Assembly (NCBI RefSeq): GCF_014698145.1
Contig: NZ_JACJSM010000018.1
Span: 53,831 to 117,830 of the forward strand
Source: Oscillatoria sp. FACHB-1406
GTDB lineage: Bacteria > Cyanobacteriota > Cyanobacteriia > Cyanobacteriales > Spirulinaceae
Direction: 5' to 3'
DNA length: 64,000 nucleotides
The translations under genes were made by a program, and so were the position numbers. The notes below the pieces were generated by a model. It saw nothing but the letters and a program-made list of their open reading frames with translations. It made no database searches and had not been told where the DNA came from. Each line of letters starts with the position of its first letter. Position 1 is the first letter of the stretch. This document shows positions 1 to 64,000 of this stretch, piece by piece.

Positions 1-1
1 T

Positions 2-700
2 TTAGTTACTATTCACCGGACGGAACGGATTTAAAAAGTTTAGCATTGGATAAAGATTGCGCGATTGTACCCATAGTTTTCCTTCTCCTCGGAAACGACA
101 AACTAAGCCTTCACCGCCTAAAATCCCCGTTTTTAGCGATCGCCAAGATAACCCGCCTATCGCTTCCACACTGTATTGCAAAGAATCCTCAAACGCGACG
201 ATATAACCCGTATCGACAATATACGCCCCCGAAACCGGAATTTCGATAATCCCGCCGTAGGAACTAAACCAAATATCGCCCTCTCCCGTCGCGCGCACTA
301 AAAACAACGATTCGCCGCTAAAAAAGCCTTTAAATCCCTGAAACTTTGTATCGATTTCAACAGTCGGACTGCACGCCACAAAACCGCCCGATTGCATCAT
401 CAAAGCACGCCCTGCTTGAAGGCGATAATGCTGCACGTCGCCCGGAACCCCAGGAGAAATATACAACTCTCCTCGCGCTTTTTCGGCGGTAAATTCGCTC
501 ATAAATAAAGACTCGCCGCTCAGCATTCGACCGATGCCTTTCATTACGCCGCCCTTCATTTTTGACTTCATCTTAATGTTTGCATCCATCGCTGCCATTG
601 CCGACGATTCGACTAATACCATCTGGTCGGCTTGCAAGGTTAAAATTAACGAAGCATAAGCGGGAGAATGTTCTATTTGGTAAGCAATTTCCTGAACCAT
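2..700 (-). CDS. AIM24 family protein (third of three tandem paralogues)
   Basis: A 232-residue protein of the AIM24/TIGR00266 family, whose biochemical role is not firmly known. It shows the family's repeated glycine-rich beta motifs (SGESLF twice, GGEGLVCRF near the C-terminus) and the AYIVDTGYIVAFE signature. I chose the ATG at 700 because it aligns with the starts of the two upstream paralogues. A TTG at 766 would add 22 residues that have no counterpart in them. It is the last gene of a same-strand trio with short gaps, so probably an operon. The stop codon lies at the very edge of the window. Confidence 0.85.
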   Translation of the reverse strand: MVQEIAYQIEHSPAYASLILTLQADQMVLVESSAMAAMDANIKMKSKMKGGVMKGIGRMLSGESLFMSEFTAEKARGELYISPGVPGDVQHYRLQAGRALMMQSGGFVACSPTVEIDTKFQGFKGFFSGESLFLVRATGEGDIWFSSYGGIIEIPVSGAYIVDTGYIVAFEDSLQYSVEAIGGLSWRSLKTGILGGEGLVCRFRGEGKLWVQSRNLYPMLNFLNPFRPVNSN

Positions 701-771
701 GATTTTTTTTACTCTATCGTTCGAGATTTGCAAATATTTGAACGGATGAACAGTATTAAGACTCAAACAGT

Positions 772-1449
772 TTATCGAGGCGGTAATTTGGCTCCGATTG
801 TCGCTCCGAAGGAACCTGGATTATGCGTTTGACAATAGAGTTTTCCGCGACCTTGAAAGCGACAAACTAAACCTTCGCCCCCAAAAATTGCACCCGCCCA
901 ACTTGAATTGGCTTTGCCAATTTTAAAGGTTAAGCTTTTTTCAAAAGCGACAATATGCCCGGTATCGACGATATATTCGCCATTCACATCAATTTCGTAA
1001 ACGCCGCCAAAAGACGTTAATAAAGCTTTGCCGCGTCCGCTGAGAACCAGCCAAAAAATCGATTCTCCCGAAAAGAACGATTTCAAACCTTGAAAGCCGA
1101 TTGTAATATCGACATCGGGTTCGGAAGCGAGATAAGAGGTCGCTTGAACGATTAATTCTTGCCCGCTTAAGTTATAGGTGAATAAATCGCCGATTAGCTT
1201 AGGTGCGAGGAAAATTTCGCTGTTAGCAACGGGGGAACGAAAGACGCTTAAAAATAGCGATTCTCCGGCGAGTACGCGCTTAATTCCGCCGAGAATGCCG
1301 CCGCCTTTCCCTTGGCGCAGGGTGGTGCTAGCGTTGATGTTAGCGTTCATGGCAATCATCGCACCGGCTTGGGCGACGATTTCTTCGTTAGCGTTGAGGG
1401 TAACGCGCGCGATCGCGCTGTCGGGTTGATGTAAAATTTCGATATCCAC
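772..1449 (-). CDS. AIM24 family protein (second of three tandem paralogues)
   Basis: A 225-residue AIM24/TIGR00266-type protein. It has the family features AGAMIAM near residue 30, GESLF repeats, and GEYIVDTGHIVAFE in the C-terminal half. The GTG start is supported by an AAGGAG Shine-Dalgarno about seven bases upstream. It lies 17 bases after the first paralogue and 71 bases before the ATG of the third, all in one direction. It is clearly homologous to both neighbours but diverged, so the duplications are not recent. No signal peptide or convincing membrane helix is visible. Confidence 0.87.
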   Translation of the reverse strand: MDIEILHQPDSAIARVTLNANEEIVAQAGAMIAMNANINASTTLRQGKGGGILGGIKRVLAGESLFLSVFRSPVANSEIFLAPKLIGDLFTYNLSGQELIVQATSYLASEPDVDITIGFQGLKSFFSGESIFWLVLSGRGKALLTSFGGVYEIDVNGEYIVDTGHIVAFEKSLTFKIGKANSSWAGAIFGGEGLVCRFQGRGKLYCQTHNPGSFGATIGAKLPPR

Positions 1450-1466
1450 GCTCGCTCTCCTTACAA

Positions 1467-2129
1467 TTAACGGAATTTATTGCGCAAAAATCCGGCTAAA
1501 CCGTCAATACTGCGGGATTGGAGGTAAATTACGCCGTTTCCAGACAGGCGATTGACTAATCCTTCGCCGGATGTCACCGAACCGACTAATCCCCCCGCCA
1601 ATCCGATGCCCATTTTGATACCCGGTTCGTAGGCGACGAGGTGACTGGTATCGACGATGAATTCCCCAGAAATACGCTTTTTCGTCAGTCCGCCGTAAGC
1701 GCCAAAAAAGACGATTCCTCGCCCGCCCAGTTTCAGTTTAAAGAGTCCTTCTCCGGCGATTAAACTTTTGAAACCCGCCCAGCGCACGCCCATTTGTACG
1801 CCGGGAGTGTGGGCGATATATGCGCCCGGTTGGAAGCACATTTCCCGCCCTTTGAGTTCGAGCGCTTCGATGTCGCCGATGACGCTTTGAGTCAGGACGA
1901 GCGAAAGCGGTTCGCGGGTATGATTGGTGTAGGTATTGACGAACATCGTTTCGCCGCCGAAATATTTGCGAATCAGGGCGCTGAGGATGCCGCCGGAAAA
2001 TTGCGTTTTCATCGTCAGTTTTGCATCCATGCTTACCATTGCCCCCGCTTCGGCAACGATGCTCTCGCCCGGGTCTAATCTGACAAAAATAGCGGAAAAT
2101 GCGGGCTTATAGCGAATTTCGTGCTTCAC
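1467..2129 (-). CDS. AIM24 family protein (first of three tandem paralogues)
   Basis: A 220-residue AIM24/TIGR00266-type protein with an AEAGAMVSMDAKL N-terminal motif, a GETMF motif and the GEFIVDTSHLVAYE signature. The GTG start has a GAGAGGGA ribosome-binding site just upstream. It is promoter-proximal in the three-gene same-strand cluster. The region upstream (2130-2382) has no gene and holds a repeat array. Cellular function is unknown. The family's beta-prism-like fold is general knowledge, not visible here. Confidence 0.86.
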   Translation of the reverse strand: MKHEIRYKPAFSAIFVRLDPGESIVAEAGAMVSMDAKLTMKTQFSGGILSALIRKYFGGETMFVNTYTNHTREPLSLVLTQSVIGDIEALELKGREMCFQPGAYIAHTPGVQMGVRWAGFKSLIAGEGLFKLKLGGRGIVFFGAYGGLTKKRISGEFIVDTSHLVAYEPGIKMGIGLAGGLVGSVTSGEGLVNRLSGNGVIYLQSRSIDGLAGFLRNKFR

Positions 2130-2280
2130 TGCATCCCTCTCTTGCGATAGATTAAAATTTGATGTTATCTACACATGATGCAGCAGCGTTTCCGCAATTT
2201 CGCGTTCTTAATGAAGAATGAATAATATAAGATCCGCAAAATCGCCCATTATTTAAGAACATCACCCCGGTTTAATGAAT

Positions 2281-2390
2281 AATCAATGGTGAATGGTGAA
2301 TAATAAACACTTAAACGACTGTTAGAATTTCTCTCTCACTCCCTCTCCCCAGTCCCCTCGTCACCCCGTCACCCCGTCACCCTTAAGACG
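2281..2390. repeat. Composite short tandem repeat: 7-mer array, 27-bp core, 8-mer array
   Basis: Degenerate GAATGGT/GAATAAT heptamers lead into a 27-bp core at 2309-2335, followed by CACCCCGT-type octamers. The same core with longer flanking arrays is present at 48417-48715. No coding signal was found here. Confidence 0.75.
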
Positions 2391-3651
2391 GGGATGGTTG
2401 CGATAAAATGCTCGGGCGAATGGTGTCGCCATTTTTCAGCGGTTTGTTGCTGTTGACAACGAAGCGGTCTCCGGGCAGCAAGCCGACTCTAATTTCGATT
2501 TTACCGCCCGATCGCTCGCCGATGGTTACTTCCCTCGCTGTCACCTTCTTATCTTCTCCGACGACAAAAACTGTTGCACCTTTGCCCTCCGCTTCCCGAA
2601 TCGCTGCTTCGGGGACGATAACGCGCTGTTGCTTATCGCCTTGAAACTGCACTCGCGCGAGCAAACCGCTACCGATTTCGCCGTTGGGGTTGGGCAGGAG
2701 AATTTCAATCGGGATTTGGCGGGTTGTCGCGTCGGCTAGGGGAGAAATGCGATCGATCGTACCGTTAAACGTCTGCTTGGGGAAGGCATCTAAACTCACC
2801 GTTACGCTTTGTCCGAGGCGCAAGCGAGGTAAGTCTAACTCGGAGACAGAAGCCACAATTTTAATTTGGGCTAAATCCCCCAACTTCAGCACTTCGCCGC
2901 CGGGAGTGACGAGGTTTCCCGGTTCGCTGAGTTTTTCGAGTACGACACCGCTTAGGGGCGAAACCAAACTGGCGTAGGCGCGGCGCTGTTGCTGTTGGGC
3001 GACGGCGGCGCGTTGGGCGGCGATGCGTCCGGCGGCGGATTCGACGGCTTGCTGCTGGCTGCGGACTTCTTGGGTGGCGGCGAGAACAGCTTGTTGGGCA
3101 ACTCGGGCGGCGGTTTGGTAGGTTTCTGCTTCGCGCTGGGCGGTGGCCCCGGCTTTGGCGAGTTCGGCGTAACGCGCGGCATCGTTTTGGGCTTGTTGCA
3201 GTTCGACGCGGGTGCGTTCGAGTTGGGTTTGGGCGCTGCCCACTCGGGCGCGGGCTTGGGCGAGTTCGGATTCTCGGGCGGCGAGTTCGGCACTGGCTTG
3301 GGCGACTTGGGCGAGGAGGAGGGAATCATCGACCCGGGCGAGGGTTTGTCCGCGCGCGACGCGATCGCCCACATTAACATTTAAGCTTAACAGACGACCT
3401 TCCACTTGCGATCGCAGCGTCACTTCTTGGAAGGGGCGCGTCGTGGCCGCATATTCAATCGGGGCGGTTAGGGTATCGAGGCGCGCGATCGAGACATCGG
3501 CAGCAATCGGCCCGCCTTCAGAACGGGAACGTTGGGCTGCGGCGGGGGAAGCGTTACGATTGCCCGATAGTTTCGTACAGCCGGTTGCGAGTACGAGCAG
3601 CAGCGTTGTACTGACGATGCGAGTAATTCCTCGTTTTCTTGGGTTCAACAC
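2383..3651 (-). CDS. RND efflux periplasmic adaptor (HlyD/AcrA family lipoprotein)
   Basis: A 422-residue membrane-fusion subunit expected to link an inner-membrane RND pump to an outer-membrane channel. The N-terminus is a lipoprotein signal with lipobox LATGC (Cys25). A biotinyl-lipoyl-like strand (SQVEGRLLSLNVNVGDRVARGQ) follows. Next is a long alanine/glutamine-rich alpha-hairpin of roughly residues 115-225, then the second lipoyl half (SPLSGVVLEKLSEPGNLV) and beta-barrel domains. The GTG start has a GGAAG element upstream. It is transcribed away from the RND pump at 4281, with a HicBA pair between them. No outer-membrane TolC gene lies nearby. Confidence 0.9.
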   Translation of the reverse strand: MLNPRKRGITRIVSTTLLLVLATGCTKLSGNRNASPAAAQRSRSEGGPIAADVSIARLDTLTAPIEYAATTRPFQEVTLRSQVEGRLLSLNVNVGDRVARGQTLARVDDSLLLAQVAQASAELAARESELAQARARVGSAQTQLERTRVELQQAQNDAARYAELAKAGATAQREAETYQTAARVAQQAVLAATQEVRSQQQAVESAAGRIAAQRAAVAQQQQRRAYASLVSPLSGVVLEKLSEPGNLVTPGGEVLKLGDLAQIKIVASVSELDLPRLRLGQSVTVSLDAFPKQTFNGTIDRISPLADATTRQIPIEILLPNPNGEIGSGLLARVQFQGDKQQRVIVPEAAIREAEGKGATVFVVGEDKKVTAREVTIGERSGGKIEIRVGLLPGDRFVVNSNKPLKNGDTIRPSILSQPSPS

Positions 3652-3724
3652 CTAGTTTTTCTTCCGGCTCGACTGCGTTGCTGTTCTTTACCTTAACACT
3701 TTTGAAGATTGTGCGATCGCGAAT

Positions 3725-3940
3725 TTAGGCAGCTACGGTAATTGCCTTAACGCGAACGGTAGGTTCTGGAATGGGCTGGTTATCTTCTTTAAGCGTATCG
3801 AGATAAAGTTCAATGGCTTCCTTGATATTGAATTCGGTTTCTTCAAGGGTTTTTCCCGTGGAAATACAACCCGGTAAGTCCGGAACATAAGCTGAGTAAT
3901 TATTACCTGCAAATTCAAAAATTACTAGGTACTCTTTCAT
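3725..3940 (-). CDS. hicB: HicB-type antitoxin
   Basis: A 71-residue HicB-family antitoxin with the partial RNase H-like fold: MKEYLVIFEFAGNNYSAYVPDLPGC is followed by a helix (TLEETEFNIKEAIELYLD). It should bind and neutralise the HicA neighbour. The chosen ATG overlaps the stop of hicA by one base (TAATG) and has a strong GGAGGAG site inside the end of hicA, so it is translationally coupled. Upstream in-frame codons would run into hicA and are not needed. There is no C-terminal DNA-binding domain, so autoregulation, if any, would need other determinants. Confidence 0.88.
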   Translation of the reverse strand: MKEYLVIFEFAGNNYSAYVPDLPGCISTGKTLEETEFNIKEAIELYLDTLKEDNQPIPEPTVRVKAITVAA

Positions 3941-4131
3941 TAAATCTCCTCCAGTTTTGCTTGTTTCCAAATACTTTTTAAAGTTCCAATCGCAACTTCA
4001 TCTGAATAACTCCCTGGAACAACGACAATCCCCGGTTTTTGAGAATGCTTAAAGACGCGATGGCTTCCTCGCATTCGAGCCTGATACCATCCATCTCGCT
4101 CTAATCTCTTAACCACGTCTCGAACTTTCAT
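3940..4131 (-). CDS. hicA: HicA-type mRNA interferase toxin
   Basis: A 63-residue HicA toxin with a dsRBD-like fold, predicted to cleave mRNA. The sequence starts MKVRDVVKRLERDGW and contains the family's GSH motif with the likely catalytic His24. It is promoter-proximal and overlaps hicB by one base. The ATG at 4131 matches family starts. It also overlaps the stop of a five-codon reading frame (4128-4145), and the only good Shine-Dalgarno (TAGGAGGG, 4153-4160) serves that short frame. The pair sits between two divergent RND efflux genes. Confidence 0.9.
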   Translation of the reverse strand: MKVRDVVKRLERDGWYQARMRGSHRVFKHSQKPGIVVVPGSYSDEVAIGTLKSIWKQAKLEEI

Positions 4132-4145
4132 GAATCGATCGCCAT
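4128..4145 (-). other. Five-codon leader reading frame upstream of hicA
   Basis: On the minus strand an ATG at 4145 begins a five-codon frame encoding MAIDS. Its TGA overlaps the hicA ATG in the arrangement ATGA. A consensus TAGGAGGG lies seven bases before this short frame, while hicA itself has no close Shine-Dalgarno. This suggests translational coupling of the toxin, but it could be chance. Confidence 0.4.
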
Positions 4146-4280
4146 TAGAATTCCCTCCTAGCAATATCTTAACTCCTACAGTTTTTTAGCGATCTCCATC
4201 AAGGAAGAACTTTCGCTGAAGTTGAACCATCTTCAGAAAGCTGCACTAAAATTTCGGAGATAGCCGAGAATCGCTTTCCA

Positions 4281-7200
4281 ATGTTTGACCCTACCCCAGA
4301 ACCCCAAAATGCCTCGGGGCTAAGCGCCCTTTCCATCCGCCGTCATATCGGCGTGCTGATGCTAACCCTCGCGGTTATCGTCGTTGGCGTGTTTTTTATC
4401 TTCCGCTTGCAAGTAGACTTGTTGCCGGCGATTACCTATCCCCGCATTGGCTTGCGTTTGGACGCGCCGGGAGTATCTCCCGATGTGGCAGTAGAGGAGA
4501 TTACGAAGCCCTTAGAAGAGGCCCTCAGCGCGACGGAAGGGGTCGTTCAGGTGTATTCTCAGACGCGAGAGGGGCGGGTGAGTTTGGATTTGTTTTTTCA
4601 GCCGGGAGGGGATATCGACCAAGCGCTGAATGATGCTGCTGCCAGTTTAAACCGCGCGCGCAGTAGCCTGCCGGATGTTGTCGAGGAACCGCGTTTATTT
4701 AAAGTCGATCCTTCGCAACTGCCGATTTATGAGTTTGCCTTGGAGTCATCCAGTTTAACCCCAACTCAGTTACGCATCTTTGCCGAAGAAGAACTCGCTC
4801 GAGAACTGGGCGTTATTCCCGGCGTAGCTTCGGCAAGTGTATCTGGCGGTGGGGAAGAAGAAGTGCGGGTAGAAATCGACCTGGCACGCTTGCAAGGATT
4901 GGGGGCGGGGGTGCAAAATGTTTTAGATGCACTGCGCGATCGCAACCAGGACATCTCCGGCGGGCGCTTGCAGGGAGAAGCGGGCGAACCTCTCACCCGC
5001 ACGGTGGGGCGCTTCCAATCGGTGGAGGAATTACGCAATTTATCCCTCGTCGTTCCTGGTTCTAACCTACAGCGTCGCATCTATCTGCGCGATGTCGCTG
5101 AAATTATCGACGGTACGGCAGAACAGCGCGTTTTTGTCTCCCTGAACGGCAAACCGGCGATTAAAGTCAGCCTGCAAAAACAACCGGATGCCAACACGAT
5201 AAGCGTTATCGAAGGCGTAAAGGAACGGTTAGAGTTTTTGCGACAATCGGGCGTATTTCCAGCCGATTTGCAACTCGTTGTCACCCTCGATGAATCTCGC
5301 TTCATCCAAAATTCGATTAGTAACGTCGTCTCTTCGGGCTTAAGTGGGACGCTTTTAGCCGCCCTCGCCGTGTTTATCTTCCTCGGTTCGCTGCGTCAAA
5401 CGTTCATTATTGTCATTGCGATTCCCCTAGCAACGTTAGCCGCAATTATTTTAATGAAACTGTTTGGCTTATCGCTCAATGTGTTTAGTTTGGGCGGTTT
5501 GGCGTTGGGTGTCGGAATTGTGGTGGATAATTCGATCGTGATGTTAGAGAATATTGCATTAGGCGCAGAAGCATCGCGCGATCGCAACGCCCAGTTCCTC
5601 GAAACCGCCCAAGAAAAAGGCAAAGAAGTCGAATCCGCCCTCATCGCTTCCACCGCTACGAACCTTGTCTCCGTGCTGCCATTCCTCCTCATCGGCGGTT
5701 TCGTTTCCCTCCTTTTTAACGAACTGATTTTAACGATTAGTTTTTCCGTCGCGGCTTCCCTCGCCGTCGCCCTGACAGTGGTTCCCATGCTGGCCTCTCG
5801 CTTGCTGGTGGTGCGGCGATCGAGTGGGGTTGCCAATTGGTGGATTTTGCGGCAATTTCAATCGCGTTTTGAAGCTGCAACGCAAGCTTACGGGAGGCTG
5901 TTAGGGTTCGTATTGGGCTGGCGCTTGCCAATTCTCCTGTTACTCATTCTCCTCCTCGGCAGCGGCAGTTATTGGATGGCCGGACAATTGCCTCAAGAAT
6001 TGATTCCGAAAATTAACACCGGACAAGCCAATCTTTTCGTACAATTTCCTCCCGGTACGACGCTGGAATCGAATCGTAAAATTATGGCAGCGGTGGATGA
6101 AATTTTACTCGAACAACCGGAAACCGAGTATGCCTTCACAACGTCCGGCGGTTCTTTGTTTGGCAATACAACTTCGGAGAATTTGCTACGCAGTTCGAGT
6201 ACGATTGCAGTCAAACCGGGAACCGATATTGAAGCTTTTGTCGAACGGACTTCTAAAGAATTCGATCGCTTAAATTTAGTCGATACGCGCGTGCGCCTTT
6301 CCGCCGGACAAGTTCGCGGCATTATCCTCACCAATTCTCCTACGCGCGGCGACCTCGATTTAATTCTGCAAGGGACAAACCTAGAAACTTTACAAGCCAC
6401 CGGACGCAGCGTTTTAAAATTGTTAGATGAAAAAGTGCAATCGGCGCGTTTTCGCCCGGAAGCCGATCCCCAACAAAATGAGGTGCAAATTTTCCCCGAT
6501 TGGCAGCGTTTGGAATCGTTAGGGCTGACGGTAGCGGATCTCGGACGCACGATTCAAACGGCGATTCAAGGTTCGGTTCCAACGCAATTACAACGCGGAA
6601 ATCGCCTGATTGACGTGCGCGTTCGTCTCTCAAGCGACTCTCGCCAGCGCATTTCTCAATTGGAACAATTACCCCTATTATCTCTCAACGATCGCACGAT
6701 TACTTTGCGGGAAGTTGCGACTCTCGATAAAAATAAAGCTCCTGGCGAAATTCAACGCATCAATCAACGGGAAGTTTTTATCATTACGGGAAACTTAGCG
6801 GAAGGCGCGAGCTTGAGTCAAGCAATGGCAGAAGTTGATACGGCTTTTAAAGACCTCAAACTTCCTCAAGGCATAACCCTTTTACCGAGTGCAACTTCGA
6901 GCGCTAACAAAGAGTTACAAAACGCCCTAAAACTCTTAGGAGGGTTGGCAATTTTTCTCGTTTTCGTAACGATGGCAGTACAATACAATTCGATTATCGA
7001 TCCGTTTGCAATTATCCTCACTGTCCCGCTAGCGCTTGCGGGAGGTATCTTTGGGCTGTTTGTGACTGAAACCGCAGTTGGTGTAACCGTGCTAGTGGGT
7101 GCGGTTCTGTTGGTAGGAATTGTGGTGAATAATGCGATTATTATGGTGGAATTTGCCAATCAATTACACGCTGAATTTAAACTCAATCGCGTTGCCGCTA

Positions 7201-7433
7201 TTCAGAAAGCCGCTGCCCAACGTTTGCGCCCGATTTTAATGACGACGATTACGACGGTTTTAGGGTTATTTCCGCTGGCTTTGGGGATTGGGGAAGGTTC
7301 GGAGTTTTTGCAACCTTTAGGAGTTGTGGTATTTTCGGGTTTGGCGCTGGCGACGTTATTAACGCTGTTTGTTGTGCCGTGTTTTTATGTTTTGTTGCAC
7401 GATGGCTTGTTTTCTCAAAAACGAGCATTATAA
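4281..7433 (+). CDS. RND family efflux transporter permease
   Basis: A 1050-residue inner-membrane proton-driven RND pump (AcrB/HAE1-like) of normal family length. The first transmembrane helix lies near residues 26-46. The TM4 motif GVGIVVDNSIVMLEN contains Asp416, the expected proton-relay position; the second acidic residue of AcrB is Asn here. The second half repeats the fold, with VGIVVNNAIIMVEFAN. Two large periplasmic loops carry porter domains. The probable partner is the divergent adaptor at 2383-3651. The substrate cannot be inferred. An inverted repeat at 7580-7613 ends the following gap. Confidence 0.93.
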   Translation: MFDPTPEPQNASGLSALSIRRHIGVLMLTLAVIVVGVFFIFRLQVDLLPAITYPRIGLRLDAPGVSPDVAVEEITKPLEEALSATEGVVQVYSQTREGRVSLDLFFQPGGDIDQALNDAAASLNRARSSLPDVVEEPRLFKVDPSQLPIYEFALESSSLTPTQLRIFAEEELARELGVIPGVASASVSGGGEEEVRVEIDLARLQGLGAGVQNVLDALRDRNQDISGGRLQGEAGEPLTRTVGRFQSVEELRNLSLVVPGSNLQRRIYLRDVAEIIDGTAEQRVFVSLNGKPAIKVSLQKQPDANTISVIEGVKERLEFLRQSGVFPADLQLVVTLDESRFIQNSISNVVSSGLSGTLLAALAVFIFLGSLRQTFIIVIAIPLATLAAIILMKLFGLSLNVFSLGGLALGVGIVVDNSIVMLENIALGAEASRDRNAQFLETAQEKGKEVESALIASTATNLVSVLPFLLIGGFVSLLFNELILTISFSVAASLAVALTVVPMLASRLLVVRRSSGVANWWILRQFQSRFEAATQAYGRLLGFVLGWRLPILLLLILLLGSGSYWMAGQLPQELIPKINTGQANLFVQFPPGTTLESNRKIMAAVDEILLEQPETEYAFTTSGGSLFGNTTSENLLRSSSTIAVKPGTDIEAFVERTSKEFDRLNLVDTRVRLSAGQVRGIILTNSPTRGDLDLILQGTNLETLQATGRSVLKLLDEKVQSARFRPEADPQQNEVQIFPDWQRLESLGLTVADLGRTIQTAIQGSVPTQLQRGNRLIDVRVRLSSDSRQRISQLEQLPLLSLNDRTITLREVATLDKNKAPGEIQRINQREVFIITGNLAEGASLSQAMAEVDTAFKDLKLPQGITLLPSATSSANKELQNALKLLGGLAIFLVFVTMAVQYNSIIDPFAIILTVPLALAGGIFGLFVTETAVGVTVLVGAVLLVGIVVNNAIIMVEFANQLHAEFKLNRVAAIQKAAAQRLRPILMTTITTVLGLFPLALGIGEGSEFLQPLGVVVFSGLALATLLTLFVVPCFYVLLHDGLFSQKRAL

Positions 7434-7444
7434 GTTTGATTGTT

Positions 7445-7553
7445 ATAGCGCTACTCACCGAAGAATGAACGCTCTCTAAAGCTGAAAGCATTGGCTGGTG
7501 GGCGCTGCCCACCCTACTTAATGTCTTAACCGATCTGCGTAGCGCTATATCAC
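7445..7553. repeat. 109-bp palindromic dispersed element with TATAGCGCTAC ends
   Basis: Terminal inverted repeats (TATAGCGCTAC at 7445-7455 and its complement at 7543-7553) flank a central hairpin GGTGGGC-GCT-GCCCACC. The central module recurs at about 19005, 46588, 48279 and 54914 in other contexts. It is non-coding. Confidence 0.7.
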
Positions 7554-7575
7554 TCGTGACTTTAGCGATAGGGTG

Positions 7576-7613
7576 AAAAAGTAAAGAGCTAGGAAATTAA
7601 ATTCCCTAGCTCT
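7576..7613 (-). terminator. Intrinsic terminator after the 7669-8190 gene
   Basis: A 9-bp stem (AGAGCTAGG at 7585-7593 pairing with CCTAGCTCT at 7605-7613) is followed, on the minus strand, by a T-rich run at 7576-7584. It lies downstream of the minus-strand gene ending at 7669 and may also stop the RND pump transcript. Confidence 0.7.
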
Positions 7614-7668
7614 CGTGTGAGTTTTAGCCTAAGTTAAAATTTGCGATCGCGACCTCAGATGACTAAGA

Positions 7669-8190
7669 TTACTTACGTCCCAACCATTTGGAAGCTGCAA
7701 CGCCAAGCAGCGCGCCCAGAACGGGATTGCTAAGGAACTTTAACAGCGCGGGTTGGTCTGCCATCACTTCTTGGAAAATGTCTGGGTGACTGTTATAAAC
7801 AAAGTTAGCTAACAGACTCAGATCGTTTTCCGTCATATGATTGGGATTGTGGGTGGAAAGACCGAGTTGCTGTTCGAGTTGGCGATCGCTCAATCCCCGT
7901 TGTTTCAGTTGTTTGAAGAACTCCCGTGCTACGTCGTCGCGTTCGTTTGGCTTGATTTGTGCGATCGCGCGCTGCAATTCCGGTGCCATTTGTGCGGGCG
8001 GAACGCTATCGTGGTGCATTAACCGTCCGAACAAGCTACGGCGTTCGGAACGCGAAGAACGCTGGGCAAAATCGTCAAAGTTTTCGTACTCTTGCTCCGG
8101 CGTGCGCTCTGTCGTATCCCCCAAAGATTCAACATTTCCACGAGCCAAATCGTTCATAATTTGGCGCTTGTATTCGTCACTGTTATACAT
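7669..8190 (-). CDS. Hypothetical protein with hydrophilic N-terminus and short C-terminal hydrophobic segment
   Basis: A 173-residue protein I do not recognise by function. The N-terminal half is polar and charged. A central helical region (ELQRAIAQIKPNERDDVAREFFKQLKQRGLSDRQLEQQLGL, in shorter pieces) suggests an alpha-helical domain. The C-terminus is weakly hydrophobic and glycine/alanine-rich (LLGVAASKWLGRK), possibly membrane-associating. The ATG start has an AAGGAG site seven to eight bases upstream. It is transcribed after the lipoprotein gene at 8252-8704 with a 61-base gap, so the two may be co-transcribed. Confidence 0.8.
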   Translation of the reverse strand: MYNSDEYKRQIMNDLARGNVESLGDTTERTPEQEYENFDDFAQRSSRSERRSLFGRLMHHDSVPPAQMAPELQRAIAQIKPNERDDVAREFFKQLKQRGLSDRQLEQQLGLSTHNPNHMTENDLSLLANFVYNSHPDIFQEVMADQPALLKFLSNPVLGALLGVAASKWLGRK

Positions 8191-8251
8191 CGATTTTTCT
8201 CCTTATTCTTATTATCGTTGAGCAGGCTTCAAAGAAAGATATTATTGCTTG

Positions 8252-8704
8252 CTATTGATACCGAACCTGGTTAGTTTTTGCGTCGTACTGAGCCGTTAAG
8301 ATCAACTTCTTATCCGGTGCATAGACAAGAATGCTAACGTCCTGTTTTGAGAAATTGCGTTGAAATCCTTGTACCAGCGACTTAGCTAAAGGACGAACAT
8401 CATTAGGACTAACTTGCGGCGAAATTACGACTCCTAACTTATTGTTGTCCCGCACGTAAGCATCTTTAATTAAGCCGCGACTTGTCTGCACGACCCAATC
8501 ACCATATTTTTGACCCGCGCTCGTATTGCCGCGCTCTAACTGGGAGTATAAATTCCTATTTGCCGATGGTAATTGAGTTTGAGTTGAAGGCATTTGAGTC
8601 GCTTGTGCTTTCGGCGGTGCACTCGTACAAGCGGTCGCCAGAGTCACTGTCAAAACGATAACTAATGCCGCTACTAATTTACGGCTTTTTTCCCAGAAAT
8701 TCAT
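8252..8704 (-). CDS. Small lipoprotein, YhcN/YlaJ-like
   Basis: A 150-residue predicted lipoprotein. A positively charged N-terminus and hydrophobic core end in lipobox TLATAC, with Cys about 26. A Pro/Thr/Gln-rich linker follows, then a compact domain (LIKDAYVRDNNKLGVVISP, VRPLAKSLVQGFQRNF, VSILVYAPDKKLILTA). This resembles the YhcN/YlaJ sporulation-lipoprotein fold, also seen in non-sporulating bacteria. I infer the family from pattern, not from a search. The start at 8704 is preceded by GGGAGGG at good spacing. It probably lies at the head of a two-gene unit. Confidence 0.75.
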   Translation of the reverse strand: MNFWEKSRKLVAALVIVLTVTLATACTSAPPKAQATQMPSTQTQLPSANRNLYSQLERGNTSAGQKYGDWVVQTSRGLIKDAYVRDNNKLGVVISPQVSPNDVRPLAKSLVQGFQRNFSKQDVSILVYAPDKKLILTAQYDAKTNQVRYQ

Positions 8705-9048
8705 CGTATTCCCTCCCAATTACTTTTTTGTTTTTGCCTTATAAACAATTAATTTTTTGCGCGTGCTTCCTCAAAAGTAATACTTTTGAAATCAGAATAC
8801 TGCTAATTGTTTTAAACGCATAAGTTATGACTAAGCTGTCCGTCTTAACAAGAACGCTTTAGCTTAACTAAATCTGAGAATAACAAAATCATTGAGAGCT
8901 TAGTGTCTGCCTAAAGAAAGAACAGCAGAAATTCTATAACAACTACAAAAACGACCTTCCTTTTTTAACAAAACATCTATCTTAAAGTAGATGCAAGTGT
9001 TAAAATCGATAAATATAATTGCTTGCGCAATCTCCGCGCCTGAAAAGA
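8705..9048. other. Intergenic region between divergent genes
   Basis: A 344-base AT-rich gap. A TATAAT hexamer at 9014-9019 could be the -10 element of the antiporter gene, but no good -35 is seen. A CATCTA/TAGATG hairpin lies near 8974-8993. Nothing coding was recognised. Confidence 0.5.
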
Positions 9049-10287
9049 ATGAGTGTATATATTCTAGACCTTCTAGTCATTGGTCTTTTACTGCTGTTTG
9101 TGACTTTAGGTTCGGCTTGGATAGAGCGCTTACCTTTCTCCTTCGCATTGATTTACTTAATTGTCGGTTTTTGCCTCGGCCCCTACGTCTTAGGGCTGAT
9201 TAAGATCCGTCCGAGTGCAGAGTTTCTAGAGCGTGCTTGTGAATTTGTTGTCCTCGTTTCGGTTTTTGGCTGTGGCATGAAAATGAATCGTCCGCTCAAA
9301 TCTTGGGCTTGGAGAACGACAGCGCGCTTGATAGGATTTGCGATGCCACTGACCATTATTGCGATCGCGGCCGCTTGTCATTGGCTGCTAGGCTGGAACT
9401 GGCCCGAATCCGTCCTGCTGGGTGCAATTCTCTCGCCGACCGACCCCGTTCTGGCTTCAGAAGTTCAACTGTCTCATGTTGAAGATAAAGACGAATTGCG
9501 ATTTGGACTGACTTCGGAAGGCGGGCTAAATGATGCTCTCGCTTTTCCCTTCGTTTATTTCGGCATTTATTGGCTTGAAAAAGGAAGTTTGGATAAATGG
9601 TTTAAGGAATGGGTGGCGATTGATGTGATTTGGGCAATTGGGGCCGGAATTGCAATGGGTGTTATTGTAGCGCGCGCGATCGTTTGGTTAGAACGAAAGG
9701 TAACGAATCGGCGACCTATGGATGGAGTCATCGAAGACTTCATCGCCTTAAGTACGATTCTCCTAACCTACAGTCTCACGGAAGTTGTCAACGGTTATGG
9801 TTTTCTTGCCGTTTTCGTTGCCGGTTACACCGTCCAAAGTTTTTATTACAGCGACCAAGAAAGGCGGCACGCTCAGCTAGAATTTATCGAACAGATCGAA
9901 AAACTCTTGGAAATCGGGGCAATTTTATTAATCGGTTCGCTCTTACTTCTCGAACCGATCGCAAAGTACAGTACGCCCGCCTTAATCATTGCAGCTTTAG
10001 TATTATTTGTCATTCGCCCTGCCAGCGTTTGGCTGAGTTTTATGGGTTCTCGCTTGCCTAAACCGATGCGCTGGCTTCTCGGTTGGTTTGGCGTGCGCGG
10101 TATCGGATCGATTTACTACCTCAGCTACGCGCTCGGGAAGGGGATTGAGGGCGAAATTGCCGAGCAAATTGTATGGATAACGCTTTCGGTAATTATGCTC
10201 TCAGTCGTCATCCACGGGATTAGCGCTACGCCGTTAATGAATTGGTACGAACGTCAGATGGAAGGCCTTCGGAAGAAGGAGGTTTAG
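9049..10287 (+). CDS. Na+/H+ (cation:proton) antiporter, CPA1 family
   Basis: A 412-residue polytopic membrane protein with about a dozen hydrophobic helices. It has the CPA1 signatures SPTDPVLASEVQ and SEGGLNDALAFP, whose acidic residues carry the ion-binding site. It is expected to exchange Na+ or K+ for protons across the cytoplasmic or thylakoid membrane. The ATG at 9049 (MSVYILDLL) is preferred over an upstream TTG at 9019 that adds ten polar residues. The next gene starts 47 bases downstream on the same strand, so the pair may be co-transcribed. Confidence 0.9.
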   Translation: MSVYILDLLVIGLLLLFVTLGSAWIERLPFSFALIYLIVGFCLGPYVLGLIKIRPSAEFLERACEFVVLVSVFGCGMKMNRPLKSWAWRTTARLIGFAMPLTIIAIAAACHWLLGWNWPESVLLGAILSPTDPVLASEVQLSHVEDKDELRFGLTSEGGLNDALAFPFVYFGIYWLEKGSLDKWFKEWVAIDVIWAIGAGIAMGVIVARAIVWLERKVTNRRPMDGVIEDFIALSTILLTYSLTEVVNGYGFLAVFVAGYTVQSFYYSDQERRHAQLEFIEQIEKLLEIGAILLIGSLLLLEPIAKYSTPALIIAALVLFVIRPASVWLSFMGSRLPKPMRWLLGWFGVRGIGSIYYLSYALGKGIEGEIAEQIVWITLSVIMLSVVIHGISATPLMNWYERQMEGLRKKEV

Positions 10288-10334
10288 AACGCTGGAGTCG
10301 GGTTATCGTGAAAGCAGTGGTTATTGCTAATTGT

Positions 10335-12587
10335 ATGACTTCCGACTCCTCACAACACTCCCACACGCCTAGCATGGGCGGCGGCCCTTACATTATTAAG
10401 TATTGGGCAGATAAAACCCTCTCGCCTGATGGCCCGCAATTGTGGAAAACGTTACTCCATAAAAGCGCTTGTCTCTCTTGTGCTTGGGGAACGGGCGGGC
10501 AAAAGGGTGGTTTTCACAATGAAGCCGATGAAAGCTTGCAGCGCTGCATGAAGAGCGTCGAGTCCATTGTTTCAGAGTTACAACCGCCTGTCGAGCCTCA
10601 CTTTTTTGATACGCACAGTCTTTCGGAACTCCAACAGCTTACCTCTTATCAGTGCGATCGCCTCGGCCGTTTTAGTTTTCCCGTTATCCATCGTGCCGGA
10701 AGTTCTCACTACGAACGCATTTCTTACCGCGAGATCTATCGCCTCGCCGAAACCACGTTTCGCAGCGAACCGGAGCGCGTCGCTTCTTATAGTTCCGGGC
10801 GTTCGTCTAACGAAGCGGCCTATTTGCTCCAATTAATGATACGCGCTCTCGGTTCTAATAATCTCGCCGATTGTTCGGATCTCTGCCACGTTGCTTCTAC
10901 TGTCGGACTGACAGAAATTTTCGGTTCGGGAACTTCGATGGTGAGTTTGGAAGGGTTGAAGAAAGCCGATTGCGTTGTGATTGCCGGTTCTAACGCCGCT
11001 TACAACCATCCTCGGTTGATGAACGAGTTGATTAAATTGCGCGATCGCGGTGGTAAAGTCATTGTCATTAACCCGATTCGCGAAATCGGTATGGTGCGCT
11101 TCGGTTCTCCCGCTTTCCCGGTTAAATCCCTTTTCACCGGTTCCGATATCGCTTCCCTCTACCTCCAGCCCATCCCCGGAAGCGATGTAGCGCTGTTTGT
11201 CGGCCTCCAAAAAGCCGCCCTTGAAGCGGGAACGGTTAAAACCGACTTCCTGCAATCCTACACTGAAAACTGGGAAGCCGTTCTCGATTACGCTCGCAAC
11301 ACCCCTTGGGAAACGATTACCGCCACCTGCGGCGTAGCCCGAGCGGATATTGAAGCCGCCGCTGCGATAATTAGCGCCTCGAAAGGGGTTGTTTTTGCCT
11401 GGGCAATGGGCATTACTCAGCACGTCAACGGCGTTGACAACGTTTATAGTATCGCGAACACTGCCCTGCTTACGGGTAATGCGGGGAAAGAAGGGGCGGG
11501 AACGATGCCGATTCGCGGCCATTCTAACGTCCAAGGGTTTGGTTCGATGGGCGTTACCTCTCTAATTAAAGAGGAAATTCTTACGGCTCTGGAAAAATTG
11601 TTCGGACGCTCTCTGAGTCGCGTTCCTGGCTACAACGCGCGCGCCCTTATCGATGCTGCGGAAGCCCAGAAAATCGATGCGTTACTTTGCGTGGGCGGCA
11701 ATCTCTTTGCGGCGAATCCCGATTCCGAACAAGCTCGACGCGCTTTGTCAAGCATAGATACAATTATTTACCTGTCAACAAAGCCGAATTTGGGACATTT
11801 TCACGGCCTTGCGGGGAAAAATACGATTATCGTCCCCGTTTTCAACCGCTTCGAGAATCCTCACAAAACAACGACGGAATCGGGAAATAACTTTGTACGG
11901 CTGAATGATACGGGGAGTACGCACATTCAGGAGGGCGAGTTAATTTCTGAGGTGGAATTTTTGACGGAGATGGCGCATCGCCTGTTGGGGGATTATCCGG
12001 TGAATTGGCGCAAACTTCAGGATACGCAGTACGTGCGAGAACTGATTGCGAAAACGATCCCCGGTTACGAGAAGATTGGGGAAATCGATCGCACTGAGGA
12101 AGAATTTACCATCGGCGGGCGCATCTTCACGCAACCGAAGTTTAAAACGGCTTCAGGTAAGGCGAAAATGTCGGTTACGCCGCTACCGCAGTTAGACTTG
12201 CCAGATATTGCCAGTTTTGGGGCAGGCGAGGTACGGGGTAAGGTTGTGGCGCTGACCACCGGGCGCAGCTACTCCCAGCATAATACGGTGGTGTACAAAG
12301 AAGGCGATCGCTACCGAAAGATGCCCCATCGCCATTGTATTTTAATGAATCCTGAAGACTGCGATCGCGCCGGATTTTCCGAACACCAGCGCGTTACCGT
12401 CCGCGCCGATGCCGGAGAATTGGATAACATTGAGATTATCTATGGCGACGTGCGTGAAGGGGCGGCGTTGATGTTTTATCCCGAAGTTAACGCCATCCTG
12501 AAGGCGCGAATCGATCCGCACTGCGGTATTCCAGCTTATAAGCGCGTTCCTGCCTTAATTTACATCAAAGGTTCCGGGAATAATTAA
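10335..12587 (+). CDS. FdhF/YdeP-family molybdopterin oxidoreductase
   Basis: A 750-residue molybdopterin-guanine-dinucleotide enzyme of the FdhF/YdeP (TIGR01701) type. The N-terminus has CLSCAWGTGGQKGGF, which replaces the four-cysteine iron-sulfur motif of classical formate dehydrogenases. The molybdopterin domain follows (VVIAGSNAAYNHPRL, RGGKVIVINPI, AWAMGITQHVNGVDN, LLTGNAGKEGAGTMPIRGHSN). A C-terminal MGD-binding domain ends it (TTGRSYSQHNTV). No signal peptide is present, so it is likely cytoplasmic. The substrate is unknown; YdeP is linked to acid stress in E. coli. The ATG at 10335 is preferred over the longer frame that overlaps the antiporter gene. Confidence 0.9.
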   Translation: MTSDSSQHSHTPSMGGGPYIIKYWADKTLSPDGPQLWKTLLHKSACLSCAWGTGGQKGGFHNEADESLQRCMKSVESIVSELQPPVEPHFFDTHSLSELQQLTSYQCDRLGRFSFPVIHRAGSSHYERISYREIYRLAETTFRSEPERVASYSSGRSSNEAAYLLQLMIRALGSNNLADCSDLCHVASTVGLTEIFGSGTSMVSLEGLKKADCVVIAGSNAAYNHPRLMNELIKLRDRGGKVIVINPIREIGMVRFGSPAFPVKSLFTGSDIASLYLQPIPGSDVALFVGLQKAALEAGTVKTDFLQSYTENWEAVLDYARNTPWETITATCGVARADIEAAAAIISASKGVVFAWAMGITQHVNGVDNVYSIANTALLTGNAGKEGAGTMPIRGHSNVQGFGSMGVTSLIKEEILTALEKLFGRSLSRVPGYNARALIDAAEAQKIDALLCVGGNLFAANPDSEQARRALSSIDTIIYLSTKPNLGHFHGLAGKNTIIVPVFNRFENPHKTTTESGNNFVRLNDTGSTHIQEGELISEVEFLTEMAHRLLGDYPVNWRKLQDTQYVRELIAKTIPGYEKIGEIDRTEEEFTIGGRIFTQPKFKTASGKAKMSVTPLPQLDLPDIASFGAGEVRGKVVALTTGRSYSQHNTVVYKEGDRYRKMPHRHCILMNPEDCDRAGFSEHQRVTVRADAGELDNIEIIYGDVREGAALMFYPEVNAILKARIDPHCGIPAYKRVPALIYIKGSGNN

Positions 12588-13066
12588 TTTAAGGGATTGG
12601 GGGTGACAGCGAACACTTGTATGTGCTATTGTGTGTTACACGCATCATTGACGAGATTTCCCTCCATCGCCCCCAGGGAAGCTTAAAAAATTGCCCAAAA
12701 TGTGCATTAAAACTCAAGCTCCCGTCCCTCCTCTCTCCTAGCGGATAACGGATAACTAAAATGCCCTCTCTATCTCCCGAGCGATCGCAAAGCGAAGGAA
12801 AATGTTACAATAGTTAAACAAATTCAGAAAAGTCCAGAGACTTCAAATCAAGCGCTAAGCAGAGATTTTGAATCTCCTCGCGGCTGGGAAACTCCAACAG
12901 AGTTGGGTCAAGTTATGCTAATATGATAGGTTTGCTCGATATTAGTTAACTGGATCGACTCACCCTCTAGAAATTATTGTCCTGTAGCGAGATGGGGATT
13001 TGTTGTATCCCATCTTCTTTAATTTTCAGGTTGACCGTCTACTTTTTACCCCACCCCAAAGGCGCG
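12588..13066. other. Long leader/intergenic region before the sigma factor
   Basis: This 479-base region has no credible gene. TACAAT at 12806-12811 is a possible -10 element. A hairpin at 12990-13014 (AGATGGG with a bulged G, pairing with ATCCCATCT) followed by a T-rich stretch lies 50 bases before the start codon. It could be an attenuator in the 5' leader. Confidence 0.45.
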
Positions 13067-14023
13067 ATGAAAACCCCTCAAATCTCAACGGATCCCGTCC
13101 GTACTTACCTCAAAGAAATCGGTCGCGTACCGCTATTGACTCATGAGGAAGAGATCCTCTACGCCAAGCAGGTTCAGCGCGCGATCGCCTTACAACACCT
13201 TAAAGAAAAGCTCGAACAAAAGCAAGGCCAGGAAGTCAGCCTCAGCGAATGGGCGACTGCTGCGAATCTGACTCCTAACGAGTTAGAAAAATCGATCGCA
13301 AACGGCGAGCGCGCCAAGCGCAAAATGGTAGAAGCGAACCTGCGCCTAGTGGTTTCCGTTGCGAAAAAATATATCAAACGCAACCTCGACTTGCTCGATT
13401 TAATCCAAGAAGGAACCATCGGAATGCAGCGTGGGGTTGAAAAATTCGATCCGACTAAAGGGTATCGCTTTTCGACGTATGCTTATTGGTGGATCCGTCA
13501 AGCCATTACGCGCGCGATCGCAGAAAAAAGCCGTACCATTCGTCTGCCCATCCACATCACCGAAAAACTCAATAAAATCAAAAAAGCGCAGCGTCAATTA
13601 TCCCAAGAACTCGGACGCGCCGCTACCGTTGCCGAACTCGGACGAGAACTCGATCTCACTCCCAAACAAGTGCGCGAGTACCTCGAAAAAGCGCGGCATC
13701 CGCTTTCCCTCGACTTGCGAGTTGGCGACAACCAAGACACCGAACTCGGAGAACTCCTAGAAGACGATGGCTTGTCTCCCGAAGACTTCGCCACCCACTC
13801 TTCCTTGCAAGGCGACTTGCATAAACTAATGTCCGAGTTAACCCCGCAGCAGCGCGAAGTCATCGCCCTGCGCTACGGACTCGAAGACGGACAACCCTTG
13901 ACACTGGCTAAAATCGGCGTGCGTCTCAACATCAGTCGAGAACGGGTGCGCCAACTCGAACGCGAAGCGCTTAACAAACTCCGCAAGCGTAAATCCTCCG
14001 TTCAAGAATACATCGCCAGTTAA
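13067..14023 (+). CDS. Group 2 RNA polymerase sigma factor (RpoD-related)
   Basis: A 318-residue sigma-70 factor without the long acidic N-terminus of the principal sigma. Region 1.2 ([21 protein letters not shown]) is followed by region 2 ([51 protein letters not shown]). Region 3 ([18 protein letters not shown]) and a region 4 helix-turn-helix ([20 protein letters not shown]) complete it. The length matches the SigD/SigB-type alternative sigmas of cyanobacteria, which respond to light, redox or stress; I do not assign a letter. The ATG at 13067 with AAAGG upstream is preferred to a GTG or TTG that adds 30 non-homologous residues. Confidence 0.93.
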
Positions 14024-14092
14024 TCGCGAGCGGTTGAATTGTAGGGGTTCTAATTGCCAGCACTAGACGCAAATCGTTATCGATAAAACTAA

Positions 14093-14126
14093 CTTGTAGG
14101 GAGGTTATTGATAACCTCTCTACAAG
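14093..14126. repeat. 16-bp near-perfect inverted repeat after the sigma gene
   Basis: CTTGTAGGGAGGTTAT at 14093-14108 pairs with the complementary arm at 14111-14126, with one mismatch and a two-base centre. It is of the GTAG-type dispersed palindrome class seen elsewhere in the window. It may act as a terminator-like cruciform, but has no T-tract. Confidence 0.6.
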
Positions 14127-14202
14127 GAAAATACAGAACCAGGGGGGTTAGCAATAGAGCCATTACGATAGAGGCAAAGCCGTAAAATTAGGAGATTTAA
14201 TT

Positions 14203-14544
14203 ATGAACCGCGAAACAAACAATAACTCAGAATTTATTAATGTGTCTGACTCAGTAAACTATCTGTGGCAGTACGTTCAAAATCTCAGCCCGGAAATTAT
14301 CGCGCAACTGTCGCGCCCGCAATCTCCAGAAGTTCTCAACGTGATGGAACGTAACATTATTGGAATGCTGGGTAACTTACCGTCCGAGCAATTCGACGTA
14401 CAAATCAACACCAGTCGCGAACATCTCGGGCGCTTGCTTGCTTCCGCCTTAATGAGTGGTTATTTCTTGCGGAATGCAGAACAGCGAATGCAATTCGAGC
14501 AATCTTGGCAAAACGTCGAACACCCGATTGCCGATTTAGAGTGA
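14203..14544 (+). CDS. DUF760 family protein
   Basis: A 113-residue cytoplasmic protein of the DUF760 family found in cyanobacteria and plastids. The domain runs from about residue 18 (LWQYVQNLSPEIIAQLSRPQSPEV) through MERNIIGMLGNLP to the helix GRLLASALMSGYFLRNAEQRM. No enzyme function is established; plant DUF760 proteins have been linked to protein turnover. The ATG start has TTAGGAG upstream. The stop codon overlaps the GTG start of mutY (GTGA), so the two are probably translated from one message. Confidence 0.88.
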   Translation: MNRETNNNSEFINVSDSVNYLWQYVQNLSPEIIAQLSRPQSPEVLNVMERNIIGMLGNLPSEQFDVQINTSREHLGRLLASALMSGYFLRNAEQRMQFEQSWQNVEHPIADLE

Positions 14545-15656
14545 GGCACAAACGAATAGAACCTCCCGTACCCGAAGAAATCGCGCAATTGCAGAAATCG
14601 CTGCGATCGTGGTACAAAGCACAAGGACGATCCCTACCTTGGCGCGAAGACCAAGATTCTTACAAAATCTGGATTTCGGAGATTATGCTCCAGCAAACCC
14701 AGGTTAAAACCGTTATCCCCTACTACCAACGCTGGCTCGATAAATTCCCAACCCTCCCTGACTTAGCCGCCGCCGACTTACAAACCGTTCTCAAAGCGTG
14801 GGAAGGTTTGGGTTATTACGCGCGCGGGCGCAACCTCCACAAAGCCGCCCGTCAAATTATCGCCCAGCACAATGGAGAAATTCCCCGCAACCTCGAAACC
14901 CTCTTAACTTTACCCGGAATCGGACGCACCACCGCCGGAGGCATTCTCAGCGCCGCTTTCAATCTCCCCGTTTCGATCTTAGATGGCAACGTCAAACGAG
15001 TTCTAGCACGACTGGTAGCGTTAGACGTTCCCCCCGCTAAAGCAATATCGGACTTGTGGAATCTCTCCGATGTTCTTCTCGATACCAAGCATCCGCGCGA
15101 CTTCAACCAAGCGTTAATGGATTTAGGCGCAACCCTCTGCACGCCCAAAAAACCCGCTTGCTTGCTTTGCCCTTGGCAAACTCACTGTCAGGCGTACAAT
15201 AAAGGCATTCAAGCCCAAATCCCCATGAAAGAACAGTCTGCCCCGCTACCGCACAAACAAATCGGCGTAGCCGTCATCCAAAACCCACAAGGACAAATTT
15301 TAATCGATCGCCGCCCCGAAAATGGATTGCTCGGGGGGTTGTGGGAATTTCCCGGCGGTAAAATCGAAGCGGGGGAAACCATACCGGATTGCATCAAGCG
15401 CGAAATTAAAGAAGAACTCGGTATTGATATTGAAGTCGGGGAACATTTAATGAGCCTCGAACACGCTTACACTCATTTTCGCGTTACTTTGCACGTTCAT
15501 TATTGCTGCCATATTGGGGGCGAACCGCAAGCGATTGAGTGTCAAGAAATTCGCTGGGTAACGTTAGAAGAAATCGATGAGTTTCCCTTTCCGAAAGCGA
15601 ATAGCCAGATTATTGCGGCGCTGCGAGAAAATGAGTTAAAGAAGAGAAAATTGTAA
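14541..15656 (+). CDS. mutY: A/G-specific adenine glycosylase MutY with C-terminal NUDIX-like domain
   Basis: A 371-residue DNA repair enzyme that removes adenine mispaired with 8-oxoguanine. The catalytic Glu lies in SEIMLQQTQV, the helix-hairpin-helix is LPGIGRTTAGGIL, and the catalytic Asp lies in LDGNVKRVLARL. The 4Fe-4S cluster loop C-x6-C-x2-C-x5-C is complete (CTPKKPACLLCPWQTHC). The C-terminal domain recognises 8-oxoG and here retains a full NUDIX box (GGKIEAGET ending REIKEELG), so it resembles active MutT enzymes. I chose the GTG at 14541, which overlaps the DUF760 stop. A TTG at 14505 in the same frame is possible but overlaps more. Confidence 0.93.
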   Translation: MRHKRIEPPVPEEIAQLQKSLRSWYKAQGRSLPWREDQDSYKIWISEIMLQQTQVKTVIPYYQRWLDKFPTLPDLAAADLQTVLKAWEGLGYYARGRNLHKAARQIIAQHNGEIPRNLETLLTLPGIGRTTAGGILSAAFNLPVSILDGNVKRVLARLVALDVPPAKAISDLWNLSDVLLDTKHPRDFNQALMDLGATLCTPKKPACLLCPWQTHCQAYNKGIQAQIPMKEQSAPLPHKQIGVAVIQNPQGQILIDRRPENGLLGGLWEFPGGKIEAGETIPDCIKREIKEELGIDIEVGEHLMSLEHAYTHFRVTLHVHYCCHIGGEPQAIECQEIRWVTLEEIDEFPFPKANSQIIAALRENELKKRKL

Positions 15657-15675
15657 TCCCACTTCTCAGTTACGA

Positions 15676-15757
15676 TGCACTAAATGTTTCGTCGTAGGGG
15701 CATAACATTGTTATGCCCTCTTCGGGAATCGTGCAAAATCAATAAGAATTGGTATAA
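15676..15757. repeat. Dispersed palindromic repeat (unoccupied copy)
   Basis: It contains the palindrome GGGGCATAAC-ATT-GTTATGCCC and an arm that reads TGCAAAATCAATAAGAATT then GGTATA. The same sequence in reverse orientation occurs at 31280-31588, where it is split by a 196-bp insertion. A shorter palindrome copy lies at 37448-37477. Confidence 0.75.
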
Positions 15758-15881
15758 GAATTAAAATAAATTGAAAGTCGGAAGGGTAAGGCGATCGCGG
15801 TATTTATGTTGTTTAGAGAGTTGCGCTCTGAAGACTCTCAGTGTCAAGCTCAAGCTAAATCCTGGGTTAGCCCAGTGTTAT

Positions 15882-16475
15882 TCAGCCGACGGACAAATAT
15901 TTTCTCTCAATGGCTTCAGTGATAATGTTTTGAGCAAATTCCCAGAGTAAATCTGAGCCTTCGCCGATATAACGATTGCGTTGCATTACTTGAGAACTCG
16001 TAATGTTATGCTCGCGCCAGCTTCTTCCTTCTGTGTGATAATTGTGCAACAAAGGAATGAGCCGGTCTAAAGCTGCTGCGAATTTAGCCTCGCTCGTATC
16101 CCGCTGTTCAAACTCCGTCCACAAATTACGCAGTTCGATTGCTTGGTCTGTTGGCAGCAAGTTAAAAATTCTGTCAGCGGCTCTATTCTCTCGGTCTGCT
16201 TTAGTCAAAGCTCCTATATCGTCGTAGCAAAACGTATCGTCTGCATCAATCTCAACAATGTCGTGGACAATAAGCATTTTCAATACTCGCAGTAAATCCA
16301 ATTGCTCGTTAGCGTGTTCTGCCAGCAAAACTGCCATAACCGTTAAATGCCAACTATGTTCTGCGGTGTTTTCTCTCCGAGAATTGTTGACAAGATATGT
16401 CCTCCGCAGAATACTTTTTAATTTGTCTATTTCGACAATAAATTGAATTTGTTGCTGGAGTCGTTCTCTATTCAT
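15882..16475 (-). CDS. HD-domain hydrolase (YfbR/HD_3-like)
   Basis: A 197-residue metal-dependent phosphohydrolase of the HD superfamily, nearest to the 5'-deoxynucleotidase/YfbR type. The metal ligands are visible as H-x2-H in ENTAEHSWHLT, the HD pair in MLIVHDIVEIDADDT, and a later Asp in AAALDRLIPLLHNY. The substrate is probably a nucleotide, but this is inferred from the family. It begins seven bases after the stop of the histidine kinase upstream, so it is the third gene of a FIST-kinase-HD operon. Confidence 0.87.
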   Translation of the reverse strand: MNRERLQQQIQFIVEIDKLKSILRRTYLVNNSRRENTAEHSWHLTVMAVLLAEHANEQLDLLRVLKMLIVHDIVEIDADDTFCYDDIGALTKADRENRAADRIFNLLPTDQAIELRNLWTEFEQRDTSEAKFAAALDRLIPLLHNYHTEGRSWREHNITSSQVMQRNRYIGEGSDLLWEFAQNIITEAIERKYLSVG

Positions 16476-16482
16476 ATTCCTT

Positions 16483-17484
16483 TTACTTAATCGGAATCTC
16501 GATCGTAAATTCAGTTCCCTTACCCAGTTCGGAATAACAACTTAATTGCCCTTGGTGTAGCTCGACAATAATCTGATACGCGATCGCTAAACCCATCCCC
16601 GTTCCCTTCCCAACGGATTTTGTGGTGAAAAAAGGATTAAAAATCTGCTGCTGCACTTCCTCAGACATCCCGATCCCATTATCCGCGATCGCGACCTCAA
16701 CCCAACCCTCACTTGCCGATGTCCGCAGCGTAATGCAACCTTCCTCACTCTCATTTCCCGATTTTCTCTGTTGGGACTGACGTTCTTCAATCGCATCGAT
16801 CGCATTAACGAGCAATGCCATAAAAACCTGATTCAATTTTCCTGCATAGCAAGCAATATTGGGTAACGGCTCGTACTGCTTGACAATTGAAATTCCTTGC
16901 GGGTTAGCATTAGCCATGAGCCGATGCTGCAAAATCATCAACGTACTCTCAAGCCCCTCATGCAAATCGACTTCTTTATACTCAGCTTCGTCCAAACGTG
17001 CAAAAGTCCGCAATCCTAACACAATATTGCGAATGCGATGGCTGCCAACTTGCATTGACTTCAAAAGTTTAAACAAATCGTCAACGACAAACTCCAAATC
17101 TAAGTCTTGACTCACCTCAATAATCTCGCTAACCGGTTCGGGGTAATACTTTTGATAAAGATGCAGTAGCTCGATTAAACTCTGCACGTAGCTGCCCGTA
17201 TGACCGATATTGACATGAATGAAATTCATGGGGTTATTGATTTCATGGGCAATTCCAGCGACTAGCACGCCCAATGCAGACATCTTTTCCGACTCTACCA
17301 GCTTGGCTTGCATTACCTTCAAATCGTGGATAATTTTCTTAGTTTGCTGGGATTGAATTTCATAGGAGTCTTCTAATAACATCCGATTGGATTCCGCGCG
17401 CTCGAGTTTTTTGTGCAGTACGCGGTTCTGTCGTTCTAACTGCTGCACTTGCTGTTGTAGTTGCTTAATCGATAAATTCTCCAT
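16483..17484 (-). CDS. Histidine kinase with coiled-coil N-terminus, partner of FIST protein
   Basis: A 333-residue soluble sensor kinase. Residues 1-70 are a long coiled coil (LQQQVQQLERQNRVLHKKLERAE). The H-box is [15 protein letters not shown], and the ATPase domain shows LVNAIDAIEER, VAIADNGIGM, FFTTKSVGKGTGMGLAIAYQ. It has no input domain of its own. The FIST gene ends six bases upstream, and FIST domains are proposed small-ligand sensors, so the two products probably act as a split receptor. No response regulator is adjacent. The ATP-binding half is closely similar to that of the large kinase at 58924. Confidence 0.9.
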   Translation of the reverse strand: MENLSIKQLQQQVQQLERQNRVLHKKLERAESNRMLLEDSYEIQSQQTKKIIHDLKVMQAKLVESEKMSALGVLVAGIAHEINNPMNFIHVNIGHTGSYVQSLIELLHLYQKYYPEPVSEIIEVSQDLDLEFVVDDLFKLLKSMQVGSHRIRNIVLGLRTFARLDEAEYKEVDLHEGLESTLMILQHRLMANANPQGISIVKQYEPLPNIACYAGKLNQVFMALLVNAIDAIEERQSQQRKSGNESEEGCITLRTSASEGWVEVAIADNGIGMSEEVQQQIFNPFFTTKSVGKGTGMGLAIAYQIIVELHQGQLSCYSELGKGTEFTIEIPIK

Positions 17485-17490
17485 TCTCCA

Positions 17491-18645
17491 TTACTCCACA
17501 CCCAATAATAAGGTGACAAAAGTTTCATGATGCAATTGCGTTTCACCTTCAAGCCGTAAAGGGGCAATTTCACCGTAGGTATAAAAGCCCGCACAAACCA
17601 TACCAGCCGGAAGTTCCGGTTGCAGGAGTTGATATTCTTCCTGCGTTCGCGTTCCTAAGATTTGGAAGCGGCCGCTGCAAGAAAATAAAAGAGCGATCGC
17701 GGGTTGAGTTCCTGGATAATGCTCGAGCGCTTGTTGGAGAGAAGCGCGTACTGAATTTAAAATTTCATCGCGATCCCCTCGGGCGGCTCGAACCCGCGCT
17801 TGGGAAGGAATATCGGCAAAAAAAGTAATCGTACCGCCGATGGAATCATTGTCTGCATTCGAGGTTCTCATGTACCAACTCTCCCGATTCGATTCAAACA
17901 CCGCTAATCGGTAAGGAGGAGCGAGGCGAACTTCCCCCACGCAGTCCTGATAAAATTCTACTGCCGGTCGTCCGTCGATCTCGTAAAGGACATTATTTTC
18001 GATTTTGGTTGCAACTCCGGTTCTACCGATAGGCTCCCAACCCGTCGCAACTCCATGTCCGACTAGCACCGGTCCGGATAGAATCAGAATCGGCAGGGCA
18101 TCGCTCAAAACTTCTGTGCCGAAAAATTGGTAGGTTTGTTTGAAATCCCATTGATCGCTCGTTGAACCGCCCACAATCGGAACTTCTTTACCGAGGGCTT
18201 CTTGTAAGCCTTTGACGATGGAAACGCCGCTAACCGTCAGGCTTTCGGGTGTAGTCAGACAGAGGACGGGAGGATGCTGGGCGCTAGCGGTGGCTGATTG
18301 CACGGTTTGTCGGGCAATTCCGACGGGATCTGAGGATACATTGCGACCGATCGCTGCTTGAAATTCGATCTCGTCAGAGCAGAATAAAATTAAGACTAAA
18401 GAGTCTTGCTGAAACCCCAAAACGGAAGAGAGTTCCCCGCAACTGGTTCCGCCGATGAGTTGAAGATTGGGGAAGGTTTGATGAATCGCTGCCAAAATTT
18501 CAGAATGCTCGAAATCCATAGCAGCGAATAACATCCCAGCTTGGGGGCTTAAACCAGCTAAGGCGGTTTTGCACCGAGTTAAAACTTCCGCGATCGCACT
18601 TTGGGTGTTTGGATCGTTACTATGTCCGACAACTGCTTTTAGCAT
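17491..18645 (-). CDS. FIST N/C domain sensory protein
   Basis: A 384-residue protein with a FIST_N domain (about residues 15-200; LIGGTSCGELSSVLGFQQDSL, VPIVGGSTSDQWDF) and a C-terminal FIST_C domain (about 215-365; FSCSGRFQILG, VCAGFYTYGEIAPL). The family is proposed to bind small ligands such as amino acids and to feed signalling proteins. I chose the ATG at 18645 (MLKAVVGHSNDPNTQ). A GTG at 18699 would add 18 residues. It lies at the head of the operon with the kinase and the HD hydrolase. Confidence 0.87.
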   Translation of the reverse strand: MLKAVVGHSNDPNTQSAIAEVLTRCKTALAGLSPQAGMLFAAMDFEHSEILAAIHQTFPNLQLIGGTSCGELSSVLGFQQDSLVLILFCSDEIEFQAAIGRNVSSDPVGIARQTVQSATASAQHPPVLCLTTPESLTVSGVSIVKGLQEALGKEVPIVGGSTSDQWDFKQTYQFFGTEVLSDALPILILSGPVLVGHGVATGWEPIGRTGVATKIENNVLYEIDGRPAVEFYQDCVGEVRLAPPYRLAVFESNRESWYMRTSNADNDSIGGTITFFADIPSQARVRAARGDRDEILNSVRASLQQALEHYPGTQPAIALLFSCSGRFQILGTRTQEEYQLLQPELPAGMVCAGFYTYGEIAPLRLEGETQLHHETFVTLLLGVE

Positions 18646-18930
18646 TTTTCTCTCAAGTTCCAGTTTTGAAAGCTGTGGGGTGGGTTTTACGGGCAGCACG
18701 CTTAAAAAAACCCCGCTGTTTCCTTGAATCTAATATACCCTTGTAGAGAGCGGCTGCGATTCCGCGATCGCACCTAGTCGAAAATATTGAATTTTGAGTA
18801 GAAATCCGGTTTGTGAGATCGGGGTAATCTCTGAGTTGAGTGGATTGAAACCCCCCTCCTCGCGCGCACCGCGCCAAAAATTCCGTTAAGAAGCCCAGCA
18901 GCGCGATCGCTAACACGCTTCTATCGCCTC

Positions 18931-19043
18931 AATGGTACTGAAATAAGAGTTAAAAAACCGCCTGTAGAGACGTTGACTTGCAACGTCTCTACAGATAATT
19001 TTGTAGGGTGGGCAGCGCCCACCAGCTTTAAGTCAGTGCCATT
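18931..19043. mobile_element. MITE-like element, family A, copy 1
   Basis: A 113-bp non-coding element with terminal inverted repeats AATGGTACTGA / TCAGTGCCATT. Inside are a long palindrome (18963-18991, arms GTAGAGACGTTG) and the hairpin GGTGGGC-GCT-GCCCACC type module (19005-19023). It is flanked by direct repeats CTTCTATCGCCTC (18918-18930) and CTTCTATCGCTTC (19044-19056), one mismatch in 13. Other copies are at 48203 and 54896. Confidence 0.75.
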
Positions 19044-19088
19044 CTTCTATCGCTTCATTAAATTTAAGATGAGTTCTCTCAATACCTT

Positions 19089-19394
19089 CTAAAGATTTTC
19101 ATCGAATTTTGTCTGAAAACTACCATACTTAAACCAATATTGTTTCAGATCGTGGTGGGGAGTCAGCAAACTCGCTTTAGCTTGATATAGCAGAATTTTT
19201 CGATGCGTTCCAATCCAGACTCGCTTGATCGGTTCTACCGAAATCAGCGTTCCTCCTAGACTTTTTACGCATTGCTCGAAACGCTCTACTGCCGAATAAT
19301 CTAACGTTTCAAAAATAAAGAAGTTGCCAGTACAAATTAAATGGCGGCTGCGAATCCAAGCTTGCATTTTTTGACGAGCAATTGGCGGAAGCAT
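19089..19394 (-). CDS. cpeR: Phycoerythrin operon activator CpeR
   Basis: A 101-residue protein recognised as CpeR. It is characterised by IRSRHLICTGNFFIFETLDY, LGGTLISVEPIKRVW and KASLLTPHHDLKQYW. CpeR is an activator needed for expression of cpeBA in cyanobacteria that make phycoerythrin, and is encoded last in the cpeC operon. Its mechanism is not settled, and no helix-turn-helix is visible. Here it is the terminal gene of cpeC-cpeD-cpeS-cpeT-cpeR, 103 bases after cpeT. If the operon is CcaR-controlled as the G-box suggests, cpeR would pass the light signal on to cpeBA and perhaps pebAB. Confidence 0.85.
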   Translation of the reverse strand: MLPPIARQKMQAWIRSRHLICTGNFFIFETLDYSAVERFEQCVKSLGGTLISVEPIKRVWIGTHRKILLYQAKASLLTPHHDLKQYWFKYGSFQTKFDENL

Positions 19395-19497
19395 AGCGTG
19401 TTAATGGGGGATTGAGCTAAGACGCATTTAAATTAGGGCAATAGAAATTCTTCTACTCTCCCAGCGAGCATTAATACAGATTTAAAGATCGAACTGA

Positions 19498-20127
19498 TTA
19501 TGACTGCGCCCGCAATTCTGGGACTTCCGAAGCATAACTTTGCAATTTTTCAAAATTCAAAGAACCAACAGTCGAACCCCAGACTTGTTCGTGGGTATTA
19601 ATATCAAAACCTCTATCTAAACTGTTAAAAGTTGTTTCTGTAAGCTCAACATCGCTAACGAGATAAGTCTGCTTTCCGTATTTTTCAAACAAACAGTTTT
19701 TCCCTTCAACTCTGCCTCGGAATAAATTGTTTTCCTTATGAAAAATCATCGAGCAATGATAGCGACGCTCGATACAATCCGGTGCGATAGTTTTTAATAT
19801 CTCTAAATCTCGTCCCGCTCCGGCGTAGCGAATTCGATCTCGCAAGCTGTAGTTTTCAATATAAATTTCGCCATTCTGTTCTACAAACCGATGAACGGCT
19901 TGTCGATACGGAGTCCAAAGATCGTGATTATAGACCTGCTCGGAATAAAACCCAATGCCCGAAAAGAAGCCCCAAGGAAGGGGTCTAAAAAAGACGCGAA
20001 TATGAGCATAATTTTTAGAATCAGCAAAGGCTTGTTTTTGATTGCTAAAATCTCCTGCAAGCCAGCAAGCTAACTCGAACATCAGATCGCTTTGACTAGA
20101 AGTATCTATAGATCTTTTTTTATTCAT
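19498..20127 (-). CDS. cpeT: Phycoerythrobilin lyase CpeT (CpcT/CpeT family)
   Basis: A 209-residue T-type bilin lyase with the family signature LACWLAGDFSNQKQAFAD near residues 20-40 and IRVFFRPLP. The C-terminal part resembles other CpcT/CpeT proteins (YLVSDVELTETTFNSLDRGFD, HEQVWGSTVGSLNF). It is expected to attach phycoerythrobilin to the C-terminal cysteine of CpeB (Cys167 in the product encoded at 29115). I chose the ATG at 20127; an upstream GTG adds only four residues. It lies between cpeS and cpeR in the linker operon. Confidence 0.9.
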   Translation of the reverse strand: MNKKRSIDTSSQSDLMFELACWLAGDFSNQKQAFADSKNYAHIRVFFRPLPWGFFSGIGFYSEQVYNHDLWTPYRQAVHRFVEQNGEIYIENYSLRDRIRYAGAGRDLEILKTIAPDCIERRYHCSMIFHKENNLFRGRVEGKNCLFEKYGKQTYLVSDVELTETTFNSLDRGFDINTHEQVWGSTVGSLNFEKLQSYASEVPELRAQS

Positions 20128-20199
20128 AAATGTCAACACGAAAATCTTTTCTTCGATAAAGTTAAATTGATATAAAATTGAGATTTATTAAGTCTTATC

Positions 20200-20730
20200 T
20201 TAAGCCGATAATAAACGGATTTCCGAAGAGAAAGAAGCAGTAACAACGCCATTTCCTTCGCTAGTCTTAATTAAGGAAACTCGCAGGCGAAAGTTGGGAT
20301 TAACAAACCAAATCCGTTCTTCTGCTGCCGCTCTTTCATATTCTGTGAGCAGAATAAATGTGCCATCGTCCCCAATTTCGTAGTTGCCAATCGAAGGAAT
20401 TGTTTCAGCATAACCGCGATCGCGCAGCAATCTTCCAGACCGCAAATTATTAGGACTCGGAATTGGCACTAAAATTGTCGTTCCCTCGAAGGTTTCAGCG
20501 TCATCCCAATCCGATTCTCCTTGCCAACTCATGCGAAAAGGGTTGCTCGCCATTTGCGGTTCGATTTTGTAAGCTTGACACAACTCCACTACTTCGGCAT
20601 CGTCTTCAGCTAACGGCACGATTTCTATGGTTGAAGTGACTTGCTCGAAGTGACTAAACGCGAGATGATGGGCGCTACGTTGAGATTTCCAACATCCTAG
20701 AGAAAGCTCTACAAATTCACGAATATCCAT
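20200..20730 (-). CDS. cpeS: Phycoerythrobilin lyase CpeS (CpcS/CpeS family)
   Basis: A 176-residue S-type lyase with a lipocalin-like fold. The N-terminal signature is MDIREFVELSLGCWKSQRSAHH. Family strands include FRMSWQGESDWD, ILVPIPSPNNLRSGRLLRDRGYAE, and ERIWFVNPNFRLRVSLIKT. It should ligate phycoerythrobilin to the central cysteine of CpeB (Cys82 here). A 410-base gap separates it from cpeD upstream, so cpeSTR may have a promoter of its own. Confidence 0.9.
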   Translation of the reverse strand: MDIREFVELSLGCWKSQRSAHHLAFSHFEQVTSTIEIVPLAEDDAEVVELCQAYKIEPQMASNPFRMSWQGESDWDDAETFEGTTILVPIPSPNNLRSGRLLRDRGYAETIPSIGNYEIGDDGTFILLTEYERAAAEERIWFVNPNFRLRVSLIKTSEGNGVVTASFSSEIRLLSA

Positions 20731-21140
20731 TGCAAAAATCGGGAAAGAGTCTAAAAGCTATCTCGTCTATTTAAAAAGTAGAGCGAATTAACCCCTAATC
20801 CGCTCTATAAGTTAAGTAGGAGATATTTTAAGTAACAGCTATTTCAGCTAGGAGATAGGGTTATTTTATCATGAAAATATGCAGAAGTCCAGGATAAAAA
20901 TCGCTTTTTTGGAGGAAAGAAGCAGAGTTTTTATGAGATAAAAACCCTACATACTCGCTATAGCAACTGCTACGGTCAGTCGCTCCAAAAAACCAGCACT
21001 CCCACAACTAAAGCATCAATTCTCAAAACTTGCCTTTGCCAAAACACTTGGGTTGCTTTTTAATTGCTCGATCGCGGAATCAAACAACCCAAGACTCCAT
21101 AGATGGGCGTGCCTTTATTCCTGCAAATTACCGAAAGTCC
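20731..21140 (-). other. 410-bp gap within the cpe linker/lyase operon
   Basis: This region is unusually long for an operon of this type, which elsewhere has gaps of 29-103 bases. It holds a 9-bp hairpin (CTTGGGTTG at 21047-21055 pairing with 21085-21093, 29-base loop) shortly after the cpeD stop. It is AT-rich, with candidate -10 motifs such as TAAAAT (20865-20870 region) closer to cpeS. No coding sequence or remnant of a third linker was seen. Confidence 0.5.
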
Positions 21141-21908
21141 TTAAGCGACCTCAGTGATGCTAATAATCGTTCCGCCCGATCGCTGAATGCGCTGAATTTG
21201 CGAACTCATGCGATCGCCAGGAACGAGATATTCCGTCGTACTGACTCGGCGCGGACTGTCAAATTTGAAGCCTTTTGCCCGAATCTTGAACATTTTCGCC
21301 GTTGCATCTTTGTAACCGCTCGAACGACCGCCTTTAGAAGGTAAAGAAACCTTCGTTGCGCCGTTAGTTGCTAAGTCAGAAACCAAGCGCGCCGACGTAA
21401 AAGCACTATCGACTCCGGCATAACCCTGATAAAGAGAAAGCGTGCGATTGTAACCGACATTCTTCTGTCCGATTTGCGTTTTAGCGCCTTGATAGAAAGG
21501 CACGACATTTTCGCCAAATTGAGTTTGATACTCGTCGCTATCCAAATAAGAATCAATTTCGGCTTCGTAGCCTTCTTCAATGCAGCGGCGAACGTGCTCG
21601 GAAAGTTCGGCTTGGTCGCGGGGAGCGCGCCCTAATAAATGCTTGAAGTTGAGTTCGACAAAGCGATAGGGAGCGCAGGATTCAAAGTAACGGCGGCGAT
21701 AAAAGTCAGATTTGGCGACGGCGCGGACAAACTCCCGTACTGTTAAATCGCCGTTGGCTAACTGCGATTCTGCCGTCGTTAACCGCTCGCTTTCCATCAC
21801 GTGAGGGTTGCCCAAAACTTGCTTGTAAACGGCGCGAATCGTGCCAGACACTTCATCAGCACTTCTTGAAACGCGGAGTTCGACGGGATTCTCTAACACT
21901 ACACTCAT
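21141..21908 (-). CDS. cpeD: Phycoerythrin-associated rod linker (CpeD/CpeE type)
   Basis: A 255-residue phycobilisome rod linker. A Pfam00427-type linker domain occupies about residues 18-150 (VYKQVLGNPHVMESERL, FVRAVAKSDFYRRRYFES, RFVELNFKHLLGRAPRDQAE, YEAEIDSYLDSDEYQTQFGENVVPFYQG). A CpcD-like C-terminal cap is at about 195-255 (MFKIRAKGFK, RRVSTTEYLVPGDRMSSQIQRIQ, GTIISITEVA). It joins phycoerythrin hexamers within the rod. The ATG is preceded by AAGGAGA. It is 29 bases after cpeC. I cannot separate CpeD from CpeE by eye. Confidence 0.9.
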   Translation of the reverse strand: MSVVLENPVELRVSRSADEVSGTIRAVYKQVLGNPHVMESERLTTAESQLANGDLTVREFVRAVAKSDFYRRRYFESCAPYRFVELNFKHLLGRAPRDQAELSEHVRRCIEEGYEAEIDSYLDSDEYQTQFGENVVPFYQGAKTQIGQKNVGYNRTLSLYQGYAGVDSAFTSARLVSDLATNGATKVSLPSKGGRSSGYKDATAKMFKIRAKGFKFDSPRRVSTTEYLVPGDRMSSQIQRIQRSGGTIISITEVA

Positions 21909-21937
21909 TTAACCTTCTCCTTAAAATTTTAGTTTTC

Positions 21938-22813
21938 TTAAACCGGGGTGATGCTGGCGATGGTGCCGCCGGAAGCATGGATGCGTTGGTACTCTTGGCT
22001 GAGTCGGTCGAAGGGGACAAAATACACCTGGTTGCTGCGACGGAAGCGGGAAACGCGACTGACTTTACCGGGAGAACCATAGCCGGTAACTTCGATGCGG
22101 TAGACTTTGCCGCTTTCGCCAACGCCCGTTCCCAAGCGCGAGGGTGCAGTGGTGGCCGGATCGCGGAACGACCAACCGTTGCCAACACTACCGCCCGAGG
22201 GAGGAATAACAGGCAGGGGCGTTTCTTGGATGACGTATTTGTTGAGGACGGGTTTTTTTCCGGAGATGCTGCCTTTGAGGTCGCTGCTGGATGCACCGCG
22301 CAACAGGGCAAACATATGCGTAAAGCCCACCATGTTTTGACCGGGCTTGGTTTTGTAGCCCCGGTAGTAGGGGACGATGTTTTCTCCGTAGGCGCTTTGA
22401 TATTCATCGCTGTCGAAGTAGGAGTCGATTTCTGCTTCAAAACCTTGGGTATCTAGAAGGGTGCTGTGGGCGCGCATTTCTTCTAAGCCGTCGGGGGCGC
22501 GTCCAAGCAGGCGTTTGAAGTTGAGTTCGATGAATCGATAGCGGGGGCAGGTATCGAAGGTACGGGAGCGATAGAGGTCGGATTTTGCGATCGCGCGTGC
22601 AAACTCGCGGACGCTAAATTCGCCGCGTTTAAACTGGGATTCAGGAACGACAGCGCGTTCGCTCTCCATCACGTAAGCATTGCCGAGAATTTGTCGGTAG
22701 ACAGCGCTAATTAGGCTTTCGGTTGCTTCTGTCGATTGACCGGGGACAGCTTCTAAGGGCGGCGTTTCTTCAAATAAAGCAACGCCGAGTTGTGAGGCAG
22801 GTCCAAAAGTCAT
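21938..22813 (-). CDS. cpeC: Phycoerythrin-associated rod linker CpeC
   Basis: A 291-residue rod linker beginning MTFGPASQLGVALFEETPP, which matches CpeC proteins. The linker domain spans about residues 30-155 (VYRQILGNAYVMESERAVV, FARAIAKSDLYRSRTF, EAEIDSYFDSDEYQSAYGENIVPYYRGY). The CpcD cap spans about 232-291 (YRIEVTGYGSPG, RFRRSNQVYFVPFDRLSQEYQRI). It anchors a phycoerythrin hexamer in the rod. It is the first gene of cpeC-D-S-T-R. A GGAG lies ten bases before the ATG, and a CcaR-type G-box array lies 67-110 bases upstream. Confidence 0.93.
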   Translation of the reverse strand: MTFGPASQLGVALFEETPPLEAVPGQSTEATESLISAVYRQILGNAYVMESERAVVPESQFKRGEFSVREFARAIAKSDLYRSRTFDTCPRYRFIELNFKRLLGRAPDGLEEMRAHSTLLDTQGFEAEIDSYFDSDEYQSAYGENIVPYYRGYKTKPGQNMVGFTHMFALLRGASSSDLKGSISGKKPVLNKYVIQETPLPVIPPSGGSVGNGWSFRDPATTAPSRLGTGVGESGKVYRIEVTGYGSPGKVSRVSRFRRSNQVYFVPFDRLSQEYQRIHASGGTIASITPV

Positions 22814-22879
22814 AAAAAAAGAATCTCCAAAAAAGAACTGAGGGACAATTTTTTGCTTGAATCTAGTTATTAGTTAAGA

Positions 22880-22923
22880 AAAGGGGAAAGAAATCGGAAA
22901 GAAATCGGAAAGATAACTGAAAG
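22880..22923 (-). promoter_or_regulatory. CcaR G-box array upstream of cpeC
   Basis: On the minus strand four contiguous 11-base units begin with CTTTC: CTTTCAGTTAT, CTTTCCGATTT, CTTTCCGATTT and CTTTCCCCTTT (22923 down to 22880). The two central units are perfect tandem copies of the direct-repeat target described for CcaR (CTTTNCNATTT). The 11-base spacing places every unit on nearly the same face of the helix. The array lies just upstream of AT-rich -10 candidates (TAATAA/TAACTA) and 67 bases before the cpeC ATG. Confidence 0.85.
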
Positions 22924-23128
22924 AAAAGGGAAAAATGACTAATTCTAGACAGCAAGCTCGGGAATAAATATCTAATTTAACGGAACCTCAAATGAGATCT
23001 CTGAAACATAACTTTACAAATTGTTGTCAAGGGGGGTGAACCTCACTTTCTTTCCGAGTTTTCTTCAAGAACGAACCCTTCTTTGATAAGTTGGAATTGA
23101 GGGGTAAACGATGGGAAGAGAGGGTTGG

Positions 23129-23803
23129 ATGAGGATTCTTGTAGTTGAAGACGATCGCCGCTTGGCAGAAATCTTAGTAGAAGCCCTAACCGACCAATTC
23201 TATGTCGTGGATATGGCTTTAGAGGCAGAGTCGGCTTTAAAACATATCAAGACTAGCGACTACGATCTCCTGTTGCTCGATGTCATGTTGCCCGAACTCG
23301 ATGGCATTAGTTTTTGCTCGCTGTTGCGCGCGCAGGGCTATCAAATGCCGATCCTGATGGTAACGGCGCGCGATACGGTCAGCGATAAGATTTCCGGGCT
23401 AGATGCGGGGGCAGACGATTACATCGTTAAACCCGTCGATTTGGGGGAACTCTTCGCTCGCATTCGCGCTTTATTGCGTCGAGGCAATACAGCTTTACCG
23501 CCCGTCTTAGAGTGGGGAAAGTTACGCCTCGATCCGAGCGTTGGCGAAGTTCGCTATGCCCAAACCTCCATCTATCTTACGCCCAAAGAATTTTGCATTC
23601 TGGAATTGTTAATGCGTCACGGTCGTCGCCTCCTCAGTCGTCGTGCCATCATCCAAAATATTTGGCAGAACGAAGATACTGTCGAAGAAGATACGGTCAA
23701 AGTTCATGTCAGAAGTTTGCGTCAGAAGTTGAAAGGGGCGGGCGCGCCGGAGAATTTAATTGAAACAGTTCACAGTCGCGGTTATCGACTTTTTGAATTA
23801 TGA
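23129..23803 (+). CDS. ccaR: OmpR/PhoB-type response regulator, CcaR-like
   Basis: A 224-residue transcription factor. The receiver domain spans about residues 1-115, with the acidic pair EDD at 7-9, phospho-acceptor Asp in LLLLDVMLPELDG, Thr in VTARD, and Lys in DDYIVKPVD. A winged-helix DNA-binding domain follows (LTPKEFCILELLMRHGRRLLSRRAIIQ, VKVHVRSLRQKL, VHSRGYRLFEL, quoted in pieces). It is divergent from cpeC, next to G-box repeats matching CcaR sites, and convergent with a CcaS-like kinase, so CcaR is the likely identity. I chose the ATG at 23129 (MRILVVEDD). An upstream ATG at 23111 adds six residues. Confidence 0.85.
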   Translation: MRILVVEDDRRLAEILVEALTDQFYVVDMALEAESALKHIKTSDYDLLLLDVMLPELDGISFCSLLRAQGYQMPILMVTARDTVSDKISGLDAGADDYIVKPVDLGELFARIRALLRRGNTALPPVLEWGKLRLDPSVGEVRYAQTSIYLTPKEFCILELLMRHGRRLLSRRAIIQNIWQNEDTVEEDTVKVHVRSLRQKLKGAGAPENLIETVHSRGYRLFEL

Positions 23804-23972
23804 ATGATGAGTGATGAGTGATGAGTGATGAATTATGAGTTATGAGTTATGAGTGATGAGTGATGAATTATGAGTTATGAGTAGTGAGTGGTGAGTGGTG
23901 AATTACGAACTACGAATTACGAATTACGAATTACGAACTACGAATTACGAATTACGAATTACGAATTACGAA
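23804..23972. repeat. Heptameric tandem repeat array (STRR type)
   Basis: About 24 seven-base units fill the whole gap between the convergent ccaR and ccaS genes. The first part is GAGTGAT/GAGTTAT-like and the second GAATTAC/GAACTAC-like. The ccaS stop codon (ATGAGTAA on the complementary side) lies at the array edge. Such short tandemly repeated sequences are known from filamentous cyanobacteria. No terminator hairpin is seen. Confidence 0.85.
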
Positions 23973-26597
23973 TTACGAATTATGAGTAAGGGTTATCGTA
24001 ACGGTGGTTCCGTTCCCCGTTTCGCTATCAATTTCAATCGTGCCGCCGTGTAAATCGACGCACTTTTTAACCACGACTAAACCCAGTCCGGTTCCGGCGA
24101 GGTGGCGGACATTTTTACCGCGATGAAAAGCTTGAAAAAGTTGTTGGCGATCGCTGCTCGGAATTCCCAATCCGCGATCGCGCACGCTCAATTGGCAACT
24201 TTCGCTCGTGCAGGTGAGGGAACATTGAATTTGACCGCCAGCGGGCGAATATTTAATGGCGTTGGAGAGTAAATTTGCCAAAATCGAGCGCAGTAATTTT
24301 TTATCGACGTAAGCCCTGGTATGATTCCCCCAACAGATAAAGTGCAGGGAATGCTGAGCGCCCGCACTCAGTTGCATTTCTTCGACGAAATGGCGGCAAA
24401 ATTTTTCGAGGTCGATCCATTGAGGTAGAAATTCTAATTTGCCGGTTTCAGCGCGATTAATCGTGAGAATATCGTCGAGAAGTTGCACCATATTTTTAAC
24501 GGAATCTTGGATGCGATGCAGGTTGCGATCGCGTTTTTCCAAGTTTTCCCAAGCGCTGGCAGAAGTTTCCAGCAATTGGGCCGCGGCTAAAACGGTACTT
24601 AAGGGCGTGCGAAATTCGTGAGACACCATCGAAAAAAAACGAGTCTTCACAGCACTCAATTCTTTTTCTCTCTCTAAGGCCAACCGCACTTCATCAAGCC
24701 GCTTGCGTTCGGTGATATCGCGAGAATTGACGACGATTTTAGGAGAGGGTGCGCCTTCGACAAGGGGCTGTCCGGTGGGGAATGCGTCGATCGCTTTGGG
24801 TAATGCTTCAAAAGTGCGCCACTGTCCGGAGCGATCGCGGCGGCGAAACTCGATCGGGCCGGTAACTTCGGCATTGTAGAGCGTTTGGCTGAGAATCGGA
24901 CATAGATGCGCTAAATCGTCGGGGTGGATGTAAGTAAAAAAGTTTGTACCGATTAATTCTGGGGGGGCGTAACCCAAAATCTTCTCGACCGAGGGGTTTT
25001 CGTAGTGAATCGTGCCGTCGGGGGCGAGGATAGTGATGATATCTAGGGCATTTTCAATCAAAGAACGGAAGCGTTCTTCGCTTTCGCGCAGGGCGGCTTC
25101 GGTACGTTTGCGCTCGCTGATGTCTCGCTGCACGGAAATCCAGTGAGTATAGCGTCCCTGGCGATCGGCAACGGGAACGATGCTGAATTCTGCCCAAAAC
25201 TCGCTGCCATCTTTGCGGTAGTGGAGGACTTCGATGCTGGCGGTTTCCCATGAGGAGAGGGCGGCTTGGACGCGAGCGATGGCGGCGCGATCGGTGCATT
25301 TTCCCCAGAGCAGATCGAGAGTTTTGCCGAGGGTTTCTTCGAGTCGATAGCCGGTGAGGGTGATAAAAGCTTGGTTGACGTAAACAATCGGCGGTCCGGG
25401 AGCGGTTACGGGGCGTGCTTCGGTGACAATGACGGCATCGTTGGTATTGACGACGACGGATTGCAGCAGGCGCACTTGTTCGGCTTGGCGCTTTTGTTCG
25501 GTGATGTCGGCGACGACGGCGACTAAACCGTTAATGTTATCTTCGCTATCGGTGAGGGGGGCGGCGGAAAAGACGATATCGATCGCGCTGCCGTCTTTTT
25601 TGGTGCGGCGGACTTCTAAGCTGGGCGGCGTAATCCCCGCTAAAATGTTCTGCCAGATGCTTTGATAGTCGAGATCGGTTTCGGCGAGGACGGGGTTGGC
25701 GCGATCGCACACTTCGGCTTCCGTCCAGCCAAACATCCGTTCGGCGGCTGGATTCCAGACTTTGACTCGCCCTTGTAAGTCGAGGGTAAAAATGGCGCGG
25801 GGCGAGGCAGAAATTAAGGAGAGTAGGGTTTGATTGGTGTGGTGTAAGGCTTCGTTGGTTTTGGCAAGTTCTTCGGTACGCTGCTGGACTCGGAGTTCGA
25901 GTTCGGCGTTGAGTTGGCGCAGTTGTTCGTAGAGTTCGGATTGTTGAATCGCGATCGCGACTTGGGTGGCGAGTTGCTTCATCAAGTCGATTTCGAGGGG
26001 CTGCCAGGTGCGAGGGGCGCTGCATTGGTGAGCGATGAGGAGTCCCCAGAGGTGGGGAGGAGGGGTTTCTCCGGCTTCTCTGCTATCGAGTTCTCGCAGT
26101 TGTTGGAGGATGGGGACGACTAATTTGGCGCGGACTCCAAATTCAGAGAGAAATTCTGTCAGACAGTCTTCTACGTCATCGCTGTCGATATCCGCGATCG
26201 TACCGACTTTTCCTCGTGCGTAAGCTTCGTGATACTCGGACGGAAAAACTTCCGGCGGAAAGGTACGCCCTAAAATTGCTTCGTACTCGGGCAGCACGGA
26301 CTCGGTAATTGCCGTTCCCGTCTCATCTCCCCAAAGACGATAGATTAAGACGCGATCGACGACCAGAAATTGCCGGACATCGGCCACCGTTCTCGTCAGC
26401 ACTTCCTCCAAGTCCAAGGATTGGCGAATATGATGCGCGATTTGATTGACCAGTCGTTCTCGTTCGGTTTGCTGTCGCAGGTTTAACTCGGCTCGGCGGC
26501 GCTGGGCAATCTGTCGCAGCAGGCAAGGAACGCTAAAGGCCGCGATCGTGAGGGGAATGAAAGCACTGACAATGGGCAGTAGACTTGCCTGCATCAT
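23973..26597 (-). CDS. ccaS: CcaS/RcaE-like cyanobacteriochrome histidine kinase
   Basis: An 874-residue sensor kinase. A membrane helix lies at about residues 5-28, and a phytochrome-type GAF at about 60-222, ending LWGLLIAHQCSAPRTWQP and QVAIAIQQSELY. Three PAS domains follow (about 255-375, 378-500, 510-640), then a HisKA/HATPase unit with His660 in VSHEFRTPL. Within the GAF, Cys145 sits at the canonical bilin position. It is followed by Leu146 instead of His, with Lys158 thirteen residues on and Glu116 before it: the Leu/Lys/Glu pattern reported as the protochromic triad of green/red receptors RcaE and CcaS. It is 98 bases after the pebA-pebB-phycobiliprotein genes on the same strand and convergent with ccaR. 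The third PAS makes it longer than Synechocystis CcaS. Confidence 0.85.
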   Translation of the reverse strand: MMQASLLPIVSAFIPLTIAAFSVPCLLRQIAQRRRAELNLRQQTERERLVNQIAHHIRQSLDLEEVLTRTVADVRQFLVVDRVLIYRLWGDETGTAITESVLPEYEAILGRTFPPEVFPSEYHEAYARGKVGTIADIDSDDVEDCLTEFLSEFGVRAKLVVPILQQLRELDSREAGETPPPHLWGLLIAHQCSAPRTWQPLEIDLMKQLATQVAIAIQQSELYEQLRQLNAELELRVQQRTEELAKTNEALHHTNQTLLSLISASPRAIFTLDLQGRVKVWNPAAERMFGWTEAEVCDRANPVLAETDLDYQSIWQNILAGITPPSLEVRRTKKDGSAIDIVFSAAPLTDSEDNINGLVAVVADITEQKRQAEQVRLLQSVVVNTNDAVIVTEARPVTAPGPPIVYVNQAFITLTGYRLEETLGKTLDLLWGKCTDRAAIARVQAALSSWETASIEVLHYRKDGSEFWAEFSIVPVADRQGRYTHWISVQRDISERKRTEAALRESEERFRSLIENALDIITILAPDGTIHYENPSVEKILGYAPPELIGTNFFTYIHPDDLAHLCPILSQTLYNAEVTGPIEFRRRDRSGQWRTFEALPKAIDAFPTGQPLVEGAPSPKIVVNSRDITERKRLDEVRLALEREKELSAVKTRFFSMVSHEFRTPLSTVLAAAQLLETSASAWENLEKRDRNLHRIQDSVKNMVQLLDDILTINRAETGKLEFLPQWIDLEKFCRHFVEEMQLSAGAQHSLHFICWGNHTRAYVDKKLLRSILANLLSNAIKYSPAGGQIQCSLTCTSESCQLSVRDRGLGIPSSDRQQLFQAFHRGKNVRHLAGTGLGLVVVKKCVDLHGGTIEIDSETGNGTTVTITLTHNS

Positions 26598-26695
26598 TGA
26601 TTAGGGCTGATGGGGAGAGGGGGAGAACTTTTATTTTCTCATTTCAACGTGCCTTAGTTCATAAAAGCTCTCTCTTTCCTTAAACTTTAGTACAT

Positions 26696-27274
26696 CTATC
26701 CATTCTTGATAAATTCAGCCATTTGTTCGATTAAATGGTCGAAGTAAGGCTCCCCTATATTTTTTTGTTCTGCTGGAAGAGCATCTAATGCTGCGGATTT
26801 CAAACGCTTTAAGCCACAGAGCATGGCGGGCAGAGGAACCCGCATTTCCTCATAAAGCAAGCGCATTTTTTCTAACCCATCCGGACTTGTAAACTGCGGA
26901 TTCTTTGCCGCAATTCCATAGGTAATACAGCGCAAAAAATGCCAAAAATCTCGCCAGCAAGCCTCAGCCCGTTCTGGAGGGTAAAGATCGCCTTCCGGAG
27001 CCGTGATTTTCGGGAAGTTTTCTAAAACTGCCTGCCGCGCCGTACTGATTGCATCAGCCGCATTATCTCTCAAAAATCGGACGCTTTCTAAAGCTAAACT
27101 TGAATGAATTGAGAGGGTTTTTAATTTCGCTAAATCTTCGTCGGTTAAATAGCGCTTTTCATCATCCGCCCGACCAATAATTTCAATAATTTCAGGGTTA
27201 TAATTTCCTTTCCAAGTTTGCACGTCTAAGGTGCGAGCTTCAGGAATTAATTCTTTCGCTCGTCTGCTAATCAT
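26696..27274 (-). CDS. Orphan phycobiliprotein-like globin in the pebAB unit
   Basis: A 192-residue protein of the phycobiliprotein (globin-like) superfamily, of unassigned role. The core helix AEACWRDFWHFLRCITYGI aligns with the bilin-binding helix of CpeB ([19 protein letters not shown]). It retains Cys106, Arg108 and Asp109, equivalent to Cys84/Arg86/Asp87, so it could bind a bilin covalently. The segment EKMRLLYEEMRVPLPAMLCGLKRLK matches the following helices of beta subunits. It is 21 bases after pebB and has no partner subunit. It may be a bilin carrier or acceptor for PebB product, or a regulator. It is not CpeA/B, CpcA/B or a core allophycocyanin as far as I can judge. Confidence 0.8.
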   Translation of the reverse strand: MISRRAKELIPEARTLDVQTWKGNYNPEIIEIIGRADDEKRYLTDEDLAKLKTLSIHSSLALESVRFLRDNAADAISTARQAVLENFPKITAPEGDLYPPERAEACWRDFWHFLRCITYGIAAKNPQFTSPDGLEKMRLLYEEMRVPLPAMLCGLKRLKSAALDALPAEQKNIGEPYFDHLIEQMAEFIKNG

Positions 27275-27295
27275 AAGCTTTTTGCTTAATTAGTT

Positions 27296-28039
27296 TTACT
27301 GTCGATACTGCAAGTACCGTTCTAAATCGAACAAAAAACCGTGAATATATTCCTCGGTCCATTCTTCCCCATAAAACCGGGTAAACATTCCCCGGGCGGG
27401 GTCTTTTTCTGCTCGATACCTAATATAACGCAGTTGAGCAGCTTGAATGGCATCTAAGGCTTGTGGCTTGGTGACGGGTTCTGCGGCAGCGACGAAATCT
27501 AAATAAGCTTGTAAGTAGTCCTTAAACGCTTTGTAAACGTAGGTTTGGACGACGGCGGTTTCTTGGGGGCGAGTCCAGAGAAACGCGGGGGAAAAGAACG
27601 GTTTTGCTTCCTCCGGGAAATCGCCGCCCCAAGGAAGAAACTGCCGATAAGATTCAAAAATCGGTAGAATCGGGTTACTGTATTTCTCCTGATAAGCGGC
27701 ATTGTGAAAGAGGGGCTGCATATCGAGAGCAATCAGGTGTCCGCCCGGGAGGGTGACGAGATCTGCCCCGAAAAAGGGCAATTCGTAGTTGAGTTGCGGG
27801 AAGATGACGAAATTGAGAACTTGCAGGGAATTTCCGCCTTGGACGTGGGCGGCGCGAATTTGCCTCAGTTTGGGCGATTGAAAGCCATAGCTGGTGGTGA
27901 GAACGGTTTCTTCTCGCTTGCCTTTTCCGATGGTTGCTTCTTTGCGATCGAACCCTTCTGGGATGGGGTAAGGTTCGAGAGGGAGGCACTCTTTGAGTAA
28001 GGCGAGGGCTGTTTCTAAAAAGGGTTGGTAGAGCGACAT
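27296..28039 (-). CDS. pebB: Phycoerythrobilin:ferredoxin oxidoreductase PebB
   Basis: A 247-residue ferredoxin-dependent bilin reductase that converts 15,16-dihydrobiliverdin to phycoerythrobilin. It is recognised by [88 protein letters not shown] and the C-terminal [17 protein letters not shown] (each in shorter form). The conserved Asp of LIALDMQP belongs to the substrate pocket of the family. It starts three bases after the pebA stop, so the two are co-translated and their products may channel the intermediate. Confidence 0.95.
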
Positions 28040-28042
28040 TAT

Positions 28043-28768
28043 TTAGCTCGGAACGGCAAGGGGAACGGCATCTTCAAATAAAAATTCATGCAGGAATTTT
28101 TCAGACCATTCATGACCGAAATAGCTGCTAAATAATCCAGATGCGGGGTCGCGTTCGGCGCTGTATTGGTCGTAGTCTTTCTGCGCTTTGGCAACTCGCG
28201 CGATCGCGTCCGGTTGAGTTAGGGGTTCGGCTCGTTCGAGCAGTTGCCAGTAGAGTTGAATGTATTCTTTATAAGCCGGAAGTAGTCGGTTAACGACGGT
28301 ATCGGAATCTGTTTTTGCAAACAGCAGATAAGGGGAAAAGTATTGATTTGCATCGTAGAACTTCATGGGTAAGTCTTGGGCGAGTTCGCTGTATTTATCG
28401 CGCAAGCTTCGCATCGGTTCGATGTATTTTTTGAGGTAAGCTTCGTCCCGAAATAGGGGTTGAAAATCTAAAACAACTAAAATTTTCTTTTTGCCGAATG
28501 CTAAAAAGTCAATTCCCAATAAGGGCAGGTCGTACTGATGGCTGGGATAAAGAACGCTGTTAAAAATTTGGGCGGTTTCGCCAGCGTTGATGTAGGTGTA
28601 GCGAATTTTGCGGAGTTGAGGGCATTGATAGCACCAGCTTTCAATCATGGCTGGATTTTTGCCCCGCTGACTGACTTGATATTCCAATTCTGGGAGAATC
28701 GGGCGACCCCGTAACTCGAAGCGACGGAACAGTTCTTGTTCGAGGTGGTGTAGAAAAGGCTGAAACAT
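28043..28768 (-). CDS. pebA: 15,16-dihydrobiliverdin:ferredoxin oxidoreductase PebA
   Basis: A 241-residue bilin reductase that makes 15,16-dihydrobiliverdin from biliverdin IXa using reduced ferredoxin. Family features include WCYQCPQLRKIRYTYI, IFNSVLYPSHQYDLPLLGIDFL, and KILVVLDFQPLF with the active-site Asp, plus DPASGLFSSYFGHEWSEKFLHEFLFE (shortened). It is the first gene of pebA-pebB-orphan phycobiliprotein and is divergent from cpeB, so pigment and chromophore synthesis share one intergenic control region of about 346 bases. Confidence 0.95.
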   Translation of the reverse strand: MFQPFLHHLEQELFRRFELRGRPILPELEYQVSQRGKNPAMIESWCYQCPQLRKIRYTYINAGETAQIFNSVLYPSHQYDLPLLGIDFLAFGKKKILVVLDFQPLFRDEAYLKKYIEPMRSLRDKYSELAQDLPMKFYDANQYFSPYLLFAKTDSDTVVNRLLPAYKEYIQLYWQLLERAEPLTQPDAIARVAKAQKDYDQYSAERDPASGLFSSYFGHEWSEKFLHEFLFEDAVPLAVPS

Positions 28769-29675
<907 letters not shown>

Positions 29676-29693
29676 GGGATGCGAGGGTTCTAA

Positions 29694-30275
<582 letters not shown>

Positions 30276-30319
30276 GATACGCGTTGATTCCATTGTCAGG
30301 ATAAAAGGTTAAAATTAGA

Positions 30320-30361
30320 GGACTCTCAATTGCAATGCAAAGAGCGAGAGTCCTTTTTTTT
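30320..30361 (+). terminator. Intrinsic terminator of cpeBA
   Basis: A perfect 8-bp stem GGACTCTC (30320-30327) / GAGAGTCC (30346-30353) is followed by eight T residues. It lies 44 bases after the cpeA stop. Confidence 0.92.
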
Positions 30362-30455
30362 AATGAATAATGGATAATGGATAATGAATAATGGATCGTT
30401 GCCAATTCTAACTTCATAACTCACGTCTGATGTGAATTATCCAAAAGCATTAACT

Positions 30456-30497
30456 GCCCTCACCCCCAGCCCCTCTCCCAACTCTGGGAGAGGGGAG
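30456..30497. repeat. 42-bp dispersed repeat with internal hairpin
   Basis: A CCCTCACCCCC run leads to CTCTCCCA-ACT-TGGGAGAG-type pairing arms. An identical 42-bp sequence lies at 31379-31420 inside the inserted element described there. It is in the gap between cpeA and cpeZ. Confidence 0.8.
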
Positions 30498-30565
30498 AAA
30501 GAACAGTAAAATGGGATTTTCGGCTTCTAATGCACATTAGGCGTAACTCATAACTCATAATTAAA

Positions 30566-31189
30566 ATGACACAATCTGCTTTATTAGAACAATTAAAACA
30601 TCCCAATCCGCATTTGCGCGATCGCGCGACGTTGGAATTGGTTGAAACTCGCGATGAAACCACCATTCCCAACTTAATGGCAGTTTTGGATGAGGAAGAT
30701 ACAACCTATCGACGCGCCGCCGTGAAAACTTTGGGCGCAATTGGAGTGGATACGGTTCCTTTTCTGGTTAAAGCATTGCTCGATAGCGAGAATGGAACGG
30801 TGCGGGGTAGTGCGGCGAAAGCGTTGGCGCAAGTTGCCGTGTATTATCCTAAAGTCCCTTTCCCAACCGAGGGAATTGAAGGACTGAAAACCGCGCTAAA
30901 CGACCCCAATCCGGTGGTTCATATTGCTTCGGCGATGGCTTTGGGGGTTGTTGGTTTGCCGGGATTGGAGAGTTTGCTCGAGGTATTGGAGAAAACGGAT
31001 AATTTGGGCTTAGCGGTGGCAATTGTGAATGCGATTAGTTCAATTAAGAGCGATCGCTCGCGGGAGGTTTTAACCAAGTTAGTCAACGATGAGTCTGCCG
31101 ATAGTTACGTGCGAGAAATGGCGAATAGCGCGCTTTCGCGATTGGATTTTGTAAAATCTAGTTTAACGGTGAATTCGTTGGAGAGTTAG
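30566..31189 (+). CDS. cpeZ: HEAT-repeat bilin lyase/chaperone CpeZ
   Basis: A 207-residue E/F-type lyase-family protein built of HEAT-like repeats. Features are NPHLRDRATLELVETRDE, LDEEDTTYRRAAVKTLGAIG, NGTVRGSAAKALAQVAV, LNDPNPVVHIASAMALGVVG and SYVREMANSALSRLDFV. CpeZ works with CpeY in attaching phycoerythrobilin to Cys82 of CpeA and helps fold the subunits. It lies downstream of cpeBA but beyond a terminator, so it probably has its own promoter or depends on readthrough. No clear Shine-Dalgarno is seen. Confidence 0.88.
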   Translation: MTQSALLEQLKHPNPHLRDRATLELVETRDETTIPNLMAVLDEEDTTYRRAAVKTLGAIGVDTVPFLVKALLDSENGTVRGSAAKALAQVAVYYPKVPFPTEGIEGLKTALNDPNPVVHIASAMALGVVGLPGLESLLEVLEKTDNLGLAVAIVNAISSIKSDRSREVLTKLVNDESADSYVREMANSALSRLDFVKSSLTVNSLES

Positions 31190-31585
31190 AGCGTAGATTG
31201 AAAAGGTTAAAAAGCTCATCTTGCCCAAAACTAAACTTCAAGAATTCCGATCGCTCTTATCGAGAATCTCACAATCACCTTATACCAATTCTCATTGATT
31301 TTGCACGAATCCCTAAGAGGGCATAACGGTGTTCATTAGTGTCAACTTAACGTGAAACCCCCCTCAGAAAGTTGAATCGCCCTCACCCCCAGCCCCTCTC
31401 CCAACTCTGGGAGAGGGGAGCAAGAGAGAATTCTTCTCCCCCCTCGCCCAAAATTGGGAGAGGGGGGTTGGGGGGGTGAGGGCCAGGATGACGCTATAAC
31501 AACCACTTGTGCTTAAGTTGACACCCATGAACGGTGTTATACCCCTACAGCGACAAATTTAGTGCAAAACTTGTAGGAAATGGTA
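31190..31585. other. Intergenic region filled by nested repeats
   Basis: The 396-base gap between cpeZ and the Uma2 gene is mostly repeat: a palindromic host element (31280-31588) split by a 196-bp insertion (31334-31529). The first 90 bases show nothing recognisable. Confidence 0.7.
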
Positions 31586-31588
31586 TTA
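31280..31588. repeat. Dispersed palindromic repeat, occupied copy
   Basis: The left arm (TATACCAATTCTCATTGATT then TTGCAC, 31280-31305) and right arm (31562-31588) are inverted copies. The central GAGGGCATAAC/GTTATACCCC palindrome is interrupted by the inserted element. It is homologous to the uninterrupted copy at 15676-15757. The stop codon of the Uma2 gene (31586-31588) lies in the right end. Confidence 0.75.
31334..31529. mobile_element. 196-bp MITE-like insertion with 9-bp target duplication
   Basis: Terminal inverted repeats of 17 bp are seen: CATTAGTGTCAACTTAA at 31334-31350 and the complement of CATGGGTGTCAACTTAA at 31513-31529. Directly flanking is the nine-base duplication AACGGTGTT (31325-31333 and 31530-31538). 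The interior is two opposed hairpin-rich CCCTCACCCC / GGGGTGAGGG arms, one being the 42-bp repeat also found at 30456. There is no open reading frame, so it would depend on a transposase in trans. Confidence 0.85.
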
Positions 31589-32203
31589 CACACAACCGTT
31601 GCGAAATGCTTGAATGGCTTCTAAACGAGATGTTTGCGCCATTAACACGCAGCGAGTTAGTAATTCAATATCGAGGGTAGAGAGTTCGGGAAGTTGGCTG
31701 CGAGCTATTTTCCGATAATCGGTATCGTAGAGATGATAAAGTCTCAAAAGACCATCTTGCCAAAACCAAACTTCGGGAACTTCTAAGGCTCGATACTTTT
31801 GGAGTTTATTGGCATTCCCACTGCTGAAGATAATCTCGATCGCGAGATCGGGAATTGGCTTAGAAGTGCCGAAACAATAGGATTCATCGGCTTGAAGCGA
31901 AACGATTCCTTCTTTTTCTTGAGTCATCGAACCCATCGGTTCAAACTCAATCCCTTTTTCCCAGCAAAACATTCCAATTAAAAAGCCGATAAACCGACTA
32001 AAAAATTCATGTTCGCGTCCCGGCATGAGAATTTCGATGGTGTTGTCATAGTAGGCGAGTTTGATTCCCGGAGCGTTGTTAAATCCTGCCTGAATGAGTT
32101 TGAATTGTTGCCAGGGAATGTGGGAGTAGACGATCGCGCGATCTTGCAGGGTTCCGCTTCGCGGCGCGCGTTCTGGGGAATCGAGACGGGGAGGTTGAGT
32201 CAT
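31586..32203 (-). CDS. Uma2/DUF820 family protein
   Basis: A 205-residue protein of the Uma2 (DUF820) family, which has a PD-(D/E)XK nuclease-like fold and is greatly expanded in cyanobacteria. The core motifs are LAYYDNTIEILMPGREHE, ADESYCFG, PIPDLAIEIIFSSG and KYRALEVPEVWFW. The Asp of PDLAIEI and the following Glu are the predicted catalytic residues. No biological role is established. Its last codons and stop lie at the edge of a dispersed repeat, so the C-terminus may have been altered by that insertion. Confidence 0.88.
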   Translation of the reverse strand: MTQPPRLDSPERAPRSGTLQDRAIVYSHIPWQQFKLIQAGFNNAPGIKLAYYDNTIEILMPGREHEFFSRFIGFLIGMFCWEKGIEFEPMGSMTQEKEGIVSLQADESYCFGTSKPIPDLAIEIIFSSGNANKLQKYRALEVPEVWFWQDGLLRLYHLYDTDYRKIARSQLPELSTLDIELLTRCVLMAQTSRLEAIQAFRNGCV

Positions 32204-32264
32204 GACAGTCGCCTTCAGCCATCTTCAGCATTTTTATTGTATCGAGGTAAGACGATCGAAAAGC

Positions 32265-33158
32265 TCAATCCCAGTCGTCTTCCTCCGTTTCGCGTTCGAG
32301 TTGCGTTACGGCTAATTTCAAAGCCGGTTGAATTGAGGTTTCGGTTTCCCGTTCTAAGGCGGCTTGTAAAGGCGCGATCGCGCTGGTATCTTTGATTTTC
32401 ATCAAGGAGAGTGCCGCCGCCTTGCGCGTTTCCCCGCTTGGATGGTGCAATAACTCCAGCAGAGAAGGAACGGCGGGTTTATGGGTTAAATTCCCTAGAA
32501 CCGCAGCCGCTTCGCAGCGAACGTCTTCTGAGGTATCGTTGAGGGCGCGAATCAGGAGATCGAAGGCTTCTATCTCATTGCTATCGGCGGCTAATTTCGC
32601 GATCGCGCCAACCACCGCAGCGCGTACCGATTCCGATTCCGAGGCAATCTCCCGATACAAGTATTCCCGCGCTTCCGGGCCGATGAACGCTAAAGCCCAA
32701 GCCGCATGGCCGAGGGTGCTTTCGGGGTGTTCCGGCGAGGCTAAAATCTCCAGTAACACCGGCACTGCGGCTTCGCCAATCCGCGCCAGCGCGCCGACTG
32801 CCGAACCTTTCACCACCGTGTCTTCGTCGTTGAGGAGTGCCACCACTAAGGGATCGATGGTTTCGGGATCGGCAATTAGGGTGAGGGTTTTCGCGCTGGC
32901 GCGCCGCACGACGGGATTGGGATGGTGGGAGAGGGCAGCAACGAGAAAAGGGACGGCGGGTTTGCCAATCCGTCCGAGGGTGTCGGCAAAACCCAAACGC
33001 ACCATCCCCCGCGTATCGCCCATACATTCAACCATGCGTTCGAGGCGATCGCGATCGCGAGGATCGAAGGTTTGTTCCGCAACTTCGGTTCTTGCCGCCG
33101 CCAGAAACTCATCCACTTCCGCTTGCGACATGGAGAGAGAAGGACTGCGATCGTTCAT
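32265..33158 (-). CDS. cpeF: HEAT-repeat phycoerythrobilin lyase CpeF
   Basis: A 297-residue E/F-clan lyase. After a short N-terminus come HEAT-like repeats (MVRLGFADTLGRIGKPAVPFL, HHPNPVVRRASAKTLTLIAD, NDEDTVVKGSAVGALARIGEAAVPVLLEIL, ASESESVRAAVVGAIAKLA, TSEDVRCEAAAVLGNL, quoted in parts). It closely resembles CpeF/MpeV, which attaches the doubly linked phycoerythrobilin to the Cys48/Cys59 pair of CpeB (Cys50/Cys61 here). The ATG has GGGAG upstream. It starts four bases after a 79-codon coiled-coil gene and is divergent from cpeY. Confidence 0.85.
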   Translation of the reverse strand: MNDRSPSLSMSQAEVDEFLAAARTEVAEQTFDPRDRDRLERMVECMGDTRGMVRLGFADTLGRIGKPAVPFLVAALSHHPNPVVRRASAKTLTLIADPETIDPLVVALLNDEDTVVKGSAVGALARIGEAAVPVLLEILASPEHPESTLGHAAWALAFIGPEAREYLYREIASESESVRAAVVGAIAKLAADSNEIEAFDLLIRALNDTSEDVRCEAAAVLGNLTHKPAVPSLLELLHHPSGETRKAAALSLMKIKDTSAIAPLQAALERETETSIQPALKLAVTQLERETEEDDWD

Positions 33159-33162
33159 TCAT

Positions 33163-33402
33163 TTAACTCCCGGTTAACATCGCGTGTTGGCTGCGGAGAT
33201 TTTCCAGCTTCGCGTCAATCTCAGCCAGTTGCGGTTCTAACTTCGTCATCACTTTCGACTTCGGAAGCTTTGCTTTTTTCGCTGCCGTTGTCATTTCGTC
33301 GATCAAACGCTGTCGATATTTCTCAAACTCTTGAATGACTTCGGCTAATTCTTCTGGGGTTACTAAATTTTGGGTTTCTGAGGATTTTAAATCTTCTGTC
33401 AT
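33163..33402 (-). CDS. Small coiled-coil protein co-transcribed with cpeF
   Basis: A 79-residue charged helical protein, not recognised. The central part (PEELAEVIQEFEKYRQRLID and AEIDAKLENLRSQH) has heptad spacing suggesting a coiled coil or helical hairpin. The ATG at 33402 is preferred over an upstream start that adds ten basic residues. Only four bases separate it from cpeF, so it is the first gene of a cpeF operon and may assist that lyase or its substrate. That is inference from position only. Confidence 0.7.
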   Translation of the reverse strand: MTEDLKSSETQNLVTPEELAEVIQEFEKYRQRLIDEMTTAAKKAKLPKSKVMTKLEPQLAEIDAKLENLRSQHAMLTGS

Positions 33403-33591
33403 TTTTCTTCTGCGGTTCTCAATCTCGGGCATCGAGCGACCGAACTAAGATTAAAATTTTCTACAATAGTTTATCGCAAAACGAACCCGCTCAATGTTAA
33501 GATTACAATCGAGATCGGCATCGACCAACGATTGGGCGATCGCGCGCGCTTCGGAGACTGAATCGTTGCTAAAAATAAGAGAAATCGTGCG

Positions 33592-34857
33592 ATGGATAAA
33601 CGTTTTTTCAATATGTTTGGGTTGACCGAAGACCAAGCACTCGCCCTACTCCAAACTCCCCTCGAACAATTAGCCGCTCCCACCGAGCATTATGTTGCCG
33701 TTTCTCACCTCATTAATTTCCCGACAGAACGCTCGATTAATGCCCTAATTGAAGTCGTCCAAAATCCCGCCCCCGATCTTTACGATCGCATCACCCGACG
33801 CAAAGCCGTCGAAAGTTTAGGGCGCTTGCAGGCTGAGGTTGCCTTACCGATTATTCGCACTTGTTTTCAGGATGAAGATTGCTATACCGTCGAAAATGCG
33901 GTTTGGGCTGTCGGAGAAATCGGCACCGAAGATCGCGAAATTTTAGAGGAGATCGCTCAACTCTTAGACACTCCCGAACGGGCTTACAGAACGATTATTC
34001 AAACCCTCGCTAAATTAAACTATCAACCGGCTGCCGGACGCATTGAAAAGTTTGTTGCTGCTGAGGATAAAGCGATCGCGTCGGCGGCGATTTCTGCGCT
34101 TTATCGTTTAACGGGAGACAACCGCCAACTTTCGCAGGTTGTCGCTTTTCTCCAAGACGATAATGTTAACGTCCGGCGAGCTTGCATTCAAGATTTAATC
34201 GATGCGCGCTACTGCGATGCTATTCCCGCGATCGCCTGCTGTCCGGTGTCGATTGTCTTCCGCCTGCGCGGAATTCGACTGCTTGCAGAGTCGGGATTAG
34301 CCACAAAAAAAATTAATTTTAACTTCATCGAACCCCACCTCGATCGCGTTATTTCAGACCATCCCAACGACCTCGAACTCGTCCACGAATACGACCAAAA
34401 ACCGAGCTTAGAATTTGTGATTAACGAGTTATATCACACCGACTTCGGACGCTGCTATCTTGCTAGCAAAACGCTGCTCGAAGTTTATCCCCAAGAAGCA
34501 CCCGCCGCCCTCTTCCAAACTTGGGAAAAAGAAGCTCATAACGACTACGGCGCGCACTACCACGTTATTAAGCTCTTTGGCTGGCTCCAACACGCCCCCG
34601 CTTGGGATTTAATCGTTGAAGCCTTACATAATACCTCACCTCAGTTCCAAAAATCCCGCGCCGCCGCTGCTATTGCCTTTGGAAATTTAGGAGACGAACG
34701 AGCCATTCCCCTCTTAAAAGAAGCCTTAAACAGTCCAATTTTCGATCTTAAGTATGCCTGTTTGCTTGCCTTAGAACAATTGGGCGACACACAAGCAAAA
34801 TCGATGCTTTTTGACGATCCGGAACCCTTGATTCGGGATAAAGCCGCGCGAGCGTAG
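33592..34857 (+). CDS. cpeY: HEAT-repeat phycoerythrobilin lyase CpeY
   Basis: A 421-residue E/F-type lyase starting MDKRFFNMFGLTEDQALALL, the CpeY signature. HEAT-like repeats run through the protein (RKAVESLGRLQAEVALPIIR, YTVENAVWAVGEIG, IASAAISALYRLTGD, NVRRACIQDLIDARYCDAIPA, RAAAAIAFGNLGDERAIPLLK, in parts). With CpeZ it ligates phycoerythrobilin to Cys82 of CpeA. It is divergent from the small gene/cpeF pair. Elsewhere cpeY and cpeZ are adjacent; here they are 2.4 kb apart, with the repeat cluster, Uma2 and cpeF between. Confidence 0.92.
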   Translation: MDKRFFNMFGLTEDQALALLQTPLEQLAAPTEHYVAVSHLINFPTERSINALIEVVQNPAPDLYDRITRRKAVESLGRLQAEVALPIIRTCFQDEDCYTVENAVWAVGEIGTEDREILEEIAQLLDTPERAYRTIIQTLAKLNYQPAAGRIEKFVAAEDKAIASAAISALYRLTGDNRQLSQVVAFLQDDNVNVRRACIQDLIDARYCDAIPAIACCPVSIVFRLRGIRLLAESGLATKKINFNFIEPHLDRVISDHPNDLELVHEYDQKPSLEFVINELYHTDFGRCYLASKTLLEVYPQEAPAALFQTWEKEAHNDYGAHYHVIKLFGWLQHAPAWDLIVEALHNTSPQFQKSRAAAAIAFGNLGDERAIPLLKEALNSPIFDLKYACLLALEQLGDTQAKSMLFDDPEPLIRDKAARA

Positions 34858-34992
34858 AGAGAATAAATTTGCTCCTAACTTTGCTCCTACAAGTTATTCT
34901 CAACTATAATTGTGGAGGTCGAAAACGAGACTGCCTTATGAGATATGGATAGACTAAAGTCATGAAGATCGAGCGATCCAGAATCTACAACA

Positions 34993-35817
34993 ATGAGCGA
35001 TAAAGCCGAAGTAATATTCAAAACAAAAGCAGTTTTTAACGCAGCATCCGATTATTTTGATGCTCCCGCCTTATCCTTCTGGGGGCGTTTCGGACAAGCA
35101 ACGATCGATAAACTCTCATTCCAAGGAGGCGAAAGCGTTTTAGATGTTTGTTGCGGGAGCGGAGCTTCTGCCCTCCCTGCTGCTCGCGCGGTTGGTACGA
35201 GCGGTTCTGTTGTGGGAGTCGATCTGGCAGAATCCTTATTAGAATTAGGACGCAACAAGGCAAAACAGCAAGGTTTAGAAAATATCGAGTTTCGCTGTGC
35301 TGATTTTGAAAACTTAGGATTTCCGGATGAGAGTTTTGACGCGATCGTTTGTGTCTTTGGCATCTTTTTTGTTCCTGACATGAGCGCCGCATTGCAAGAA
35401 CTTTTACGAATGTTGCGTCCTGGAGGTAAGCTCGCAATTACCTCTTGGGGACAAAAAGTATTTGAGCCTGCAAACGGCGAATTTTGGTCGGCGATACAAA
35501 CAGAACGTCCCGATTTGTATAAAAGTTTTACACCTTGGGATCGTATTAGTACGAGCGCTGAGCTAAAAGCATTACTCGAAAGTAGCGGCGCAACCCAAGT
35601 CGAAGTATTTCCGGAATCTTGCACGCACGAACTTACCGCTGCTGAAGATTGGTGGACAATGGTTTTAGGTGGAGGAATTAGAGGGATTATCGACCAGTTA
35701 AAACCCGCCGTTAGAGAGAGAATTCGGCAAGGAAATCTTGAATTTTTGCGGCAAAACCAGATCGGTTCTTTAGAAGTAGACGTACTTTACGCGATCGCAC
35801 GCAAAGCCGAGATTTAA
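34993..35817 (+). CDS. Class I SAM-dependent methyltransferase
   Basis: A 274-residue methyltransferase of the UbiE/Methyltransf_11 type. Motif I is VLDVCCGSGASALPA, the acidic end of strand 2 is GVDLAESLLELG, followed by FRCADFENLGFPD and the motif at IVCVFGIFFVPD. The motif LRMLRPGGKLAITSWG completes the fold. The substrate is unknown; relatives act on quinones, lipids or small metabolites. It is 135 bases after cpeY on the same strand, but nothing suggests a role in phycoerythrin. Confidence 0.88.
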   Translation: MSDKAEVIFKTKAVFNAASDYFDAPALSFWGRFGQATIDKLSFQGGESVLDVCCGSGASALPAARAVGTSGSVVGVDLAESLLELGRNKAKQQGLENIEFRCADFENLGFPDESFDAIVCVFGIFFVPDMSAALQELLRMLRPGGKLAITSWGQKVFEPANGEFWSAIQTERPDLYKSFTPWDRISTSAELKALLESSGATQVEVFPESCTHELTAAEDWWTMVLGGGIRGIIDQLKPAVRERIRQGNLEFLRQNQIGSLEVDVLYAIARKAEI

Positions 35818-35921
35818 CGATAATTTCTTCACCCAATCTTTGAAGCTTTAACGAATGGCTCCCGAACCCATTCTGTTAACAACGCTTGCAGAATAACCGA
35901 GCGCCGATTCTCCCTTTTCCT

Positions 35922-36785
35922 TTAAGGATTGCGGGGAAAACATCCTAAACTTTGAGCCGTATTCGATCGCGTATAAGGATTCCAAGTTCCCAACTCCACA
36001 GAAGAACGACTGCACAAATAAGCCCGTTCCTCATCCTTCAACCCCTCCACCTGACTAAAATCCGCCCCCTCCAAATTTTGAACCTGTTCCAACGTTGCGT
36101 CCGTTAAATCCGCTCCACGCAAGTCGGCAAACTGCAATTCCACGCCCACCAATCGAGCATTGCGGAGGTAAGCACCCACTAAAGAAACTCTTCGTAAGTT
36201 CGCCCCACTTAACGCCGCTCCCTCCAAATTCGCCCCAGTTAAGTCCGCTCCGCTTAAGTAAGCGCCCCGCAGATTCGCGCCCGTTAAATCCGCCCCGCGC
36301 AGATTCGCCGTATTGAGATAAGCACCCGCCAAATTCGCCTTCGGACCGATCGCGCCGGAGTTACGATAGTCATAGCCTTCCGGCCAAATCGTCTTCGCAT
36401 CATACAGCGCCAGTTGCAGCTTTGCCCCCGTCAAATTTGCGCCCCTGAAGTCGCAACCGCACAAAATCGCGCGATATAAGGCACTATCTTGCAAATTTGC
36501 CTTGATTGTGCAGCTTCCTTGTAAGTTGGCTCTTCGTAAATCTGCTCCTTGTAAGTTTGCACCTTCAAGATTGCTCTGGCTCAAATTCGCGCCCACAAAA
36601 ATTGCACCGCTGAAATCGCCCCCCGCTAAATTCATCCCGCTTAAATTTGCACCTTCTAAATTCGCTGAGTTGAGGCTTTCTCCGGTTTGCAATGCAGTTC
36701 GGACGCGATCGGCAGAAAGAGAAATAAAGCTGAGGCGAGCGGCAAGGGAATTCATGGCAATCGTTACAAAAGAGTTACCCATCAT
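35922..36785 (-). CDS. Pentapeptide repeat protein
   Basis: A 287-residue protein made largely of A(N/D)LXX pentapeptides from about residue 38 to 250 (SANLEGANLSGMNLAGGDF, GADLTGANLRGAYLSGADL). These predict a right-handed quadrilateral beta-helix. An interruption near residues 125-150 (AKTIWPEGYDYRNSGAIGP) is typical of cyanobacterial members. The first 35 residues are not repeat and have no signal peptide, so it is probably cytoplasmic. Function is unknown. Alternative starts are ATG 36785, 36782 and 36755; none has a good ribosome-binding site. Confidence 0.88.
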   Translation of the reverse strand: MMGNSFVTIAMNSLAARLSFISLSADRVRTALQTGESLNSANLEGANLSGMNLAGGDFSGAIFVGANLSQSNLEGANLQGADLRRANLQGSCTIKANLQDSALYRAILCGCDFRGANLTGAKLQLALYDAKTIWPEGYDYRNSGAIGPKANLAGAYLNTANLRGADLTGANLRGAYLSGADLTGANLEGAALSGANLRRVSLVGAYLRNARLVGVELQFADLRGADLTDATLEQVQNLEGADFSQVEGLKDEERAYLCSRSSVELGTWNPYTRSNTAQSLGCFPRNP

Positions 36786-36905
36786 CGTAAAATTTAATCA
36801 GTCATTCCCATGACTTTTAATCTTTCTTTACGAATGTTGTTAACTTAAATTAACTCGCGATCGCAGTTAAAAAAATCGATGCTTTTATCACCCCCCATAA
36901 CGATG

Positions 36906-37460
36906 ATGGATTTCTTTCGCAAAAGCGAGGGAGTTTGGTTTTCTCAACGGAGCGTTCATCGCTTTGATTCAGCGGGAGATGAATCGGGGGAATCGAATTT
37001 AATTATTGGCGTTTTGGAAAAAGATGACCCCAAGGTATTGGCGATTTGTGGCGAACAGGGAGTCGATCCGATTTGGATTAGCGGCGGTGCTAGTTTTCAA
37101 TGGCAGGGGAATTTAAGCGAGAAGGAACCCGACCCTAACTATGAAGCAATTTTAGTCGATATTCCCAATCCCGATAATCGCCAACAAGGAAAATTTCTAC
37201 GAAATAAAGGCTATGTGGAAGGGATTCCGGTTATCGGCGTTTATCACTTTTCCGACGATGGAGTCTTGACAATTGAGACGGAGTATGAAAAGAACCAAGG
37301 ACAAGAAAAATGCTGGTTTGTGAATGACAATTTTCGCGTTCGAGTCAGCACGGTTAAGATATTGAACGGAGTCAATTTAATGACTTATTGTTCCGAACGT
37401 CGTTGTGTCAATCCAACTTTTTTAAGCGAGTTAATCGAACAAAATTGCAAGAGGGCATAG
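36906..37460 (+). CDS. CpcS/CpeS-family phycobiliprotein lyase
   Basis: A 184-residue S-type lyase. The N-terminus MDFFRKSEGVWFSQRSVHRF, the strands ASFQWQGNL, ILVDIPNPDNRQQGKFLRNKGYVEG and CWFVNDNFRVRVSTVK, and the end MTYCSERRCVNP are family features. It is clearly distinct from the CpeS at 20200. It could be the general CpcS-type enzyme for the central cysteines of phycocyanin or allophycocyanin, or a second phycoerythrin lyase. Start codons at 36879, 36903 and 36906 are possible; 36906 fits family starts best. The last codons and stop (AAG AGG GCA TAG) lie in a dispersed palindrome. Confidence 0.88.
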   Translation: MDFFRKSEGVWFSQRSVHRFDSAGDESGESNLIIGVLEKDDPKVLAICGEQGVDPIWISGGASFQWQGNLSEKEPDPNYEAILVDIPNPDNRQQGKFLRNKGYVEGIPVIGVYHFSDDGVLTIETEYEKNQGQEKCWFVNDNFRVRVSTVKILNGVNLMTYCSERRCVNPTFLSELIEQNCKRA

Positions 37461-37477
37461 CAGTGCTATGCCCCTAC
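37448..37477. repeat. Dispersed palindrome GGGCATAGC/GCTATGCCC
   Basis: A short copy of the palindromic core also seen at 15697-15720 and, interrupted, at 31317-31548. It overlaps the 3' end and stop codon of the lyase gene at 36906-37460. Confidence 0.7.
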
Positions 37478-37573
37478 GGAGTGGGGTTTAATTTCGAGGT
37501 TTCCTCTAAATTTGCGCCCCGGAGAGCGAAAAATTTAGAGGATCGCGATCGGAAATTAATATAACGCCGAACC

Positions 37574-39754
37574 TTAAGTTACGCTCACAACAACCCCATC
37601 GCTTTCTTTCGCAGTTTTATTCACCGAACAAAGCGCGTAAGTTCCCGCTTCAACGGTAACAGTTGTTGTTGTAATGGGAACAATTTTGTGCAAGTTCCAA
37701 TTACTCCCGTCTTGCTTGTATAACGTCCAAGCCCGAAGGTTGGAAGCGGTGGCAGCATCCCAGGAAATTTGACCGCTTCTCCCCGTTACATTTTTCGGTA
37801 GCGGCGGGATTTCGCTGCTTATTCCGTCGATCGCGGGAACTAAAGCCGGACGCGCGAAAGTCGTTGAAGTAAACTTACTGGCAACATCCTTAGTATTCGC
37901 CATCAAGAGGTTGGCGCTAAAGAAGATATTGCCCAAGGATAAGCGATCGCGCATACTGCGAGAAACCTCCACCTGGCGTTCGATTTCTGACAGTTCCCAA
38001 TTTTTATCCGTGAGATTGCTTAAGTTATTCGCGGCGTAAATATGACGGTTTTGGGGATTATTCTCCGTCCACCATTTCAACAGTGCCGTATAACTTTGCG
38101 CCGTTTGATCGATAGGCCAATACAGTTGCGGTGATAAATAATCCACCCACCCCTGTTCTAACCATTTCTTCGAGTCGGCATAAATTTCGTCGCAGGCACT
38201 CATCCCCCGAATTTGTGGCGGATTCTCCGACTTCCAAATCCCGAAGACACTCGCGCCGAACTTGACTTGGGGTTTGAGTGCTTTAATCCCCGTAGAAAGA
38301 CGCTGCACCAGGGTGTTGACGTTATCTCGCCGCCAGTCGGCAAGGCTGAGTTGTCCGCCGCCCGCGCGGTAAGCGGCATAGGTTTTATCGTCCGGGAAGG
38401 GTTCGCCAGCAATCGGATAGGGATAGAAGGAGTCATCAAGCTGGAGTCCATCGAGATCGTAGCGGCGCACGAGATCGGTGACAACGTTAAAAAGGCGATC
38501 GCGTACCGCATTGACACTCGGATCCATCCAGCGTCGTTTCCCTTGGCTCCAAGGATACACGGCTTCGGGGTTGGTTACGCCAATATGCGGCGCGGCCAGA
38601 GGTGCGGTTTCTGGGGCGCGAACCGAGGCGCGGCAAGGATTCAGCCATACGTGCAGTTCCAGGTTGCGTTTGTGCGCTTCCGCGATCGCCAACTCTAACG
38701 GATCGTACAGCGGATCGGGCGCTTTCCCCTGCGTTCCCGTCAGCCACGCACTCCACGGTTCCAAAGTCGAGGCATATACCGCATCGCCTTCCGGACGGAC
38801 TTGCAGGATAACCGCATTGAGATTAGCACTTTGGGCGCGATCGAGAATTTTAACCAATTCCTGTTGTTCTTGTGCCGCAGAAAGACTGCTATTCGAGGGC
38901 CAATCCGTATTCCACACCGTCGCAATCCACAGTCCTCGGAATTCGCGCGCGTGTCCTACTTTAACCGTTTGCGGTACTCCTACCGGCGGTGGTGGGGGTG
39001 GTGGTGGTGGGGGTGGCGGTGGTGGTGGTGGTGGCGGCGGCGGGACAATGGGAGGAGTAGGTGGTGGCGGTGGCGGTGGTGGCGGTGGTGGCGGCGGTGG
39101 TGGCGGTGGTGGTGGTGGCGGTGGTGGCAGTGGAACTTGCGACACCGGCGGTACGATAACGAAGACGGACTCAATTTCCGGCACTCGTCCCCCTAAAAGT
39201 AGCGCTTGGTAGATCGAAACCGCGACATCAGCGCGCGTGGCTGCCAAATTGGGGTTTAAAATCTTTAAGTTGGGGTAATTAACAACCAACTTCTTCTCTG
39301 TCGCGATCGCGACTTTATCCATTGCATAACCGGGGATTTGCGCCACATCTTGATACAAACTCGGTAACGCCTCTCGTATTTCTGCCAAGCGAGTCGAACC
39401 CAAATTCAAACCACTCGTCAGCGATAATAAAATTTGCAAGCGAGAAAGGCGATCGTTCGGTTGAAATCGGTTGCCGCCAATCCCCGATAAAAATCCCATT
39501 TCATAGGCTTTTTGAATCGCGGGTAATGCCCAATGATTGCTGGGAACATCGACAAACGGGGTATATTGTCGCTTTGCCGGTAACGAAAAAGCCTGTTTGA
39601 GAACCGCTGCATACTGCGCGCGAGTCATCGAAAGATCGGGGCGAAACGACCCGTCAGGAAAACCGCTAATAATTCCCTGTCTGACTAATGCTTCGACGAA
39701 CGGACGCGCCCAATGATTCTGAATATCCGACAATCTCGGTGTAGAATTCACCAT
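37574..39754 (-). CDS. SLH-domain glycosyl hydrolase (GHL10/DUF187) with poly-proline linker
   Basis: A 726-residue multidomain protein. Two to three SLH (S-layer homology) repeats occupy residues 1-200 (HWARPFVEALVRQGIISGFPDGSF, NHWALPAIQKAYEMGFLSG, in parts). A proline tract of about 50 residues (about 205-260) follows, then a GHL10 family TIM-barrel (about 265-640; EFRGLWIATVWNTDWPS, LNAVILQVRPEGDA, LDGLQLDDSFYP) and a small C-terminal beta domain. It should act on peptidoglycan or cell-surface glycans. There is no visible signal peptide, and the frame closes within about ten codons upstream, which is odd for an SLH protein. Confidence 0.88.
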   Translation of the reverse strand: MVNSTPRLSDIQNHWARPFVEALVRQGIISGFPDGSFRPDLSMTRAQYAAVLKQAFSLPAKRQYTPFVDVPSNHWALPAIQKAYEMGFLSGIGGNRFQPNDRLSRLQILLSLTSGLNLGSTRLAEIREALPSLYQDVAQIPGYAMDKVAIATEKKLVVNYPNLKILNPNLAATRADVAVSIYQALLLGGRVPEIESVFVIVPPVSQVPLPPPPPPPPPPPPPPPPPPPPPPPTPPIVPPPPPPPPPPPPPPPPPPPPVGVPQTVKVGHAREFRGLWIATVWNTDWPSNSSLSAAQEQQELVKILDRAQSANLNAVILQVRPEGDAVYASTLEPWSAWLTGTQGKAPDPLYDPLELAIAEAHKRNLELHVWLNPCRASVRAPETAPLAAPHIGVTNPEAVYPWSQGKRRWMDPSVNAVRDRLFNVVTDLVRRYDLDGLQLDDSFYPYPIAGEPFPDDKTYAAYRAGGGQLSLADWRRDNVNTLVQRLSTGIKALKPQVKFGASVFGIWKSENPPQIRGMSACDEIYADSKKWLEQGWVDYLSPQLYWPIDQTAQSYTALLKWWTENNPQNRHIYAANNLSNLTDKNWELSEIERQVEVSRSMRDRLSLGNIFFSANLLMANTKDVASKFTSTTFARPALVPAIDGISSEIPPLPKNVTGRSGQISWDAATASNLRAWTLYKQDGSNWNLHKIVPITTTTVTVEAGTYALCSVNKTAKESDGVVVSVT
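38981..39140. repeat. GGT/GGC trinucleotide microsatellite encoding the poly-proline linker
   Basis: A near-continuous (GGN)n run on the plus strand, CCN on the coding strand, broken by a short TPPIV segment. It creates long spurious glycine- and histidine-rich frames. It is prone to length change by slippage. Confidence 0.9.
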
Positions 39755-39900
39755 CTTTTTATCGGGTTGAAAGAATATTTTTTATGACGTTTAATTTTAG
39801 CCGAAATGGAGCGGGTTTCCGGAGAATTCCCTTACATTTCTTAAACTTTTCATGCCTCGCTCCTTATCCAGTACCGATACCGATTTACCGGCTAGTTTGC

Positions 39901-42900
39901 TTAATCTCTCAGCCCCAACAGTACCCCAACTGCAACACAAATTCCCGCTGCGATCGCTAAGCGAGGAGAACTCATAACGATGAGAATCACCAGGATAATC
40001 GCTCCTAAAAAGAGAAGAAATTGGACGAGTTGCAGGACTACTCGAAATTTCGATTGGCTGCGAAAATTCGGACTTTCAAGCGCTAAAGGGCCTTTGAATT
40101 GCAGCCAGTAGTAAAAGACTTGCAAACCGCTATTGATAAATTTGTAAGGTACGCTTCGACGGAAGCGGTTGGCATTTTTCCCTAAAAGGGTATTGAGCAA
40201 ATCTCGGAACACGAGAGCGGATCGAGTCGTAATATTGGTGAGGACGAGAGGCGGAATGTTATCGTTTAAGGTTTCTTTTCCGACGCGGTATCTCGTTCGG
40301 AAAAAATCTTCCTTTTCTTGCTGCGTCTGAGAAAATTTAGCTAAGGATTCTTGCGCGATCGCGGCGGCTGCGATCGCGCCAACATTTTTTTCAAAATATC
40401 CCCGTTCTAAATTATAGCTGGGCCGGGGATTTTTGTTAAAATAAGTTTGCAAAAATTCAGCTTTAGCTTCATCGTTAGTTGGGACATTACTAGGCGCGCT
40501 CGATTGATAGTTCCAATCAACTTGTTCGGAAATTTCATCTTCGACAACGGTGAGTAGATCGGAATTGATAATCTCCCGCTGTCCCTGAAGCACAAAGCCT
40601 TCTATAATTTCCTGCAACTCAGCATTCGAGAGATTGAGTCCCGGCGTTGCGAGCCGTTCTAAATAAGAGGACAGTTTTTCGCGATCGCTCTGGCTTAAAT
40701 CGGAGAAAGAAACATTCAGCAAAAATTGAATATAATCTTTTACAAACGCTTCAAATTCAGCAGGATTTTCCTCCACATCAATCCCGAACTCCCTTGCTTG
40801 TCGGCGTAAAAAACGCGGAAACCGATCCACAGCATCGGCAGTTAAACTTGCTTCTAGCAAACGATTCAGACCATCTAATCGTCCCCATAGAATATCATTA
40901 GAGCGCCAAGACTTCTTAAAAAATCCTCCAAAAGCAGATAGCGTATTCCCCGCGAGTTTCTCATCCAAACCTTTGCCTTTTCCTAAACCCATTTGGGCAT
41001 CGCCGGGACTCACTCGAATCGTTTTAATCGGCTGCTTTTCATTAATATTCGCCAGATACTCAAACGGATATAGAACCTCGTCAAACTCCTGAAACTTATC
41101 GAACGAGTAGCTGAGATAATCGGCATTCTTTAACCCGCTATTCTGAATAATAATCTGGGAAGCTTCTTCGATTTTTTTAAGGAAGCTCTGGTCATTATTG
41201 AGTGTTGTAAAAGAAAGTGATATCGAGTCCATTTCGCTAACTCTTGCAACAATGCGAGCGATTTTTTGTTCGCATTGAGTTAAGAGGTGCGAGAGTTGTT
41301 GCTGAGGCAACCAGCCAACAACTTGCGGCGTGAGGCGGCAATATTTATCGGGAACGACCAAGGTTTTAGCCCGTTCGGGTAAATCTTGAAAGATAAAAGG
41401 TAAATTGTAGCCGTCTTCTGCCGAGGTTTGCCGCAAAAAGTTTAACTCGCTACCATCCGCATCCAAAAAGAGACGATGGAGATAGATCAGCAAGTAGTAA
41501 ATACGATTCCGCAACTCATCTTCATTTTGTGGCGGCCACTCGGCGGGGATTAAGCTATTGAAATAAGTGGCTATAGCAGGATGACTCAGCAACTGTTCTA
41601 ATCCCGCCCGAACAACTTCTAGCAATTTGATTTGGCGGTTCAATCGTTCGATCAGAATACGAATTTTTTGAGATTCGCTAACATTGCGAACTCGTTCGAG
41701 CAGAGAATGCAGTTTTTCGAGTAGATAAAAATGTTGGCGAAGTGGATATTCGACATCGAGGTAGCGAATTTGCTGGCTCGCGGCGAGTAAAGTTTTATAG
41801 GCGCTCGAGGTTACTTTTGGGGAAAGCGGTTGAATTAAAAGTTCGGAAACTTTTTCAAGCAGCGCTTGCCGTTGGGAAAATTCTTCGATTGAGGTTAAGC
41901 TCTGGGAGCCATCCATCCCTAAAATAAGAGGAAGGACGCGATCGCGCAATCCGATTAACTGACTCAATAAGTAAATTCCTTCTCGATTCTGTTCCTCGTC
42001 TGATGGCGGTAGCGTAGAGTCTTGGAGGGACGCATCCCGAGACGGAACCACCGCATCCGCTTCCGCATTGGCCAGCAGGGAATTATAGCGCTTCACTTTT
42101 TCGTTCCGTTCCTTAATTAACTCGATGTCATTGGTGATGCTTTCATACCTCGGCATCCCCACCAAAGAATCTTCCACCACCTGCAAAACATTGGGACGGT
42201 TCATTTGTTTAAATCTCTGTCCGTCGGAAAAGCGATCGGGACTCGGATCGATATACAATAGTTTGCGCTCTACCGGACGATTTGCCGTGCGATAATAAAT
42301 CTCTTTAATCGTATGGCTGAAAGGACGATTATCCAAAACGCCCCCATCGACAAAATGTAACTGATACCCTTTCTCCGGGGAAGCTTTGGGGAGCAAACGA
42401 TTATTGAGAGCGCCCCACTCCACTAAATAAGAATCTGCTGTTTCTTCACGCTCCTGTAACTTGACTGTCACCGTCGGAAAAGCAACCGGAAAACAAGAAG
42501 TAATTCGGCATAATTTTGCCAGCGCTTGATAAGTCAGATTGGCATTTTTTCCGAGCGCGGCAAACGGCGTTTTTCTACCTTGGCGATGTTTGAGATGAAA
42601 CAAAGCGCGATGTTCCTTAACTTCAATCGCCGCCCCCGTATCGTCAAAAACCGAATATACTCGTCCCAACCAATCCGTTCCCGTCACGAATAAATCTAAC
42701 TCATTAAACTCCGAATGCCAGTCATCCGCTGGTGCTGATTTTCGTCGTTCTTCTGCTAAACGCAAAGCCTCTTCTAACTCGCCTTGATAGTACCCTTCCC
42801 CATCGAATAACGATTCGCGCCCTTCCGCCTCATTGGGTTGGTGCAGCAACTTACGAATATTGCCACTCTCGCGCCAAACGCGCCCAAAAGTGCTGAATTC

Positions 42901-43179
42901 TACCACTTCCTCAGCATTACTATTAGCCAGCGCGTAACTCAACAGAATACCGTTAATGCCTCCGGCTGAGGTTCCCGAAACAATATCGACGACGATATCG
43001 GAATCCGTCAGCGCCTTAACGAGTTTGTAAACGCCGCGCCCCCGCACCGCATTATAAAATTCTCGACAAACCCCGTTCATATAGACAGCAAGCGATACGC
43101 CGCCATAGACTACCAGTCCGAGGCGTAGTTCTCGCTGAAAGTCCGGTTGTGGAAAAGATTGAGAAGCTGTAGGTTTCAT
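39901..43179 (-). CDS. Patatin-like phospholipase domain protein with C-terminal membrane helices
   Basis: A 1092-residue patatin-related protein of the TIGR03607 type. The N-terminus has the oxyanion/glycine region (LGLVVYGGVSLAVYMNGV) and the nucleophile elbow SGTSAGGINGI with Ser near residue 66. The DGG motif of the catalytic Asp occurs as LHFVDGGVLDNRPF. A long helical middle follows. The last 45 residues contain two hydrophobic helices (VVLQLVQFLLFLGAIILVILIV and AIAAGICVAVGVLLGL, in parts). It is probably a membrane-tethered lipid acyl hydrolase; the biological role is unknown. It is divergent from rplU. Confidence 0.9.
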   Translation of the reverse strand: MKPTASQSFPQPDFQRELRLGLVVYGGVSLAVYMNGVCREFYNAVRGRGVYKLVKALTDSDIVVDIVSGTSAGGINGILLSYALANSNAEEVVEFSTFGRVWRESGNIRKLLHQPNEAEGRESLFDGEGYYQGELEEALRLAEERRKSAPADDWHSEFNELDLFVTGTDWLGRVYSVFDDTGAAIEVKEHRALFHLKHRQGRKTPFAALGKNANLTYQALAKLCRITSCFPVAFPTVTVKLQEREETADSYLVEWGALNNRLLPKASPEKGYQLHFVDGGVLDNRPFSHTIKEIYYRTANRPVERKLLYIDPSPDRFSDGQRFKQMNRPNVLQVVEDSLVGMPRYESITNDIELIKERNEKVKRYNSLLANAEADAVVPSRDASLQDSTLPPSDEEQNREGIYLLSQLIGLRDRVLPLILGMDGSQSLTSIEEFSQRQALLEKVSELLIQPLSPKVTSSAYKTLLAASQQIRYLDVEYPLRQHFYLLEKLHSLLERVRNVSESQKIRILIERLNRQIKLLEVVRAGLEQLLSHPAIATYFNSLIPAEWPPQNEDELRNRIYYLLIYLHRLFLDADGSELNFLRQTSAEDGYNLPFIFQDLPERAKTLVVPDKYCRLTPQVVGWLPQQQLSHLLTQCEQKIARIVARVSEMDSISLSFTTLNNDQSFLKKIEEASQIIIQNSGLKNADYLSYSFDKFQEFDEVLYPFEYLANINEKQPIKTIRVSPGDAQMGLGKGKGLDEKLAGNTLSAFGGFFKKSWRSNDILWGRLDGLNRLLEASLTADAVDRFPRFLRRQAREFGIDVEENPAEFEAFVKDYIQFLLNVSFSDLSQSDREKLSSYLERLATPGLNLSNAELQEIIEGFVLQGQREIINSDLLTVVEDEISEQVDWNYQSSAPSNVPTNDEAKAEFLQTYFNKNPRPSYNLERGYFEKNVGAIAAAAIAQESLAKFSQTQQEKEDFFRTRYRVGKETLNDNIPPLVLTNITTRSALVFRDLLNTLLGKNANRFRRSVPYKFINSGLQVFYYWLQFKGPLALESPNFRSQSKFRVVLQLVQFLLFLGAIILVILIVMSSPRLAIAAGICVAVGVLLGLRD

Positions 43180-43188
43180 AAGATTTTA

Positions 43189-43218
43189 TTGACAAAAAAT
43201 AATTAAATTGCGTATAGT
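43189..43218 (+). promoter_or_regulatory. Sigma-70-type promoter of rplU-rpmA
   Basis: TTGACA at 43189-43194 and TATAGT at 43213-43218 are separated by 18 bases. It lies 120 bases before the rplU ATG, leaving a leader that could carry ribosomal-protein control, though I recognise no known motif. Confidence 0.8.
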
Positions 43219-43337
43219 AGGAGATCGTGCATCCAAACCCTGCTCGGATCGGGTCGATCGCTCGAATAAAGTGCCAAAAAGTCTTCGAGAAGCTTTTTGC
43301 GCCACCTGTACGGCAATTATGACACTAGGACAAGCTC

Positions 43338-43733
43338 ATGACTTACGCGATTATTGAAGCCGGTGGAACGCAACTTCGCGTCGAACCCGGTCGTTTTTAT
43401 GACATCAACCGTCTGACAGCGGGCGATGATGGCAAATATGTCATCGATAAAGTGCTATTAATCAATCATGACGGTGAAATTACCGTCGGTCAACCCACAA
43501 TTGAAGGGGCGACCGTAGAAGGTACGGTGCTTTCGGAACTGCGCGGTCGTAAGGTTCTCGTTTACAAAATGAAACCGAAGAAGAAAACCCGCAAAAAACG
43601 AGGACACCGCCAAGAGTTGAGCCGCTTGATGATTGATTCGATTTCCCTAAGCGGTACGGTTCTGTCGAAAGCGGAGGCTAGAGCAGAATCAGTCTCGGAT
43701 GACAGCGAGGATGAGTCGGGCGAGGAAGAATAG
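43338..43733 (+). CDS. rplU: 50S ribosomal protein L21
   Basis: A 131-residue L21 with the start MTYAIIEAGGTQLRVEPGRFYDIN (read in parts) and the basic RNA-binding end KMKPKKKTRKKRGHRQ. An acidic, serine-rich tail of about 20 residues (SVSDDSEDESGEEE) extends beyond the usual L21 end. L21 binds 23S rRNA in the large subunit. It is followed by rpmA after 68 bases, the standard rplU-rpmA order. Confidence 0.97.
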   Translation: MTYAIIEAGGTQLRVEPGRFYDINRLTAGDDGKYVIDKVLLINHDGEITVGQPTIEGATVEGTVLSELRGRKVLVYKMKPKKKTRKKRGHRQELSRLMIDSISLSGTVLSKAEARAESVSDDSEDESGEEE

Positions 43734-43801
43734 GCTCGATATCGCTCGGTACAATAGTAAAGACATTTTGAACGCTAAGCTAAGGCTAGAGAGAAGAAAT
43801 C

Positions 43802-44074
43802 ATGGCTCATAAGAAAGGAACGGGCAGTACCCGAAACGGTCGCGATTCTAACCCTAAATTTTTAGGCGTGAAGCGCTACGGCGGTCAAGTCGTCAGAGCG
43901 GGGAATATCCTCGTGCGCCAACGCGGAACCAAATTTCACCCGGGTCACAATGTCGGGCGCGGCGGCGACGATACGCTGTTCGCGTTGATTGATGGCGTGG
44001 TGAAGTTCGAGCGCGTTGACCGCCGCCGTCAGAAAATTAGTGTCTATGCCACCCCAGTCGAAGCTGCATCCTAG
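43802..44074 (+). CDS. rpmA: 50S ribosomal protein L27
   Basis: A 90-residue L27 beginning [20 protein letters not shown], with [21 protein letters not shown] and [18 protein letters not shown] (in parts). The N-terminal tail reaches the peptidyl-transferase centre of the ribosome. The start has a GAGAGAAG element upstream. A hairpin terminator follows at 44128-44157. Confidence 0.97.
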
Positions 44075-44127
44075 GCTGGTAAAGTGAAGGAGGGACTTCC
44101 CTAATTGTCCCTCAATGGGTGCATCTC

Positions 44128-44160
44128 GGGGGCGTACTTGTTACAAAGTTCGCCCCCTTA
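44128..44160 (+). terminator. Terminator-like hairpin after rpmA
   Basis: GGGGGCG (44128-44134) pairs with CGCCCCC (44151-44157), followed by TTA. The T-tract is weak, but the position and stem strength fit the end of the rplU-rpmA transcript. Confidence 0.65.
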
Positions 44161-44315
44161 TCCTTAATTAGCCAACCTTGAGTAATACGAAGTTCGACTC
44201 ATTAGGTAGGGTAATCCGTATCCCCTTAGCTAGCAATCCCTACGCCAAAATCCAGACGCGATAAGGCACAATTTAAATTATTAAGTTTCTAGATCGTCTA
44301 CACATAGCGCGAACG

Positions 44316-46295
44316 ATGACTGTACTGGAAAAAGGAAACATTACGATCCACACTGAGAATATATTTCCGATTATCAAGAAATCTCTCTACACCGACCACG
44401 AGATCTTCTTGCGGGAATTAATCTCTAATAGCGTTGATGCCATCAATAAGCTGAAAATGATCTCCTATTCTGGAGAAATTGACGGCACCTTACCCGAACC
44501 AGAAATCGAGATTCGCATCGATAAAGACAACAAAACCCTCTCTGTCTCCGACAACGGTATCGGGATGACGGCGGAGGAAATTAAGAAATATATTAATCAG
44601 GTTGCCTTCTCCAGCGCTGAAGAATTTATTCAAAAGTATCAAAAAAGCGCCGACCAACAAATTATCGGTCACTTTGGCTTAGGGTTCTACTCCAGCTTCA
44701 TGGTCGCTAAGCACGTTGAGATTGACACCCTTTCTCACCGTTCGGGTTCGCAAGCGATCCACTGGAGTTGCGACGGTTCGCCGGAGTTTGAATTAACCAA
44801 TAGCGATCGGACGACACCGGGAACGACAATTACCCTCACCCTGATGGATGAGGAAACAGAATACGCAGAACCCTCGCGCATCAAGCAACTGGTGAAAACC
44901 TATTGCGACTTTATGCCGTTCCCGATTAAACTCGACGGCGAAGTCATCAACAAACAGCGCGCTTTATGGAAGGAGTCGCCGCAAAACCTCACTAAAGAAG
45001 ATTACCTCGAATTCTATCGCTACCTCTATCCTTTCCAAGACGAACCTTTACTTTGGGTTCACCTCAACACCGACTATCCGTTTCTGTTGAACGGAATTCT
45101 CTATTTCCCGAAGCTGAAGCCGGATGTCGATATTAATAAAGGTCAGATTAAACTTTTCTGCAATCAAGTCTTTGTGAGCGACCATTGCGAAGAGATTATC
45201 CCCGACTTTTTGATGCCGTTGCGCGGTGTAATCGACAGTACCGATATTCCTCTCAATGTCTCTCGCAGCGCGCTTACGAACGATCGCACCGTGCGCCGCA
45301 TTACCGATTATATCGCGAAGAAGATCGGCGATCGCCTTAAATCTCTCTACAGCGAAGATCGCGCCGAATATGTTCGCTCTTGGGAAGATGTTGGCACTTT
45401 TGTCAAGTTCGGCTCGCTTAAAGACGATAAGTTTAAAAAGCAAGTCGAAGATATTATTATCTTCCGCACGACGCATGAAGGCGCTGCTGTCTCAGAAGAG
45501 CAACCGAAAGTAGAAGTCCAAGCCGCAGAAGGCGATATTTGGCAAGATGCAACGCCTGAAGAAAAATCGACGGCGGGCGAGGGTTATACTACTTTGAAAG
45601 AATACCTCGATCGCAACAAGGAACGTCACGAAAATCGCGTTTATTACTGCACCGATTCGGGAACGCAATCAACCTACGTCGAGCTTTACAAAAACCAAGG
45701 TTTAGAAGTCCTCTATATGGACTCCTTCATCGACACGAACTACTTTATTCCCTTCCTAGAACGGGAATATAACGATGTCAATTTCTCCCGCGTCGATGCC
45801 GAACTCGAGCAAACACTATTCGATGAAAATCAAGCTAGCGAAATTGTCGATCCCAAGACCAATAAAACTCGCAGCGAACTCGTTAAGGAACTGTTCGAGA
45901 AAGCCTTGAATAATCCTAAAGTCACGATTCGTACCGAGTCGCTGAAATCGGATACGCCAGAAACTGCGCCGCCTGCGATGGTAATTTTACCCGAACAGAT
46001 GCGCCGCCTCCAGGAAATGACAGCGCTGCTGCAACAACAAGCGGTACGCTTCCCCGACGAACACACGCTGTTAGTTAATACTGCCCATCCGATGATTCAA
46101 AAGTTAGTTGAAATCGGGCAAGGTGGAATTATTCAAGGCGGCGGAACTTCGAGTTCTGGCGAGTTAGCTGATGCGATGTGCCAGCACGTTTACGATTTAG
46201 CGCTGTTCTCCCAAAAGGGATTTACGGCGGAGAGTATGAAGGATTTCGTGACGCGCTCGAATCAACTTTTGACTCGCGTTGCCGAACGGTTGTAA
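44316..46295 (+). CDS. htpG: Molecular chaperone HtpG (Hsp90)
   Basis: A 659-residue Hsp90 homologue. The N-terminal GHKL ATPase shows LISNSVDAINKL, SVSDNGIGMT and GHFGLGFYSSFMVA. The middle domain includes NVSRSALTND, and the C-terminal dimerisation domain ends at NQLLTRVAERL. It is cytoplasmic, ATP-dependent, and in cyanobacteria linked to heat and light stress and to phycobilisome linker assembly. A short partial duplication of its last codons lies just downstream. Confidence 0.96.
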   Translation: MTVLEKGNITIHTENIFPIIKKSLYTDHEIFLRELISNSVDAINKLKMISYSGEIDGTLPEPEIEIRIDKDNKTLSVSDNGIGMTAEEIKKYINQVAFSSAEEFIQKYQKSADQQIIGHFGLGFYSSFMVAKHVEIDTLSHRSGSQAIHWSCDGSPEFELTNSDRTTPGTTITLTLMDEETEYAEPSRIKQLVKTYCDFMPFPIKLDGEVINKQRALWKESPQNLTKEDYLEFYRYLYPFQDEPLLWVHLNTDYPFLLNGILYFPKLKPDVDINKGQIKLFCNQVFVSDHCEEIIPDFLMPLRGVIDSTDIPLNVSRSALTNDRTVRRITDYIAKKIGDRLKSLYSEDRAEYVRSWEDVGTFVKFGSLKDDKFKKQVEDIIIFRTTHEGAAVSEEQPKVEVQAAEGDIWQDATPEEKSTAGEGYTTLKEYLDRNKERHENRVYYCTDSGTQSTYVELYKNQGLEVLYMDSFIDTNYFIPFLEREYNDVNFSRVDAELEQTLFDENQASEIVDPKTNKTRSELVKELFEKALNNPKVTIRTESLKSDTPETAPPAMVILPEQMRRLQEMTALLQQQAVRFPDEHTLLVNTAHPMIQKLVEIGQGGIIQGGGTSSSGELADAMCQHVYDLALFSQKGFTAESMKDFVTRSNQLLTRVAERL

Positions 46296-46364
46296 TCTGA
46301 TTCTTTTTGAGGGTGAATGTCTGTTCGCCGAACGATTGTAATCTAATTCTTTTGGGGGCGAATG
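46281..46364 (+). repeat. Tandem duplication of the htpG 3' end
   Basis: The segment 46281-46319 (last htpG codons plus 24 bases) recurs with about six differences at 46327-46364. The second copy has GCCGAACGATTGTAATC for GCCGAACGGTTGTAATC. It runs into a dispersed hairpin (GGGGCGAATGG / CATTCGCCCC, about 46355-46375). Confidence 0.8.
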
Positions 46365-46437
46365 GCATTCGCCCCTACTATTTTGGGGCTTAAACTTAAA
46401 ACAACAATGCCCGCTTGATAAACGCTACTTGCTTGTA

Positions 46438-46553
46438 ATACCAATTGAATATGAGGTTGCACAGAATCGACTCCCCTCTATTTTGGGTTAAATGGTGCGT
46501 TACGCTTCGCACTCCGCACCCTACTTCTATGCAGCTTCACATCAATCTGGTAT
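46438..46553. repeat. 116-bp dispersed element with ATACCAATTGA-type ends, copy 1
   Basis: The left end ATACCAATTGAATATGAGGT and the right end (complement of ATACCAGATTGATGTGAAGC) are imperfect inverted repeats. The interior includes AGAATCGACTC and GGTGCGTTACGCTTCGC. A second, right-truncated copy lies at 48322-48412. Confidence 0.7.
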
Positions 46554-46656
46554 GACTGTATGTTTATAAGCGCACAAAAGCTTTGGCTGGTGGGCGCTGC
46601 CCACCCTACCCAATGTCCTATTTTTGGATTTAATACCGATTCGTCGGTTGATAGTT

Positions 46657-46830
46657 TTACTCAGTTTTGTAGGAACCTGGTTTGAAGAGTAGGGACGTTG
46701 TATACAACGTCCCTACCCTACTATTTTTTTCCCCCTCCTCTTTTGAAAATAGAGGCGCAACGGTGGCAAAAATGAGTCCCGATAGCACGAGAACTTCGAC
46801 GATTCTCAATCCGATATTGCTCGATTTCAT
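46657..46830 (-). CDS. Small single-helix membrane protein coupled to the cytochrome gene
   Basis: A 57-codon gene whose ATG overlaps the stop of the b-type cytochrome gene (ATGA), so it is probably co-translated. Residues 8-28 form one hydrophobic helix (LRIVEVLVLSGLIFATVAPLF in sequence order). The last 20 residues are encoded by a dispersed palindrome (46690-46718; GTAGGGACGTTG arms) and sequence beyond it. The original C-terminus may therefore have ended sooner. No family recognised. Confidence 0.6.
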   Translation of the reverse strand: MKSSNIGLRIVEVLVLSGLIFATVAPLFSKEEGEKNSRVGTLYTTSLLFKPGSYKTE

Positions 46831-47432
46831 TTGTCTCTTAATCGCTGCCACTGGTCTTGAATTTGTTGCCACCAAACGCGGGGCGAATCTTCGGGGCGAT
46901 ACTCTGTAGAATACATCGATCGCACCAACGCTACACCCCCAACTTTTAACCCCATAACCATATGGATTCCCAGGCAAACGCTTAGAATCACCCAGCCCCA
47001 AAGATGGGCGCGATACCAGGGAGAATCGAGTTGTCCGGCGGGAAGCCATTCTTCTTTCATCATTCGTCCTGTCGCGATCGCGAAAGTCGCCGCCAGGAGC
47101 ATAATGGTATTAACGACGCGATGCCAGCTATACCAGCCAATCGGTTTATTGAGTTGCCCCAACTTCCCCCACGTATCGGGCTGAATTAAACGTTTTGCCC
47201 CTAAATGAAAGCTGTAGAGGGCAAACAGGGGCATGAGGAGGAAAAATGCTACGCCGAAAGTGCCGTGAATGCCGATGATATCGCCAATTTTGGGCAGGGG
47301 TAGGCGGATTAAGCGCCCATCGTAGGTATTGTATACCCAAAAGGAAGTCGCGATCGCCAGCAGCGCGATCGCAGCATTTAAGCCGTGTAAGATTCGCAGC
47401 AAGAGCGGTTGATAAAGGCGAGCAGGCGACAT
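46827..47432 (-). CDS. b-type cytochrome (cytochrome b561/hydrogenase-type four-helix)
   Basis: A 201-residue membrane protein with four hydrophobic helices. Histidines suited to bind heme b are seen as LRILHGLNAAIALL, IGIHGTFGVAFFL, YSWHRVVNTIMLLAATF and LGIHMVMGLKVGG. This arrangement fits the cytochrome b561/Ni-Fe-hydrogenase b-subunit superfamily. It would carry electrons within the membrane, but the partner is not encoded here. A 57-codon single-helix gene overlaps its stop. Confidence 0.82.
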   Translation of the reverse strand: MSPARLYQPLLLRILHGLNAAIALLAIATSFWVYNTYDGRLIRLPLPKIGDIIGIHGTFGVAFFLLMPLFALYSFHLGAKRLIQPDTWGKLGQLNKPIGWYSWHRVVNTIMLLAATFAIATGRMMKEEWLPAGQLDSPWYRAHLWGWVILSVCLGIHMVMGLKVGGVALVRSMYSTEYRPEDSPRVWWQQIQDQWQRLRDK

Positions 47433-47603
47433 TTTAATGGGTGTTAAAATAGCTTAGTTTATAATTACAATAGCAAGGTTTAATGGCTTTGTCTAGAGTT
47501 TTTATCAATAATGAATCAATTTTGAAAAAATAATGATTCAATTCTATAAACACTCCGTCGCTGCCTAACAAAATCTCTCCAAACTCTTATTCGTTACTCC
47601 TGA

Positions 47604-48167
47604 ATGTACGACTTCATCACTCCCATTTTGCTCGGAATCGGACTGTCTGCCGATGCGTTTGCGGTTTCTCTTTCCAGCGGCTTAGCCATTAAGCACCTCA
47701 CCCTCAATAAAATCCTCAAAATTGCGCTTTTCTTTGGCGGGTTCCAAGCCATCATGCCTCTTATCGGTTGGGCATTAGGTTATGGTTTCAGGGGTTTAAT
47801 TGCCGATATCGATCATTGGATTGCGTTTGGCTTGCTGCTCGCGATCGGCGGTAAAATGATTCGCGAAGCCTTTCAAGAAGAAGAGAAGGATAAAAAATTC
47901 AACCCTCTCGATACTTATACCTTATTAACGCTTTCGATCGCTACCAGTATCGATGCTTTAGCCGCCGGAATTAGTTTAGCCGTTGTAAAAACGCCTGTTC
48001 TTATGGCAGCTAGCATTATTGGAACAATTACTTTTTTCTTGTCTGGATTTGGTGTTGCGATCGGGCATCGCTTTGGAAACTTTTGTCGGGATAAAGTCGA
48101 AATTTGTGGCGGGGTTGTTTTAATCGCGATCGGCTTTAAAATTCTAATCGAGCATTTAACGCAATAA
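47604..48167 (+). CDS. mntP: Manganese efflux pump MntP family protein
   Basis: A 187-residue membrane protein of the MntP (DUF204) family with about six helices in two related halves. Each half has the conserved acidic motif: Asp17 in GIGLSADAFAVSLS and Asp117 in SIATSIDALAAGIS. It is expected to export Mn2+ from the cytoplasm. The upstream 170 bases show no yybP-ykoY riboswitch that I can recognise. It is divergent from the cytochrome gene. Confidence 0.88.
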   Translation: MYDFITPILLGIGLSADAFAVSLSSGLAIKHLTLNKILKIALFFGGFQAIMPLIGWALGYGFRGLIADIDHWIAFGLLLAIGGKMIREAFQEEEKDKKFNPLDTYTLLTLSIATSIDALAAGISLAVVKTPVLMAASIIGTITFFLSGFGVAIGHRFGNFCRDKVEICGGVVLIAIGFKILIEHLTQ

Positions 48168-48202
48168 ATTATGAATGATGAGTGAGGAGTTAAGCTCGTA
48201 CC

Positions 48203-48315
48203 GAATGGCACTGAAATAAGAGTTGAAAAATCGCCCGTAGAGACGTTGTATACAACGTCGTTATTGATATTTTGTAGGGTGGGCAGCGCCCACCAGCCTT
48301 GAATCAGTGCCATTC
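48203..48315. mobile_element. MITE-like element, family A, copy 2
   Basis: A 113-bp element with ends GAATGGCACTGA / TCAGTGCCATTC, an internal GTAGAGACGTTG palindrome and the GGTGGGC/GCCCACC hairpin. Flanking direct repeats are AAGCTCGTACC (48192-48202) and AAGCTAGTACC (48316-48326). It abuts a copy of the ATACCAATTGA element. Confidence 0.78.
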
Positions 48316-48321
48316 AAGCTA

Positions 48322-48412
48322 GTACCAATTGAAGATGACCTGGCGCAGAATCGACTCTCCTTCATTTTTGGCTAAAATAATGGTGCGTTACGCTTCGCTA
48401 ACACACCCTACT
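48322..48412. repeat. Dispersed element with ACCAATTGA end, copy 2 (truncated)
   Basis: It shares CAATTGAAGATGA, CAGAATCGACTC and TGGTGCGTTACGCTTCGC with 46438-46553 but lacks the right inverted end. It lies between family A copy 2 and the tandem repeat array. Confidence 0.7.
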
Positions 48413-48416
48413 AATA

Positions 48417-48715
48417 ATGAATAGTGAATAATGAATGGGGAAGGGTGAATAATGAATAATGAATAGTGAATAATGAATGGGGAAGGGTGAATAATGAATA
48501 CTTAAACGACTGTTAGAATTTCTCTCACCCCGTCCCCCCCTCACCCCGTCACCCCATCACCCCATCACCCCATCACCCCGTCACCCCGTCACCCCGTCTC
48601 CCCATCACCCCGTCACCCCGTCACCCCGTCCCCCCCTCACCCCCTCACCCCCTCACCCCCTCACCCAGTCTCCCCCTCACCCCCTCACCCAGTCCCCCCC
48701 TCACCCCCTCACCCT
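48417..48715. repeat. Long composite tandem repeat: GAATAAT 7-mers, 27-bp core, ACCCCGTC 8-mers
   Basis: Heptamers (48417-48499, including a duplicated 40-base block) precede the 27-bp core (48500-48526), which is identical to 2309-2335. About 22 octamers of the ACCCCGTC/ACCCCATC/ACCCCCTC type follow, up to 48715. The octamer part is purely C/T-rich on the plus strand, with an A or G every eighth base. It lies 70 bases before gatB. Confidence 0.88.
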
Positions 48716-48782
48716 CTATTGTCCGAACGTACAAGATACAATAGAGCATCGGAACGCATAGAAAAATGACACTTGCTGCCCT

Positions 48783-50282
48783 ATGACTACAACCGCCCCC
48801 GCTAAGCCCAAAACAGACTACGAAGCTGTCATCGGTTTAGAAACGCACTGCCAACTCAACACCAACACCAAAATCTTTAGCCCCGTTTCTACCGAATTCG
48901 GCGCGCCGCCGAACGCAAATATTTCTCCGATTTGCCTCGGATACCCCGGCGTACTGCCCGTACTCAACGAAAAAGTCCTCGAATATGCCGTTAAAGCGGG
49001 ACTCGCTCTCAACTGCACAATTGCGCCTTATAGTAAATTCGATCGCAAACAGTATTTTTATCCCGATCTGCCCAAAAATTATCAAATTTCTCAGTACGAT
49101 TTACCCATCGCCGAACATGGCTGGTTAGAAATCGAACTCGTCGATAAACAAAGCAGCGAAGTCACGCGCAAAAAAATTGGTATCACCCGCTTGCATATGG
49201 AAGAAGATGCGGGAAAATTAGTACATGGCGGAAGCGATCGCCTTGCGGGTTCGACGCACTCCCTCGTCGATTTTAATCGCGCGGGTATACCGTTGCTTGA
49301 AATCGTCTCCGAACCCGATTTGCGATCGGGAAAAGAAGCAGCAGAATACGGTAGAGAATTACGCCGCATCGTGCGCTACCTCGGCATTAGCGATGGCAAT
49401 ATGCAAGAAGGTTCGCTGCGCTGCGATGTGAATATTTCCGTGCGTCCGGTGGGACAAAAAGAGTTTGGCGTTAAGGTAGAAATTAAGAATATGAACTCCT
49501 TTAATGCCATTGAAAAAGCGATAGACTACGAAATCGATCGCCAAATTAAAGCCATTGCGAATGGCGAACCCATCCGCCAAGAAACGCGCCTTTGGGAAGA
49601 AGGCAGCCAACGCACGATTAGTATGCGCAGTAAGGAAGGTTCGAGCGACTATCGATATTTTCCCGAACCAGATTTACCGCCGATTGAAGTATCGCCAGCC
49701 CAGAAAGAAGAATGGCATTCGCAACTTCCCGAACTTCCGGCAGCTAAGCGCCACCGCTACGAAAGCGAGTTAGAACTCTCGGCTTACGATGCGCGCGTTC
49801 TCACCGAAGAAGGTTCGACAGCAGAATACTTTGAAGCCGCCTTAAAAAAGGGGGCAAATGCCAAACAAGTTGCGAACTGGGTAATGGGCGATTTAGCTGC
49901 CTATGTTAACAGCGCTAAACTCAATAGCCTCAGCGATTTAGCCTTAAAACCCGAGGGGTTAGCTGAATTGGTTAATTTAATCGAAAAGGGAACGATTAGC
50001 GGCAAAATCGCCAAAGAAATTCTACCCGAACTCTTGACAAATCCCGTAGAGTCTGTTGAGAAGTTTATTAGCGATCGCGGTTTAATCCAAATGTCCGACG
50101 CGGGCGAGTTAGAAAAAATCGTCGATGAAATTATCGCTGCCCATCCCCAAGAAGTCGAACAATTCCGCAACGGCAAAACTAAATTGCAAGGATTTTTTGT
50201 GGGACAGGTGATGAAGAAAACCAGCGGACGCGCCGATCCGAAATTGACGAACCAACTGTTAGGACGCAAGTTAAAGGGGTAG
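48783..50282 (+). CDS. gatB: Asp-tRNA(Asn)/Glu-tRNA(Gln) amidotransferase subunit B
   Basis: A 499-residue GatB, the kinase/transamidase subunit of GatCAB that turns Glu-tRNA(Gln) (and Asp-tRNA(Asn)) into the correct aminoacyl-tRNA. It has the family motifs YEAVIGLETHCQLNT, FGAPPNANISPICLGYPG, FDRKQYFYPDLPKNYQISQYD, LEEDAGK-like MEEDAGKLVH, and the C-terminal YqeY-like tail (GFFVGQVMKKTSGRADPKL). gatA and gatC are not in the window, as usual for cyanobacteria. Confidence 0.97.
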   Translation: MTTTAPAKPKTDYEAVIGLETHCQLNTNTKIFSPVSTEFGAPPNANISPICLGYPGVLPVLNEKVLEYAVKAGLALNCTIAPYSKFDRKQYFYPDLPKNYQISQYDLPIAEHGWLEIELVDKQSSEVTRKKIGITRLHMEEDAGKLVHGGSDRLAGSTHSLVDFNRAGIPLLEIVSEPDLRSGKEAAEYGRELRRIVRYLGISDGNMQEGSLRCDVNISVRPVGQKEFGVKVEIKNMNSFNAIEKAIDYEIDRQIKAIANGEPIRQETRLWEEGSQRTISMRSKEGSSDYRYFPEPDLPPIEVSPAQKEEWHSQLPELPAAKRHRYESELELSAYDARVLTEEGSTAEYFEAALKKGANAKQVANWVMGDLAAYVNSAKLNSLSDLALKPEGLAELVNLIEKGTISGKIAKEILPELLTNPVESVEKFISDRGLIQMSDAGELEKIVDEIIAAHPQEVEQFRNGKTKLQGFFVGQVMKKTSGRADPKLTNQLLGRKLKG

Positions 50283-50422
50283 TTTGGGGAGGCAAAATAC
50301 CCCAATGTTTTATTCTTTTGAGGAAGATTAAGCATTTTTACTTTAAATAAAAAATGCTGAGAGAAAAATTCTTTACATAATCTTCACGCGAAATCCTGCA
50401 ATCTTCATCAAAACAATACAAT

Positions 50423-50516
50423 GAGGGGAATTGCCCCTCACCCATCAATGCTACATTTTGATAAGTAGATGCACCCTGATAATTGGGGGAGTCGCCAAGG
50501 TGGCTCTCCTTTTTTA
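50423..50516 (+). ncRNA. Candidate small RNA, unit 1
   Basis: A possible -10 element (TACAAT, about 50417-50422) precedes a GAGGGG-AATT-CCCCTC-type hairpin, a linker, and a conserved block AGTAGATGCACCCTGAT (50464 on). A terminator stem (GAGTCGC-CAAG-GTGGCTC) with six T residues at 50510-50515 ends it. The 54-base conserved block and terminator recur at 50784-50836. It may instead be the gatB terminator region. I cannot match it to a named RNA family. Confidence 0.45.
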
Positions 50517-50783
50517 TTTATAGGCTGAGAGAAATTTTTTGTCATTTAAAGTAAATAGGGATTGTGTCAATTACCGAGAGAGGTCGTTCGAGGTAAAAGC
50601 GAGTTTGACTGTACTCAATGGTTACACTGACGTTTGAGGGGGATTGCTTTGTGAGGAAACTCCCCCCGCTAAAGTTGCCCTCCCCAAAACTCAAGCCAAC
50701 TGATAACAGGGTTTGAGAGGGAATTTCCATGATTTTTTTCTTGGGGGGTGACACCCCTCACCCCCTCGTGTTATATTGCATTT

Positions 50784-50836
50784 AGTAGATGCACCCTGAT
50801 GATTGGGGGAGTCACTCAGGTGGCTCTCTTTTTTTT
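50784..50836 (+). ncRNA. Candidate small RNA, unit 2 (conserved 3' block and terminator)
   Basis: A second copy of the AGTAGATGCACCCTGAT block, differing at few positions. It ends in the terminator stem GAGTCAC-TCAG-GTGGCTC and eight T residues. It too is preceded by a GGGGTG/CACCCC hairpin region (50755-50775). Sequence changes in the terminator loop keep pairing in the stem through G-T wobble. Confidence 0.45.
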
Positions 50837-50861
50837 GGCCATCTAGAACCCGTTGTTAGCA

Positions 50862-51947
50862 TCAACCGCTGGTTAAGAGCGTCCAGTAGCGCTCGTAAAC
50901 TTCGTCAATCTCATTACCGACAGGGGCAATTCCTTCACAGCGTCTGAGGGCGGGATTGGGGGGAAACAAGCTGACGTTATTTTGAATTTCCGACGGCAGT
51001 AGTTCAAATGCTTCGCGGTTGGGCGTGGCAAAGCTCAAACGCTCGCAGATTTGGGCGGCAATCTCTGGTTGCAGCATAAAGTTTATCCAAGCATAAGCCC
51101 CTTCAAGATTGGGTGCGGTGCGGGGAATGACAAGGGTATCGGTGAAGAGGGAGGAACCGCTTAAGGGGAGAACGTAGGCGAGATCGGGATTTTCTGGCAT
51201 TAATTCGTTCGCATCGGAGGAGTAACACATCGCAACGAGCAGATCTCCGGTTAACATGGGATTGCGCCATGCGTCCGAAGTAAAGGACGCGATCGCGGGT
51301 TTCAAACGTCTTAGTTTTTCGTAAGCTTGCCCAATTTCCTCCGGGTTGGTGGAATTGTAGGAATATCCCAAAGAGCGCAACACCGCGCCCATCACTTCGC
51401 GCACGTCATTGAGGAGCGTGATGCGCTTCGAGAGCAAGTCTTGGTATTCCCAGAAAAAATCCCAATCTTGGGGTAATTCCTTCAACTTAGCGCGATTGTA
51501 AATTAACCCCGTCGTTCCCCAACTTAAAGGAATGCTGTAGCGATTTTCAGGATCGTAAATCGGGTTGATAAAACGCTCGAACAAGCGATCGAACCCCACG
51601 ATACGCGATCGCTCCAACTCCGTCAATAACCCCAAAGTCGCCATTTTTTGCACCATGTAGTCCGAGGGGTAGATAATACTGTAAGCACCGCCGCCGCTGG
51701 CTTGGATGCGCGCGAGCATCGCTTCGTTAGAATCAAAAACATCGGCAATGGCGCGAATTCCCGTTTGCTGCTCGAAGCGAGCGAGCAAATCGTCATCGAT
51801 ATACCCCGCCCAAGTGTAAATGTACAATTCGTTCCCAGATGTTTGAGCGACAGGCTGGGCGCTAACGCTCGCAAGCGTCCAACCGCATCCCGAAAGTGCA
51901 AGTCCCGAGAGTGCGGCAGAAGAGAGTAAAAATTGACGGCGTTTCAC
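50862..51947 (-). CDS. potD: Spermidine/putrescine ABC transporter substrate-binding lipoprotein (PotD-like)
   Basis: A 361-residue periplasmic binding protein. The signal MKRRQFLLSSAALSGLALSGC combines a twin-basic start with lipobox LSGC. The mature part is PotD-like (NELYIYTWAGYIDDDLLARFEQQTG, IIYPSDYMVQKMA, IPLSWGTTGLIYNR, AMCYSSDANELM, in parts). It should bind polyamines. No permease or ATPase genes are adjacent, so it is an orphan or works with a distant transporter. The GTG start lacks a clear Shine-Dalgarno. Confidence 0.9.
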   Translation of the reverse strand: MKRRQFLLSSAALSGLALSGCGWTLASVSAQPVAQTSGNELYIYTWAGYIDDDLLARFEQQTGIRAIADVFDSNEAMLARIQASGGGAYSIIYPSDYMVQKMATLGLLTELERSRIVGFDRLFERFINPIYDPENRYSIPLSWGTTGLIYNRAKLKELPQDWDFFWEYQDLLSKRITLLNDVREVMGAVLRSLGYSYNSTNPEEIGQAYEKLRRLKPAIASFTSDAWRNPMLTGDLLVAMCYSSDANELMPENPDLAYVLPLSGSSLFTDTLVIPRTAPNLEGAYAWINFMLQPEIAAQICERLSFATPNREAFELLPSEIQNNVSLFPPNPALRRCEGIAPVGNEIDEVYERYWTLLTSG

Positions 51948-52260
51948 AAAGATTTGAGGTGGGAGATATTAAGAATATTGAAGCACGAGAGACCTGGTAG
52001 TAAAAAGAGCGATCGCGGGTAAATTGGCTTTAAAATAATCGTTTCGAGAGTTGACTAAAGCGCGATCGCAGGAATTTTTCTTCACTGCCGCAGCACTTCC
52101 CATCAACTACTCTAACGGAGTGGGGACAGCAGTCCCAACAGAAGCGTTAGAATCGAGGGCGTGCGAGCGAGAAAGCGCCTGCTGAAACCTTCGAGCTTGC
52201 ATCCATGCAATCCGCTACCTACCCCGTCACCTTATTTCAAGAGGCGTGAATCACCATTCA
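51948..52260. other. Intergenic region between potD and the aminopeptidase gene
   Basis: About 313 bases with two GCGATCGC-like octamers and a short GGGAC/GTCCC hairpin near 52121-52136. I see no gene, strong promoter or known regulatory element. Confidence 0.5.
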
Positions 52261-54855
52261 ATGACAAACTATTATTTTGACGACGCAAGTAACGGCCGCA
52301 GATCCTTTGAACTTCCCGGGGCAAAACCGCATTATAATCCCGATCGCCCCGGACAAGTCGAGCATATTTTTCTCGATTTAACCCTCGATCTTCCCCAACA
52401 AATTCTTCAAGGAACTTGTACGATTTCTCTCAAGCCCGTTCGTGCTAACCTTCGACATTTAACGTTAGATGCCGTCGATCTGAATATTAAATCGGTTACA
52501 GTGGGAAGTATCGCCCAGCCTTTTGAATATGACGGCGAATACTTGCAGATCGAACTGCTCGAACCGCCGGGAGACAAAACATTCAATCTCGCGATCGCTT
52601 ATTCCCTCGAACAACCCCAACGCGGTATTTATTTCATCCAGCCCGACGAACACTATCCTAACAAACCAACGCAAGTTTGGACTCAAGGAGAAGATGAAGA
52701 TTCTCGCTTCTGGTTTCCCTGCTTTGACTATCCCGGGCAATTGGCAACTTCCGAAATTCGCATCCGCGTTCCTCAGCCCTATCTGGCTATTTCTAACGGC
52801 AAACTTATCGCCACGGAAACGGGACAAAAAGATACCATTTATCACTGGAAGCAAGAACAAGTTCATCCCAGTTATTTGATAACTTTAGCCGTTGGTAACT
52901 TTGCCGAGATTCAAGATAAATGGAAAAAAATACCAGTCACCTATTACGTTGAAAAAGGGTGGGAAAAAGAAGCCAAGCTCAGTATGGGCAGAACGCCGGA
53001 AATGATGAGCTTTTTGAGCGCAAAATACGGCTATCCCTATCCCTTCCCAAAATACGCGCAGATTTGCGTCGATGACTTCATTTTTGGGGGGATGGAAAAT
53101 ACCTCCACGACCATTTTAACCGATCGCTGTTTATTAGACGAGCGCGCGGCAATCGATAACGATCGAACCGAAAGTTTAGTCGTCCACGAACTCGCCCATC
53201 AATGGTTTGGCGATCTCGTTGTAATTAAGCATTGGTCGCACGCTTGGCTAAAAGAAGGTGCGGCATCTTATTCAGAAGTTCAATGGACGGAATTCGCTTA
53301 CGGAAAAGATGACGGCGCGTATTACCTCCTCAATGAAGCGCGCAGCTATCTATCAGAAGATCGCTCCCGCTATCGCCGTCCGATGGTAACTCACATTTAT
53401 CGAGAAGCGATCGAACTTTACGATCGCCATCTGTACGAAAAAGGTGCTTGTGTCTACCACATGATCCGTGCCATTCTCGGCAACGAACTCTTCGATAAAA
53501 CTATTAAAACTTTCCTGCACGATAACGCCCATAAAACGGTAGAGACGATCGATTTATTGCGCGCGATTGAAAAATCAACGGGAAGAAATTTAGCCTTTTT
53601 ATTCGATCAATATGTGTTCCGTGGCGGTCATCCCGATTTTAAAGTATCCTACGCTTGGGATAGCGAAAACAAACTCGCCAAGGTAACAGTCAAACAAACC
53701 CAAGCGAAAGAGAATGAAGGAAAAGTTGAAGACTTATTCGAGCTAACAATTCCGATCGGCTTTGGATATGTTTCAGAAAAGGGCAAAAAAGTCAAGCAGC
53801 CGCAGATCGAAGAATTTTCGATTCGCCTCGATCGCATCGAACAAAGCTTCTACTTCCCGCTCAAAGAAAAGCCGCAATTTTTCAGCTTCGATACGGGCAA
53901 TGCCTTCTTAAAAACCGTGTCGCTCGACTATGGAATGCCGGAGCTAAAAGCCCAACTCAAGCACGATCCCGACGCGATCGGTCGAATTTATGCTGCGATC
54001 GCGCTTGCCAAAAAAGGTGGCTTAGAAGTAACGAAAGCGCTAGCCGAAGCCTTAACCCACGATCCGTTCTGGGGCGTGCGCGTTGAAGTTGCCAAACAAT
54101 TAGCTAAATTGAAACTCGATCGCGCCCTGAAAGCCTTGATTTCCGGATTAAAAGATGAGGATGCACGGGTGCGGCGAGCGGTAGTAGAATCCCTCGGCAA
54201 ATTCAAGCGAGAAGAAAGCTATAAAGCGGTTAAAAAAGTCGCACAGAAAGGCGATCCCAGTTATTACGTTGAAGCCGCAGCAATTCGCATCTTAGGCAGT
54301 ACGATCGCGGGAAACTTGAAGGATAAACAAGAAGAAGTTCTGCAATTTTATCAAACCGTATTGCAAGAACGGGCGGGGTGGAATGAAGTTATTCGCTGCG
54401 GTGCGATCGCGGGATTAAGCCAAATGAAAACTTCGCCCGTCGCCGCCGACACCATCGTTGAATATACCCAACTCGGCGTTCCTCAGCCCCTTCGTCTCGC
54501 TGCCATTCGCGCTTTGGGGGCAGTCGCAAGCGGACAAACGCCCGAAAAAGTCGAGGAGATTTTAGAACAACTCGATGCTTTAGCCGCAGAAACCTTTTAT
54601 TTAACTCAAGTCTCTGTTAGCAGCGCCCTCGGACAAATGCAAGTTCCCGGCGCGATCGATATTCTTCATTCCCTCGCCGAACAAACCCCCGATGGACGAG
54701 TTCGCCGTATTGCCGAAGAAGCAATTTCGAGAGTTCAAAAGAACCTCAGCGAGGACAAAAACTTAAAGCAACTGCGCGACGATCTCGAACGCCTCAAACA
54801 GGAAAATCAAGACCTAAAGAGTCGTTTGGAAAAACTAGAAGCACAGAAGAAATGA
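52261..54855 (+). CDS. M1 family aminopeptidase with C-terminal HEAT repeats
   Basis: An 864-residue zinc metallopeptidase that trims N-terminal residues from peptides. The N-terminal beta domain is followed by the substrate loop GGMENTSTTI and the zinc site HELAHQ with a downstream Glu 18 residues later (His309, His313, Glu332). The C-terminal third is HEAT-like (PFWGVRVEVAKQLAKLKLD, DARVRRAVVESLGKFKREE) and ends in a 30-residue coiled coil (LKQLRDDLERLKQENQDLK). The ATG at 52261 fits family starts (MTNYYFDD); a GTG at 52246 would add five residues. The length and HEAT fusion are usual for the cyanobacterial branch. Confidence 0.92.
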   Translation: MTNYYFDDASNGRRSFELPGAKPHYNPDRPGQVEHIFLDLTLDLPQQILQGTCTISLKPVRANLRHLTLDAVDLNIKSVTVGSIAQPFEYDGEYLQIELLEPPGDKTFNLAIAYSLEQPQRGIYFIQPDEHYPNKPTQVWTQGEDEDSRFWFPCFDYPGQLATSEIRIRVPQPYLAISNGKLIATETGQKDTIYHWKQEQVHPSYLITLAVGNFAEIQDKWKKIPVTYYVEKGWEKEAKLSMGRTPEMMSFLSAKYGYPYPFPKYAQICVDDFIFGGMENTSTTILTDRCLLDERAAIDNDRTESLVVHELAHQWFGDLVVIKHWSHAWLKEGAASYSEVQWTEFAYGKDDGAYYLLNEARSYLSEDRSRYRRPMVTHIYREAIELYDRHLYEKGACVYHMIRAILGNELFDKTIKTFLHDNAHKTVETIDLLRAIEKSTGRNLAFLFDQYVFRGGHPDFKVSYAWDSENKLAKVTVKQTQAKENEGKVEDLFELTIPIGFGYVSEKGKKVKQPQIEEFSIRLDRIEQSFYFPLKEKPQFFSFDTGNAFLKTVSLDYGMPELKAQLKHDPDAIGRIYAAIALAKKGGLEVTKALAEALTHDPFWGVRVEVAKQLAKLKLDRALKALISGLKDEDARVRRAVVESLGKFKREESYKAVKKVAQKGDPSYYVEAAAIRILGSTIAGNLKDKQEEVLQFYQTVLQERAGWNEVIRCGAIAGLSQMKTSPVAADTIVEYTQLGVPQPLRLAAIRALGAVASGQTPEKVEEILEQLDALAAETFYLTQVSVSSALGQMQVPGAIDILHSLAEQTPDGRVRRIAEEAISRVQKNLSEDKNLKQLRDDLERLKQENQDLKSRLEKLEAQKK

Positions 54856-54895
54856 TGGATAATTGATAATTGACAATGGATAATTGATAACGGAT

Positions 54896-55008
54896 GAATG
54901 GCCCTGATTTAAGGCTGGTGGGCGCTGCCCACCCTATAAAATTATCGTAGAGACGTTGTATACAACGTCTCTACAGGCAATTTGTTCTTTCTTAAGTCAG
55001 TGCCATTC
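54896..55008. mobile_element. MITE-like element, family A, copy 3 (inverted)
   Basis: A 113-bp element with ends GAATGGCCCTGA / TCAGTGCCATTC and the same two internal modules in reverse order relative to copies 1 and 2. It is flanked by perfect 10-bp direct repeats GATAACGGAT (54886-54895 and 55009-55018). The surroundings are themselves repetitive (ATAATTGA units), which weakens the argument slightly. Confidence 0.78.
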
Positions 55009-55018
55009 GATAACGGAT

Positions 55019-55209
55019 AATTGACAACGGCAATTGAGGTTGCGGCAAAAATGATGTGAAAGCTTTTGCCAGTCCATCTGGTAGTGGCGCAACCTTTCCG
55101 AGGGCAGCTATATTTTTGAATTCTTCAAAGGTAGGGACGTTATATATAACGTCCCTACAGGATATAGCAATATATAACGTCCCTACGGGGAAATTTAGGA
55201 TTATAGGTG
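55019..55209. repeat. Intergenic region with GTAGGGACGTTA palindromes
   Basis: A palindrome with GTAGGGACGTTA arms at 55132-55159 is followed by a half copy at 55171-55185. It is the same class as the modules at 18963, 46691, 48238 and 54949. Nothing coding was recognised. Confidence 0.7.
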
Positions 55210-56361
55210 TTACGAACTCAGCGCCGTAAAACGCCGATCGCGCGCTTGAATCGTTTCCGCATAAAGGGCTTCAACGCGGGAAATATTACGGCTAAGCGTA
55301 TACCGTTCTAAAGCGCGCTGGCGGGCTTTGCGCCCTAAAATAGCGGTGAATTCGGGTTGATCCCGCAGCACGGGCAGCAGCGTTTTGAGTTGCGTCGCAA
55401 CCCCCTGGGTATCGAGGACGATCCCCGCCCCATCTTCAATCGCTTCCGCATCCGCCCCCGCATCAGTCGCGACGCAAGCGACACCGCACGCCATTGCTTC
55501 GAGGAGAGACAGGGATAAGCCTTCGACGAGGGAGGGCAAAATAAAGACATCAGCGGCGCGCAAGATGTCGATGCGGCGGTTTTCGTCGGCTTCAAATCCG
55601 AGCCAAATAATCCCCCGATCTTCGCCGTAGAAGGGCATTAGAGAGGAAGTCAGCGGACCATCGCCAACGATCGCGAGTTTGCAGCGATCGCCCATTTCCG
55701 AAGCCACCCAGCCCCGCAACAGCGCCTCAATGTTTTTTTCTGGGGCGATGCGCCCTTGGTAAACAAACAGGCGTTCGGCACCAATTTCGCTTTTAAAGCT
55801 CGAGAAACCGGGGGAGTATTTTTGTACGTCTACGCCGTTAGGAATGACAGCAACGCGATCGCGCGGTACACCCAAGCGCACGAGTAAGTCGCGCTGAAGT
55901 TGAGAAAAGACGATGGTGCTATCGTAATTCGCCAGGAAAGGAGCGTAAAGTTGGTAAGTTAAAAATTGGGTGCTGGATTTAAGATTCCGCAGTTTGCTAT
56001 CGAAGGGAGGGTGAAAGGTTGCCACCAAGGGCAAATTCAGTTCTTCGCAAATTTCGGGAAGGCGAAAATCCAGCGTTGAGAGGGTGAGGGAAGCGTGAAC
56101 GAGATCGGGCTTGAGTTTTTGCAGCGATCGCACGAAGACTCGACTCGATCGCAGCGTCGGGATCGTATAAACTTGCGATTTGTACAAAAACGGCAAAGCC
56201 ACTTCGGGGCAGTCGGGACGCTGTTCTGGGGTTGTTTCTTCTTGGGCGAAATGAAGAAAACTCACCTGATAGTCCCGCTCGAGCAGAGCGTTGGTGATTT
56301 CTCGACCGTAGGTAACATTGCCGCAGAATGGCGATTTTTTTCCTAACCAGGCGATGTGCAT
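55210..56361 (-). CDS. Glycosyltransferase family 4 protein
   Basis: A 383-residue GT-B fold glycosyltransferase. The N-terminal acceptor half starts MHIAWLGKKSPFCGNVTYGREI. The C-terminal nucleotide-sugar half has VYQGRIAPEKNIEALLRG, KLAIVGDGPL and the E-x7-E motif PSLVEGLSLSLLEAMACGVACVAT. It transfers a hexose from an activated donor to an unknown acceptor such as a glycolipid or polysaccharide. It follows an MFS gene by 65 bases on the same strand, and the two may be co-transcribed. Confidence 0.9.
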   Translation of the reverse strand: MHIAWLGKKSPFCGNVTYGREITNALLERDYQVSFLHFAQEETTPEQRPDCPEVALPFLYKSQVYTIPTLRSSRVFVRSLQKLKPDLVHASLTLSTLDFRLPEICEELNLPLVATFHPPFDSKLRNLKSSTQFLTYQLYAPFLANYDSTIVFSQLQRDLLVRLGVPRDRVAVIPNGVDVQKYSPGFSSFKSEIGAERLFVYQGRIAPEKNIEALLRGWVASEMGDRCKLAIVGDGPLTSSLMPFYGEDRGIIWLGFEADENRRIDILRAADVFILPSLVEGLSLSLLEAMACGVACVATDAGADAEAIEDGAGIVLDTQGVATQLKTLLPVLRDQPEFTAILGRKARQRALERYTLSRNISRVEALYAETIQARDRRFTALSS

Positions 56362-56426
56362 TCGATTTAAAAGGCAGCGTTATTAAAGGGTATATCTTAA
56401 AAGAGGAATGCAGCCTTAACTGTACT

Positions 56427-57854
56427 TTAAATCGAGCCACTGCTGGTCGATCGCGATTTTGCTGCTCCTGTACGGGAAATATACCAGGTTAAGAGTCCGC
56501 CAGCTAGAGCAATAGCCGCTAAACCGAGCAAAACCCAGGATAACCCGAAAAAGGTTTCGGCTGCCCCCGCCAGCGCTAAGGGGAGACTCAAGGCAATATT
56601 AACAGCATTATTTTGCAACCCAAAGACTTTGCCGCGCATTTCTTCGGGAGTTTCCGCTTGAATAGTGGTTTGCATCGGCACGCCAACGAAGGCAGCAAAT
56701 ACGCCCAAAAACGCGATCGCCACTAAAGTCAGACCGAGGCTGTGGGTAGACAGCGACAGCATCGCCAGCGATCCCGCCACCCCAAACGCTCCCCAACGAC
56801 TCAGAAGCGTGTGAGAGAATTGCTGTCCCCAATGTCCGAGGACAAACGCACCGCAACCCATCCCCAAACCAGCTACCGCCAGCAGGAAGCCGAATTGCTC
56901 TGCTTTCATTCCGGGGAGCATTTCCGCTAAACGCACGGCGAGAACGGCGAGGGCGGCGAAGATCGAGAATAATATCGTCAGTTGAATCAGAGCATTGCGG
57001 ACGCGGCGATTTTTACCCAAGTAGCGCAGTCCGTCGCGAATATCCTCAAAAACGTGGGGACGTTCTCGTTCCAACATTTCCCGCTTTTCGCCCGTGTTCA
57101 AAAGCAGCAGGATCGCTCCCGCGATCGCGTAAGCCCCCCCAACCACCAATTCTTTTCCGAAATCCCTCGGAAACCCGACTGCATGAAATGCGTCCCCTGT
57201 CAACCCCAAAAGCGGTTCTCCGACCGCAAAGCCGACAATTAGCAACGCCATCATCGTGGTTGTATAGAGGGAGTTAGCGGGGAGGAGATGTTCGCGATCG
57301 ACAATTAACGGTAGGGCTGACTGTTCGGCGGGGGAGAAAAATTGCGTCAGCGTCGAAACCAGGAACGTCACCCCCAGCAGCATCCAAAAACCCACAGGCA
57401 AATTGAGAAACGGTTTGGCTTGTTGCGAAATCCCAAACAGCAACGGAAGCGATAGCACCAACGCACCGCGCAATAGATTAGAAAGAACCAAAACTTCTCG
57501 CTTCAACCAGCGGTCTACAAACGCCCCAGCTAGCGAACCAAACAGAACCGCCGGAATCGTAAACGCTACCATAATCGCCGAAACCCAACCGCTAATCGTC
57601 TGATTTTCGGCTTGAAAATGACTGGCAATCAGGGCAATCATTAGCACCAAATAGACTTTATCTGCCAGTTGCGAGAAAATTTGTCCGCTCCAGAGAACCA
57701 GAAAGCGCCGATTTTTTAAAACCGGGCCGAATCCGCGTTTGGGGGGCGGTGTTGGCAATTCTGGCGGCAGGTGGGGATCGGCGGGCGCGCGTTCCCGGGC
57801 TTCGTCGTCATCGTTAGGCAGAGGTAAAAGTTCCTCGGATTCAAAAAGTTGCAT
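56427..57854 (-). CDS. MFS transporter, EntS-like
   Basis: A 475-residue major facilitator with about twelve membrane helices from residue 45 on (VLWSGQIFSQLADKVYLVLMIALIA). The charged loop GSLAGAFVDRWLKREVLVLSNLLRG matches the MFS loop 2-3 signature. The N-terminal 40 residues are polar and proline-rich. It resembles the enterobactin exporter/lysophospholipid transporter branch, so a drug- or lipid-export role is possible but not shown. The next gene downstream is a glycosyltransferase. Confidence 0.88.
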   Translation of the reverse strand: MQLFESEELLPLPNDDDEARERAPADPHLPPELPTPPPKRGFGPVLKNRRFLVLWSGQIFSQLADKVYLVLMIALIASHFQAENQTISGWVSAIMVAFTIPAVLFGSLAGAFVDRWLKREVLVLSNLLRGALVLSLPLLFGISQQAKPFLNLPVGFWMLLGVTFLVSTLTQFFSPAEQSALPLIVDREHLLPANSLYTTTMMALLIVGFAVGEPLLGLTGDAFHAVGFPRDFGKELVVGGAYAIAGAILLLLNTGEKREMLERERPHVFEDIRDGLRYLGKNRRVRNALIQLTILFSIFAALAVLAVRLAEMLPGMKAEQFGFLLAVAGLGMGCGAFVLGHWGQQFSHTLLSRWGAFGVAGSLAMLSLSTHSLGLTLVAIAFLGVFAAFVGVPMQTTIQAETPEEMRGKVFGLQNNAVNIALSLPLALAGAAETFFGLSWVLLGLAAIALAGGLLTWYISRTGAAKSRSTSSGSI

Positions 57855-57998
57855 TGTTAACGATCGCTAGGGTGGGTTATCGGAGAAGATGCTGAATTTT
57901 AGTCGGGACGGGTTGCAAAAAATTCATGTTGTTGTTAATCGCAAAGGTTTGGGTAAACCCGCTCCTAAAAAGCCTTGGGGAAGCAGCAAGAAATGTCT

Positions 57999-58814
57999 TT
58001 AAAAGTCAGATAAGAATAAAGTATCGAGCAAGACCGCAGAACGAATTGATTTACCCAAATGATACTGCGTATAATCCCGAAGGATTCGCTCGACCGATAA
58101 CCATCCGCCTCGAACATCTTGCACCTCGAGCGACGGCACGAGATCGCTCGCGGCGAGTTGCTGGAGCAGAGAGAGTTCTAAACTGTTGAGGAAATAGGAT
58201 TTGCGCGTTGGTGCTTCGCCTTCGACAGCTTCTGCATCCTCTCGAAAAATTCCTCCCGCTTCAACGTTAAATTGTACCCGCCAATGGGGATCGCTGAGAT
58301 CGGGAACCAGGGATCGCCCGCTAACGCGACAGTTTTGCACTTCCGGCGCAAAACCAGCATTCGCCAATAAATGGAAAATTCCCTGCGCGAGATGGGAAAG
58401 AATCGCGGCGGGATCGCAAGGCGAACTGAGGACGACGCGCTCGATACGGCGCAAATGTTCGTTTAGCAACTCATACAACTCGACTTGGGGTTGCTCGCTC
58501 AAACCCAACCCGAGGGCGAGTTCGGCTAAATATTGACTCGCGGCTAACTTGCTTAAATCTTTGCTCAAACCGGGGTAAGACTCGCGCGTTTCCGCCTGAA
58601 CAATTTTATCGAGCGATCGCCCTTTTACCACCAACAATTCATTAACCACAAATAACTCAGAACGCCCTCGCAAGCTTGACTTTGGCTTCCTCGCTCCCGG
58701 CGCAACCGCTCGCACCAGACCGTATTCTGAGGTTAGCACCGTCAGCAGGCGATCGCTTTCCCCCAAAGGCATAGTTTTTAAGTTGATTCCCGTCGCTTTA
58801 TAGGTTCGCTCCAT
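57999..58814 (-). CDS. recO: DNA repair protein RecO
   Basis: A 271-residue RecO, a RecFOR mediator that helps load RecA on gapped DNA. The OB-fold N-terminus reads YKATGINLKTMPLGESDRLLTVLTSEYGLVRAVAPGARKPKS (in parts), with helices after it. The zinc-finger cysteines of bacterial RecO are partly absent (only one Cys, in EVQNCRVSG), as in many cyanobacteria. The ATG start follows family alignment. It precedes the MFS gene by 144 bases. Confidence 0.9.
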   Translation of the reverse strand: MERTYKATGINLKTMPLGESDRLLTVLTSEYGLVRAVAPGARKPKSSLRGRSELFVVNELLVVKGRSLDKIVQAETRESYPGLSKDLSKLAASQYLAELALGLGLSEQPQVELYELLNEHLRRIERVVLSSPCDPAAILSHLAQGIFHLLANAGFAPEVQNCRVSGRSLVPDLSDPHWRVQFNVEAGGIFREDAEAVEGEAPTRKSYFLNSLELSLLQQLAASDLVPSLEVQDVRGGWLSVERILRDYTQYHLGKSIRSAVLLDTLFLSDF

Positions 58815-58923
58815 CAGGGCTAAATCGAGATAAATTAAGGTCGCGCGAAAGTTCTGAAACCTTTGATACTTCTCGATTATACGCCGATCGTTCTGCGATT
58901 AGCCGAGGCTGCCAATACGGTTA

Positions 58924-61900
58924 TTACGCCATTTTAGGTTGGTGAATCGGAATTTCAATTTTTAAAGTCGCGCCCTGTTCCGGAGCCGAAATGCAGTCTA
59001 ATTTGCCCCGATGTTTGTCAACGATAATTTGATAGCTAATCGATAAACCCAGTCCGGTTCCCATTCCGACGGGTTTAGTGGTAAAGAACGGATCGAAGAG
59101 TTTTTGGCGAACGGTTTCCGGCATCCCCGGGCCATTATCCGCGATTGAAACCGCCACCCACTCTTCAGAAAGGCGCTCGGTGGTAATCTTAATGCAAGCG
59201 GTTGTCTCGCTCTCTCGTTTATCCCAGTTGCTATCCGTTTCCAACGCTTCAATCGCATTACTCAAAATATTGAGCAAAACTTGATTGAACTGTCCGGCAT
59301 AACATTCTACTAAGGGGAGCGTTCCATAGTTTCGCTGCACTTGAATATTACGAAGTCGGTGTTGCAAAACTAACAAGGTACTGTCGATCCCCTCATGAAG
59401 GTTGACCGGCTTCATGGCGGATTCGTCGAGGCGAGAAAAATTGCGCAGCGACAGAACGATCTTGCGAATGCGATCGCTTCCCACTCTCATCGAAGCGAGA
59501 AGTTTCCAGAGATCGTGCATCGCAAAATCCAGTTCGATTTCCTCAATTTTTTCCTCTATTTCGGGTGTGGGATTGCTATAAGTTTTTCGATACAATTTAA
59601 CCAGTTCGATCAATCCACCGATGTAAATTTTGGCATGGCTGATATTGCCATGAATAAAGTTAATGGGATTATTAATCTCGTGAGCGATTCCGGCTACCAT
59701 TTGCCCCAAACTCGACATTTTTTCGGTTTGAATCAGTTGGGCTTGAGTTCTTTGGAGTTCGCTTAGGGTACGTTCTAGTTCTTGGGTTCGCTGGCGCAGA
59801 GCATCTTCAGCTTGTCTGCGACGAAGACCGATGACAATCTCGTCGGAAGCAATATTTAAAGCCTCAATGGTTGTTTCGGGCAGTTCTTGTCTTGAAAAGA
59901 GCGCGATAACGCCGATCGCGCTACCCTCCACCATCAAAGGATAACCGGCAAAGGCGACCAAACCTTCGCGTTCGGCCCATTCGCGATCCACGAAAGGATC
60001 GTTGAAAACATCATTAGTCAGATAGGGTTCGCCTCGCTCGGCAATTTTACCAATTTTATACTGACCGAGAGGAATGCGACCGTGCGATCCGTCGAGATGT
60101 GTATAAAGCCCCGAACTCGCTTGCAGTTCTAAGACTCGATCTTCAGGATTCAGCGTCCAGATTCGCGCAAAGGCAGCGTTGAGATGGCGGACGGCCGCTT
60201 CCGTACAGCGAGACAGCATCCCTGAAATGTTCTCTTCTTGGGTGAGGGCTGCATCGACATCAGCGCGAAAGGCTGCAAGCTTTGCCTTTTCTTCCAATTT
60301 AACTTCTGCTGCCTTGAGATTGCTGATATCCCGCACAATGGTTGAAATGGATTTGGGCGTACCATCCTCCGTTCTGTGAACGATAATCACCTGCGAGACC
60401 GGAATTTCTCGACCTTCGACATCGAGGAACGCCGTTTCTCCCTGCCAAATTCCATCCCGCATTGCGCTCGGAATGCCTTCCTCTTGCACGATATCGAGCG
60501 CCCATTGCGGGTGAGAGGAGGCAACAGTCAGTCCAGCAAGCTCTTGTTCTGGGGCTAAACCGAGCATTCTTCGCCAAGCGCCATTTAGATAAAGCGCGTT
60601 TCCTTGAAGATCGGCGTTGCCCACAAAATCGGATGTTGATTCGATAATTTGATTCAATCGGTCTCGGTCGGCTTCGGCTCGTTTGCGATCGCTGATATTA
60701 CGAGAGATGACCATGACTTCTTCAGAACTCACCGCCGAAAAGCGCGCCTCGTAATCGAGCAATTCACCGTCGATGGTCAGTTGATATTCAAAGGATTCCA
60801 GTTTCCGCGTTTCTAGAGCGCGCGCCGTATAAGCGAGGGTAAGGTCTGCTAGAAATTCCGGGACTAGGGTGCGAACATTACGACCGATCAGTTCCTCAAT
60901 GGGTAGAAGCATGGGTTCCGAGGCCGGAGCGATGAGATCGAGATAGTTTCCATCGCGATCGATGCAAAACATGAGATCGGGGATGGCTTCGATAAAAGCG
61001 CGATTCCTGGCTTCGCTGGCGGCTAGGGCGGCCTCGGCTCGTTTGCGATCGCTGATATTGCGGACGACGACCAATACTTCCTCAGCATTGACCGCAGCAC
61101 AGCGGGCTTCGTAGTCTACAATGCGCTCTCGGACGGGCAGTTGATATTCAAAACATTCTAGCTGCCGCGTTGCTAGGGCTTGCCGAGCGTAAGTTAGGGT
61201 TTGCTCGGCGATCGATTCCGGTAGAGAGTTACGGACATTGCTACCAATTAATTCTTCTGCCGGTATGAGAAGTTCGGAGCGCGGCGCGACAAAATCCAGA
61301 AAGGTTCCGTTGCGATCGAGGCGAAACATCATATCGGGCAGGGCTTCGACAAAAGCACGATTTCGGGCTTCGCTAGCTGCGAGGGAGGCTTCAGCTTTTT
61401 TGCGATCGGTAATATCGTAGGTAACAATGCCGACGAGTAAAGATTGGCTCGCTTGTTGGTGGAGGGGAAAGTAAGAAACTAATTGAGTGCGAATATTACC
61501 CGGAATTCCGTACCCCTCGTCGGTCGCTTCGATTCCTAAAACGGGTTCGCCTGTTGCTAAAACCTGCCGACAGACTTTTTCGATTTCAGGGGCGACGAGC
61601 GGTGGAATCATTTCCGCGATCGGTTTGCCGATGTGTTCGGCTAAGGGTTTGCTGTTAAGTGCTGCTAAGGTTTCGTTAAGGTTTAGGTAGCGCAATTGCG
61701 CGTCGATAATCGCAATCCCAACAGGAGAAGCCGAGATAAAGGTATTAAACAGTTCTTGCCGATCGTGTTCTTGCAGTGTCGCTTCTGGGATAGGCTCGAC
61801 GGGTTGGGAAGTTTCGCCTTCCGGTTCCCGCTCTAAGACTTCGATCTTACCGACCAATCGCGCTCCGCGATCGCGATCTTCCTCAATGAATGTTCCTTGG

Positions 61901-62280
61901 TGTTCGAGCCAGCACTTCTGAGCGTCGGGCAAAATCCAGCGATATTCGAGAGTAAAGCGTCCTCGTTCCTGAATCGCTCGCTCCCAACGCCGCGCTAAAG
62001 TTTCTCGTTGTCTGGGGCAAATTTGCTCTAAAAATTGTGCGTAACTCTCGGGCAAATCCTCCAGAGACCTCTCTAACAAAGAACTGCAACTGTTCGACCA
62101 GCTAAAGCGATCGCTCCCGATACAATACTCCCAAACACAGCTTTTACAGGCTTCAAGGGCAAGTTCGAGCCATTCCTCACGAGCCGATCTCGATGCACTC
62201 GAGGAACGAGATTCGTCACCCCTAGGGGGGAATTCGCGCGAAATTTTAAGCGTGTCTGAAGGAGTTGACTCATGGGTCAT
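58924..62280 (-). CDS. Multi-PAS/GAF sensor histidine kinase
   Basis: An 1118-residue soluble kinase. It has five PAS-type modules (about residues 38-660), the third and fourth of which are near-duplicates ([24 protein letters not shown] and [24 protein letters not shown]). A GAF domain follows (about 665-815), then a coiled coil and a kinase core. The H-box is [15 protein letters not shown], with ATPase motifs [18 protein letters not shown] and [20 protein letters not shown]. The GAF lacks a cyanobacteriochrome cysteine. The core is of the same type as the kinase at 16483. No response regulator is adjacent. The signal is unknown. Confidence 0.9.
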
Positions 62281-62420
62281 ATTGAGGAAGGCTAGTGCGC
62301 TATATCTTGTTTTAACCTTTAGCTACTCGCGATCGCAACGCATTTTCTCTATCTAGCTAAGAGCTTTAATTGTTACTGTATGTTTAATCATACACTCGCG
62401 GTTGAAATACCGATTGAAGA

Positions 62421-62460
62421 AGGCTCCTACTACCAAAGAGCAGGAGCCTTTAATTTTTTT
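62421..62460. terminator. Hairpin between psbC and the kinase gene
   Basis: The stem AGGCTCCT (62421-62428) / AGGAGCCT (62442-62449) is flanked by a T-rich run on the plus side and, on the minus strand, A-rich then TTCTTC sequence. It lies 45 bases after the psbC stop and most likely ends the psbDC transcript, although the better T-tract faces the other way. Confidence 0.65.
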
Positions 62461-62493
62461 GCCTAAACTGGTTAAGCTATCCGATTGGAGAAC

Positions 62494-63882
62494 TTAGTCG
62501 AGGTCGGGCATGAAAAGAACGGGTTCGTTAACGCGATCGATTCCCTTCTCGAAACCAGCAGCAGCAGCGCGAGCGCGTCCTGCGTGCCACCAGTGACCGA
62601 TTAAGAAGAAGAACGCCAAAACGAAGTGAGAGGTTGACAGCCAAGCGCGAGGGTTCACGTAGTTAAACGCATTCGGCTCGGTGATGATGCCGCCCACAGA
62701 GTTCAGAGAACCGTTCGGAGCGTGAGTCATGTACTCAGCAGCGCGGCGCAATTGCCAAGGCTGAATATCATTTCTCAGTTTGTCTAAATCCAGACCGTTC
62801 GGTCCGCGTAGCGGTTCGAGCCAAGGGCCTCGGAAATCCCAGAAGCGCATGGTTTCACCACCGAAGATGATTTCGCCCGTCGGAGAGCGCATCAGATATT
62901 TACCCAGACCGGTCGGACCTTGAGAAGAACTGATGTTCGCACCCAAACGTTGGTCGCGAGCGAGGAAGACCATTGCTTGCGCTTGAGAAGCTTCTGCGTT
63001 GGTCGGACCGTAAAATTCGCTCGGATAAGCCGTGTTATTGAACCAAACCATACAAGAGGCGATAAAGCCCATCATCGAGAGCGCCGCCAAACTGTAAGAC
63101 AGATAAGCTTCGCCCGACCAGATTAAAGCGCGTCGCGCCCAAGCAAAAGGCTTGGTCAAAATGTGCCAAATCCCACCAGCAATACAGATTAAGCCAACCC
63201 AAATATGACCGCCGATGATGTCTTCCATGTTATTGACACCGACAATCCAACCTTCGCCACCAAACGGAGCTTTAGTCAGATAGCCGAAGATAACCGCCGG
63301 GTTCAAAGTGGGGTTGCTGATAATCCGCACATCGCCACCGCCCGGGGCCCAGGTATCGTACACGCCGCCAAAAGCCATTGCTTTTGCCACGAGTAACAAC
63401 GCACCCAGTCCCAACAGGATTAAGTGGTAGCCAATGATGTTGGTCATTTGGTTTTTGTCTTTCCAGTCGTAACCGAAGAAAGACGAATACTCTTCTAAGG
63501 TTTCCGGACCGCGCACGGCATGATAGATACCGCCTAAGCCCAAAACCGCAGAAGAAATTAAGTGAAGAACGCCAATGACGAAGTAAGGGAAAGTATCGAT
63601 GACTTCGCCGCCAGGACCAACCCCCCAACCGAGGGTAGCCATATGAGGCATCAGAATGAAGCCCTGTTCGTACATGGGCTTTTCGGGGACGTAGTGGGCG
63701 ACTTCAAAAATAGTCATCGCACCCGCCCAGAAGACGATTAAGCCAGCATGAGCGACGTGAGCGCCCAGCAATTTACCGGAGAGATTGATGAGACGAGCGT
63801 TACCAGACCACCAGGCAAAGCCGGTAGATTCGATATCGCGACCGCCCGCACCAGCCATTGATGTGTTAGAGAGCGTTACCAC
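62494..63882 (-). CDS. psbC: Photosystem II CP43 chlorophyll-binding protein
   Basis: A 462-residue inner antenna protein of photosystem II in the thylakoid membrane. It has six helices, histidine ligands for chlorophyll ([47 protein letters not shown]) and the large lumenal loop with [14 protein letters not shown], whose Glu and Arg contact the Mn4CaO5 cluster. The GTG at 63882 has GAGGAGGT eight bases upstream and gives [14 protein letters not shown], the established start. It overlaps psbD by 17 bases, the conserved psbD-psbC arrangement. Confidence 0.97.
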
Positions 63883-64000
63883 GCGGTAGTACCTCCTCGG
63901 GGAATACAAACTTCTGATGGGGTTGGTCTTGGGGAGCCAACCAAGCCCGCATACCTTCGTTCAACAAGATGTTTTTGGTGTAGAAGGTTTCAAATTCTGG
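63866..64000 (-). CDS. psbD: Photosystem II D2 protein, C-terminal fragment
   Basis: The last 44 codons of psbD run off the right edge of the window. The translated end includes [20 protein letters not shown] and the conserved terminus [10 protein letters not shown]2 is a reaction-centre subunit of photosystem II. The Shine-Dalgarno for psbC lies inside this coding sequence, and the two genes overlap by 17 bases. Confidence 0.97.

Follow-up and report, generated by a model that had tools for sequence, protein, structure and literature searches.

The sensor kinase CcaS and its response regulator CcaR serve as a model for acclimation to light colour and are widely used as an optogenetic switch. 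In Synechocystis sp. PCC 6803 (CA1), as described in PMC5121610 and PMC8256508, a membrane-anchored GAF–PAS–kinase sensor acts together with CcaR and a G-box of two tandem 11-bp units, and the target is cpcG2/cpcL. The functional G-box given for this species is CTTTCCGATTTCTTTACGATTT, with CTTTACGATTT as its second unit (PMC8256508), and the sensor carries two PAS domains, the removal of which led to tighter regulation, with one construct reversed (PMC5121610). In Geminocystis NIES-3708 (type II, CA2), the CcaR-linked operon contains cpeC and cpeR (PMC4424290). Finally, RcaE of Fremyella diplosiphon (CA3) is described with different partner proteins (PMC9415938, PMC4417701), and the title of Cobley 2002, as cited in PMC2246261, presents CpeR as an activator of cpeBA encoded in cpeCDESTR.

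Here, we analysed a 64,000-nucleotide stretch of the genome of Oscillatoria sp. FACHB-1406 (hereafter, the window), in which a kinase gene and a ccaR-like gene lie among phycoerythrin and bilin-synthesis genes (Table 1). The name cpeC follows the sequence-only reading of this DNA and the gene order. From gene order we take the second linker to be CpeD; we likewise assume that the 101-aa gene is cpeR, also by its position in the CcaR-linked operons of relatives, and that the two plus-strand phycobiliprotein genes are cpeB and cpeA, given their setting.

Table 1. Features of the locus, ordered along the window (window coordinates)
Feature	Position	Strand	Basis
cpeR-like activator gene, 101 aa	19089..19394	minus	place in relatives' CcaR-linked operons
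cpeT-like bilin lyase	19498..20139	minus	Pfam CpeT
cpeS-like bilin lyase	20200..20730	minus	Pfam CpeS
cpeD-like rod linker	21141..21908	minus	PBS_linker_poly + CpcD
cpeC, phycoerythrin rod linker	21938..22813	minus	PBS_linker_poly + CpcD
G-box array, five in-phase 11-bp units	22880..22934	minus	two exact units, three with 2-3 mismatches
Exact G-box units CTTTCCGATTT	22891-22901 and 22902-22912	minus	within the array
ccaR-like OmpR-type response regulator	23111..23803	plus	Pfam Response_reg + Trans_reg_C; Asp57; V191
ccaS, sensor histidine kinase	23973..26597	minus	874-aa open frame; Pfam; GAF tree; hydropathy
aplA-like orphan phycobiliprotein gene	26696..27274	minus	Pfam Phycobilisome; between pebB and ccaS
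pebB	27296..28039	minus	NCBIfam phycoerythrobilin:ferredoxin oxidoreductase, above cut-off
pebA	28043..28768	minus	NCBIfam 15,16-dihydrobiliverdin:ferredoxin oxidoreductase, above cut-off
40-bp PE element ahead of pebA	28828..28867	minus	conserved in six genomes
40-bp PE element ahead of cpeB	28958..28997	plus	second-best score, matrix trained without window rows
cpeB (29115-29675) and cpeA (29712-30275)	29115..30275	plus	Pfam Phycobilisome; divergent from pebA

The kinase had been proposed as a CcaS-type sensor from four GAF residues, an N-terminal membrane helix and PAS repeats, and Glu116, Cys145, Leu146 and Lys158 are indeed at the claimed positions. All four pair with their counterparts in an alignment with RcaE (47% GAF identity), i.e., FPPE116VFP with FPQEVFP, C145-L146 with CL, and RAK158L with KAKL. 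The Glu–Leu spacing was also read correctly: it is 30 here and 32 in RcaE, because two more residues separate Glu from Cys in RcaE. These four residues are invariant in a 14-row GAF alignment (A1), and they include those of the protochromic triad (Glu217/Leu249/Lys261). The pattern is not due to chance, since matches to this GAF at E ≤ 1e-58 occur in 64 of the 388 genomes of the order and E/C/L/K is retained in all 32 named ccaS loci (L041–L072). None of the other GAFs in loci L001–L011 of the same genome carries it, the nearest paralogue having E-C-M-E. A Leu beside the bilin Cys is also stated in PMC9415938.

We placed 258 GAF rows in a rapid maximum-likelihood tree, with SH-aLRT supports and without bootstrap. 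The window GAF groups with the RcaE/CcaS-type receptors and, more precisely, falls in a CcaS clade of 41 rows (SH-aLRT 100), which upholds the family assignment of the sequence-only reading. This clade contains all 32 named loci, including Synechocystis salina (L054) and the Calothrix strains L053 and L063, which are tabulated with CcaS in Table 1 of PMC9415938. RcaE falls in a separate clade (14 rows, SH-aLRT 97; 25 rows, SH-aLRT 99), so that an RcaE identity is rejected, and a third group of 164 rows (SH-aLRT 99) takes most of the GAFs that do not have the E/C/L/K pattern. The protein search listed the best 120 of 4650 matches and the locus search the best 80 of 565; the tree rows cover GAF pieces of at least 150 aa and matches of at least 90 bits (118 bits for non-CLK matches), most E/C/L/K matches of the protein search below 70% identity being set aside. 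Some contigs carry two names (e.g., L041/L170, L044/L176, L047/L175 and L070/L187), and row counts thus exceed genome counts. Given its place in the CcaS clade, and since no other GAF in the loci of its own genome has the E/C/L/K pattern, the kinase is CcaS; the CcaR partner and the G-box described below are consistent with this. It is an ordinary, well-supported member of a known family.

The fold speaks for the bilin-binding GAFs in general. Indeed, the predicted GAF model (39-row alignment; mean pLDDT 86.7, pTM 0.83) retrieves six dual-sensor-kinase GAF chains at Foldseek ranks 1 to 6, followed at rank 7 by RcaE 8k9o (query-length TM 0.70; the overall rmsd, 11.7, is poor). RcaE 7ckv comes at ranks 22 and 25, with rmsd values of 2.2 and 2.1; phytochrome GAFs are also listed, as are engineered GAF fluorescent proteins. 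The modelled fold thus does not by itself single out CcaS. Phycocyanobilin binding at Cys145 and green/red photoconversion are predicted from the conserved residues, and a third bilin reductase of the genome, likely PcyA, would serve phycocyanobilin synthesis.

The full-length protein has the expected architecture: a predicted helix is followed by GAF (62-217), three PAS, HisKA (651-719) and HATPase_c (765-871), the domains being those of Pfam. The HisKA and HATPase domains are intact, with all of the H, N, G1 and G2 boxes. The N-terminal membrane helix foreseen earlier is called from hydropathy alone, as the single hydrophobic N-terminal segment (top 19-residue window 9-27, mean Kyte–Doolittle 2.17); CcaS is thus likely, judging from its sequence, to be membrane-anchored. 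The suggestion that an additional PAS sets this sensor apart did not hold. In a full-length alignment of 30 CcaS rows from the named loci, which covers open frames above 600 aa (L052 and L056 fall below), three PAS are filled in 21 rows, two in eight and one in one. The PAS number is therefore ordinary here, the two-PAS Synechocystis form being in the minority, and we rejected the third PAS as a distinguishing mark. One of the three-PAS rows, L045, ends early inside the kinase domain. More distinctive than the PAS count are the placement of ccaS after pebAB, the growth of the G-box into an array and an element common with cpeBA.

The kinase gene had been described as lying next to cpeC; it is near it but not strictly adjacent, as the ccaR-like gene intervenes, tail to tail with ccaS and divergent from cpeC. 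The product of this gene, which has the phospho-acceptor Asp57, is 63–83% identical to the regulators found in 25 of the named ccaS loci. Both an OmpR-type CcaR linked to the kinase and a tandem G-box ahead of a phycobilisome gene are present, and CcaS would probably phosphorylate CcaR under green light. Among regulators of at least 60% identity and at least 180 aligned residues, window position 191 is Val in the six rows of the clade to which the window belongs (five genomes) and Pro in all 41 other rows, and at seven more positions the clade has a single residue, which recurs in at most one other row. Position 191 sits in the DNA-binding domain; some genomes are counted twice among the 41 Pro rows.

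The tandem CTTTCCGATTT pair lies 78–99 bp ahead of cpeC and shares 21 of its 22 bases with the functional G-box of Synechocystis (PMC8256508), its second unit being an exact copy of the first and not the CTTTACGATTT of that species. The pattern CTTTNCNATTTCTTTNCNATTT has a single exact match in the 5.47-Mb genome, and a variant pattern with an exact first unit, matched exactly, gives no reversed-control match in this genome; a chance origin is rejected. Only the exact match is distinctive, since at up to two mismatches CTTTNCNATTTCTTTNCNATTT gives three matches in the genome (two inside the array) and its reversed control two. Lone units with at most one mismatch are about as frequent in the window as chance would predict (29 found, 35.6 expected). 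Across the named loci bearing ccaR, a G-box-like pair (first unit with at most one mismatch) is found beside this gene in 24 of 25, the exception being L064. The tandem pattern occurs in 31 of the 388 genomes of the order, 25 with CTTTAC and six with CTTTCC, and the reversed control gives none among the rows listed; as the pattern demands an exact first unit, variant boxes are missed in this count. The second unit copies the first exactly in five of the six CTTTCC genomes (G000, G496, G511, G529 and G657) and is CTTTAC or near it elsewhere. These five genomes all have ccaS behind pebA–pebB; the sixth (G477) reads CTTTCCGTTTT and comes from a stretch without pebAB beside ccaS.

The exact pair is also extended. 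The window has three extra in-phase units with at most three mismatches, a number reached by none of 1000 dinucleotide shuffles. Its relatives L041/G511 and L188/G657 have five and six (none of 1000 shuffles each), the latter making the longest array, of eight phased units, and L182/G496 and L219/G529 have one each (16 and 11 of 1000 shuffles). No extra unit was found in 17 of the 19 other loci scored; the remaining two, the closely related L070 and L177, each have a single one (11 and 21 of 1000 shuffles). A script tallied the in-phase units, the cpeC–ccaR DNA alignment being too scrambled for unit counts, and 24 of the 28 sources were scored (L044, L054, L072 and L178 are without an exact core).

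The sole exact tandem G-box of the genome thus precedes cpeC, and both linkers of this block bear a CpcD domain. A CpcL-type linker under such a box would add CA1; among the eight linker-domain matches of the genome, the C33 protein, whose tail was read, ends in a polar stretch. A CcaR box ahead of a phycoerythrin linker/cpeR operon is a CA2 trait; compared with the cpeC and cpeR content described for Geminocystis, the window block adds cpeD, cpeS and cpeT. In the window, ccaS is also convergent with ccaR and placed after pebAB, and the G-box is an array. The 101-aa CpeR-like protein has no Pfam match. Possible terminators precede its gene: in the 410-bp gap between cpeD and cpeS, the coding strand has two hairpins that resemble terminators, and there is a promoter-like site as well. 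Consequently, the G-box may control cpeS-T-R only in part, and these predicted hairpins are the chief argument from sequence against a single cpeC–R operon. Our consensus scans are at chance level in number (12 promoters for 13.2 expected, 17 terminators for 16.7 expected), so that single sites are weak evidence either way.

On the other side of ccaS, the gene order departs from that of Synechocystis, with ccaS behind pebAB–aplA. The place of ccaS behind pebA–pebB is found in the window, in five of 21 genome stretches and in one of the 32 named loci (L041, the G511 contig), i.e., in six genomes in total, the sixth being known from a 10.7-kb contig without ccaR (G551). In 23 of the 25 named ccaR loci, ccaS is instead across the G-box from ccaR and reads away from it; it is tail to tail in L041 and L070. 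In a full-length CcaS tree (one duplicate genome, L170, set aside), the six pebAB-linked rows fall inside one clade of 14 rows (SH-aLRT 100). Its remaining eight members are proteins taken from databases, without their gene neighbourhoods; when these are excluded, the pebAB label needs a single change. The ccaS frame of G657 (L188) is interrupted in that assembly, and in G529 the ccaR-array-cpeC-D-...-S-T-R block is about 190 kb from pebAB–ccaS. The orphan phycobiliprotein gene lies between pebB and ccaS in the window and G511 and elsewhere in G496 and G529. The nearest solved chain to its product is allophycocyanin alpha-B (82.5 bits), and its identity as AplA is a lead only.

No G-box with at most one mismatch lies between pebA and cpeB. 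A direct CcaR box ahead of pebA/ccaS is thus rejected, and any effect of CcaR on ccaS must be indirect. The divergent region contains another signal: a block of about 40 bp upstream of pebA is kept in all six pebAB-linked genomes. Trained on the five relatives, a matrix scores 37.7 bits at this site of the window and 30.9 bits at a second one, correctly oriented, ahead of cpeB; the next-best of about 128,000 positions scores 16.0 bits. Over 1.9 million positions of other stretches, some of them duplicated, and with training sites and duplicates set aside, all the new matches above 20 bits, few in number (L046, L174, L178 and L221), directly precede a cpeB of 81–84% identity. Three of those genes are labelled cpeA, since cpeB also weakly matches cpeA. 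The distant cpeB-like gene of L219 (58%) gave no match above 20 bits. Searching the window's own genome with at most three mismatches returned only the two window sites and none in the reversed control, the pattern being derived from those two. CpeR also controls pebAB, and it is the natural candidate for acting at this element. Among the open-licence papers listed in our literature search, judged by titles and abstract openings, none dealt with the 40-bp element, an expanded G-box array or a pebAB–ccaS operon; among those listed for CpeR, no title concerned its DNA site.

We favour a circuit, at a probability of about 0.72, in which CcaS acts through CcaR on the cpeC-D-S-T-R block, including cpeR, and CpeR in turn on cpeBA and pebAB-aplA-ccaS. 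It draws on the tree, the E/C/L/K residues, the kinase and regulator motifs, the G-box and its array, the gene order and the shared element. Phycocyanobilin would be bound at Cys145 and CcaS would toggle between green- and red-absorbing forms. Under green light, active CcaS would form and the neighbouring CcaR would likely be phosphorylated. CcaR would then occupy the array and raise cpeC-D, cpeS-T-R being reached by read-through or from a second promoter. CpeR, likely the product of the last gene, would activate cpeBA and, via the 40-bp element, pebAB-aplA-ccaS. If CpeR drives ccaS in this way, more sensor would be made once the response begins, which is likely to constitute positive feedback. 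The complete CcaS–CcaR–CpeR–CcaS loop, in which ccaS would have joined the pebAB operon in one clade, with a steep, hysteretic green/red switch and hence a memory of light colour, is a bolder proposal that we regard as doubtful.

The position of ccaS could also be the product of genome shuffling, with an ordinary CA2-type CcaS–CcaR system, a steady promoter of ccaS itself and no feedback. We give this somewhat less than even odds. Indeed, ccaS is sited elsewhere in most of the CcaS loci examined, and two promoter-like sites lie inside aplA on the minus strand (27090-27062 and 26893-26865), though such sites occur at chance level. Shuffling nevertheless sits poorly with the retention of the pebA-pebB-ccaS order in six genomes of one clade, and with the aplA-like gene intervening in both the window and G511. 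Moreover, the consensus scan finds no terminator-like site in the 98-bp gap that separates aplA from ccaS; from this gap and the gene order, we infer that ccaS is co-transcribed with pebAB-aplA. A quite different objection is that the receptor has drifted, to another colour or to blindness, despite its four residues. Its photochemistry is a prediction and its GAF is just 47% identical to that of RcaE, but the key residues and the CcaS-clade placement are retained, the kinase boxes are present and the predicted fold is confident, which makes such drift improbable. Least probable of all is an RcaE-like action through RcaF/RcaC on both phycoerythrin and phycocyanin (CA3): RcaE is the top solved structure by sequence (8k9o, 167 bits; 7ckv, 146 bits) and cpeC-D-(E)-S-T-R is the Fremyella operon order (title of Cobley 2002, cited in PMC2246261), yet the GAF tree parts the two kinases, the two-residue Glu–Cys insertion is confined to RcaE and two RcaE-like rows of A1, and the neighbour is a single OmpR-type regulator with a G-box.

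In conclusion, the wiring of CcaS in this clade is a new regulatory variant. The clade combines a copied second G-box unit, array growth, a change in CcaR and a sensor gene placed behind pigment-synthesis genes. The 40-bp element of the cpeBA and pebAB promoters provides a concrete candidate for the CpeR site. This makes the clade a natural experiment on how promoter architecture and feedback shape a two-component response, both in its steepness and in its memory; if the loop exists, its hysteretic switch would contrast with two-unit G-box systems, from which a graded response is expected.

The orphan phycobiliprotein-like gene lying between pebB and the predicted green/red sensor kinase gene ccaS is probably AplA, a name suggested by the published description of AplA as an ApcA-like protein without phycobilisome linkage (PMC2246261). 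Across 243 genomes of the order, the aplA-like gene is matched in 93 (E<=1e-25) and pebB also in 93 (E<=1e-60), the two being found together in 85 genomes and both absent from 142. Hence, the aplA-like gene strongly co-occurs with phycoerythrobilin synthesis.

Features of the cpeB-cpeS region
Feature	Position	Strand	Remark
cpeD to cpeS interval: a pair of terminator-like hairpins, plus a promoter-like site of the extended -10 type	20779-20950	-	
G-box unit with one mismatch, CTTTCCGAGTT	23050-23060	+	about 50 bp upstream of the ccaR start
Orphan phycobiliprotein-like (aplA-like) gene	26696-27274	-	closest solved structure: allophycocyanin alpha-B
40-bp element, pebA promoter	28828-28867	-	
40-bp element, cpeB promoter	28958-28997	+	

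The single unit before the regulator gene ccaR could be an autoregulatory site, but G-box units with one mismatch occur in the window at chance level. Contigs 3 and 8 of the genome that contains the window encode large regulators with several domains, 708-821 aa per open frame, that are 50-55% identical to CcaR along its whole length. In the assembly of a pebAB-linked relative (L188, genome G657), the ccaS open frame is broken close to the kinase domain, reflecting either a pseudogene or a sequencing error.

The pebA and cpeB promoters of the window share a 40-bp element, which is also found upstream of cpeB in loci L046, L174, L178 and L221. We consider this element a candidate site for CpeR.
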